Assembly (NCBI GenBank): GCA_035310145.1
Contig: DATGEL010000074.1
Span: 1 to 42,708, forward strand
Direction: 5' to 3'
DNA from: Dehalococcoidia bacterium
Lineage (GTDB): Bacteria; Chloroflexota; Dehalococcoidia; CAUJGQ01
DNA length: 42,708 bases
Both the position numbers and the translations under genes were made by a program. The notes under the pieces are model-generated. The model was not told where the DNA came from, ran no database searches, and saw only the letters and a program-made list of their open reading frames with translations. Shown here in pieces: positions 1-42,708 of this stretch; positions within the stretch are counted from its first letter, which is position 1; each line of letters begins with the position of its first letter.

Positions 1-165
1 CGGTCGGTTCCAGGGTTTGCGTGCGCGTGCCCGCCGGTCGCCTCGCCATGCGCGCCCTTGCCCTACCTCAGGTGCGAGTGGCGCTTATCGGAACCCGGGC
101 TCGGCGAACCTCTCAAGCCAAGTTTGCCGGCCTAGAAAAAATTGGCCGCTGCTGAGGCCGAATGT

Positions 166-189
166 TGTCGATCCGGCCCGCCGTCGATC
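166..189 (+). promoter_or_regulatory. candidate ECF42-type promoter of the DGPF gene
   Basis: TGTCGA (166-171) is followed after 13 nt by CGATC (185-189). As I recall it, the published ECF42 target promoter has a TGTCGA-like -35 and a CGA/TC-like -10, so both halves match. The spacer looks short for an ECF promoter, and the sequence between could be realigned. The site lies about 60 nt before the DGPF start codon and the cognate-type sigma gene is two genes downstream, so autoregulation is plausible. The remaining bases 1-160 hold an A-rich stretch near 136-142 but no gene I can support. Confidence 0.5.
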
Positions 190-248
190 GTCGTTTGGGT
201 GAAGGCGCCACAACGAGCGCGGCGCCGAAGACGAAATGGAGGAAGACC

Positions 249-605
249 ATGCGTTACATGCTGCTGATCTACACGAACGAGGCCAGCGAGCCGCAGCAGG
301 GTACCCCGGAGGCAACGCAGTACTTCCAGGACTACGGAGCCTTCACCGAGGAGGTGAACAAGGCCGGCGTTTTCCAGGCGGGCGATGCGCTGATGCCGGT
401 CGCCACGGCCACGACGGTGCGCGTGCGCAACGGCAAGGCGCTCACCACCGACGGTCCCTTCGCCGAGACCAAGGAACAGCTCGGCGGCTTCTACATGCTC
501 GACTGCAAGGACGTGGACGAGGCGCTCGCCTACGCCGCCAAGATCCCCGGCGCCAGGTACGGCTCCATCGAGGTCCGCCCGATCATGGTGTTCGACAACA
601 TGTAG
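249..605 (+). CDS. YCII/DGPF-domain protein
   Basis: 118-residue single-domain protein of the YCII-related superfamily (COG3795 type). It opens with MRYMLLIYTNE and carries the family-defining DGPF segment (TTDGPFAETKEQLGGFY) in its middle. Such proteins form small dimeric alpha/beta barrels; their biochemical role is mostly unknown, though family members are the usual neighbours and targets of ECF42 sigma factors. The start at 249 is chosen because GGAGG lies 6 nt upstream and homology begins there; an in-frame ATG at 162 would overlap the candidate promoter. A second YCII gene and the sigma gene follow in the same direction. Confidence 0.9.
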   Translation: MRYMLLIYTNEASEPQQGTPEATQYFQDYGAFTEEVNKAGVFQAGDALMPVATATTVRVRNGKALTTDGPFAETKEQLGGFYMLDCKDVDEALAYAAKIPGARYGSIEVRPIMVFDNM

Positions 606-691
606 TTGCTCGCGCCGGCCGGCCGCGAAGCGCTGCGGCCGGCCGGCGCGTCTTCGCAGCGCACGCGAGCGATACGCCGGGGGTATCCGAT

Positions 692-1078
692 ATGCATAGG
701 AGGCGCCAGTACGTCGGCCGGCTTACGCCCACCCGCCCCGACATGCTCGCCACCGGACCGACGCCGCACGAGCTTGCGCTCGTCCGCGAGCACGCGGCAC
801 GGCTGCAACGGCTCACCGAAGAGGGCACCGTGGCGCTCGTCGGCCGTACGACGGTCGCGACGGCGGACGCGTGGTTCATCTCGATCTTCTGGGCCGAGTC
901 GGACGAAGCGGCCCAGGCGTTGCTGGACGCCGATCCGTGCGTGGCGGCGGGCGTCATGCGGGCGGAGCTGTCTCCCTTCGAAGTGCTGACGCTGAACGCC
1001 GCCAGCGCGGCGCCCAGCCGGCTGCTCGCCGGCGCACAGTTGGAAAAGACTCGCGGCGCCGGAGCAACTGACAGATGA
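692..1078 (+). CDS. YCII-like protein (second paralogue)
   Basis: 128 residues resembling the YciI-like branch: a beta strand with RLTPTRPDM, then the helix region [16 protein letters not shown], the strand GTVALVGRT, and the pattern [15 protein letters not shown], which matches the DPxVxxG part of YCII proteins. It lacks the DGPF motif of the gene before it. The ATG at 692 follows GGGGGT by about 7 nt. A strong-looking AGGAGG lies just inside the gene (698-703), but no start codon in this frame follows it closely, and the family fold would lose its first strand. The stop TGA overlaps ATG 1075 of the sigma frame, consistent with coupling. The exact reaction is unknown. Confidence 0.7.
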
Positions 1079-1200
1079 CTGTTGCAGCACTCGAACGCCC
1101 GTTCGCATATGATCGCAGAGACGATCATGCCCCCGGCGAAACCGCGGCATTGCTCCAGGCCGAGGGCGCTAAAATCTGCACGATCAGCGAGCGAGCGCCA

Positions 1201-2535
1201 ATGGGCGTCACGCAGGACACGATCGAGCGCGTCTTCCGCGAAGAGAGCGGGCGCATCCTCGCCACGCTGATCCGCGTCTTCGGCGACTTCGAGCTCGCCG
1301 AGGACGTGCTGCAAGAGGCGTTCGTCACCGCGCTTGACCGCTGGCCGCGCGAGGGCGTGCCGGAGAATCCCGGAGCCTGGCTCACCACCGCCGCCCGCCG
1401 TAAGGCGATCGACCGCCTGCGCCGCAAGCGCACGCTGGCCGAGAAGCAGGCGCTGCTGCACGGCCTGGCCGAGCTGGCGCAGAACGCCGACCCCTACGCG
1501 GCGCCGGAGGCGCACACCGACCGGCTGCGCCTGATCTTCACCTGCTGCCACCCGGCGCTGGCGCCCGAGGCGCAGGTCGCGCTGACGCTGCGCACGCTCG
1601 GCGGCCTGACCACGCCCGAGATCGCGCGGGCGTTTCTCGTGCCCGAGCCCACGCTCGCGCAACGGCTCGTGCGCGCCAGGCAGAAGATCCGCGACGCCGG
1701 CATCCCCTACCGCGTGCCGCCGAACGACGCGCTGCCGGAACGGCTGCAGGCCGTGCTCGCGGTGCTCTACCTCATCTTCAACGAGGGCTACAGCGCCAGC
1801 GTGGGCGAAGCGCTGATCCGTCAGGGCCTCTGCCGCGAGGCGATCCGGCTGGCGCGGATGCTGGTGGCGCTTTTGCCGCGGGAGCCGGAGGCGCTCGCAC
1901 TGCTGGCGCTGATGCTGCTGCACGATTCGCGCCGCGGCACGCGCACCGGAGCGCACGGAGAGCTGGTGCCGCTGGAGGAGCAAGATCGCGGGTGCTGGGA
2001 CCGTGCTGCAATCGCCGAAGGTCTGGCCGTGCTCGATCGCGCCCTCGCGCTGCTGGCCGGCGATCAAGCGACCGGCGCCGAGGCGACGCCGCAGGGACGG
2101 CGAGCGAAGGGCAACCGCTCGCGCTCCACGCCGGCCGCGCCCCGGCCGCGCTACTACCTGACGCAGGCGGCGATCGCGGCGCTGCACGCGCAGGCGGCCT
2201 CGCCGGCGGAAACGGACTGGCCGCAGATCGTGGGGCTCTACCGCGGCCTGCTGCGCGACCACGACTCTCCCGTGCTGCGGCTCAATCACGCCGCGGCGGT
2301 GGCGATGGCGCAGGGGCCGGTTGCGGGGCTGGCGTTGCTGGCCGCGCCCGCGCTGCGCGAGCCGCTGATCGGCTACCACCTGTACCACGCCGCCCGCGCG
2401 GACCTGCTGCGCCGCGCCGGCCGCCGCGCCGAGGCCGCCGCCGCCTACCGGCAGGCCCATGCCCTCTGCGCCAACGCCGTGGAACGCCGCTACCTGCAGC
2501 GGCGGCTGACGGAGGTCGCCGGGCAGCCTGCATAG
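1201..2535 (+). CDS. ECF42-type RNA polymerase sigma factor with C-terminal TPR-like extension
   Basis: About 444 residues from the ATG at 1201. Region 2 is seen in [20 protein letters not shown] and [15 protein letters not shown], and the second half in [20 protein letters not shown]; region 4 is around [20 protein letters not shown]. The long C-terminal part (for example [20 protein letters not shown] and [17 protein letters not shown]) is the extension typical of ECF42, which is needed for activity in characterised members. The same frame is open from 1075 (ATGA overlap with the preceding gene), adding 42 residues without sigma homology; a weak TTGCAG/TATGAT promoter-like pair at 1082-1113 favours the shorter start. 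An insert of roughly 35 mostly polar residues follows the LLAGD segment. Proposed role: transcription of the linked YCII/DGPF genes. Confidence 0.88.
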
Positions 2536-2584
2536 GCGCGTAGCCCGCGCTAACATCGGCGTGCTGGAAGCACCCCGAAGGCCA

Positions 2585-2593
2585 TGCTAGACT
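2585..2593 (+). promoter_or_regulatory. candidate extended -10 of the sugar ABC operon
   Basis: TGCTAGACT reads as an extended -10 (TG, one base, TAGACT). It sits about 48 nt before ATG 2641 and just after a small GTGCT-GGA-AGCAC hairpin (near 2560-2572) that could end the sigma transcript. No good -35 is seen. If real, the upstream ATG at 2584 lies inside the promoter and cannot be the start. Confidence 0.35.
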
Positions 2594-2640
2594 GCGCCCA
2601 CATTGACCCGCCCGCGCCGGCGGGCGCCGCGGGAGCGGGC

Positions 2641-3663
2641 ATGGCGGCTGCCTTCGGATCGGCGAAGACGCGCCTGGCGGCGCGGCCCGGTGCGCCGCGT
2701 CGCCTCGACCGGCGCAAGCTGCGCAACACGGCCGTCGCCCTGCTTTTCCTGGCGCCGGCGCTGCTGATCACCGGCGTCTTCCACTTCTTCCCCGTCTTCT
2801 ACGCGTTCTGGATCAGCCTGCGCAACTGGAAGATCGCCGACCTGGGCATGGTCTGGCTGCGCAACTACAACGAGGCGCTGCACAGCCACGCCTTCTGGCA
2901 GTCGCTCGGCGTCACCGTCTACTTCGCGCTTGGCACGGTGCCGGTGACGATGGCGCTCGCCTGCCTGATCGCCTACCTGCTCTACCAGAAGGTGCGCTGG
3001 CTCGGCCTGCTGCGTACGCTCTACTTCCTGCCCTACGTCACCAGCACCGTGGCCGCGGCCAGCGTCTGGCTGTGGATCTTCAACCCGCGCGCCGGCATCG
3101 CCAATACGCTGATCGGCCACGTCGGTATCGGCAACCAGCGCTGGACGCAGGAGCCGCGGGGCATCCTGCAACTGCTGGGCAACGCGGCGCATATCAGTGT
3201 GCCCGGCCTGGTGCAGGGACCGAGCCTGGCGCTGTGCGCGATCATCATCATGACGATCTGGCACCAGCTTGGCTTCCAGGTCGTCATCTTCCTCGTCGGC
3301 CTCGGCAACATCCCCGGCGAAACCTACGAGGCGGCGCGCATCGACGGCGCCAGCGAGCGCCAGGTGTTCTGGAAGATCACGCTGCCGCAGCTGGCGCCGA
3401 TCTTCTTCTTCCTCAGCGTGATCTCGACGATCGCCGCCTTTCAGGCCTTCAACGAGATCTTCATCATCTCCAGCAACTCGAACGTGGGCGGCGCCGGCGG
3501 ACCGCTGGGCACCACGCAGACGGTGATGGTCAACGTCTACAACCAATTCCAGTCGGCGCACCGCCTGGGCTACGGCTCGGCGGTCGCCTTCATTCTCTTC
3601 GCGATCATCATGGGGCTGACGCTGGTGCAGTCCCGGCTGGGCGGGCGGTACGCGAGGGCGTAG
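2641..3663 (+). CDS. sugar-type ABC transporter permease (MalF/UgpA family)
   Basis: About 340 residues with a basic N-terminus, then membrane segments beginning at TAVALLFLAPALLITGVF. The cytoplasmic EAA loop that contacts the ATPase is clear: ETYEAARIDGASERQVFWKI followed by TLPQLAP. This is the MalF/UgpA half of a carbohydrate uptake-1 (CUT1) importer in the inner membrane. ATG 2641 is preferred over ATG 2584, which lies in a promoter-like sequence and adds a Pro/Ala-rich tail. A MalG-type permease and a binding protein follow; no ATPase is encoded nearby, so a shared MsmK-like ATPase elsewhere is likely. The substrate cannot be told from sequence. Confidence 0.9.
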   Translation: MAAAFGSAKTRLAARPGAPRRLDRRKLRNTAVALLFLAPALLITGVFHFFPVFYAFWISLRNWKIADLGMVWLRNYNEALHSHAFWQSLGVTVYFALGTVPVTMALACLIAYLLYQKVRWLGLLRTLYFLPYVTSTVAAASVWLWIFNPRAGIANTLIGHVGIGNQRWTQEPRGILQLLGNAAHISVPGLVQGPSLALCAIIIMTIWHQLGFQVVIFLVGLGNIPGETYEAARIDGASERQVFWKITLPQLAPIFFFLSVISTIAAFQAFNEIFIISSNSNVGGAGGPLGTTQTVMVNVYNQFQSAHRLGYGSAVAFILFAIIMGLTLVQSRLGGRYARA

Positions 3664-3666
3664 GGC

Positions 3667-3708
3667 GATAGGGAACAGGGAACAGGGAATAGAGGGCGGA
3701 GGGCGCAG
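3667..3708 (+). repeat. imperfect 7-bp tandem array (heptad locus H1)
   Basis: Successive units GATAGGG, AACAGGG, AACAGGG, AATAGAG, GGCGGAG, GGCGCAG begin 3 nt after the permease stop codon. The same AGGGAAC/AGGGAAT-type heptads recur at 8321, and related heptads at 21539, 32781 and 33272. Confidence 0.7.
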
Positions 3709-3790
3709 GAATGCAGGCGGGGTTGGGGTCGCGGGCTCGATTGGTCGGCGTCGGCGAGCGCATGGGCGGTTCGCTTCGGGAGCGCGTCGC

Positions 3791-3922
3791 GTTGCGCCCG
3801 GCTACGACTGCCCCGGATAACCCAACTCGGCCACGGAACACTTCACGCTGGATCGCCCCTCTCCCTCTCTCCAGAATTGGGAGAGGGAGAGGGGCCACAG
3901 AAACGAAGTGAGGATGAGGGCC
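3791..3922. repeat. dispersed palindromic element, copy R1
   Basis: The core is a hairpin with perfect 15-bp arms (3855-3869 and 3881-3895; left arm GCCCCTCTCCCTCTC) around a loop containing CCAGAATTGG. Read on the minus strand, 3851-3922 is nearly identical to 20779-20850. The left flank (3791-3854) aligns with 20881-20948, including AACCC, TTCRC and GATCGCCCCT blocks. The copy ends 8 nt before the GTG of the next permease gene, and its GAGGATGAGGG end provides the only purine-rich sequence near that start. Confidence 0.85.
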
Positions 3923-3929
3923 GCGCGTC

Positions 3930-4814
3930 GTGAGTGACCTCGCACTCGGCAGACAGCGGACCGGCGCGGCGGCGGGAGAGCGCGGCCTGACGGCGGCGCG
4001 CCTGCTGCGCCGCGCGCTGCTCTACCTCGTGCTGATCGCGGGCGCGGTGTTCGCCGCCTTTCCCTTCCTCTGGATGCTGCTCACCTCGTTCAAGACGCGC
4101 AGCGAGGCGCTGCGCGACCCGCCGACCTTTCTGCCCTCCGTCTGGCACTTCAGCAACTATGCTGCCGCCTGGCACGCGGCGCCGTTCGCGCGCTACTTCG
4201 TCAATACGTTCTTCATCTGCTTCTGCGTCGTGGCCGGTGTTGTGATCACCAGCACGCTCGCGGCCTACGCCTTCTCGCGCATCGACTTCTACTTCCGCAA
4301 CGTGCTCTTTATCCTGTTCCTCGCCACGCTCATGATCCCGTTCGAGACGATCATCATTCCCAACTTCATCATCGTGAAGAAGCTGCACATGCTGAACACG
4401 TACTGGGCGCTGATCGTGCCCTGGGCATCGAGCGTGTTCAGCATCTTCCTGTTGCGCCAGTTCTTCGACCAGTTGCCGCAGGACCTGTACGACTCGGCCG
4501 CGCTGGACGGCGCCGGCCACCTGCGCACGCTGCTCAGCATCGCGCTGCCGCTCTCCAAGGGGGCGCTGGCCGCGGTGATGCTCTTCGCCTTCCTCGGCTC
4601 GTGGAACAGCCTGCTCTGGCCGCTGATCGTCACCAACAGCGAGAGCCTGCGGCCGGTCCAGCTCGGCCTCTCCGTCTTCATCAGCTCCGATTCGACCGAG
4701 CCGGCGCTGCTGATGGCGGCCTCGGCCTTCACGATCGCGCCGATCGTCGTGCTCTACTTCTTCGCGCAGCGGCAGTTCATGGAGGGTTTCGCCTCGTCTG
4801 GCCTGAAGGGCTGA
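3930..4814 (+). CDS. sugar-type ABC transporter permease (MalG/UgpE family)
   Basis: 294 residues with about six membrane segments (first near LLYLVLIAGAVFAAFPFLW). The EAA loop reads LYDSAALDGAGHLRTLLSI then ALPLSKG, the MalG-type variant. Early residues WMLLTSFKTRSEA are the usual second-permease signature. The start is GTG 3930: homology begins soon after, and no upstream in-frame start is available because repeat R1 occupies the gap. It pairs with the permease upstream, and the binding-protein gene follows after 248 bp. The 267-bp gap between the two permease genes is unusually long for such an operon and consists of repeats. Confidence 0.9.
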   Translation: MSDLALGRQRTGAAAGERGLTAARLLRRALLYLVLIAGAVFAAFPFLWMLLTSFKTRSEALRDPPTFLPSVWHFSNYAAAWHAAPFARYFVNTFFICFCVVAGVVITSTLAAYAFSRIDFYFRNVLFILFLATLMIPFETIIIPNFIIVKKLHMLNTYWALIVPWASSVFSIFLLRQFFDQLPQDLYDSAALDGAGHLRTLLSIALPLSKGALAAVMLFAFLGSWNSLLWPLIVTNSESLRPVQLGLSVFISSDSTEPALLMAASAFTIAPIVVLYFFAQRQFMEGFASSGLKG

Positions 4815-4879
4815 AGCGGGGCCGACGGGACGTTGAGGCAGCGGCGCGAATCGGGCACGCTTTGATATGAACGGATGTG

Positions 4880-4896
4880 AGGCGATTCGATCGCCT
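4880..4896. promoter_or_regulatory. small perfect palindrome in the permease-binding protein gap
   Basis: AGGCGAT (4880-4886) and ATCGCCT (4890-4896) flank a 3-nt loop. It lies 167 nt before the binding-protein start in an otherwise featureless 248-bp gap. It could be an operator or an mRNA hairpin that sets separate binding-protein expression; there is no T-run after it. Confidence 0.3.
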
Positions 4897-5062
4897 GGCT
4901 CGACGCCCGGCGCGGGCGGAGGAGGGAGCGGCAGAGGGAACGCAAGCACACGTCGATCCTTGCCCGCCCCGGCTCGGGGCGGTTCGGCCTGAATGGACGG
5001 CCGCCTGCGCTGCGCCGAAGCAACACCGGCGCCGCGCGGCGAACACCGCGCAGGAGTGCGTG

Positions 5063-6643
5063 ATGCATCGAAGATTCGGCACCGGCAGCCATCGCCTGCT
5101 GACGCCGCTGCTGCTGGGCGTGGCGCTGACGCTGGGGCTGGCCTGCAGCTCCAGCAACAACAACAGCAACAAGAGCAGCGGCGCCGCCACGGCCACGAAG
5201 GCCGCCGCCTCTGCCCCCGCGGGGACCATCGCCCCGGCAAGCGGCGCCGTGAGCGCCACCGCGCCCGCCTCTGCCGCGGCGGGCAGCAGCGCCACGGCAG
5301 CAAGCAGCAGTCCGGCGGCGGGCGGCTCACCCACTACCGGCGGCAACGTGACGGTGACGCCCGGCGTGGTCGCGGCGGACAAGGCGCTGGCCGCGGCGGC
5401 GGGCAGCGGCAGCGCGATCGACAACGTCACGATCAGCAAGCCCGTGACGATCACGTTCTGGCACACACAGCCGCTGGACGGCCCCAACGGCAAGAAGCTG
5501 ACCTCGCTGATCCAGGACTTCCAGACGAAGAACCCGAACATCCAGATCGACGCGCAGTACGTCGGCAACTACAACGACCTCTTCCAGAAGCTGGAGACGG
5601 CGATCGCCGGGGGCCAGGCGCCGGATATGGCCGTGGCCTATCCCAACCAGGTGGCCGAGTACCAGCAGGCCAACGTGATCATCCCGCTCGACGACTACGT
5701 GAAGAGCCAGAAGTACGGCCTGCCCAAAGACGATTACGCCGACATCCTGCAAGCCTACCGCTACGACAACTTCTATCCTGCCAACGACAACAAGCTGCTC
5801 TCCTTCCCCTTCACCAAGAGCATCGAGCTGATGTACTACAACGCCGACGCGCTCAAGGCCGCGGGAGTGGACGTGCCGCAGACCTGGGACGACTTTCTCA
5901 AGGCGGCGAAGGCGGTGGCCAAGGGCGACATGAAGGGCTACGCGATCGGCGTCGAGCCCTCGCTGTTTGCCAACATGATCTTCTCCCGCGGCGGCCAGGA
6001 GATCAGCGACGACCAGAAGAAGTGGGTCTTCAACAACCAGCAGGGCGTCGATTCGCTGGCCTTCTTTCAGCAGATCATCAAGGACGGCTCGGGCTACCAG
6101 GTGGCCAAGCAGTTCGCCGATCAGACCGATTTCGGCAACGCCAAGGCCGCCTTCGCCTTCAGCACCAGCGCCGGCCTGCCCTACTACCAGCAGGAAGTGC
6201 AGAACGACGGCAAGGGCTTCGCCTGGAACGTGGCCGCGCCGCCGCACGCCGCCGGCCAGCCGACCGCGGCCGTGATCAACGGCGCCGACATCACCATGTT
6301 CAAGAGCAGCCCGGAGAAGCAGCTCGCCGCCTGGCTGTTCATGAAGTACTTCTCCAGCAAAGAGGTGAACCCCGACTGGAGCATCGCCTCCGGCTACCTG
6401 CCGATCCGCACGTCGGGGCTGACCGATCCGCGCGTGCAGGCGCAGGTGCAGAAGCTGCCGCAGTACGCGATCGCCCTGCAGGTGCAGCAGTACGGTCGCT
6501 CCGAGCCGGCGGTGCGCAGCTACCAGACCACGCGCAACCACATCAGCGACGCGATCGTGGCCGCGCTCTCCGACGCGAACAAGAGCGCGAAGCAACTGCT
6601 GGACGACGCCGTGAAGCAAAGCAACGATGATGCGGCGAAGTAG
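5063..6643 (+). CDS. sugar-type ABC transporter solute-binding lipoprotein (family 1)
   Basis: About 526 residues. A lipoprotein signal peptide ends in LGLAC, with Cys28 the lipidation site. A low-complexity Asn/Ser/Ala/Thr/Gly linker of about 100 residues follows before the folded domain starts at VTITFWHTQPLDGPNGKKL. Family features include YNDLFQKLETAIAGGQAPD, TKSIELMYYNADALKAAG and WDDFLKAAKAVAKG. It captures a solute, probably a sugar or glycerol-phosphate-like compound, outside the membrane for the two permeases upstream. ATG 5063 follows CAGGAG by 6 nt; the frame is open further upstream but without signal-peptide character. The linker is much longer than in typical family members. Confidence 0.9.
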   Translation: MHRRFGTGSHRLLTPLLLGVALTLGLACSSSNNNSNKSSGAATATKAAASAPAGTIAPASGAVSATAPASAAAGSSATAASSSPAAGGSPTTGGNVTVTPGVVAADKALAAAAGSGSAIDNVTISKPVTITFWHTQPLDGPNGKKLTSLIQDFQTKNPNIQIDAQYVGNYNDLFQKLETAIAGGQAPDMAVAYPNQVAEYQQANVIIPLDDYVKSQKYGLPKDDYADILQAYRYDNFYPANDNKLLSFPFTKSIELMYYNADALKAAGVDVPQTWDDFLKAAKAVAKGDMKGYAIGVEPSLFANMIFSRGGQEISDDQKKWVFNNQQGVDSLAFFQQIIKDGSGYQVAKQFADQTDFGNAKAAFAFSTSAGLPYYQQEVQNDGKGFAWNVAAPPHAAGQPTAAVINGADITMFKSSPEKQLAAWLFMKYFSSKEVNPDWSIASGYLPIRTSGLTDPRVQAQVQKLPQYAIALQVQQYGRSEPAVRSYQTTRNHISDAIVAALSDANKSAKQLLDDAVKQSNDDAAK

Positions 6644-6650
6644 GGTAAGC

Positions 6651-6718
6651 GCCCCTCACTCCCATACACCGCGATTCGGGGTATCCGCCTCGTGCAAGAG
6701 CGTATGGGAGAGAGGGGC
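6651..6718. repeat. 17-bp inverted repeat after the binding-protein gene
   Basis: Arms at 6651-6667 and 6702-6718 are complementary over 17 bp with one mismatch (left arm GCCCCTCACTCCCATAC), with a 34-nt loop. It begins 7 nt after the stop codon and may act as transcript end protection or terminator. The C/T-rich arm recalls the palindromic family at 3855 and 6839, but the loop differs. Confidence 0.6.
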
Positions 6719-6798
6719 TCCGCGATGAACCGTGCTCCGATGGGCATAGCCTGACCCGGCAGGCCGCGAAGGGCGCCCACCACGCGCTCACAAGCCAC

Positions 6799-6894
6799 GG
6801 CCAACCCGACGCCGCGCGTGACGCCCGACTCCGGATCGCCCCTCTCCTTCTCCCGTTCTATGGAGAAGGAGAGGGGACAGGGGTGAGGATGAGG
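6799..6894. repeat. dispersed palindromic element, copy R2
   Basis: Perfect 15-bp arms at 6839-6853 (CCCCTCTCCTTCTCC) and 6862-6876 enclose an 8-nt loop. The left flank has the AACCCGACG and GATCGCCCCT blocks seen in copies R1 and R3. The right flank has the GTGAGGATGAGG end. The minus-strand amidase gene runs into this copy and stops in its loop. Confidence 0.85.
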
Positions 6895-8303
6895 CTCGGC
6901 CGCCGCGTGTGCCACTCGGTCGCCTGCTCGTACGCGTGGGCGACGCGCAGCACCGTCGCCTCGTCCCAGCGGCGGCCGGCGATCTGCAGGCCGATCGGCA
7001 GGCCGGCGGCGGTGAAGCCGCAGGGCAACGAGACGGCGGGCTGGCCCGTCACGTTGAAGGGGATCGTGTTCGTCGTCAGCACGCTGCGGGCCAGCACCTC
7101 CTTGCCATCCAGCACGATCGTCTGGTTGGGGTTGATGCTCGGCGCTGCGATGCGCGTGGCAGGCAGGACCAGCGCCGCCCGCTCCGCCAGCAAGGCGGCC
7201 GCCTCGCGCATCGCCGCCGACTGGTGGCGAAAGGCGGCCACCAGGTCGTCGGCGGAGAGCTCGGCGCGCTCGTTCAGCCGGGTGAAGACATCCTTGCCGT
7301 AGTCGCCCGGCCGTTCGCGCAGCCACGCCTTGTGCACGTGCCGAGCCTCGCTGTAGAGGATGTTGTAGCCCGGCTCCCAGCTCGCCCACAGCGCCGGCGC
7401 CTGCACGTCCTCGACGACCGCGCCCAACTCGCGCAGCACCTCCAGCGCCGCCTCGAACGCCAGCGCCACGTCCGGCTCCAGCGCCTCGCAGAAGCCAGCG
7501 CGCGGCACGCCCAGCCGCAGCCCGCGCACGCTCACGTTCAGATCCGCGCGGTAATCCTGCAGCGGCACGGGCGGCGTCAGCGTGTCCTGCACGTCCGGGC
7601 CGGCGAGGGCCTTGAGCACGATCGCTGCGTCTTCCACCGTGTGCGTGAGCGGGCCGGCATGGTCCAGCGACCAGCTCAGCGGAAAGATGCCCGCGGTGCT
7701 GATGCGGCCGTGCGTCGGCTTCAGTCCCACCGTGCCGCAGAGCGAGGCCGGGATGCGGATGCTGCCGCCCGTGTCCGAGCCCATCGCGATCGGCGCGAGG
7801 TCGGCCGCGATCGCCGCACCGGAGCCGCCGCTGGAGCCGCCGGGAATCTGCTCGAGCCCCCAGGGGTTGCGCGTGGCGCCCCAGTGCGGGTTGTTGGTCG
7901 TGACACCGAAGGCGAACTCGTGCGTGTTCAGCTTGCCGAGCAGCACGGCGCCGGCCTGGTGAAACAGCGCGGTGGTCGTCGCGTCGGCGTCGGGCACGCG
8001 CTCGGCCAGGATCTTCGAGCCGGCGGCGGTGCGGACGCCGGCCGTGTCGTAGATGTCTTTGAGCGCGAAGGGCACACCATGCAGCGGGCCGCGGTACTCA
8101 CCGGCGAGGATCTGCTGCTCCGCCGCCCGCGCGGCGGCCAGCGCCTGTTCGGCGGTCAGAGTCACGTAGGCGTTGATCGTCGGGTTGAGCCGTGCGATGC
8201 GGTCGAGATAGGCGCGCGTCAGCTCGACGGGCGAGAGGCTGCGCCGCTCGATCTGCGCGGCGGCCTCGGCGACGGTCATGGTGGTCAGCTCGCTGGTCTG
8301 CAT
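6858..8303 (-). CDS. amidase-signature family hydrolase
   Basis: 481 residues of the GatA/amidase signature family, which hydrolyses amide bonds with a Ser-Ser-Lys triad. Lys82 is in HGVPFALKD, the cis-Ser region is PGGSSGGSG (157-158), and the nucleophile Ser181 is in GSDTGGSIRIPA. No gatC or gatB is nearby, so this is more likely a free-standing amidase than the tRNA-dependent amidotransferase subunit; the substrate is unknown. AGAGGTG sits 5 nt before ATG 8303 on the minus strand. The C-terminus is odd: the last dozen residues (SLILTPVPSPSP) are read from repeat R2, and the TAG stop lies in the hairpin loop. Confidence 0.92.
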   Translation of the reverse strand: MQTSELTTMTVAEAAAQIERRSLSPVELTRAYLDRIARLNPTINAYVTLTAEQALAAARAAEQQILAGEYRGPLHGVPFALKDIYDTAGVRTAAGSKILAERVPDADATTTALFHQAGAVLLGKLNTHEFAFGVTTNNPHWGATRNPWGLEQIPGGSSGGSGAAIAADLAPIAMGSDTGGSIRIPASLCGTVGLKPTHGRISTAGIFPLSWSLDHAGPLTHTVEDAAIVLKALAGPDVQDTLTPPVPLQDYRADLNVSVRGLRLGVPRAGFCEALEPDVALAFEAALEVLRELGAVVEDVQAPALWASWEPGYNILYSEARHVHKAWLRERPGDYGKDVFTRLNERAELSADDLVAAFRHQSAAMREAAALLAERAALVLPATRIAAPSINPNQTIVLDGKEVLARSVLTTNTIPFNVTGQPAVSLPCGFTAAGLPIGLQIAGRRWDEATVLRVAHAYEQATEWHTRRPSLILTPVPSPSP

Positions 8304-8320
8304 GGCGCACCTCTTGTTCG

Positions 8321-8348
8321 AGGGAATAGGGAACAGGGAACAGTATAG
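8321..8348 (+). repeat. heptad array H2 in the amidase leader
   Basis: AGGGAAT, AGGGAAC, AGGGAAC, AGTATAG in tandem, 17 nt upstream of the minus-strand amidase start. On the minus strand its edge reads TATACT (8342-8347), a possible -10 with no matching -35. Confidence 0.65.
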
Positions 8349-8466
8349 GCGGTGGCCGGCGGGCGCCTATTCCTCCCTCGCGCACGCGCTCGGATTTCCC
8401 TGCCCGACACGGGAAGGGTGGCTCAAGGACTACCGGTCCGCCGCGAATCGCACCGTTCCGCATGAC

Positions 8467-8494
8467 ACACGCGATGGCACACGCTACGACACGC
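8467..8494 (+). repeat. three ACACGC direct repeats between amidase and tetR
   Basis: ACACGC occurs at 8467, 8479 and 8489, spacing 12 and 10 bp, about 55 bp before the tetR -35 element. The rest of the 317-bp gap (8304-8620) holds heptad array H2 and the tetR promoter and no gene. Confidence 0.35.
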
Positions 8495-8547
8495 GAGGGG
8501 AAGGGAGACGCGGCGCTGTTGAGTCAACGCGGAGTTAGGCGCTCCGC

Positions 8548-8577
8548 TTGACAACCGTCGCCACCGCGTGTGATAAA
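8548..8577 (+). promoter_or_regulatory. sigma-70-type promoter of the tetR gene
   Basis: A consensus -35 TTGACA (8548-8553), an 18-nt spacer, and -10 GATAAA (8572-8577) preceded by TGT, giving an extended -10. The predicted start of transcription is near 8584, about 37 nt before ATG 8621. This rules out the GTG starts at 8568-8570. Confidence 0.65.
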
Positions 8578-8594
8578 GAATGAGTATTCGCTTT
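8577..8594. promoter_or_regulatory. candidate TetR-family operator overlapping the start of transcription
   Basis: GAATGAGTATTC (8578-8589) is a GAAT-N4-ATTC palindrome placed directly after the -10. Its left half and centre agree with the Bacillus FadR box as I remember it (TGAATGA-N-TA-N-TCATTCA); the right arm is degenerate. The position fits autorepression by the TetR protein encoded downstream. Confidence 0.4.
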
Positions 8595-8620
8595 GTTTCC
8601 ATCGGATCGGGTCCGACTTC

Positions 8621-9265
8621 ATGCCGCGCGTCAGCCCCGAACACCTCGCCGCCCGCCGCCGCCAGATCCTGGCCGCCGCCGGCGCCTGCTTCGCCCGCAG
8701 GGGCTTTCACCAGGCGACGATGCAGGACATCTGCGACGAAGCCGGGCTCAGCCCCGGCGCCATCTATCGCTACTTCGCCAGCAAGATCGAGCTGATCGCC
8801 GCGCTCTGCGACATGAACCTGCAGCGCCATGCCGACCTGATCGGCGCGGCGGCGCAGGGCCGGGACTTCACCGCCCTCGCCGACGAGGTGATCGCCGCCT
8901 ACTTCGGCCTCGGCGGCGAGATCGAGCAGGGCGACGCGGATGCGTTCGACCTCGAGCTGATCGCAGAGGCCGGCCGCAACCCCGAGATCGGCGCGATCTG
9001 GCGGCGCTGCTTCGCCGGTCTGCGAGAAGTCTTCGCCGGCCTCGTGGCCGCGGCGCAGCAGCGCGGTGAGATCGCGGCGGAGCTTGACCCCGAGGCCGTG
9101 GCCACGATGGCGATCTCCTTTTACTACGGGCTGCTCATTCAGAAGTCGCTGGACCCCGCGATCGACACGCCACCGTACATCGCCGTGATGAAGGCGCTGC
9201 TGAACGGCGCCTTCCGCCCGGGCCCCGTGCCTGCGCTTCCCGCTGAAGCGGCGGCGCGCCGCTGA
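8621..9265 (+). CDS. TetR-family transcriptional regulator
   Basis: 214 residues. The N-terminal TetR helix-turn-helix is textbook: RRRQILAAAGACFARRGFHQ, then ATMQDICDEAGLSPGAIYRY and FASKIELIAAL. The all-alpha ligand/dimer domain fills the rest. ATG 8621 is chosen because it lies just after the promoter and homology starts at once; a GTG start at 8570 would place 17 unrelated residues over the -10 region. It is divergent from the amidase and 54 bp upstream of a cytochrome P450 gene in the same direction, so the P450 and possibly its own gene are the likely targets. The inducer is unknown; a fatty-acyl or aromatic ligand would fit the operator and the P450. Confidence 0.92.
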   Translation: MPRVSPEHLAARRRQILAAAGACFARRGFHQATMQDICDEAGLSPGAIYRYFASKIELIAALCDMNLQRHADLIGAAAQGRDFTALADEVIAAYFGLGGEIEQGDADAFDLELIAEAGRNPEIGAIWRRCFAGLREVFAGLVAAAQQRGEIAAELDPEAVATMAISFYYGLLIQKSLDPAIDTPPYIAVMKALLNGAFRPGPVPALPAEAAARR

Positions 9266-9319
9266 CCGCAGTGCGGCCCGCGCCGGTTATCAGCAGTCAT
9301 CAGACGAGGAGCACCAGTC

Positions 9320-10648
<1,329 letters not shown>

Positions 10649-10711
10649 GCGGCGCGGCACAGCGCCCGTTCAACACTCAGAGGAGCCTTCGGGAGCGCGG
10701 CCGCCGCTCGC

Positions 10712-10732
10712 CGATTACCTGCCAGGTAATCG
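10712..10732. promoter_or_regulatory. perfect 21-bp palindrome downstream of the P450 gene
   Basis: Arms of 10 bp (left CGATTACCTG) flank a single central C. It lies 64 nt after the P450 stop and 92 nt before the NTF2-like start. An uninterrupted palindrome of this size with a one-base centre is more like a repressor operator than a terminator; no T-run follows. Confidence 0.55.
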
Positions 10733-10755
10733 CCGGCATCGGCGTGCGCGCCGAA

Positions 10756-10800
10756 CATGAGACATGAGCGATGAACGGTTCATCCTCATTCATGTTCATG
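10756..10800. promoter_or_regulatory. second dyad upstream of the NTF2-like gene
   Basis: A perfect 15-bp core (10770-10784, GATGAAC-G-GTTCATC) sits in a longer imperfect dyad rich in CATGA/TCATG words (10756-10800). It is 24 nt before the start codon, so it could be an operator or an mRNA hairpin close to the ribosome site. Confidence 0.45.
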
Positions 10801-10823
10801 CTGCATCCCGAAGGAGTCATCCC

Positions 10824-11201
10824 GTGAGCACTTCCAACGAGCTGGTCGTCAGCTACCTCGCCGCCTGGAACGAGCGCGACCCGCGGCAGCGCCGCGATTT
10901 GGTCGCCAAGACCTGGACGGAGAAGGGCACCTATGTCGACGCCCACCGTCGCGGCGACGGCGTCGACGGCATCGACGCGATGATCGGCGCCGCCCAGGCG
11001 CAGTTCCCCGGCTACACCCTGCACCTGGTGAGCGGCATCGAAGCGCAGAACGGCTACGTGCGCTTCAGCTGGGCGGGGGGCGGCGTGCCGGAAGCCCCGC
11101 TCTATCTCGGCGGCACCGACTTCGCCATCGTCGGCGATGACGGCCGCTTCGCGTCGGTGGCCGGCTTCGTCGACGCCGCGCCGGCGCCCGCGGACCGCTG
11201 A
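10824..11201 (+). CDS. NTF2/SnoaL-like protein
   Basis: 125 residues with the cone-shaped alpha+beta NTF2-like fold pattern: an N-terminal helix NELVVSYLAAWNERDPRQRR, the strand-helix region WTEKGTYVDAHRRG and DGVDGIDAMIGAAQAQFPGY, and a C-terminal sheet. Members include polyketide cyclases, isomerases and small-molecule binding domains, so no reaction can be assigned. GTG 10824 has AAGGAG 7 nt upstream and is clearly preferred to the ATG at 10764, which lies within the dyad. It follows the P450 gene in the same direction but is separated by 175 bp with two palindromes, suggesting its own control. Confidence 0.8.
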   Translation: MSTSNELVVSYLAAWNERDPRQRRDLVAKTWTEKGTYVDAHRRGDGVDGIDAMIGAAQAQFPGYTLHLVSGIEAQNGYVRFSWAGGGVPEAPLYLGGTDFAIVGDDGRFASVAGFVDAAPAPADR

Positions 11202-11312
11202 CGCGGCGATCGAGTCCGGCGTTCGAAACACCGGCAGGCAGCGCCCGTCGCTCAGCGCAGCGGCGGGCGCTTTCCCGCGGCTCAGCGGGCGCGTGACAGC
11301 GGTCGTGGGCAG

Positions 11313-12347
11313 TCAGTCGGCCGCGGCGTTTGCCGCCTGTTCATCGGCGACCGGCGCCGGCACGGGCCGCGGCGCTGCAGCCTGCTTCTCCTGCCAGCGC
11401 AGCCAGACGATGACGAAGGCGGCGAGCGCGAAGGCCCAGCCCACCAGCATGTCGATCACGTAGTGGTCGCCGGTGTAGAGCACGGTCGTCGCCATCGCCA
11501 GCGGGTAGGCCAGCGCGATCCAGGCCCAGCGCGGCCGCAGCGACCAGAGCACGAGACCGACCAGCATGGAGAAGGCCGCGTGCATGCTGGGCATCGCCGC
11601 CACGGGGTCGGGCTGGAAGGTGCCGGTGAGAATGCCCACCGGGTTGCCGATCCCTTTCCAGTGCACGAGGCTGAGCACCGGCGCGACGTGCGGAATGCGG
11701 CCCAGGTCGCTCGCCCACCAGGGCGGCGCCATCGGATAGAGCAGGTAGATCGTGAAGCCGGCGTACATCAGCACCAAATAGGCGCGCACGAAGCGCACGT
11801 ACAGCGGCCGGCGCCAGTGCCAGAAGAGATAGGCCAGCACCAGCGGCACGACGAAGTGCAGCAGGTAGAGCGCCGAGGCGGCGTAGTCGTACCACTGCAA
11901 CTGCCCGCCCTTCCACAGCGCCGCCTGCAGGCGCGTGGTCGGCAGCTCGCCGCCGCCGAGCCAGCGGTCCACGGTGATGGGGAAGCCGACGTGGGCGCGC
12001 TGCTGCAGGCCCGGCGTGAGGCCGGGCAGGGCGAGATAGCCGATCGTCAGCACGAGGAACGGGGTCCAGTCGCGCAGGAAGCGGATGCCGCGCGCCGTGA
12101 CCACGGCGAAGCCCAGCAGGCCGACGGTGATCAGGTCCGGCGCCGCAGGCCACTGGTCGGAGCCGAGGAAGAAGACCAGCAGGAAGATCAGCACGTAGCC
12201 GACCTGCACGGCCAGCACCAGGCGGCTGTGCTGCTCCTGCGCGCCGACGTAGCGCGCCATCAGCCGGCGCCAGCGCTGGGGCAGGGGAAGGCGGAAGCGG
12301 CCGACGGTCTCTCGTACGGAAACGGAAGCGCGGGCCATGTCAGGCAT
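11313..12347 (-). CDS. PAP2-superfamily membrane phosphatase (inositolphosphotransferase-like)
   Basis: About 344 residues with several membrane segments (for example LVLAVQVGYVLIFLLVFFLG). Phosphatase motifs of the PAP2 superfamily are visible: MPSMHAAFSMLVG (SxxH type) and YTGDHYVIDMLVGW, whose GDH-x5-D arrangement contains the second catalytic His. Layout and length match the PAP2_3/AUR1-like branch, which acts on lipid phosphates or transfers phospho-head groups at the membrane. The start is uncertain: ATG 12347, ATG 12338 and GTG 12374 are in frame, none with a convincing ribosome site. The C-terminal Ala/Pro-rich tail is low complexity. It is convergent with the NTF2-like gene. Confidence 0.8.
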   Translation of the reverse strand: MPDMARASVSVRETVGRFRLPLPQRWRRLMARYVGAQEQHSRLVLAVQVGYVLIFLLVFFLGSDQWPAAPDLITVGLLGFAVVTARGIRFLRDWTPFLVLTIGYLALPGLTPGLQQRAHVGFPITVDRWLGGGELPTTRLQAALWKGGQLQWYDYAASALYLLHFVVPLVLAYLFWHWRRPLYVRFVRAYLVLMYAGFTIYLLYPMAPPWWASDLGRIPHVAPVLSLVHWKGIGNPVGILTGTFQPDPVAAMPSMHAAFSMLVGLVLWSLRPRWAWIALAYPLAMATTVLYTGDHYVIDMLVGWAFALAAFVIVWLRWQEKQAAAPRPVPAPVADEQAANAAAD

Positions 12348-12435
12348 GGTCGCACACCGCGTGCGATCGTGCACCCCTCGTCACGGCCAGCCCATCGCTG
12401 ATCTTTGCGCTTTCCGTCACAAGTCCCGACATTCG

Positions 12436-12464
12436 TTGCGATTTGGTGACGCTTCCAGTATGTT
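12436..12464 (+). promoter_or_regulatory. candidate promoter of the peptide-type ABC operon
   Basis: TTGCGA (12436-12441), a 17-nt spacer and TATGTT (12459-12464). A consensus TTGACA also occurs at 12482-12487, but what stands 17 nt on (TAAACC) is a poor -10. Either leaves a leader of 150-190 nt before ATG 12656. The rest of the gap 12348-12655 shows nothing else I can support. Confidence 0.4.
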
Positions 12465-12655
12465 CGCAGCGGATACGGCACTTGACAGCCCTGCGAACTG
12501 CGCGTAAACCCCGTGGCAAGGGCCGTGATCGGGTGTGCGCGCCGGGCAGGATCGCCGGCGCGGCGTATACCGCTTTGAGATCGTCAGGTCGGGCAGTACA
12601 GGCGCGCGGGGACGGCTCGGGCCGCTCGGACGCGCCGGAGGAGAGGGCAGAGACG

Positions 12656-14509
12656 ATGGGTCAGGAGGGCCATTCCGGCTACTGGTCGCGCGTGACGGCC
12701 TCACGCCGCGCGGCACTGGCGGGTATGGGCGCGTTGGGCGCCGGGGCGCTGCTCGCGGCCTGCGGCGGCAACAGCAAGAACAACAACACCGCGAAGACGA
12801 CGAACGGCGCCGCGCCGGCCTCGGCCGGCTCCGGCAGCGCGGCCGCGACCTCGGCGCCTTCCGGCGCCAACCAGGCGCCGCCGAAGGACCCCTCCAAGCT
12901 CACGCTCGAGCAGATGCGCACGACGTACGCCGGCTCGCTGCTGAAAGATCTGCCCGCCCAGAAGAACGGGCCGGTGGCCGGCGGCACGCTGCACTTCGAG
13001 GGCCAGACGCCGGTGACCTGGGATCCAACCAGCCCGGCCGGCTCGCTGCTCTCGTCCTTCATGTTCGCCAACAACCAGTTGGTGCAGTTCGCGATCAACG
13101 ACTTCGTGAAGAACCCGAACTTCATGGAGGTCGAGCCGGTGCTGGCCGAGGCGATGCCCGAGCAGCCCGACCCGCAGACCTTCGTCTTTCACCTGCGCAA
13201 GGGCGTCAAGTTCCAGAACGTGGCGCCGGTGAACGGCCGCGAGTTCAAGGCCGACGACGTGATCTACTGCACGCAGGCCTACCAGAAAGCGCCGGCGCAG
13301 ACGCCGACCTTTCAGGACCTCGACAGCGTGCAGGCGGTGGACGATTACACCGTCTCCTTCAAGATGAAGCAGCCCGCCGCCTACTTCGTCGGCGCCTACG
13401 CCATCCCCTTCCACTGGGTCTTCTCCAAAGAGCAGCACCAGGGCCCCGACGGCCTGGCGAAGCTGCCGATCGGCACCGGCGCCTTCTTGTTCGAGTCCGC
13501 GCAGAACCTCGGCGGCTACAAGTTCAAGAAGAATCCGGACTACTTCCGCAAGGATCCACGCACCAACAAGCCGTTGCCGTATCTGGACGCGATCGAGGCC
13601 TCGTACTTCGCCGACCCGGCGCAGCAGATTGCCGCCTTCCGCTCGGGCCAGTTCGAGCATGTCTGGCCGCAGACCTTCACCGACTGGGTCAACGTAATCA
13701 AGTCCAACCCCGACTCGGTCACCCAGGTGACGACGCCGCCGCCCAGCTTCCAGCCGTTCATCGCCATGCGCCTCGACAAGCCGCCGCTCAGCGACGTGCG
13801 CGTACGCCGCGCCCTTTCGCTCTTGATCGACCGCGACCAGATCATCTCAAGCCTCACCAACGGCATGGCCGGCTACGGCTACGGCCAGGACTGGACTTAC
13901 TTCGGCCAGGAGTGGCCCTGGGAGGCGAAGCAACTCGGCCAGTGGAACAGCAAGGCCGACCCGCAGCAGGCAAAGCAACTGCTCGACGCCGCCGGCGCCA
14001 AGGATCTGCAGTTCGACTTCTTGATGACCCAGTTCGCCGGCCTCAACTACAACGTGTGGAACGCGATCGCCGGCATGTGGACGGCGGCCGGGATCAAGAC
14101 CAACATCAACGCCCCGCGCGATCCGTCGCAATGGCAGAAGGAGTACTACGGCGGCACGTACAACCACCTGGCCGGCACCGGCCTGATCGGCCCCGGCTGG
14201 GATCCGGACGCCTTCGCCTACCACGCGCTCTACTCGAAGTCGCCGCGCAACTACTTCCACGTCAACGACCCGCAGGTCGACGACTGGGCGGTGAAGCAGC
14301 GGCAGACGATGGACAAAGAGGCGCGCAAGAAGATCCTGATGGACCTGATGAACTACGACCTGGACCAGGTCACGCGGCTGTGGACGATCACGCCCTACAA
14401 GATCAATCTGCGCAAGCCGAACCTGTTCAACCTCGTGGACACGGAGGCTGCCTGGAACCCGCTCGGCTGGGGCTCCTGCGGCATCGATTTGGCCTGGCGC
14501 TCGAGCTAG
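12656..14509 (+). CDS. peptide/nickel-type ABC transporter solute-binding lipoprotein (family 5)
   Basis: 617 residues. The signal peptide carries a twin-arginine-like SRRAALAG and a lipobox LLAAC with Cys36, so it is probably a Tat- or Sec-exported lipoprotein. An Asn/Ala/Ser/Gly linker precedes the family-5 domain: GGTLHFEGQTPVTWDPTSPA, VFHLRKGVKFQN, PLSDVRVRRALSLLIDRDQI. It binds a peptide or other bulky solute for the permeases downstream. ATG 12656 has GGAGGAGAGG about 9 nt upstream; the frame extends to 12443 without signal character. dppB and dppC homologues follow at 41 and 20 bp spacing. Ligand unknown. Confidence 0.92.
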   Translation: MGQEGHSGYWSRVTASRRAALAGMGALGAGALLAACGGNSKNNNTAKTTNGAAPASAGSGSAAATSAPSGANQAPPKDPSKLTLEQMRTTYAGSLLKDLPAQKNGPVAGGTLHFEGQTPVTWDPTSPAGSLLSSFMFANNQLVQFAINDFVKNPNFMEVEPVLAEAMPEQPDPQTFVFHLRKGVKFQNVAPVNGREFKADDVIYCTQAYQKAPAQTPTFQDLDSVQAVDDYTVSFKMKQPAAYFVGAYAIPFHWVFSKEQHQGPDGLAKLPIGTGAFLFESAQNLGGYKFKKNPDYFRKDPRTNKPLPYLDAIEASYFADPAQQIAAFRSGQFEHVWPQTFTDWVNVIKSNPDSVTQVTTPPPSFQPFIAMRLDKPPLSDVRVRRALSLLIDRDQIISSLTNGMAGYGYGQDWTYFGQEWPWEAKQLGQWNSKADPQQAKQLLDAAGAKDLQFDFLMTQFAGLNYNVWNAIAGMWTAAGIKTNINAPRDPSQWQKEYYGGTYNHLAGTGLIGPGWDPDAFAYHALYSKSPRNYFHVNDPQVDDWAVKQRQTMDKEARKKILMDLMNYDLDQVTRLWTITPYKINLRKPNLFNLVDTEAAWNPLGWGSCGIDLAWRSS

Positions 14510-14550
14510 CCGGGCCGTCGTTCTCCTTGCCGGCTTGATAAGGATGGGCG

Positions 14551-15504
14551 ATGCGCACCTACGCGCTGCGGCGGCTGGGCGCGGCCGCGATCGTGATCGT
14601 GCTGGTCAGCGTGGCCGTGTTCGTGATGATGCACCTGCTGCCCGGCGACGCGCTGATCGCCAAGCTGGGCGACACGGGCCGTATTCCCCAGGACAAGATG
14701 GCCGAGCTGCGCCACGAGATGGGCATCGACCAGCCGCTGCCGGTGCAGTACGCGCACTGGGTGGGGCACATCTTCGACGGCAGCATGGGCACCTCGCTGA
14801 TCTTCGACGGGCAGAAGGTGAGCAGCCGCATCGGCGACGCGTTGCCGATCACGCTGGAGCTGGGCGTGCTCGGCATGGCGGCGGCGCTCGTGCTCGGCGT
14901 GCCGCTCGGCATCCTCAGCGCGGTCTACCAGGACAAGCCGCTCGACTATCTGGTGCGGGTGGTCTCCTTCGTCGGGCTGTCCCTGCCGAGCTTCTGGATC
15001 GGGCTGATGATCATCGTCTACGGCACGCTCTACCTCGGCTACCAGCCGCCGCGCGGCTACGTCGGCCTGCTGCACGATCCGGCGGCGAACCTGAAACTGA
15101 TGTGGATCCCGGCCCTCGTGCTGGGCTACGGCCTTTCCGCCAGCATCATGCGCATGACGCGCTCGACGGTGCTGGAGGCGCAGCGCGAGGATTACACCCG
15201 CACGGCGCGGGCGAAGGGGCTGGCGGGGCACGTCGTGGTCAGCCGCCACGTGCTGCGCAACGCCCTGATTCCCGTCGTCACGCTGGTCGGCAACCAGGCG
15301 GCCTTCATCTTCAGCGGGGCGCTGATTCTCGAGGTGCTGTTCGTGCTGCCGGGCATGGGCCAGCTCACCTACACCGCGATCCTGCAGCGCGATTACACGC
15401 AGGTGGAGGGCTGCGCCCTCGTCGCCGGCGCGATCGTCGTGCTGATCAACCTGCTGATCGATCTCTCGTACGGCGTGATCGACCCGCGCATCCGCTACGC
15501 CTGA
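14551..15504 (+). CDS. peptide/nickel-type ABC transporter permease (DppB family)
   Basis: 317 residues, six membrane segments, starting MRTYALRRLGAAAIVIVLVS as DppB/OppB proteins do. The characteristic GDxxIAKLGDTGRIP region follows the first segment, and the EAA loop reads YTRTARAKGLAGHVVVSRHV with LRNALIP after it. The C-terminus SYGVIDPRIRYA is the family ending. It forms the translocation pore with the DppC-like partner encoded 20 bp downstream. ATG 14551 is the only sensible start; homology begins at residue 1. Confidence 0.94.
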   Translation: MRTYALRRLGAAAIVIVLVSVAVFVMMHLLPGDALIAKLGDTGRIPQDKMAELRHEMGIDQPLPVQYAHWVGHIFDGSMGTSLIFDGQKVSSRIGDALPITLELGVLGMAAALVLGVPLGILSAVYQDKPLDYLVRVVSFVGLSLPSFWIGLMIIVYGTLYLGYQPPRGYVGLLHDPAANLKLMWIPALVLGYGLSASIMRMTRSTVLEAQREDYTRTARAKGLAGHVVVSRHVLRNALIPVVTLVGNQAAFIFSGALILEVLFVLPGMGQLTYTAILQRDYTQVEGCALVAGAIVVLINLLIDLSYGVIDPRIRYA

Positions 15505-15524
15505 CGGCAGAAGGAACGCCAGCG

Positions 15525-16418
15525 ATGGCCGTCATCGCCGAAGAACTCGCACGTGGACAGCGCGCCGCGCCGCCGCGGCCGCTCGGCGCGCTGCTGGGGT
15601 TCGTGCGGTGCGAGCCGGTGGCCGCGGGTGCGGCGCTCGTGTTGCTGCTGATCTGCCTCGTGGCGCTGCTGGCGCCGCTCATTGCGCCCTACGGGCCGAA
15701 CACGGTCTTCCTGCGCGACCGGCTGGTGCACCCCGGCGGCCGCCACCTGCTCGGCGCCGACGAGCTCGGCCGCGACGTGCTGACGCGCGTGATCTACGGC
15801 GCCCGCGTCTCGCTGACGGCGGGGCTGGGCGCCACGGCGCTGGGCGTGGGCTTCGGCGTGCTGTTCGGCGTGATCAGCGGCTATGCCGGCGGCCTCGTGG
15901 ACCAGATCGTCCAGCGCTGCATGGACGCGATCATGGCGCTGCCGCCGATCATCCTCTTGATGGTGCTGGCGACGACGCTGAGCCCGAACCTGCGCAACGT
16001 GATCATCGCCATCGCCGTGTTCGTGACGCCCGGCTCGGCGCGGATCGTACGCGGCGCCGTGCTCAGCGTAAAGGCGATGACCTACGTGGAGGCGGCGCAG
16101 GCGCTGGGCGTGAGTCCCGTGCGCGTGGTCTGGCGGCACGTGCTGCCCAACGTCGTGGCGCCGGTAATCGTGATCGCCTCGATCACGGTCGGCTCGGTGA
16201 TCATTATCGAGGCGGCGCTGGGCTTCCTGGGGCTGAGCGTGCACGAGCCGACGGCGACCTGGGGCAACATGCTGAACACGGGGGCGCAGGCGTACATGGA
16301 GCAGGCGCCCTGGCTGGCGCTGGCGCCCGGCATCGCCATCGCCGTTACGGTCTTCGCCATCAACCTCTTCGGCGACGGCCTGCGCGACGCCCTGGATCCG
16401 CGGCTGCGCGGGCGCTAG
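15525..16418 (+). CDS. peptide/nickel-type ABC transporter permease (DppC family)
   Basis: 297 residues. The N-terminal membrane segment leads to APLIAPYGPNTVFL and HLLGADELGRDVLTRVIYGA, the DppC/OppC signature (LGTDxxGRDxxSR type). The EAA loop reads MTYVEAAQALGVSPVRVVWR followed by HVLPN, and the end GDGLRDALDPRLRGR is typical. AAGGAA lies 9 nt before ATG 15525; the open frame runs far upstream only as overlap with dppB. No ATPase genes (DppD/DppF) follow; instead a decaying patch of unrelated genes begins about 135 bp downstream. Confidence 0.94.
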   Translation: MAVIAEELARGQRAAPPRPLGALLGFVRCEPVAAGAALVLLLICLVALLAPLIAPYGPNTVFLRDRLVHPGGRHLLGADELGRDVLTRVIYGARVSLTAGLGATALGVGFGVLFGVISGYAGGLVDQIVQRCMDAIMALPPIILLMVLATTLSPNLRNVIIAIAVFVTPGSARIVRGAVLSVKAMTYVEAAQALGVSPVRVVWRHVLPNVVAPVIVIASITVGSVIIIEAALGFLGLSVHEPTATWGNMLNTGAQAYMEQAPWLALAPGIAIAVTVFAINLFGDGLRDALDPRLRGR

Positions 16419-16553
16419 CTGTATCGACCGGGGACAGTGATTGAGGTCCGCAAGTTCCGTTCGGCGACCAGGCTGCAAAGGGTGGGCCAAACCGCGAGGT
16501 CTTCGCAAAACTCCGACACTCTGTTGTCGCAACCGCTCGCGAGGCTGGTTGGT

Positions 16554-17010
16554 ATGACGAGTACAACGCCTCTACATGACCCGACCTCCTCGTTGGTCGA
16601 GGGATGGACCGCACTGTGGAAGGGTGACCTGAGCCAGGCGGCCACCATCTGCGCCGAGCAGGTCATCGTCCACTTACAGATGGTTTAAAAACCGGCATTC
16701 TGGTGGTCATGCACGCGCAGCACACGACGATCGAGCCGGTTTTGAAACCATGTCTTAGGCGGTCCTGCCATCGCCGAGGCCGGCGACCACTTGATGGATG
16801 CCAGCGGCCTTGCCGACCTCATCGGCGCCTTCCGATCGACGCGACCTGGGCTCACCTATCGGGTAGTCGAAGCCCAGACCGCGGCGCAGTGGGGCTACTG
16901 CGTCTGGGACGCCGGCAGGGGCGACCTCAACGACAGACGGATCGACACGTTCCGGTTCATCCGTGGACGCATCAGCCACGTCTACAATCACGTCTACAAT
17001 GAGACCTACA
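16554..17010 (+). pseudogene. NTF2/SnoaL-like pseudogene interrupted by a palindrome
   Basis: The first part (16554-16682) reads SSLVEGWTALWKGDLSQAAT and ICAEQVIVHLQM and then hits TAA. The second part, in the same frame after a 69-nt block, reads VLGGPAIAEAGDHLMDASGL, ADLIGAFRSTRPGLTYRVVE and DTFRFIRGRISHVYN. Together they make a typical small NTF2-like protein. Removing 16683-16751 joins the halves in frame as HLQM-VLGG. The 3' end is also eroded: the frame runs on without a stop into the DUF899 gene. The 135 bp between dppC and this remnant shows no gene. Confidence 0.65.
16680..16751. repeat. ~70-bp inverted-repeat block inside the NTF2-like pseudogene
   Basis: Arms at 16680-16696 (ATGGTTTAAAAACCGGC) and 16735-16751 are complementary over 17 bp with one mismatch, around a 38-nt centre. 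The block is more A/T-rich than its surroundings and introduces stop codons. It looks like a miniature inserted element, but no clear target duplication is visible and no second copy exists in the window. Confidence 0.6.
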
Positions 17011-17087
17011 CAAGTGTTCTGAACCCGGTCGACACCGACGGCGTGCCGCGGTCGTCTGGCCGGGCGCCCTCACAAGGAGAATCGAGC

Positions 17088-17873
17088 ATGTCCGACCTGT
17101 CTAGCCCCGACATCGTTGACCGCGTCGCCTGGCAGCGGAAGATCGACGAGCTCCGCCTCCGCGAGAAGGCCCACACCCACGAAGCCGACGCGATCGCCGC
17201 CGCCCGACGCCGGCTGCCGATGGTCGAGGTCGACGCCTCGACCCCGGTTGTCGGCGCACACGGAGAGGTGCCGCTGATCGACGTCTTCGAGGGCAGGAGT
17301 CAGCTCTTCGCGTCGTACATGATGTGGTACGACGGCGCGAGCGCCGCCCACCAGTGCGAGGGCTGCACCATGAACATCGGCCACGTGCTGGAGCTGGGCT
17401 ACCTGCACTCGCGAGACGTGACCTTCGCGGTGCTGTGCCAGGGGCCGTTCGACGAGAGTAACCGGTACCGGGAGTTCATGGGGTGGGAGATGCCCTGGTA
17501 CTCGGTGCCTTCAACATCGGTCGATGCGCTCATCGCCGGCCGGCATTTCGGGATGCGGGTCTGCTACCTGCACGACGATGACCGGGTCTTCGAGACATAC
17601 TGGACCACCGGCCGCGGCTGCGAGCTGATGGGCAGTTCCTACGCGATGCTCGATATGACCGTCTACGGCCGCCAGGAGGCGTGGGAGGACTCCCCCGAAG
17701 GCTGGCCGCAACGGTTCTTCAACACCACGTCCGCTCAGATGCGTACCGACGACGACGGCCGCGCCGTCAATCGGCCCGACGGGCGGCCCATCTCGCAGTG
17801 GTCGCGGCTGGCCGCGGGCCGCTCCGACGACCTCGGCACCGCCGGTGTCACCCCGGCGGACCACCGCCACTGA
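17088..17873 (+). CDS. DUF899 family thioredoxin-like protein
   Basis: 261 residues. Family features are visible: an N-terminal helix with WQRKIDELRLREKAHTHEAD, the strand PLIDVFEGRSQLFASYMMWY, and the HQCEGCTMNIGHV segment, in which the CxxC-like CEGC takes the position of a thioredoxin-like active site. Later blocks FMGWEMPWYSVPST and FETYWTTGRGCELMGSSYAM also match. Function of DUF899 is not established. ATG 17088 has AAGGAG 8 nt before it; the same frame is open upstream through the NTF2-like remnant, which I do not count as part of it. Codon choice and protein style look actinobacterial, so transfer of the whole patch is possible. Confidence 0.82.
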   Translation: MSDLSSPDIVDRVAWQRKIDELRLREKAHTHEADAIAAARRRLPMVEVDASTPVVGAHGEVPLIDVFEGRSQLFASYMMWYDGASAAHQCEGCTMNIGHVLELGYLHSRDVTFAVLCQGPFDESNRYREFMGWEMPWYSVPSTSVDALIAGRHFGMRVCYLHDDDRVFETYWTTGRGCELMGSSYAMLDMTVYGRQEAWEDSPEGWPQRFFNTTSAQMRTDDDGRAVNRPDGRPISQWSRLAAGRSDDLGTAGVTPADHRH

Positions 17874-17891
17874 GCGCCTCCGAGCCGCACT

Positions 17892-18480
17892 TTGACGAGC
17901 GCGCCGACGATGGCTGCTTTCGTCAAAGTTCGCCGCGGACTGCCAGTCAGTCTTCGCTGCACCTCGACATCAGCCCTGACTGAGCGGTTCGGGGTGAGCA
18001 GCCGCACCATCGAGCGTGATCTCCGCTCGCTGCAAGACGCAGGCGTGCCTCTCTATGCGACGGCGGGTCGACGAGGCGGCTACGCCATCCTTCCCGGCTT
18101 TGCGCGTCCACCGGTCCGACTCAGCGCTCAGGAGGCAGCCGCCTGCCTTGCGGCTCTGGCGCTCATGGATCGATCGCCCTACGCGACGCATGCGCGAACC
18201 GCGGCCGACAAGCCGGTGGCCGGCCTGCCGGCGGCTGTCTATAGTGCAATGCCGGTCGACGCGGTCATGTCTCTCCAGTCGCCACAGGCTGCCACAACCG
18301 GCGCGTGGATCGATGCGCTTCACGAGCACCACCTCCTAGCACTTACCTACCTCTCAGAGACCCACGCCGTGGCGCACTCGAAGGCTGACGGCACCACTCC
18401 AACCACCATCGATCCTACACCGCCTGCGCCAACCACCCGCCCTCCATGCGATTGACCAATGCCCCCGATCAGTACAGCTA
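17892..18480 (+). pseudogene. broken WYL/YafY-type transcriptional regulator
   Basis: A DeoR-like helix-turn-helix is clear (LTERFGVSSRTIERDLRSLQ, DAGVPLYATAGRRGGYAILP), followed by the linker PPVRLSAQEAAACLAALALM and the start of a WYL domain at LLALTYLSETHAV. After that the frame turns into Thr/Pro-rich noise and stops at 18455. Another frame over about 18378-18470 gives HHSNHHRSYTA and PPSMRLTN, which look like displaced WYL residues, so a frameshift near 18375 broke the gene. The N-terminus also lacks a good ribosome site. An intact protein would be about 300 residues or more. Confidence 0.65.
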
Positions 18481-18689
18481 GCTCAGGCAGCCCTGGCGCC
18501 GCGGACTGCGACGCGCGGCGCTGCCAGGCATTCACTGCTGCCCTAAGTCGGCCGCTCCTGTATGATCGGGGCCATCGCCGGTGGCAGTGCAGCGCGGCCA
18601 AACCGCCGCAGCGCCGCGGCTCCGCCGTGCGCTCAGCAACGCCCGAACGCTCACCCAAACACGTAAAGGAAGAGAGGGTCTGGCCGGTT

Positions 18690-20768
18690 ATGAAGGAGTA
18701 CGACACCCGTTCCATTCGCAACGTCGCCATCGTCGGCCACGGTGGAACGGGAAAGACCTCGCTCGCCGAGGCCATGCTGTTCGAGGCGGGGGCGATCAAC
18801 CGGCTCGGGCGGGTCGAAGACGGCAACACCGCCTCCGACTTCGACCCCGACGAGCTGAAGCGCAAGATGAGCGTCAACACGTCGATCCTGCCCTGCGAGT
18901 GGAAGGAGATGAAGGTCAACATCCTCGACACGCCGGGTTACGCGGACTTCGTGGGCGAGGCGAAGGCCGGCGTCCGCGCCGCCGACGCCGTGCTGATCGC
19001 CGTCGACGCCTCTTCCGGCGTGCAGGTCGGCACCGAATCGGCCTGGGGCTACGCCGAGGAGTCGGGCAGTCCGCGCGCCTTCGTCGTCAACCGCATCGAC
19101 CGCGAGAACGCGGACTTCTTCGCCGCGCTGACGCAGATGCAGGCGGCGTTCGGCAACAAGGTGGTGGCGCTGCAACTGCCGATCGGCGCCCACGAGAGCT
19201 TCGCCGGCGTGATCGACCTGGTCTCGATGAAGGCCTACATGGGCGAGAAAGCGACGGAGAGCGCCATCCCCGGCGACCTCGAAGCGACAGCGGCCGAGCA
19301 CCGCGAGAAGCTGGTGGAGGCCGTGGCCGAGGCCGACGACGAGCTGATCTCCAGGTACCTCGAAGGCGAGGAGCTTTCTGAGGACGAGGTGCGCCGCGCC
19401 CTGCGCACGGCAATCATCCAGGGCGTGGCGGCGCCGGTGATGGTCGGCTCGGCCGCGCGCAACGTCGGCATCGCCGCGGTGCTGGACGAGATCGTCGCCA
19501 ACTTCCCCTCGCCCTTCGACGTGCCCTCGCCCAGGGCGCACAAGCCCGACGCCGGCGAAGAGGAGCTGAAGGACGACCCGGCCGGCCCGCTCGCCGCGCT
19601 GGTCTTCAAGACTACGGCCGACCCGTTCGTCGGCAAGCTGACCTACTTCCGCGTCTACTCCGGCACGCTTCACAGCAACAGCGAGGTCTGGAACGCCAAC
19701 CGCAACCACGCCGAGCGCGTGGGCCAGCTCTTCCACGTGCGCGGCAAGACGCAGGAGCCGGTGGCGCAGATCGTCGCCGGCGACATCGCCGCGGTGGCGA
19801 AACTGGCTGAAACGGCCACCAACGACACCCTCTGCAGCAAGGACCATCCGCTAAACGTTTCGCCGATCGCGCTGCCGGCGCCCGTGCACCGCATGGCCGT
19901 CTTCCCTAAGACGAAATCCGACGCGGACAAGGTGGGCCACGCGCTGCAGCGGCTGGCGGAGGAGGACCCCACGCTGCGCATCGAGCGCGACGCCGAGACG
20001 CACGAGATGATCGTCGCCGGCCTGGGCGAGTCGCACATCGAGGTCGCGGCGGAGAAGATGCAGCGCAAGTTCAACGTCGGCGTTGAAGTGAAGCTGCCGC
20101 GCGTGCCCTACCGCGAGACGGTGACGCAGCCGACGACGGCGCACTACCGGCACAAGAAGCAGACCGGCGGCGCCGGTCAGTTCGGCGAGGTGGACATCGA
20201 GATCGAGCCGCTGCCGCGCGGCTCCGGCTTCGAGTTCACGGAGCGCATCGTGGGCGGCACGGTGCCGCGCGAGTTCTGGAGCCCGACCGAGAAGGGCGTG
20301 CGCGAGGCGCTGAGCGGCGGCGTGATCGCCGGCTATCCGGTGGTGGACGTGCGCGTGACGCTGGTGGACGGCAAGACGCACCCGGTGGACTCGAAGGCGG
20401 TGGCGTTCGAGATCGCCGGCTCGCAGGCCGTGAAGGAGGGCGTGCCGAAGGCGCACCCGATCCTGATCGAGCCGATCATGGATCTGAAGATCACCGTGCC
20501 CGACACCTACACCGGCGACGTGATCAGCGACCTGAACACGAAGCGGGCGCGCACGCAGGGCATGTCGCCGGCGGGCAAGGGGCTGACGCTGATCGAGGCG
20601 CAGGCGCCGCAGGCCGAACTGCAACGCTACGCCACGGATCTGCGCTCGATCACGCAGGGCCGCGGCACCTTCACCGCAAGCTTCAGCCACTACGAAGAGG
20701 TGCCGCACAACGTCGCGCAGAAGGTGATCGACGAGCACAAGCGCGAGGTAGAGAGCAAGACGGCGTAG
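18690..20768 (+). CDS. fusA2: elongation factor G-like GTPase (EF-G type II)
   Basis: 692 residues. The P-loop GHGGTGKTSLAEAMLF, switch/G3 DTPGYADFVGE and G4 NRID identify a translational GTPase; the GHGGTGKT form of the P-loop belongs to the EF-G-like second paralogue group rather than canonical EF-G (GHIDAGKT). Domains II, III, IV (HKKQTGGAGQFGEVDIEIE) and V (HPILIEPIMDLKITVPDTY) are all present. Canonical EF-G sits with rpsL/rpsG and tufA; this gene stands alone, so it probably does not replace it, and its role is unclear. ATG 18690 is about 11 nt after GAGAGGG. The preceding 234 bp hold only a weak TATGAT (18561-18566). Confidence 0.92.
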   Translation: MKEYDTRSIRNVAIVGHGGTGKTSLAEAMLFEAGAINRLGRVEDGNTASDFDPDELKRKMSVNTSILPCEWKEMKVNILDTPGYADFVGEAKAGVRAADAVLIAVDASSGVQVGTESAWGYAEESGSPRAFVVNRIDRENADFFAALTQMQAAFGNKVVALQLPIGAHESFAGVIDLVSMKAYMGEKATESAIPGDLEATAAEHREKLVEAVAEADDELISRYLEGEELSEDEVRRALRTAIIQGVAAPVMVGSAARNVGIAAVLDEIVANFPSPFDVPSPRAHKPDAGEEELKDDPAGPLAALVFKTTADPFVGKLTYFRVYSGTLHSNSEVWNANRNHAERVGQLFHVRGKTQEPVAQIVAGDIAAVAKLAETATNDTLCSKDHPLNVSPIALPAPVHRMAVFPKTKSDADKVGHALQRLAEEDPTLRIERDAETHEMIVAGLGESHIEVAAEKMQRKFNVGVEVKLPRVPYRETVTQPTTAHYRHKKQTGGAGQFGEVDIEIEPLPRGSGFEFTERIVGGTVPREFWSPTEKGVREALSGGVIAGYPVVDVRVTLVDGKTHPVDSKAVAFEIAGSQAVKEGVPKAHPILIEPIMDLKITVPDTYTGDVISDLNTKRARTQGMSPAGKGLTLIEAQAPQAELQRYATDLRSITQGRGTFTASFSHYEEVPHNVAQKVIDEHKREVESKTA

Positions 20769-20779
20769 CGAGGCGGGGT

Positions 20780-20995
20780 GGCCCTCATCCTCACCTCGTT
20801 TCTGTGGCCCCTCTCCTTCTCCCAATACTGGAGAGAAGGAGAGGGGCGATCGGGCGTAGAGCGATCCGGGTAGACGTCGGGTTGCGCGGTGCGCCGCTAC
20901 AACATCCGGCTAACCCGACGTCCTCGCGGTTCGCTTTACGCCCGATCGCCCCTTCCTCCCAATCCTGGGAGAAAGGGGACGGGGGATTGAGGGCC
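20780..20995. repeat. dispersed palindromic element, double copy R3
   Basis: Two C/T-rich hairpins face each other. Hairpin 1 has perfect 15-bp arms (20807-20821, 20833-20847); hairpin 2 has 13-bp arms with one mismatch (20949-20961, 20966-20978). Between them 37-nt arms at 20847-20883 and 20912-20948 match 32 of 37 as inverted repeats, leaving a 28-nt centre. The element lies between the EF-G-like gene and the minus-strand acetyltransferase and overlaps the 3' end of the latter. Confidence 0.9.
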
Positions 20996-21538
20996 GAGCG
21001 CGTGATATTCGTGCTCCAGCACGCTCATGCGCAGATCGCTGTACCAGTGCCCGTCGATCAGCACGGTTTCGCGCTCAAAGCCTTCCTCCACGAAGCCGCA
21101 CTTCCGGTAGCAGGCGATCGCGCGGGCGTTGTATTCCAGCACGCGCAGATCGATGCGGTGCAGCTGCAACGCCTCGAAAGCGTGGCCCAGCACCAGCCGC
21201 GTCGCCTCCGTGCCCAACCCCTGGCTCCAGAGCGCCGGGTCGAAGATGCCGATCGCAAAGCGGGCGTTGCGATCGTGCTCGTCCAGGGAGTGCAGGAAGG
21301 TGTTGCCCACACAGCGGCCCTGCGCTTCTATCACCCAGGCAAGCGGGTCGCGGGCGAAGCGCCGGTACCACAGATCGACCTCGGCCTCGGTCATGGCGAC
21401 GGGCGTGGCAGCGGCGCCGCCGAACATGCGCACCGACTCCGGGTCGCGGCCGCAGGCCAGGCGATCGGCTTTGTCTCGCGGGCGCGCGGGCCGCAGGGTC
21501 ACGCGCCCGCCGCGCAGCACCGGCGCCCTCGCGCTCAC
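20936..21538 (-). CDS. GNAT family N-acetyltransferase (RimJ/RimL-like)
   Basis: About 200 residues. The GNAT acetyl-CoA fold is seen in VTLRPARPRDKADRLACGRD, the beta-bulge region FAIGIFDPALWSQGLGTEAT (QGLGTEA being the pyrophosphate-binding motif A), LHRIDLRVLEYNARAIACYR and KCGFVEEGFERE. This layout is that of the RimJ/RimL or small-molecule acetyltransferases; substrate unknown. The start GTG overlaps the stop of the gene upstream (GTGA), so translation is probably coupled. The natural fold ends near LRMSVLEHEY; the last ~20 residues (ALGPQSPVPFLPGLGGRGDR) are read through repeat R3. Confidence 0.88.
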   Translation of the reverse strand: MSARAPVLRGGRVTLRPARPRDKADRLACGRDPESVRMFGGAAATPVAMTEAEVDLWYRRFARDPLAWVIEAQGRCVGNTFLHSLDEHDRNARFAIGIFDPALWSQGLGTEATRLVLGHAFEALQLHRIDLRVLEYNARAIACYRKCGFVEEGFERETVLIDGHWYSDLRMSVLEHEYHALGPQSPVPFLPGLGGRGDRA

Positions 21539-21993
21539 TGTTCCCGGTTCCCGGTTTCCGGTTCCCGCGCCCAGAGCGTCTCGTAGCCCTCGCCGGTGAT
21601 CGCGAACTGCACCTGCTGGCGCTCCGTGCGGCGCAACTCGGCGAACGCCGCCTGGCAGCGCCCGCGCAGCGCTTCGCCGCCGATCGTCGCCATGCGGTCC
21701 TCGATCATCTTGGTCACGCCCAGCCGTTCCAGCGAGTCGACGAACTTCGGCCAGGGGATCAGCGTCATCGAGTCCGGGCGGGGGAAGCGCGGCCGCAGCT
21801 TGCGCAGGCTGCGCATCCGTTCCTCCACGGACTGCACCATCGGCGTGACGATCACCAGCGGCCCATCGCTGCCATTGGTGCGCGTGTCGAGCAGCAACGT
21901 CCGGCGCAGAAAGGGGAAGAAGAAGCCGACGACCTGCGTTTCGTCCAGGTGCTTGCGCACCTCGGCGATGTCGAGCTGAAAGTCCGAGTCCAT
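21535..21993 (-). CDS. conserved hypothetical protein, unknown function
   Basis: 152 residues, no recognised domain. It contains VGFFFPFLRRTLLLDTRTNG, PLVIVTPMVQSVEERMRSLR, KLRPRFPRPDSMTLIPWPKF and VDSLERLGVTKMIEDRM, all suggesting a compact soluble alpha/beta protein. From memory, similar short proteins occur in other Chloroflexota; I cannot confirm that here. No signal peptide or membrane segment. ATG 21993 is preceded by GAAGGG on the minus strand. The C-terminal REPETGNREQ is encoded by heptad array H3. Its TGA overlaps the acetyltransferase GTG, so the two form an operon. Confidence 0.65.
   Translation of the reverse strand: MDSDFQLDIAEVRKHLDETQVVGFFFPFLRRTLLLDTRTNGSDGPLVIVTPMVQSVEERMRSLRKLRPRFPRPDSMTLIPWPKFVDSLERLGVTKMIEDRMATIGGEALRGRCQAAFAELRRTERQQVQFAITGEGYETLWAREPETGNREQ
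21539..21566 (+). repeat. heptad array H3 at a gene junction
   Basis: Four units TGTTCCC, GGTTCCC, GGTTTCC, GGTTCCC. It codes, on the minus strand, for the tail of the unknown protein and gives GGGAAC-rich sequence directly ahead of the acetyltransferase GTG. Confidence 0.7.
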
Positions 21994-22011
21994 GATCCAG
22001 CCCTTCGAGCC

Positions 22012-22047
22012 GCGGCAGTGAGCGCGGCAGTGAGCGCGGCAGTGAGC
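22012..22047 (+). repeat. three 12-bp tandem repeats
   Basis: GCGGCAGTGAGC is repeated three times exactly, then decays (AATGAGC). It lies 19 nt upstream of the minus-strand unknown gene (start 21993), within the 206-bp gap after ribF. A TAGAAT candidate -10 (minus strand, 22132-22137) lies further upstream without a good -35. Confidence 0.75.
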
Positions 22048-22199
22048 AATGAGCAGCGGGCAGTTCTCGGGGAAGATCTGCCCGGCCGCACGGCGCCGAC
22101 GACGCGCGGTGTGTGTACGCGTTCTCGGTCTATTCTATGCGTCGAACGCGCGCCCGCAGCCCCGTCTACCGCGAACCTTCGCGCCCGCGAGGCCGCCGC

Positions 22200-23132
22200 T
22201 CAGCCGCAGACCGCGACGGCGCGGGTGGCGGCGACATCCTTCGCGATCTGGTCGATCAGCGCTTGTATCCCGTCGAACTTCACCTCGCCGCGCAGCCGCT
22301 GCACGAACTCCAGGCGCAGCTGGTGGCCGTAGATATCGCCCTCAAAATCCAGCAGGTGCGCTTCGATCGTCGGGGCGCCGTTGTCGAAGGTCGGCCGGCG
22401 GCCGATGTTCACCGCCGCCGCGAAGTTGCCTTCGTCGACGAAGGCACAGGCGGCGAACACGCCGAAACCGGGCAAGGCTCGGTCGGGCGCGATCGCCATG
22501 TTCGCCGTGGGAAACCCGATCGTGCGGCCGCGCTCGGCGCCGCGCACGATCGGCCCGCGCAGCGAGAAGCGCCGGCCAAGCAGATAATTGACGCGGGCGA
22601 CATCACCCGCCGCCAGCGCCTCGCGTACATCGGAGGAACCCAGCTTATGGCCGTCCTCGCTCTCCACCGGCGCAAACTCGACCTCGACACCCTTCGCCGC
22701 GCCGATCTCGAGCAAACGCTCGCCCGCGCCCTCACGCCCGCGGCCGAGCGCCGAGTCCGGCCCGATCAGCAGGAAGCGCAGATCAAGCTCATCGACCATG
22801 AGCTGCACGAACTCGTCCGCGCCCGTCTGCGAGACCTCGCTGCTGAAGGTGACCGGCGCCACGATGTCCACGCCCAGCGCCGCCAGCAGCTCCATCCGCT
22901 CTTCCAGGCTCGTGAGATAGGTGACCTCAGTGCCCGGCCGCACGACGGTGAGCGGGTGCGGATGCAGGGTGATCACGCCCGTGGCCAGGCCGCGCGCCGC
23001 GGCGCGCTCTTCGAGCAGGTGAATCAGGAACTGGTGGCCACGGTGCACGCCGTCGAAGGTGCCGAGCGTGAAGGCGCTGGGCCGGCCCGGCGCTGCCCGG
23101 CGAAGCTCTTCTCGCAGCAACCGGGTGGCCAT
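22200..23132 (-). CDS. ribF: bifunctional riboflavin kinase/FAD synthetase
   Basis: 310 residues. The N-terminal nucleotidyltransferase half shows FTLGTFDGVHRGHQFLIHLL (the HxGH-type motif) and LLIGPDSALGRGREGAGERL; the C-terminal flavokinase half shows RGRTIGFPTANMA (GxPTAN motif) and NIGRRPTFDNGAPTIEAHLL with DFEGDIYG after it. It phosphorylates riboflavin to FMN and adenylates FMN to FAD. ATG 23132 follows GGGGGAG by a few nt; the frame is open to 23222 across a strong hairpin and is not used. It lies downstream of sbcC on the same strand. No FMN riboswitch is seen. Confidence 0.95.
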   Translation of the reverse strand: MATRLLREELRRAAPGRPSAFTLGTFDGVHRGHQFLIHLLEERAAARGLATGVITLHPHPLTVVRPGTEVTYLTSLEERMELLAALGVDIVAPVTFSSEVSQTGADEFVQLMVDELDLRFLLIGPDSALGRGREGAGERLLEIGAAKGVEVEFAPVESEDGHKLGSSDVREALAAGDVARVNYLLGRRFSLRGPIVRGAERGRTIGFPTANMAIAPDRALPGFGVFAACAFVDEGNFAAAVNIGRRPTFDNGAPTIEAHLLDFEGDIYGHQLRLEFVQRLRGEVKFDGIQALIDQIAKDVAATRAVAVCG

Positions 23133-23169
23133 CAGTTCTCCCCCAGAGCGCACGGCCCGCAGACCAATA

Positions 23170-23190
23170 CGGGAGGGTGCGACCCTCCCG
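23170..23190 (-). terminator. 9-bp hairpin between sbcC and ribF
   Basis: CGGGAGGGT and ACCCTCCCG flank a 3-nt loop. It stands 87 nt after the sbcC stop on the minus strand; the following TATTGGTCT is only mildly T-rich, so it may be a weak terminator or a processing hairpin. Confidence 0.45.
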
Positions 23191-23276
23191 CCGTGCGTTT
23201 CAGAACAGCGCGATCGTAGCACCGGACCCGCGGGCGATCAACGCGGCGTCCGGCGAGGCCATACCGCCGGCCCCGG

Positions 23277-25853
23277 CTACATCACGCGGGCGATCGAGCC
23301 TTCCGGCGTCTTTTCGACGTGGATCTGCTGCTCGAACTGGTCCTTCAGCTCGTCGATGTGCGTGATCACAATCATGCACTCGAAGTCGCTGGAGACGGCG
23401 CTCATCGCCTCGATCAGCCGTTCGCGGCCGGCAGCATCCTGCGTACCGAAACCTTCGTCCACGATCAGCGTCGGAATCTGGGCGCCGGCGCGGTGGGCCA
23501 GCAGCTTCGACAAGGCGATGCGCAGCGCCAGGTTGATGCGGAACGCCTCGCCGCCGCTGAACAGCTCGTAGGCGCGCGTGCCCAGCTCGTCGGAGATGGT
23601 CACGTCCAGCGTCTCGGCCACGGTGCCCTTCTGCGTGGCGCGCTGCGTGCTGAGCGCCACGCTCATGCGGCCGTTGGTCATGCGCGCCAGCAGGCGGTTC
23701 GCCTCGCCCTCGATCTCCGGCAGCACCGAGTCGATGATCAGCGCCTGCACGCCGCGCCTGCCGAAGGCAACGGCCAGGTCTTCGTAGATCTGCTCCTTGC
23801 CGCGGGCGGCGGCCAGCTCGGCCTGCGCTCCCGTCTGCAGCCGCTGGGTGACGGCACAGTCTTCCAGCTTTTGCTCCGCGGCGCCGAGCGCTTGCCGGGT
23901 GCGCCGCTCCTGGCCCTCCAGGGCGCCGATCTGCTCGGCCAGCCGCTGCAACTGCGGGCGTGGATCGGGCTGAGCGCCGAGCTGCTCAGCGAGCCGGTCG
24001 CAGTTCGCGCGGGCGACGTCGCGCCGCTCACTCCACTCGGCCAGTTCGCGCGCGGCCCGGCCGGCGGCCTCACGCGCGGCCCGTTCCGTCTCCTCGGCGC
24101 GTTGCAGGCGCAGGTGTTCTTCCTCGGCGGCGGCAAGCCGCCGCACTTCGGCCGTGGCATGGTCGTGCGCCACGCGGTCGTAACCGGTCCTGGCGATCGT
24201 CGACCGCGCCTGTTCGAGCTGACGGCGTGGCTCGGCGGCGAAGGCGCTGCGTGTGAGCTGATGGGTCAGTTCGACCAGCTCGCGTTCGATCTCGGGCAGC
24301 GCCGCCATGGCTTCGGCGGCATCGCGATCGAGGCGGTCGAGCTCGGCGGCGCGGCGCTCGACCGTTTGCCGCCGCCGGCCGGAGTCGGCCTCGACGCGGT
24401 TCACCTCGCCCTTCAGCGCGGCGATGCGGTGCTCGGCTTCGTCGCGGCGCGGCGTGTTGTGACGGTAGCGTTCGGCGAGGGCTCTCCCCTCGACTTCGTA
24501 TTCGTCGCGCACACGGGCTTTGCCCTCTTCGCCGAGCTCGGTGCGGCAGACCGGACAGCGTGCACCGCCGAGTTCGAGCTCGGTTTGCTTGCGCTTGAGC
24601 TCCTTCATGTCCGCCAGCAGGCGATCGTTTTCGACCTTGAGCTGGCCGGCGGTGTTGCTCTGCTCTTCCAGTTCCAGCCGCGCCTCGCGCAACCGCCGCT
24701 CCAGCAGGTCGAGCTCGTCGCGCGCCGCCGTCAGCGCCGTGCGCTCGTTCTCCGCCTCGTGCACACGGGCGACGATCGCGCGCTGACGCTTCGCCTCCGT
24801 CTCTTGCTGCACGGCGCGGGCGGTCAGCGCCTGCTCCTCGCGCTCGATCTGGCGGCGGGCGGCTTCCTCATCGCGCTGCAGGGCCGAGACGGCGCGCAGC
24901 CGTTGCGACTGCTCCGCTTCGTGCTCGCGGGCGGCGCGCAGCGCGGCGTAGTCCGATCGGATCGTGGCCGCCCGCGCGAGCAGGGCGGCGAGGCCGTCCA
25001 GCGTTGCGCACTGCCGCGCCAGCTCGGCGCCGGCGCGCGCGACGTGCTGCTCCGCCGTGTCGCGCTCCTTCGCGGCGCTTTCGGCCTGCGCCCGCAGCAG
25101 CTGCACGGCCTTCTCCGCCTCGCGCAGCGCCGTCTGCAACTCGCGCTGCTGCGCCAGGTCCGCTTCGATCGCCGTCAGCTCGGCCTGCATCTCGTCGCGC
25201 TCGCGGCGGTGCTCCGGCTCGCGCGCCAGCACGCCGGCGTACTGTTCGAGCAGCACGTCGAGGCGGCGCGCCTCCGCCTCCCAGCGGCGGCGCTCGTCGC
25301 GCGCCTTCACCTCGTAGCCGTCGTAGGCGCTCAGGCCGAGGATCTCGGCCAGCACTTTCTTGCGATCGTTGGGCGGCTTGATCGTGAACTCGTCGGCGCG
25401 GCCCTGCATCAGGAAGGCGCTGTTCCGGAAGGTCTCATAGTCCAGCCGCACGGCGTCGATGATCTGCTGCTGCGTCTCGCGCACGCTGGCGCCGGAGAGC
25501 GGCTTCCATGCCTCGCCGGAGAGCACCTGGAACTCGAGCAGCGTGCGGCCGGGGCTGCTGGCCGTGCCCTTGCGCCGCTTGCGCAGCGCCCGGTAGCGCG
25601 CGTCGCCCACGCGGAAGTCGAACTCCACCTCCATGTCGACGTGGCCGAGGTGAATCAGCTCGTCGTCCGACTTGCCGCGCGCCTGGCCCCACACGGCCCA
25701 CGTAATCGCGTCAAGCAGCGCCGACTTGCCATGGCCGTTCTCGCCGCTGAGACAGGCCATGCTGATGCCCGTGAAGTCGAGCGGCGGGCAGTTCTCACGG
25801 TAACAAAGGAAGTTGTGCAGGCGCAGGCGGAGTGGCACCACGGCGGACGACAC
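23277..25853 (-). CDS. sbcC: SbcC/Rad50-type exonuclease ATPase subunit
   Basis: 858 residues. An N-terminal Walker A GENGHGKS (37-44), a long Glu/Arg/Ala-rich coiled coil, a zinc-hook CPVC (Cys433, Cys436) at its tip, the returning coil, then the ABC signature YELFSGGEAFRINLALRIAL and Walker B TLIVDEGFG. With SbcD it forms the MR complex that opens and trims DNA ends and hairpins. The partner sbcD is on the same strand but 5.6 kb upstream, separated by three unrelated genes. The start appears to be GTG or the equivalent at 25853, directly after a large inverted repeat. Confidence 0.95.
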   Translation of the reverse strand: MSSAVVPLRLRLHNFLCYRENCPPLDFTGISMACLSGENGHGKSALLDAITWAVWGQARGKSDDELIHLGHVDMEVEFDFRVGDARYRALRKRRKGTASSPGRTLLEFQVLSGEAWKPLSGASVRETQQQIIDAVRLDYETFRNSAFLMQGRADEFTIKPPNDRKKVLAEILGLSAYDGYEVKARDERRRWEAEARRLDVLLEQYAGVLAREPEHRRERDEMQAELTAIEADLAQQRELQTALREAEKAVQLLRAQAESAAKERDTAEQHVARAGAELARQCATLDGLAALLARAATIRSDYAALRAAREHEAEQSQRLRAVSALQRDEEAARRQIEREEQALTARAVQQETEAKRQRAIVARVHEAENERTALTAARDELDLLERRLREARLELEEQSNTAGQLKVENDRLLADMKELKRKQTELELGGARCPVCRTELGEEGKARVRDEYEVEGRALAERYRHNTPRRDEAEHRIAALKGEVNRVEADSGRRRQTVERRAAELDRLDRDAAEAMAALPEIERELVELTHQLTRSAFAAEPRRQLEQARSTIARTGYDRVAHDHATAEVRRLAAAEEEHLRLQRAEETERAAREAAGRAARELAEWSERRDVARANCDRLAEQLGAQPDPRPQLQRLAEQIGALEGQERRTRQALGAAEQKLEDCAVTQRLQTGAQAELAAARGKEQIYEDLAVAFGRRGVQALIIDSVLPEIEGEANRLLARMTNGRMSVALSTQRATQKGTVAETLDVTISDELGTRAYELFSGGEAFRINLALRIALSKLLAHRAGAQIPTLIVDEGFGTQDAAGRERLIEAMSAVSSDFECMIVITHIDELKDQFEQQIHVEKTPEGSIARVM

Positions 25854-25867
25854 CTCGGGCGGGACGG

Positions 25868-25946
25868 CTGAGGGCTGGTTCGACCCCGTGCCGCCCGCAC
25901 CGCCATTGTAGCGGCAGGCGGCAGCACGGGACGAACCAGCCCTCAG
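25868..25946. promoter_or_regulatory. 15-bp inverted repeat enclosing a candidate sbcC promoter
   Basis: CTGAGGGCTGGTTCG (25868-25882) is perfectly inverted at 25932-25946, with broken complementarity further in. The interior contains, on the minus strand, TACAAT (25905-25910), a five-of-six -10 match, with TTCGTC 19 nt upstream. It fills most of the gap between the sigma-like stop (25969) and the sbcC start, and could act as a terminator for the former, an operator pair for the latter, or both. Confidence 0.6.
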
Positions 25947-25968
25947 GAGCGCGCCGGGGTGCGCGGCT

Positions 25969-26694
25969 TTATGTCGTCACACCGGCAGTTGCCGTCTCTT
26001 CGGTCTCGCCGCAGCCGCCGCACTCGAACCAGCGGCGCAGCGCGGTGTTGCGGCGCAGGCGGTCGAAAATCGCGTGGCGGGTGCGGTAGACATCCTCCAC
26101 GGTCGGAAAGAGGTCGGGCCGGGCCGCCTGGATCTCGGCCGATTTCAGCTCGCGCTCGTAGGCGAGCTGCACCAGCACGCGGTCGGCCTCGGAGTGCAGC
26201 GACGCCTGTACCCGCCGCCAGAAGTCGTGCCAGTCCGGCTCGGAGCCACACTCGACCGCCAGCAACCGTTCCGCCTGTTCCGGTTCGAGATCGCTGGCGA
26301 AGCGCGCCGCGCAGGCCGCCTTGCGTTTGGCGTCGATCACGACGCTGGTGGCGCAGAGCATCAGGTACTTCAGCACGGCACGGATATCTTTGGCGCGGCA
26401 GAGGCGGTCGACCGTGAACGCGTGCCAGAACTTCAGCCAGGCCGCGGCACACAGATCTTCCAGTTCGGCCGGAGGTGCGCCGGCGCGGCGGCACCAGGCG
26501 GCGACCTGGCAGTTGTAGATCGTGTACAGCGCCTCCCAGGCGATTTCATCGCGCGCGATGACGGCACGCCGCACGAGCTCGTTGGCATAGCCGTCGTCGT
26601 GCGCCTGGCCGCGGTGATAGCGGTCGTGCTGCATGCGGCAGTGCCAGGCGAGCTCCTGCACCGGCAACATTGCGAGGGACATTGCCGCGATCAT
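25969..26694 (-). CDS. non-canonical sigma-70-like protein
   Basis: About 241 residues. The first half resembles sigma region 2: AWEALYTIYNCQVAAWCRRA, LEDLCAAAWLKFWHAFT and KYLMLCATSVVIDAKRKAA. The second half looks like a divergent region 4: YERELKSAEIQAARPDLFPT then VEDVYRTRHAIFDRLRRN. The C-terminus has CGGC. This matches a class of sigma-like proteins I associate with Chloroflexota; whether they direct transcription is not known to me. ATG 26694 has GGAGGG 6 nt upstream and is preferred to starts at 26718. It is 194 bp downstream of the LuxR-type gene, and the gap carries a phased 10-bp repeat. Confidence 0.65.
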   Translation of the reverse strand: MIAAMSLAMLPVQELAWHCRMQHDRYHRGQAHDDGYANELVRRAVIARDEIAWEALYTIYNCQVAAWCRRAGAPPAELEDLCAAAWLKFWHAFTVDRLCRAKDIRAVLKYLMLCATSVVIDAKRKAACAARFASDLEPEQAERLLAVECGSEPDWHDFWRRVQASLHSEADRVLVQLAYERELKSAEIQAARPDLFPTVEDVYRTRHAIFDRLRRNTALRRWFECGGCGETEETATAGVTT

Positions 26695-26850
26695 CTCGAA
26701 CCCTCCGCCGGCCGACACGGCGCCCGCGACGGGCGAGCGCGACGGCGGCCTTCACGGTCGAGGGTACCGGCAGGCGAAGCGGGGGCCATCCGCGAAACCG
26801 CTGAATCTTCGCAACGGAAAAATCATCCGCGCGTCGGCCGCCGTCCGGGT

Positions 26851-26880
26851 AACTACGTAGCCGTACGCAGCCGCACGTAG
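26851..26880. promoter_or_regulatory. three phased 10-bp repeats ahead of the sigma-like gene
   Basis: On the minus strand the units are CTACGTGCGG, CTGCGTACGG and CTACGTAGTT, exactly abutting, so each falls on the same face of the helix. The array lies 8 bp past the LuxR-type stop codon and 157 bp before the sigma-like start. It looks like an array of protein binding sites. Confidence 0.55.
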
Positions 26881-26887
26881 GCGGCCG

Positions 26888-29800
26888 TTAGACGAGGCCA
26901 TGCCGAATGGCGTAGGCCACGGCCTCGCTGCGGCCACGGACGCCGATCTTGGCGTAGGTGCGCTGGATGTGCGTCTCGACGGTGCGCGGGCTGAGCACCA
27001 GGCGGTCCGCGATCTCCTTGTTGCTCAGCCCCGCCGCAAGCAGCTTCAGTACCTCGGCCTCACGCTCGCTGAGCCCATCGGGATATTCGGCCCGGCCGCG
27101 GCCGGCAGCAGCGGCAGCCGGTGCAGCCGCCTGCAGCACGGCGCTGAGCGCTTCGCAACGCCGCGTGAGGCTGGCCATGTCCAGCTTCACCGCCGTGGCC
27201 GCCGCCTGCGCCAGCAGCGCCGCGGCCCGCTCGCGGTCGCCGGGGGCGCCACGCGCCAGCAGCATGGCGGCATAGTTGCACTGCGCCACCGCCAGCCAGG
27301 GCAGGGCGCCGAGGCGGGCGTTCATCGCCAGCGCCGCTTCGAAGTGGCGTTCGGCATCCTCCCAGCGCTGCAGCGTCGTCGCCAGCAGCCCCAGGCAGCG
27401 GGCCACCGAGCCGGTGCAACCCGCGCCTCCGCTGATCACGACGTTGCAGCGTGCATAGGGCAGCAGGAGATCGTAGAGCTGGATCGCCCGCTCAGCATCG
27501 GCGAGGAAGGCACAACACTCGGCAAGCGATGTGAGCGACGTCAGCCAGAGGTTATCCTGCGGAATTGTCTCGAACCCGTCTGCCGCCACCGCTTCGAGCG
27601 TCACCCGGGCCTCGGCCTCAAGCTCCAGCTCGGCGTAGAGATAGGCCAGGCCGCAGCGCCATACCGCCATCGACGGGTACTCGGCGGCGAACCCCTGAAG
27701 CACCTCTTGCAGACCTTCCAGGCGGCCCTGGAGGATGCGCAGGATCAGCAGCAGCCCCGCGTGAGTCGTGCGTGCGTCCGCGCGCCCGGCGCGCTGAGCG
27801 AGGGCGAAGCCGGCTTCGGCTGCGGCTTCGGCCTCGCTGAAGCGCCCGCTCATGCAGGCGGTGGTGGATCGCAGGGCGGCGACCTGCGCCAAATGCACGG
27901 GCTGACGCAGACGCTCGGCAAGCGCAGCATAGGCCTCGATCGCCGCTTCGGCGCCGGCGGCATCGCCAAGCTCGAGCAGACAGATGGCGCACCAGCCGTG
28001 GCCGGAAAGCTCCAGCGCCAGGTTCTGCTCGGCCCGCGCAAGCTGCACCAGCTCTTCGCTACGTGCGAGCCGTCGTTCCGGGTCGAGGGCGCCGCTCAAC
28101 ACTTCGAAACGCAGCGCATAGGCCGTCGCCTCAGCATCAGCCAGGCGGCGAGCCATGGCGGCGCCGGCTGTTCCCAGTTCAAGGCTGCGCTCGACCTCGG
28201 GGAGGTGCCAGAGCTCGATCGCGAGCCGGATAAGCAGCATCGCCCGCTCGCGGCTGTCGCCCTGCTCCAGCATGGCGAGCGCCTCGCCGAGCAGGCGCGC
28301 CAGCTCCGGGTCGCCGCTGTGGCGCTGCGGAATGTCGGCGGCGATTCCCTGCACCGCGCGCACGAAGCGGGCCTTATCGCGCTGCGCGAGGGCAGCCGCC
28401 CGGAGGAACGTTTCGCGAGCGATGGCGACGTCGCCCGCCATACGCCGGGCATTGCCCAGGCTCAGCAGCAGATCGCAGCGAGCGCTGGGCGTGCTCTCCT
28501 CTGCCAGCTCTTCGACATCGTTGCCGGCCAGGTCGAGCACGTGCAGCGCGCTCGCGAAGTGCTCAGCTGCCTCCTCGTAGGCGTAAATCGTCAACGCGTG
28601 GTCGCCCGCCCAGCGCTCGTAGCGGGCCGCCTTGCCGGCGTCGCGGGCCGGCGCGGCGCGAACGAAATGACTAGCGAGTTCGGCAAGCTGCGCGCCCGCG
28701 CCGCCGCCGTACAGGCGCTCGAGCGCCTCGCCGGCCAGCCGGTGCAGGCGCATGCGGCGGGTGCTGGGCAGGTCTTCGTAGAGGATGTTGCGGATCAGCG
28801 CATGAGCGAAGCGATACCAACCCGCGCTTGCCGGCACCGCCTCGATGATGCCGCGCGTCTCGGCCTCCTCGAGGGCGTCAAGCACGTCTTCAGCCGAGAG
28901 GCGGGCGTCGGGCAGCACGGCGACCACCGCCTGCAAGGGGCGGAGCTGAAACTCCTGGCCGAGCACCGATGCCGTCGCCAGGGTGGCGATACACGCGTCG
29001 GAGAGCAGTTCCAGCCGCCGGCCGATCGCATCGCGAACCGTGTGCGGAATCGTCCATCTGATCGCGCCGGTCGGTGTGCCGCCCCAGGCATCGAGTCGCC
29101 CATCCGCGCTAAGCAGCCGAAGGATCTCCGAGGCGAAGAAGGGATTCCCCTCGGTTTCGCGCGTGACGAGATCGACGAGGGGTTCCGGCGGTTGTTTGCC
29201 GGTCACCGTGGCCACCAGGCGCGCGATGTCGGGCTTCGTGAGTCCGGCGAGCGGCAGGCGCAGCAGGATCGGCGAACGCGCGAGGTCGGCGAGCGCCCGA
29301 GCCAGCGGGCGGCCTCGCGTCGCCTCGTCGTCGCGGTAGGTGGCCAGGATTACGAGCGGCGCGTCGCGCAGCTCGCGCACCATGAACTGCAACTGGAGCA
29401 GCGAGGCCGAATCCGCCCAGTGCAGGTCGTCAAGTACGATCAGCAGCGGCTGGCGCCTGGCGGCGGCGAAGAGGAACCGCGCCAGGCCGTCGAACATCTG
29501 GAACTGGGCCTGGTCTGGCGCGATGGGCGGCGGCTCCGGCTGTGCGCCGATCAGATCGTGCAGTTCGGGCACGAGCTGGGCGACGATCGGCGCGGCCGTA
29601 CCCAGTTCCGCGCGCAGGCGCTCCGGCTCGGCTTCGCGCAGGCAGCCGCGGATGACCTGCACCCAGGGCCAGAAGGGCGGAGCGCCCTCGCTCTCGTGGC
29701 AGCGCCCCCACAGGACCCGCAGGCCGCGCGCGGCGGCCGCCCGCGCGAGCTCTTCGGCGGTGCGTGTCTTGCCGATCCCCGCCTCGCCGTAGACGAGGGC

Positions 29801-29905
29801 AACGCTGCCGCCCTCGACCACGGCATCCAGCAGGGTGCCGAGCAGGGCCAGTTCTCGCTCGCGGCCGATGTAGGTCGTTGCGAGGGCCGAAGTGTGCAGA
29901 TTCAT
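26888..29905 (-). CDS. large ATPase LuxR-family regulator (LAL/MalT-like)
   Basis: 1005 residues in three parts. An N-terminal AAA/STAND-type ATPase has YIGRERELALLGTLL, Walker A GEAGIGKT (40-47) and Walker B LLIVLDDLHWAD (about 154-165). A long Ala/Leu/Glu-rich helical middle resembles TPR repeats. The C-terminal 60 residues are a LuxR/GerE helix-turn-helix (LSEREAEVLKLLAAGLSNKE, IADRLVLSPRTVETHI). Such proteins activate transcription when ATP and an inducer are bound. ATG 29905 begins just before homology. It stands between a sigma-like gene and a metallopeptidase-like gene, all on the minus strand; its targets are unknown. Confidence 0.92.
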   Translation of the reverse strand: MNLHTSALATTYIGRERELALLGTLLDAVVEGGSVALVYGEAGIGKTRTAEELARAAAARGLRVLWGRCHESEGAPPFWPWVQVIRGCLREAEPERLRAELGTAAPIVAQLVPELHDLIGAQPEPPPIAPDQAQFQMFDGLARFLFAAARRQPLLIVLDDLHWADSASLLQLQFMVRELRDAPLVILATYRDDEATRGRPLARALADLARSPILLRLPLAGLTKPDIARLVATVTGKQPPEPLVDLVTRETEGNPFFASEILRLLSADGRLDAWGGTPTGAIRWTIPHTVRDAIGRRLELLSDACIATLATASVLGQEFQLRPLQAVVAVLPDARLSAEDVLDALEEAETRGIIEAVPASAGWYRFAHALIRNILYEDLPSTRRMRLHRLAGEALERLYGGGAGAQLAELASHFVRAAPARDAGKAARYERWAGDHALTIYAYEEAAEHFASALHVLDLAGNDVEELAEESTPSARCDLLLSLGNARRMAGDVAIARETFLRAAALAQRDKARFVRAVQGIAADIPQRHSGDPELARLLGEALAMLEQGDSRERAMLLIRLAIELWHLPEVERSLELGTAGAAMARRLADAEATAYALRFEVLSGALDPERRLARSEELVQLARAEQNLALELSGHGWCAICLLELGDAAGAEAAIEAYAALAERLRQPVHLAQVAALRSTTACMSGRFSEAEAAAEAGFALAQRAGRADARTTHAGLLLILRILQGRLEGLQEVLQGFAAEYPSMAVWRCGLAYLYAELELEAEARVTLEAVAADGFETIPQDNLWLTSLTSLAECCAFLADAERAIQLYDLLLPYARCNVVISGGAGCTGSVARCLGLLATTLQRWEDAERHFEAALAMNARLGALPWLAVAQCNYAAMLLARGAPGDRERAAALLAQAAATAVKLDMASLTRRCEALSAVLQAAAPAAAAAGRGRAEYPDGLSEREAEVLKLLAAGLSNKEIADRLVLSPRTVETHIQRTYAKIGVRGRSEAVAYAIRHGLV

Positions 29906-30041
29906 GCCTATCTCGAATCGAACCTGTCGAGGCAGCCAGCATAGCGGCGTTGCCGCGAGTTTGCACGGCGCGAGCCCGTGAGCACCCCGTTCGAAACGTC
30001 CACCGCCGCGGAGTTCTCCGGCACAGCCGGATCGGCGCCCC

Positions 30042-31304
30042 TCAGAACGGATTGTCGCTCCGCAGAAGGACGTTCCGACCTGGTGGGTACCGCCGGTTCA
30101 TCAGCTTGAGAAACGCGGCGAAGCCTTGCTGCCCGCTCTTGCGAGTAAGCGTCCGGTACGTGTCGCCCAGGGTGTTGCCACCGGCCGCGATGATGTTCCG
30201 CCAGCTCTGCTTGCGCTGGTAGCGCAGGTAGTTGAGAAAGAGCACGCCGCAGCCGACCGAGACGAGCTCCGTATCGCTGTGCACGTCATCGTTGACGAAA
30301 TCAGGACGGTCGGGATTCCCGGCTGCATCGCGGTTGTTCAGCCAGTATGACCCGGCCAAAAAGCCGCCGAACGCCCGCGGGTGCAGCTCTTCTGCCAGCA
30401 CGCGCGACAGGGCTTCGCCGTTGGTGTGACGGCAGCGCCAGCCGTTGTGCTTCGTCGCGGCGAAGACCTCGGCGATCTCGGCGGCCAGCATCATCGGCAC
30501 GACGCCGGGCTGGAGCCCCATGACCGCGGAGCAGTGGATCTCGGTCGCGTGGCAGCTCTCGTGCATGGCGCCGAACACGCCCTCGTCGATGTAGACATCG
30601 AAGTGTGCCGGCGCTGCACCGCCTGGATTGGCGGCCATCCCGAAGTAGGCGCATAGCCGGGCATAGTCGGCCTCGCACGACGCGAAGATGTCGGCGGCGA
30701 GCGACTCCCCGACCGGCACGCCTGTGCTGTCGAGCCGCATGTCGTACCGGACGGTGAAATGGGTGACTCCAGGCGGAGGGTTCACCACGACGTACTGGAC
30801 GTTGTCGTACTGGCGGATGCCGATCGTCGCTTCCGGCGGCAACTGCCGCGCCAGCGCGGCTGCCGCCGCGCGCGTCGCGCCACGGGGCGGCAGCGGAACC
30901 GCCACGCTCTCCGAAGCGACCGTGGTTCCCATGCTGATCTCCGCGCTGACCACGAGCCAGTGCGCCTCGTTCCGCACGACGTAGGTGAAGTGCGGCAACA
31001 CGCCCTGCCTGACGGCGCCGGCGATCAGCCTCCCCATCGCCCGGTATTCGGCGTTGCCTGGACTGCCGAGCTGCTTCAGCTGATTGAGCGTGAACTGGTC
31101 ATTGGCGGAGAGGGCGAGCGTTGCCGGACGAATCGGCGTAGCCAGATAGTCGAGCAAGTCGCGCTCGATCTCGTCGGCCGCCCGCTCGCGAGCGGCGCGG
31201 GGCAAACTGAAGACGTTTTGCAGGAAGGTGTTCCATTTCACCGGCATCGGCACGGCAACGGTACTGTTCACGGCGCCGCTGGGAATGATCGGTCCAAAGG
31301 CCAC
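30042..31304 (-). CDS. putative HExxH zinc metallopeptidase, family not recognised
   Basis: 420 residues from the GTG at 31304, which has AAGGAG 8 nt upstream; ATG 31325 and GTG/ATG further out lack this. A HESCH motif (His248, Glu249, His252) lies in a helix after DVYIDEGVFGAM, and Glu276 or Glu279 in AAEIAEVFAATK is a candidate third zinc ligand, as in gluzincins. Conserved-looking blocks follow: NGEALSRVLAEELHP, AGSYWLNNRD, SVGCGVLFLNYLRYQRKQSW. There is no signal peptide or membrane segment, so it seems cytoplasmic. I do not recognise the family, and activity is inferred only from the motif. Confidence 0.7.
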   Translation of the reverse strand: MAFGPIIPSGAVNSTVAVPMPVKWNTFLQNVFSLPRAARERAADEIERDLLDYLATPIRPATLALSANDQFTLNQLKQLGSPGNAEYRAMGRLIAGAVRQGVLPHFTYVVRNEAHWLVVSAEISMGTTVASESVAVPLPPRGATRAAAAALARQLPPEATIGIRQYDNVQYVVVNPPPGVTHFTVRYDMRLDSTGVPVGESLAADIFASCEADYARLCAYFGMAANPGGAAPAHFDVYIDEGVFGAMHESCHATEIHCSAVMGLQPGVVPMMLAAEIAEVFAATKHNGWRCRHTNGEALSRVLAEELHPRAFGGFLAGSYWLNNRDAAGNPDRPDFVNDDVHSDTELVSVGCGVLFLNYLRYQRKQSWRNIIAAGGNTLGDTYRTLTRKSGQQGFAAFLKLMNRRYPPGRNVLLRSDNPF

Positions 31305-31348
31305 GGCGGGGTCTCCTTCGTCCATCGCTCGCGCACGCGCGGGTGAAC

Positions 31349-31369
31349 GGCATTGCCGCGGGCAATGCC
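31349..31369. promoter_or_regulatory. 21-bp palindrome upstream of the metallopeptidase-like gene
   Basis: GGCATTGCC and GGCAATGCC flank GCG. It lies 45 bp before the GTG start, a usual place for an operator. No clear -10 is visible beside it. The rest of the 195-bp gap to sbcD shows nothing else. Confidence 0.5.
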
Positions 31370-31499
31370 TTGCACGCACTGCTCACTCGACCTGATCAAC
31401 GAAGCGGAATGCCGTCTTTGCACACGGTCGAGAAGAAAATCGTGCGGCGCGGCCCGCGTATCGTTGCGAGCATGGACGAGAAGCGCTGCGGCCCGCCGC

Positions 31500-32741
31500 C
31501 TACTCCGGCTCGTTCACGCCTTCCACGATGACGCGGGCGTGGCTGAGCAGTTGCTCGCGGTAGTCGGCCGGCGTCTCGCGGCTGTCGAAGTAGCGGCCGA
31601 GCGCGTCGAGCGGCGCCATGCGCTCCGGCGAGGCTTCGTCGAAGGCGCGGCGGCGGCGCTCCTGCACCAGGCTCTTGCTGATCGTCGCGACGACGTGCGC
31701 CCCGGCCAGCGCCTCGCGCACGTCGTTATCGCGCAGGGCGGCGTTCTGCGGTGGCGTAAGCGTGATCAGTACGCGCACGATCGCATCGCGCACGTCGGCG
31801 CGGCGGATGGCGGCGATCACGTCGCCGGTCGCGTCCTCGCCGCGCACGGTGACCTCGACCGTGACGAAGCGGCGCGCCCGCACGCGCCGGAACTCAACCT
31901 CGGTGACGCGCTGGCCCGCGGGCAGCGCCGGGTCGAGGGTGGCGACCATGAAGCCCTTGTCGTCGTGCTCCTCGCCGAAGTCGACGCGCTGCATCGAGCC
32001 GGCATAGTACATCGGCGGGCGCGAGCCGACCTGCTGCTGGATGTGGTGGTGACCCAGGGCCACGTAGTCGAAGCGATCGGCGTCCAGCACGCTCGGCTGC
32101 AGCGCGGGGAAACGGCCGACGGTCATCCAGTCTTCGCTGCCCGTCTTCACCTTCGATCCGTGCATGGCGATGTGCGCGGTGAGGATCGCGGGGATCGACG
32201 GATCGAGCGCCTCGGCTTCGTCGCGGATCGTGTCGCCGAGGATCTCCTCGATCTTGCGATCCACCTCGTCGATGCTGAGGGCACGGTGCTCCTCTTTGGT
32301 GAGCAGCGTGCTGCGGCTGGGCCAGGGCACGCCGACGATCTGCACGGGGCCGCCGCGCGTCTGCACGCGCGTGGTGCCGATGCGCGAGCCGAGGTAGACG
32401 TTTTCGACCTGCAACGTGCGGAAGATCTCCAGCGCGTTGGCGCGGGCGGCGGCGTTGGGCAGGTCGTGGTTGCCGATCAAGAGATAGACGGGGATGCCGC
32501 TCGAGGCGAGCCTGTGCACGCGTTTGGCGAACTCGCGCTGGTGCGTCTGCGTCGGATCGCGCGTCTTGTAGGCGTCGCCGGCGAAGACAACGAGGTCCGC
32601 CTGCTCGCCCAGCGCGTACTCGACGAGCTCGTCGAAGGCGCCGAGGAAGTCCAGCAGGCGCGAGGGCAGGCCCGTCTCCGGGTCGGGTCGGCTGTAGTTC
32701 TCCACGCCGATGTGCAGGTCGGCGAAGTGGATGAGTTTCAC
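31500..32741 (-). CDS. sbcD: SbcD/Mre11-type DNA exonuclease subunit
   Basis: 413 residues with the calcineurin-like phosphoesterase motifs in order: FADLHIG (Asp8, His10), VVFAGDAYKTRD, LIGNHDLP, then LTAHIAMHG and YVALGHHHIQQ. These bind two manganese ions for the nuclease active site. The C-terminal cap region (ADVRDAIVRVLITLT onward) is present. It works with SbcC in end and hairpin processing. ATG 32741 matches the family start. Heptad array H4 lies 39 bp upstream; the partner gene sbcC is 5.6 kb downstream beyond three inserted genes. Confidence 0.95.
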   Translation of the reverse strand: MKLIHFADLHIGVENYSRPDPETGLPSRLLDFLGAFDELVEYALGEQADLVVFAGDAYKTRDPTQTHQREFAKRVHRLASSGIPVYLLIGNHDLPNAAARANALEIFRTLQVENVYLGSRIGTTRVQTRGGPVQIVGVPWPSRSTLLTKEEHRALSIDEVDRKIEEILGDTIRDEAEALDPSIPAILTAHIAMHGSKVKTGSEDWMTVGRFPALQPSVLDADRFDYVALGHHHIQQQVGSRPPMYYAGSMQRVDFGEEHDDKGFMVATLDPALPAGQRVTEVEFRRVRARRFVTVEVTVRGEDATGDVIAAIRRADVRDAIVRVLITLTPPQNAALRDNDVREALAGAHVVATISKSLVQERRRRAFDEASPERMAPLDALGRYFDSRETPADYREQLLSHARVIVEGVNEPE

Positions 32742-32780
32742 GGGGCCGTCCTGGGGCGAATTGCAACGATGTGGGAGACA

Positions 32781-32815
32781 AGGAAATAGAATGTAGGAGA
32801 TAGGAAATAGGGGAA
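32781..32815 (+). repeat. heptad array H4
   Basis: AGGAAAT, AGAATGT, AGGAGAT, AGGAAAT, AGGGGAA in tandem. Together with H5 (33272), which has the same unit in inverted orientation, it flanks the four-helix-bundle pseudogene. Confidence 0.7.
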
Positions 32816-32847
32816 GGACGGCCGAGGGCCGGAGGACGTCTCCGCGC

Positions 32848-33246
32848 TCACTTTCCTTCCCTTGCCCTCCGTACGTTTCGGCGCATGGACGTGAGCATAC
32901 GGCCGATCTCCAGCATCATGGCGCGGGTTCGCTGCTTCCCCGGCCGGGAACCAGCCGATTTGCTCGCAGAGCGTGAGCAACGTTTCCACCTCTGCCAGCG
33001 AGCCTTGCGCGATAGACAAGAATTGCGCCTTTTCGGCACGTGACTCCCGCGCCCAACTTCCGCCACGTTCGTCGGCACGGAAACCGCCGCCCGCGTGATC
33101 TGCGAGCGCATTCCGTTTATCTCCTCATGCGGCAGTCGCGGCGCCAGCGCGTAGATCGACCGCGCCATCGCCATACCCTTCTGCCACACGATCAACTGCC
33201 AATAGGCCGGGCCACCGCTCCTCTTCTCATGCTCGTCCGCGGCCAA
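32848..33246 (-). pseudogene. frameshifted four-helix-bundle (23S rRNA IVS/S23-type) gene
   Basis: The first part reads YWQLIVWQKGMAMARSIYAL and GMRSQITRAAVSVPTNVAE, the start of the four-helix-bundle family (TIGR02436-like). Just after NVAE (about 33052-33060) the homology moves to another frame: FLSIAQGSLAEVETLLTLCE then QIGWFPAGE. It returns to the first frame near 32921-32940 with MMLEIGRMLTSMRRNVR. Restoring one base at each site would give an ordinary protein of about 130 residues. Either the gene is dead or the sequence has two small errors. Function of the free-standing family is unknown. Confidence 0.75.
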
Positions 33247-33271
33247 CCCACGGTCTCCTGGAGACCACCCT

Positions 33272-33306
33272 CTATTTCCTATTTCCTGTATCCTATTTCC
33301 TCATTC
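33272..33306 (+). repeat. heptad array H5 containing the glyS stop codon
   Basis: CTATTTC, CTATTTC, CTGTATC, CTATTTC, CTCATTC. The TGA of the minus-strand glycyl-tRNA synthetase gene (33301-33303) is inside the last unit. Confidence 0.7.
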
Positions 33307-34689
33307 CTTGGGCAGCTCCGGCTCGTAGCCCGCGGCCAGGGCGGCCGAACGCGCCACGGCCGCGTCGTGGCGCTCGCGCAGCGCCGCCAGCAGGCCGCCG
33401 ATCGGCACGCGCTCCTGCGCCATGCTGTCGCGCTCGCGGATCGTCACGGCCTGGTCCGCTTCGACGGTTTGGAAGTCCACGGTCACGCACCAGGGCGTGC
33501 CGATCTCGTCCTGGCGGCGGTATCGGCGGCCGATCGCCTGCGAGTCGTCGTACTGCGTGACGAAGTGCGGCCGCAGCAGCTCCCAGACGCGGCGCGCGGT
33601 GGGCGTCAGCTTCTCGTTGCGGCTGAGCGGCAGGATCGCCACCGTCACCGGCGCGATCGTTGGGTGCAGATGCAGCACCGTGCGCTTCTCGCCGTTCTCC
33701 AGCGTCTCCTCGTCGTAGGCGTCGCAGAGCAGGGCGAGAAAGGTACGGTCCACACCGGCGGCCGGCTCGACCACATAGGGAACGATGTGCTGTTTGCTCT
33801 CTTCGTCGAAGAAGCTGAGCTGCTGGCCAGAAAGCTCGCTGTGCTGGCGCAGGTCATAGTCGCTGCGCGAGGCGATGCCCTCCAGCTCCTGCCAGCCGAT
33901 CGGATAGAGATACTCGATGTCCGTCGTGCCGATCGAGTAGTGCGCCAGCGCCTCTTTGGGATGCATGAGATAGCGCAGCTTCTCCGGCTTGATGCCCAGG
34001 CGCAGGAACCAGCGAAAACGCTCCTTGCGCCAGTAATCGTAGGCGGCGTGGTGCTCGCCGGGCTTTACAAAGTACTCCATCTCCATCTGCTCGAACTCGC
34101 GCGTTCGAAAAATGAAGTTGCCGGGCGTGATCTCATTGCGGAAGCTGCGGCCGTTCTGCGCGATGCCGAAGGGCAGCTTCTTGCGCGTGCTGGTGAGCAC
34201 GTTCTCGAAGTTAATGAACATGCCCTGCGCGGTCTCCGGCCGCAGATAGGCGACGTTCTCCTCCGACTGCACCGGGCCGACGTACGTCTGCATCATCATG
34301 TTGAACAGGCGCGGCTCGGTGAACTGGCCGGTCATGCCGCAGTCGGGGCAGGGGCCGGCGAGGTCGATATGGTCGGCGCGGAAGCGCGACTGGCAGTTCT
34401 TGCAGTCCACCATCGGGTCGTTGAAGGTGCTAACGTGGCCGGAGGCGACCCAGACCTTCGGGTTGGTGATGACCGTCGCTTCGAGGCCGACGACGTCGTC
34501 GCGCTCCTGCACCATCGCCCGCCACCAGGCGTTGCGGATGTTGCGGCGCAGCTCGGCGCCGAGCGGACCGTAGTCCCAGGCGTTGGCGAAGCCGCCGTAG
34601 ATCTCGGCGGCCGGGTAGACAAAACCGCGCCGCTTGCAAAGGGAGACGAGCGTCTCCATATCGACGGAAGTGCTCGAAGTCTGGGTCAC
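33301..34689 (-). CDS. glyS: glycyl-tRNA synthetase (single-chain, alpha2 type)
   Basis: About 462 residues of class II synthetase. Motif regions visible: [20 protein letters not shown] at the start, [35 protein letters not shown] (motif 2), then [18 protein letters not shown] (motif 3). The C-terminal anticodon domain begins at [19 protein letters not shown] CxxC...CxxC zinc-like insert ([13 protein letters not shown]) is present. It charges tRNA-Gly with glycine in the cytoplasm. GTG 34689 follows GAGAGGA by about 9 nt; ATG 34659 is the next option and ATG 34755 adds unrelated residues close to the promoter. No T-box leader is seen. Confidence 0.94.
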
Positions 34690-34767
34690 CAAGCCTGTCC
34701 TCTCGTCCGCCGCTGGCTGCGACGGCGGCGCCGTGCGCTGCGATCGTTGGAACAAATGTATGTACGA

Positions 34768-34796
34768 ACCGTATCAATCCGGCGGGATGGGGTCAA
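34768..34796 (-). promoter_or_regulatory. promoter of the glycyl-tRNA synthetase gene
   Basis: On the minus strand TTGACC (34791-34796), a 17-nt spacer, and TACGGT (34768-34773) preceded by TGA as an extended -10. Transcription would start near 34761, about 72 nt before GTG 34689, which argues against the ATG at 34755. Confidence 0.5.
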
Positions 34797-34811
34797 ACGG
34801 CGCGGCCGGTC

Positions 34812-34955
34812 GGCCCTCACCGCATTTCACATCCCCCTCTCCCAATCCTGGGCGAGGGGGACTCTGTGTCGCGCCTTCAGCCCAACCCTCCGTCTATCGA
34901 TCTCCCCTTCCCCTAGAATTGGGGGCCAAGGAATGAACCGGGGGATGGGGGCCCG
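34812..34955. repeat. dispersed palindromic element, copy R4
   Basis: Hairpin a pairs 34833-34839 with 34854-34860 and CCCA with TGGG inside it; hairpin b centres on CCCCTAGAATTGGGG near 34911-34924. The segment 34863-34925 is nearly identical to 38365-38429 of copy R5. It fills the gap between the glyS promoter and the enoyl-CoA hydratase stop. Confidence 0.85.
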
Positions 34956-34958
34956 GTC

Positions 34959-35747
34959 TCAGCGCCCCTGCCAGGCCGCCGGGCGCTTCTCGGCGAAGGC
35001 GGTTGGGCCTTCGACGCTGTCCGACGTGGTGCGGATGATGCGTGAGAGCAACGCCTCGATGCGCAGCCCCTCGTCCAGCGGCGCGTCGTAGCCGCGATAG
35101 GCCGACTCCTTGATCGCCCGCAGGGAGAGCGGCGCGTTCTGACAGATGCGCTCGGCCAGCCTGCGTGCGGCCGGCAGCACCTCCGTTGCCGGCACGACGT
35201 GGTTGACCAGGCCCACGCGGTACGCCTCCTGCGCGGTGATGCGGTCGCCGGTGAACATCATCTCCAGCGCGACGCCGAAGGGAATCAGGCGCGGCAGCCG
35301 CTGCGTGCCGCCGCCGCCGGGAATGATGCCGCGCATCACCTCGGCCAGGCCGAAGGTCGCATGCTCGGCGGCGATGCGGATGTCGCAGGAGAGCGCCAGC
35401 TCCAGCCCGCCGGCCAGACAGTAGCCGTTGACCGCGGCGATCACCGGCTTCCAGATCGGCAGGCCGCGATTGAGGGCGGGCGTCTCCGGCTCCCAGAAGG
35501 CGTCGTGGCCACCCTCGTGCAGGGCGCGGTTGCGCTGGCTCATCTCCTTCAGGTCGGCGCCGGCGCTGAAGGCGCGCTCGCCCGCGCCGGTGACGATCGC
35601 CACCCAGGCCTGGGACGTGTCGCGAAAGCGCTCGAACGCCCCGCGCAGCAGCGTGCGCAGCGGCGTGTTGAGCGCGTTCATCGCCTCCGGGCGGTTCAGC
35701 GAGATCGTGGCGATGTGGCCATCCAGCTCGTAGAGAACCTCGTTCAC
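34959..35747 (-). CDS. enoyl-CoA hydratase/isomerase family protein
   Basis: 262 residues with the crotonase fold. The oxyanion-hole strands are AFSAGADLKEM and NGYCLAGGLELALSCD; both catalytic Glu positions of true hydratases are filled (Glu in GGLELAL and Glu in GLAEVMRGIIPGGGGTQRL), so hydration of 2-enoyl-CoA in fatty-acid or related acyl-CoA breakdown is likely. GTG 35747 has AGGAGGT 6 nt upstream on the minus strand. It stands apart from other acyl-CoA genes, downstream of the pyrophosphatase terminator and upstream of repeat R4. Confidence 0.92.
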   Translation of the reverse strand: MNEVLYELDGHIATISLNRPEAMNALNTPLRTLLRGAFERFRDTSQAWVAIVTGAGERAFSAGADLKEMSQRNRALHEGGHDAFWEPETPALNRGLPIWKPVIAAVNGYCLAGGLELALSCDIRIAAEHATFGLAEVMRGIIPGGGGTQRLPRLIPFGVALEMMFTGDRITAQEAYRVGLVNHVVPATEVLPAARRLAERICQNAPLSLRAIKESAYRGYDAPLDEGLRIEALLSRIIRTTSDSVEGPTAFAEKRPAAWQGR

Positions 35748-35778
35748 GGGATACCTCCTCGTGCCGTACCGACAGAAA

Positions 35779-35808
35779 CGGGGCGACGGCCCGAAGACCG
35801 CCGCCCCG
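35779..35808 (-). terminator. intrinsic terminator of the pyrophosphatase gene
   Basis: On the minus strand a 13-bp GC-rich stem with two imperfect pairs closes on a C(TTCG)G tetraloop and is followed by GTTTCTGT. It lies 48 nt after the hppA stop. Confidence 0.65.
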
Positions 35809-35855
35809 CAGCGTACCGCATCCGCGGCCGAGCTTACCTGATCACCACTCGGCCA

Positions 35856-38075
<2,220 letters not shown>

Positions 38076-38194
38076 GCCGTGCGCTCCCTTCTCGTCTCGG
38101 CGAATCCGTCCAAGCGGTAACGGGGAAGCCCGTTGGTATGCGAAGCGCCGGACCGGAAACGCGCACGTAACCGCCCAGCGCCCATCGATTGTGG

Positions 38195-38223
38195 AATGTA
38201 TCAGCCGCCTATCCTACGTTCAA
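38195..38223 (-). promoter_or_regulatory. promoter of the pyrophosphatase gene
   Basis: On the minus strand TTGAAC (38218-38223), a 17-nt spacer, and TACATT (38195-38200) preceded by TGA (extended -10). The leader would be about 113 nt. The rest of the 341-bp gap (38076-38416) holds repeat R5 and no gene. Confidence 0.6.
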
Positions 38224-38292
38224 GCGCAGGCGCCGGGCAAAGAGGCGCCAAGCGGATAGTTCGCTACGGGAGTTGATTGCAGCGCGCCGCCA

Positions 38293-38453
38293 GCCCTCAA
38301 CCCAGGGTCGGTCTCATCGTCCCAATCGCGGGAGAGGGGAGCTTCGGACCGGAGCTGGGGAGGCTCTGCGCCATGCCTTCAGCCCTAACCGCTCCGTGCA
38401 TCGATCACCCCTTCCCCTAGAATTGGGGGAAGGGGTCGGGGGATGGGGGTCCG
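38293..38453. repeat. dispersed palindromic element, copy R5
   Basis: Perfect 10-bp arms at 38408-38417 (CCCCTTCCCC) and 38426-38435 flank the loop TAGAATTG. The preceding CTTCAGCCCTAACC segment matches copy R4, and a CCCTCAACCC edge is present at 38293. The translin-family gene enters this copy and stops in the loop. Confidence 0.85.
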
Positions 38454-39109
38454 AGCAGCCGCGCCTCGAACGCCGCGAGCCGGCCTTCGAGCCGGGTTTG
38501 CAGGGCGGCCGTGGTCAGGTCGCCGCGGGTGCGCTCCAAGATGCCGCGGGTCACGTCCGTGGTGCGGCGCAGGCCGCCGGTGAGCGCGTCTGGATAGTCC
38601 ACGGTCACGAGCACGTCATAGATATCGTCCATGGCGCGCAGGAAGCGCTCGCAGCGGGCGATGTCGCCGTCGCGCAGGCTGTCGAGCAGGTAGCGGCGCA
38701 GCTCGCCCACGGCCTCGCCCATGCCGTTGAGATAGGCGGCATGCTCCACGGCAAGCTCGGCGGGAGCCGGCAGCGGCTCGCCGGCCACCAATGCCAGCGT
38801 GAGCGCCGCCTCGGCGTGCTCCTTCTGCGCATCGTGCACGAAGCCGGCGAAGAAGATGTCGGCGTGGCCCTCCAGCGCCTCGCGGATCTGGCGCAACAGC
38901 GTCGTGGCCTGCCCGAGCAATTCGCGGGCGCGGGAAAACTCGTCGCGGTGCGTGGCGCGGATGCCGTTGGCGGAGAGGCGAATCACCTCGCGGCAGAGCG
39001 GCAGCGCCCGCTCGCGCGCTGCATGCTTGGCCACCAGGTTTTCCCGCACGCCAGCCATGATGCGGTCGAGCTGCGGCGCCAGGCCATCAGCGGCTACGGG
39101 CTCGGCCAT
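38417..39109 (-). CDS. translin-family protein
   Basis: About 230 all-helical residues. Translin-like blocks: REVIRLSANGIRATHRDEFS, RARELLGQATTLLRQIREAL, FFAGFVHDAQKEHAEAALTL, HAAYLNGMGEAVGELRRYLL, ERFLRAMDDIYDVLVTVDYP. Eukaryotic translin/TRAX binds and cuts small RNAs; archaeal and bacterial relatives are little studied and their role here is open. ATG 39109 has GAGGAG upstream; GTG/ATG starts out to 39181 add Arg/Ser-rich residues overlapping fmdB. It follows fmdB by 25 bp, probably in one operon. The last residues, about SPDPFPQF, and the TAG stop come from repeat R5. Confidence 0.8.
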   Translation of the reverse strand: MAEPVAADGLAPQLDRIMAGVRENLVAKHAARERALPLCREVIRLSANGIRATHRDEFSRARELLGQATTLLRQIREALEGHADIFFAGFVHDAQKEHAEAALTLALVAGEPLPAPAELAVEHAAYLNGMGEAVGELRRYLLDSLRDGDIARCERFLRAMDDIYDVLVTVDYPDALTGGLRRTTDVTRGILERTRGDLTTAALQTRLEGRLAAFEARLLGPPSPDPFPQF

Positions 39110-39134
39110 CGCTCGGCTCCTCGCGCCGCGCCGG

Positions 39135-39479
39135 TTAGAGATCCTTGACCGGCTCCGGGAACTCGCCCTGGCGGGCGGCATCGATCATCGTGCGTGCCTC
39201 GGAGGGCAGCTCCATGCCCATCTCGTCGAAGCGTTTTTCGACCCAGCGGCCGATCTGGCGCGGGTCTTTGTAGGCGTCCGGCCCGGCGCCCGGCTCCGGC
39301 GTACCGTACTGCTCCAGGATCTGCTGCTCGCTGCGGTGATAGGCGAACTTGGACGGAGCGCGCTCCAGCGCCGCGCTGCCGCAGTGGCTGCACGCCGGCT
39401 CGACGGCCTGCGAGACGCTGCGCGTGAACACACTCGTCAGGCGGCCGCATTCTTTACAGCGGTATTCGTAGATGGGCAT
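39135..39479 (-). CDS. FmdB-family zinc-ribbon protein
   Basis: 114 residues beginning MPIYEYRCKECGRLTSVF, the FmdB/CxxC-CxxC zinc ribbon; the second pair is ACSHCGS. A longer C-terminal half (APSKFAYHRSEQQILEQYG, DPRQIGRWVEKRFDEMGMEL) is also found, diverged, in the neighbour upstream. FmdB was named as a regulator in methylotrophs, but most members have no known function. It lies between the second FmdB gene (27-bp gap) and the translin-family gene, in one likely operon. Confidence 0.85.
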   Translation of the reverse strand: MPIYEYRCKECGRLTSVFTRSVSQAVEPACSHCGSAALERAPSKFAYHRSEQQILEQYGTPEPGAGPDAYKDPRQIGRWVEKRFDEMGMELPSEARTMIDAARQGEFPEPVKDL

Positions 39480-39506
39480 CGCCGCCCTCGCTCGTACTGA
39501 ATCAGC

Positions 39507-39890
39507 TCAAAAGTCGTCGCCGAATTCGTCGCCGCCGTCGAAACCGCCGTCATCGAACTCGTCGTCATCGTCGGGCAGTTCGCCGGCTTCCATGCGCGAG
39601 AGCATGCCGTCGAACTCGGGGCCGAGGTCTTCGCCGCTCTCCTGCTGCATGCGCCGCGCCCACTGCGCCATCGCCCGCGGGTCTTCGTCCTCCAGCCCGT
39701 CGATGTACGACTCTTCGTCCGCGCTGCCGAACTCGCTGACGGACCGGTGCACGGCGAAGCGCGAGACGAGCCGGCGCAGCTCTGCGCCGCCGCAGGTGGG
39801 GCAGCGTTCGCCGCCCGCGGCGCTGACGCTGCGGCGGAAGACCTCGACCCGCTTGCGGCAATCGTTGCAGAAGAATTCGTAGATCGGCAT
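39507..39890 (-). CDS. FmdB-family zinc-ribbon protein with acidic tail
   Basis: 127 residues beginning MPIYEFFCNDCRKRVEVFRR; the second Cys pair is CPTCGG. It shares SRFAVHRS and the pattern DPRAMAQWARRMQQESGEDL with the paralogue downstream, so the pair arose by tandem duplication. It differs in a strongly acidic C-terminus rich in Asp, Glu, Gly and Phe. The frame is open to 39944, but ATG 39890 is the family start. The 201-bp gap upstream is filled by repeat R6. Confidence 0.85.
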   Translation of the reverse strand: MPIYEFFCNDCRKRVEVFRRSVSAAGGERCPTCGGAELRRLVSRFAVHRSVSEFGSADEESYIDGLEDEDPRAMAQWARRMQQESGEDLGPEFDGMLSRMEAGELPDDDDEFDDGGFDGGDEFGDDF

Positions 39891-39946
39891 CGCTGGCTCG
39901 CCTCTCCAGCATAACGGCGCCGGGCGTGAGGGCCAACGGGCCATCG

Positions 39947-40080
39947 GCCCTCATCCCCAACCCTTCCCCCAATCCTGGGTCAGGCGCTCCGCTCACGGTG
40001 CGGTTAGCCCGCCGCCCCGACGCCGCCCCGTACGATCCCCCTCACCCAGGATTGGGAGAGGGACCCGGGGGTGAGGGCCG
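39947..40080. repeat. dispersed palindromic element, double copy R6
   Basis: Two halves face each other: CCCAATCCTGGGT (39968-39980) is perfectly inverted at 40044-40056, with CCCTCATCCCC and GGGGTGAGGG as outer edges. The 63-nt centre has no gene. It separates yraN from the FmdB pair. Confidence 0.85.
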
Positions 40081-40091
40081 AAAGCGCAGGC

Positions 40092-40511
40092 TCACCCCTC
40101 GATCGCGTTCTCGACGATCTGCACGTCGATGACCTTGCCGGTGCGGTCCAACGTGACGGCGGCGAGGTCGATGCGCGCCTCCTGCGGCAGCTCCGGGTGC
40201 TCGGCCAGGAACTGCTCGGCGGCGGTGAGCAGGTGGCGGCGCTTGGCCGGCGTGATCGACCAGAGGGCCGAGCCGAGGTCGCCCTCGCGCCGGGCGCGCA
40301 CCTCGACCAGCACCGTCTGGCCGTCTTTCAGCGCGACGATGTCGATCTCGCCCGGGCCGGCCCGCGCGTTCCGCCCGACGATACGGTAGCCCGCGCGCTC
40401 CAACCGCCCCGCCGCCAGCCGCTCCGCGAAGGCGCCGAGCGCGCGGCGCGTGTCTGGGCGGCGAGGCGGGCCGGCCGCGGCTGGGCGTTTGTCGTCGTGA
40501 TTCTGCGTCAA
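40092..40511 (-). CDS. yraN: YraN/UPF0102 endonuclease-like protein
   Basis: 139 residues. The UPF0102 signature is clear: RLERAGYRIVGRNARAGPGE followed by IDIVALKDGQTVLVEVRARR, an Asp-x10-Glu-x-Arg arrangement of the PD-(D/E)xK nuclease fold. LSITPAKRRHLLTAAEQF-type residues follow. The function of YraN is not settled; the adjacency to rnhB is widely conserved. The start is taken as TTG 40511, whose TTGA overlaps the rnhB stop, because no ATG/GTG lies nearer the conserved part. An Ala/Pro/Arg-rich N-terminal stretch of about 20 residues is variable. Confidence 0.88.
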   Translation of the reverse strand: MTQNHDDKRPAAAGPPRRPDTRRALGAFAERLAAGRLERAGYRIVGRNARAGPGEIDIVALKDGQTVLVEVRARREGDLGSALWSITPAKRRHLLTAAEQFLAEHPELPQEARIDLAAVTLDRTGKVIDVQIVENAIEG

Positions 40512-41233
40512 GGCCGGTGTTCCGGCTCTCGCTCGCCTTCGAGGCGCAGCGGGGCGAAGGAGCGGCGGTGGATGGGCGTGGGGCCGAGGCGGGCGAGGGC
40601 GGCGAGGTGCTCGGCGGTGGCGTAGCCGCGATTGCGGCCGAAGCCGTAGCCCGGAAAGCGGTGGTCGAGGCCATCCAGCATGCGGTCGCGCGCGACCTTG
40701 GCGATGATGGACGCGGCGGCGATCGCGCTGCAGCGGGAATCGCCGCGGATGATCGCCTCCTGCGGCTGCGGCACGCCGTCCAGGTGGAAGGCGTCGAGCA
40801 GCAGTGCCTCCGGCGCCGGGGCCAGCAGGACGACGGCCCGGCGCATCGCCTCGCGCGCCGCGGCGGCGATGCCGATCTCGTCGATGCGCCGGGCGCTGGC
40901 AACGCCGACGCCGTAGGCCGGCGCCTCGCGGCGAATCAGGCAGGCCAGCCGCTCGCGCTGCGCCGGGGCGAGCAGCTTGCTGTCGCGCAGCTCCCGGAGC
41001 CAGGCCGGATCGCGGCGCGGCAGGATCACGGCGGCGGCCACCACCGGCCCCGCCAGCGGCCCGCGGCCGACCTCGTCCACGCCGGCGACGCGCCGGAAGC
41101 CGAGCGCCTGCCAGTCGTGCTCGATCTCTCGATCCGGCACGGTGGCTGCCCACGCCACGGCCTTCAGGCCCGTGTTCCCGATCACGCCAACGACGCCTGA
41201 AGGCGTCGTTCGGGCCGAAGTCGGTCGTTTCAT
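40508..41233 (-). CDS. rnhB: ribonuclease HII
   Basis: 241 residues. RNase HII motifs: VAGVDEVGRGPLAGPVVAAA (Asp53, Glu54), RDSKLLAP, LLLDAFHLDG (Asp147), and IIAKVARDRM (Asp183), giving the full DEDD metal site. It cuts the RNA strand of RNA-DNA hybrids, including single ribonucleotides in DNA. The first 40 residues precede family homology, and no nearer start with a better ribosome site was found. It heads the minus-strand series rnhB-yraN-fmdB-fmdB-translin and is divergent from ftsH. Confidence 0.94.
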   Translation of the reverse strand: MKRPTSARTTPSGVVGVIGNTGLKAVAWAATVPDREIEHDWQALGFRRVAGVDEVGRGPLAGPVVAAAVILPRRDPAWLRELRDSKLLAPAQRERLACLIRREAPAYGVGVASARRIDEIGIAAAAREAMRRAVVLLAPAPEALLLDAFHLDGVPQPQEAIIRGDSRCSAIAAASIIAKVARDRMLDGLDHRFPGYGFGRNRGYATAEHLAALARLGPTPIHRRSFAPLRLEGEREPEHRP

Positions 41234-41273
41234 GCTGTGCCGTGCGTCACTTCAACGCCTAGCCGAATGGGCG

Positions 41274-41282
41274 ATAGTATCA
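41274..41282 (-). promoter_or_regulatory. candidate extended -10 for rnhB
   Basis: On the minus strand TGA-TACTAT, 41 nt before ATG 41233. No convincing -35 at 16-18 nt. It lies back to back with the ftsH promoter. Confidence 0.4.
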
Positions 41283-41297
41283 GTAGCCCGTTCTTCG

Positions 41298-41326
41298 TTG
41301 GCGGGTTCCTCAAGCGATGGTATACT
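41298..41326 (+). promoter_or_regulatory. sigma-70-type promoter of ftsH
   Basis: TTGGCG (41298-41303), a 17-nt spacer, and TATACT (41321-41326) preceded by TGG as an extended -10. The leader would be about 80 nt to ATG 41415. Confidence 0.65.
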
Positions 41327-41414
41327 TTTGCTAGAGTAGCTATCGCCGCTCACCGCAGCGCGCCTCGGGCCGGCGTTCCGGCCGCTGGTACGCTGGTCCC
41401 GAACCGGAGCTGCC

Positions 41415-42708
<1,294 letters not shown>

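What the first reader, a model, noticed from the sequence alone, without database searches (positions are those of the whole stretch)
20807..20978. Nested giant palindrome: two hairpins joined by 37-nt inverted arms
R3 is hairpin - arm - 28-nt centre - arm - hairpin. The 37-nt arms match at 32 of 37 positions, including CGATCGGGCGTA and GACGTCGGGTT blocks. This is a more complete unit than the other loci, and may be the founding form. R1 and R2 keep one arm plus one hairpin.
Basis: seen in the sequence. Interest (0 to 1): 0.6.

Follow-up and report, generated by a model that had tools for sequence, protein, structure and literature searches.

The report
Inverted pair of DNA-triplex hairpins
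A 216-base palindrome between two genes of an uncultured Chloroflexota bacterium is one of about 80 related copies built from two facing hairpins, each with a spare strand that matches it as a DNA triple helix would, and across copies the three strands change together, which suggests the triple helix matters to the cell.

Summary
The true unit is larger: 20780-20995, 216 bp, ending GGCCCTCA...TGAGGGCC. About 85 end matches lie in this 5.3-Mb genome (0 in the reversed control), some 41 of them full elements of 160-356 bp. Each end tract is a mirror of its neighbouring hairpin arm. This is the layout of the class II intrastrand-triplex motif (Box C / PIT / TM; PMC4666352), here longer (up to 16 triads) and paired. 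In 90 units 94% of positions fit the purine-motif rule; no shuffle of third strands reached this, even with each type counted once. Such three-strand covariation was not in the papers I read. The copies sit mostly 2-21 nt after stop codons, rarely between divergent genes. There are no target duplications and no Y1/RAYT gene. R3 is not the founding form: its long inner arms are exceptional and share a base seen in no other copy. A relaxed TM pattern occurs in 138 of 301 Chloroflexota genomes, one with 832 sites. Triplex formation, spread and function are inferred. New variant of a known kind.

The parts
20780..20995 (.). complete element R3, 216 bp, ends GGCCCTCA...TGAGGGCC
   Evidence: family ends defined on 85 genomic matches, 0 in reversed control
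20782..20797 (+). left third-strand tract CCCTCATCCTCACCTC, mirror of the left hairpin 5' arm (15 of 16 triads)
20807..20847 (+). left polypyrimidine/polypurine hairpin (arm CCCCTCTCCTTCTCCC at 20808-20823)
20847..20883 (+). left inner palindrome arm, 32 of 37 complementary to the right arm
20884..20911 (.). 28-nt centre
20912..20948 (-). right inner palindrome arm; holds the stop codon of the GNAT gene (20936-20938)
20949..20978 (-). right hairpin
20981..20993 (-). right third-strand tract; read on the minus strand CCCTCAATCCCCC, 12 of 13 triads with its own hairpin, and a different sequence from the left tract
18459..20768 (+). EF-G-like translation factor; stop codon 11 nt before the element
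   Evidence: Pfam EFG_IV, GTP_EFTU, EFG_C
20936..21538 (-). GNAT acetyltransferase; its last 22 residues are read from the element
   Evidence: Pfam Acetyltransf_3; translation; homologs' matches mostly stop at or before the element boundary
3834..3922 (-). R1, left-type unit only, inner side decayed
6650..6896 (-). R2, degenerate copy with remnants of both halves (approximate bounds)

Best explanation
R3 is a dispersed extragenic element made of two intrastrand-triplex hairpins facing each other, joined by inner arms that can form a cruciform. Wherever its strand is single (replication, negative supercoiling), each hairpin can fold and its outer purine tract can lie back in the groove, giving G.G:C, A.A:T and T.A:T triads. 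Shown by computation: the layout, the copy number, the mirror match, the covariation of the three strands across copies, and the position just after stop codons. Inferred: that the triplex forms in the cell; that it makes a two-sided barrier between neighbouring transcription units, slowing polymerases that run past gene ends; and that copies spread by an unidentified non-RAYT route and survive mainly where they do least harm, next to gene 3' ends.
For: 85 end matches against 0 in the reversed control. Triad rule met at 1168 of 1244 positions in 90 units; shuffled third strands mean 1061, sd 9, maximum 1094 of 2000. With the 44 distinct third/arm types counted once: 536 of 588, none of 10000 shuffles; with 28 distinct arms: none of 10000. 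Sliding the register by one drops the fit from 0.94 to 0.45-0.47; direct orientation gives 0.54. Unbiased scan of 0.84 Mb: 36 of 122 all-pyrimidine hairpins have a 9/9 third strand upstream, 0 with shuffled upstream. The left end starts 2-21 nt after the stop codon in 47 of 54 cases. Signals in 13 of 121 convergent, 22 of 482 tandem and 2 of 123 divergent gaps. In tandem gaps 16 of 19 elements lie nearer the stop than the next start (uniform placement P 0.0025). The related E. coli motif forms a stable triplex in vitro (PMC4666352).
Against: In E. coli, in vivo footprinting did not show stable triplex, and these motifs had no promoter or terminator activity and no distance trend to genes (PMC4666352). 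Copies are related and whole units may be exchanged by gene conversion, so the number of independent coordinated changes is not known. No expression data.
Confidence: 0.66

Rival explanations
1. Bidirectional transcription terminator (intrinsic, or Rho-dependent with the C-rich, G-poor outer tract as a Rho loading site), placed by selection just after stop codons.
For: Tight stop-proximal position and convergent preference; Rho is encoded in the genome; Enterobacter sp. 638 repeats of this motif are often at gene 3' ends and were presumed terminators (PMC2869309).
Against: No U-tract terminator-like site at R3; PIT elements had no terminator activity in E. coli (cited in PMC4666352); a terminator does not need a third strand that covaries with the hairpin.
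Confidence: 0.3
2. REP/BIME-type repeat mobilised by a RAYT (Y1) transposase.
For: Same genomic distribution as REPs: close to 3' ends, convergent and unidirectional gaps (PMC3733652).
Against: No Y1_Tnp match in a genome estimated 99.8% complete, while the control genomes ring; no GTAG/CGTC tag beside the hairpins; element several times longer than a REP.
Confidence: 0.08
3. MITE, a non-autonomous relative of a DDE insertion sequence, with the outer tracts as terminal inverted repeats.
For: Terminal inverted repeats, dispersed copies, GNAT (R3) and probably other genes whose stop codon falls inside the element, as after insertion.
Against: No target-site duplication of 2-10 bp; no pair of ends spaced as around a transposase in the genome-wide list; left and right ends differ and each matches its own hairpin.
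Confidence: 0.2

Closest known systems
TM_ECO / Box C / PIT intrastrand triplex motif (PMC4666352)
   Same: Polypyrimidine-polypurine hairpin plus adjacent purine third strand of class II type, same T/A placement in the third strand, GC-rich, intergenic, sometimes in inverted pairs (five in E. coli MG1655).
   Different: R3's units are longer (up to 16 triads, against 9-nt stems), vary in sequence, have longer second loops and inner arms, and lie at gene ends; the published TM_ECO was tallied in 262 proteobacterial genomes and showed no distance trend in E. coli.
REP/BIME elements (PMC3733652)
   Same: Dispersed palindromes, often paired in opposite orientation, less than 20 bp from 3' ends in convergent gaps.
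   Different: No GTAG/CGTC tag, no RAYT gene, much longer, with a third strand.
CCCTCTCCC-XX(X)-GGGAGAGGG repeats of Enterobacter sp. 638 (PMC2869309)
   Same: Same hairpin core, often duplicated at gene 3' ends.
   Different: Described only as hairpins; third strand and inner arms not noted in the passages read.

Membership tests
TM_ECO (strict published pattern) | CCCTCNCCC N3-6 GGGNGAGGG N3 GGGNGAGGG | tested here: not met
   R3's hairpins read CCCCTCTCCTTCTCCC and CCCCTTCCTCCC, so neither fits; 55 other sites of the genome fit the pattern with longer loops
class II intrastrand triplex (PIT) elements, broad sense | hairpin followed by a purine tract giving G.G:C, A.A:T or T.A:T at nearly all positions of a stem of 8 nt or more | tested here: met
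   R3 left 15/16, right 12/13; 1168/1244 over 90 units
class II intrastrand triplex (PIT) elements, broad sense | forms a triplex in vitro | not testable with these tools
   needs CD, NMR or chemical probing; shown for the E. coli motif (PMC4666352)
class II intrastrand triplex (PIT) elements, broad sense | intergenic position | tested here: met
   most copies lie in gaps; a few overlap a gene end, R3 included
REP/RAYT system | Y1 (IS200/IS605-like) transposase gene in the genome | tested here: not met
   0 matches to PF01797, control genomes positive
REP/RAYT system | unpaired GTAG or CGTC tag at one end of the stem-loop | tested here: not met
   read directly: the hairpins are followed by CGATC; CGTC occurs only inside the inner arms
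MITE | target-site duplication | tested here: not met
   41 full elements, direct repeats of 2-10 bp no more than in permuted flanks, apart from a marginal excess at 10 bp (P 0.035) with no exact repeat
MITE | autonomous relative with the same ends | tested here: inconclusive
   end positions show no transposase-sized pair; transposase genes not surveyed one by one

The most novel reading that the evidence does not exclude
Intrastrand DNA triplexes are maintained by selection in living cells: across naturally diverged copies in one genome the third strand changes together with both strands of its own hairpin, in the antiparallel purine-motif pattern, which copying between inverted arms cannot produce.
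Probability: 0.4. Interest if true: 0.75.

Novelty: new variant of a known kind. Interest (0 to 1): 0.52.

Why it matters
Whether the abundant bacterial triplex motifs ever act as triplexes in cells is open: the one in vivo probing read here was negative, and the E. coli copies vary little. This genome holds dozens of diverged copies, so the question becomes testable from sequence. The survey also places the motif widely in Chloroflexota (138 of 301 genomes, up to 832 sites in one with a relaxed pattern, against a published maximum of 143 with the strict one), giving many genomes for such tests.

Tried and rejected
Rfam (0 hits). RAYT origin. Target duplications. Exact end-plus-hairpin pattern in viral and GTDB contigs: 0 (the window's own genome may be left out there). 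BLAST of R3 in 147 other genomes of the class: 0, so this extended form was seen only here. Intrinsic terminator scan: 0. A first triad count with the hairpin register taken one base off gave low scores and was replaced by a register anchored at the loop. Simple pyrimidine-motif rule (third base equal to arm base) fits less well, 0.83 against 0.94. Empty-site comparison was not possible: only one other genome of the family is held and no other of the genus. EF-G loci of three relatives carry no element signal.

Full report
What is there. The whole folds far better than shuffled sequence.

Extent. The genome (G000, 5.32 Mb, 148 contigs) has 85 places within one mismatch of the left end GGCCCTCAYCCTCAC and none for the reversed control. 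Some 41 distinct elements (160-356 bp, plus a 93-bp one) run to a right end, usually ...GAGGGCC. R3 is therefore 20780-20995. The window also holds R1, R2 and degenerate copies near 34811-34937, 38330-38451 and 39946-40077. The genome is probably a Dehalococcoidia (Chloroflexota): of the four named records that match the neighbouring EF-G-like protein, one is a MAG called Dehalococcoidia bacterium and two are Chloroflexi MAGs, and the sampled genomes of its class include 1.4-1.5 Mb ones, one of them a single contig, as Dehalococcoides would give (the last point is inference).

Two units, not one palindrome. Each end tract is a mirror image of the 5' arm of the adjacent hairpin: C faces C, and T or A faces T. 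Read on the opposite strand this is a hairpin followed by a purine tract that can lie antiparallel on the purine arm with G.G:C, A.A:T and T.A:T triads, the class II intrastrand triplex described for E. coli Box C / PIT / TM (PMC4666352). R3's left unit meets the rule at 15 of 16 and its right unit, with a different third strand and a different hairpin, at 12 of 13.

Covariation. Over 90 units 1168 of 1244 positions fit; third strands shuffled among units give 1061 (sd 9, maximum 1094 of 2000). Left units alone 953 of 999 (shuffled 910, sd 6) and right units alone 215 of 245 (shuffled 191, sd 4.6): none of 5000 shuffles reached either. With each of 44 distinct third/arm types counted once the result is 536 of 588, and with 28 distinct arms 328 of 367; none of 10000 shuffles reached either. 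A register slide of one base gives 0.45-0.47 and direct orientation 0.54. At column 7 the counts are C/C 35, W/T 47, W/C 7, C/T 0 (Fisher 4e-18 for all units, 4e-7 for types); columns 8 and 12 also covary. A scan not based on the ends finds 36 of 122 pyrimidine hairpins with a perfect 9-nt third strand upstream in 0.84 Mb of this genome and 19 of 41 in 0.1 Mb of genome G412, against none with shuffled upstream. Caveats: copies are related, whole units may be exchanged, and the shuffles do not model a tree. Copying between inverted arms explains complementary arms but not mirror symmetry.

Position. With gene calls from a codon-usage script, 47 of 54 left ends that follow a gene lie 2-21 nt after its stop codon and 30 of 35 right ends 2-36 nt (a few elements are counted from both ends). 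In 0.84 Mb, 13 of 121 convergent, 22 of 482 tandem and 2 of 123 divergent gaps hold a signal. In tandem gaps 16 of 19 elements are nearer the stop than the next start. REPs have this distribution (PMC3733652); E. coli TM motifs were reported without a distance trend (PMC4666352). In R3 the GNAT gene reads through the element's end and stops in the right arm, with a 22-residue tail from the element; homologs mostly match only up to about residue 180. This fits insertion at a gene end.

Origin. No target duplications, no Y1 transposase, no transposase-sized pair of ends. R3's long inner arms rank first of 41 (score 27; second 22, the rest 17 or less). The base A in ACGTCGGG of both R3 arms was found in none of the other 15 left and 8 right arms that could be read. 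So R3 is a copy whose arms were probably homogenised, not the founder.

Wider occurrence. A relaxed TM pattern (both loops lengthened) is in 63 of 148 genomes of the class and 138 of 301 of the phylum, with no match to the reversed pattern, and 832 sites in one genome. Similar 35-nt cores are in plasmids of Klebsiella, Rhizobium, Azospirillum and others and in 4439 of 5426 E. coli genomes. In 20 chosen loci of relatives, inverted pairs with third strands outside (as in R3) lay at gene 3' ends in 5 of 5, and pairs with third strands inside were in divergent gaps in 4 of 7; small numbers.

Mechanism. Most likely a DNA-level structure: two triplex-capable hairpins flanking a cruciform, acting as a two-sided barrier at gene ends, or simply tolerated there. 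Shown: anatomy, covariation, position. Inferred: triplex in the cell, barrier function, mode of spread. A terminator role is the main functional rival; Rho is present but no U-tract terminator is seen at R3.

Noticed in passing
genome G412 (Chloroflexota), whole genome: 832 sites of the relaxed TM pattern in 4.5 Mb (424 forward, 408 reverse, control 0), far above the published maximum of 143 for the strict pattern; 19 of 41 pyrimidine hairpins in 0.1 Mb have a perfect third strand.
   Followed up: partly
loci L210-L229: Orientation of inverted TM pairs appears to follow gene orientation: third strands outside at 3' ends, inside in divergent gaps (5 of 5 and 4 of 7).
   Followed up: partly
window 6858-8303 (-): Amidase gene whose stop codon lies inside the R2 hairpin, like the GNAT gene at R3.
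   Followed up: no
loci L025, L031, L033, L073, L096, L103: Hairpin loops of some copies carry a second, nested hairpin (for example ...TATCGCGTGGAACGCGATG...), as if palindromes were inserted into palindromes.
   Followed up: no
window 32781-32813 and 33269-33301; 3660-3690: A-rich low-complexity repeats (AGGAAATAG..., GGGAACAGGGAATAG) in a 69% GC genome, one pair as inverted repeats 455 nt apart.
   Followed up: no
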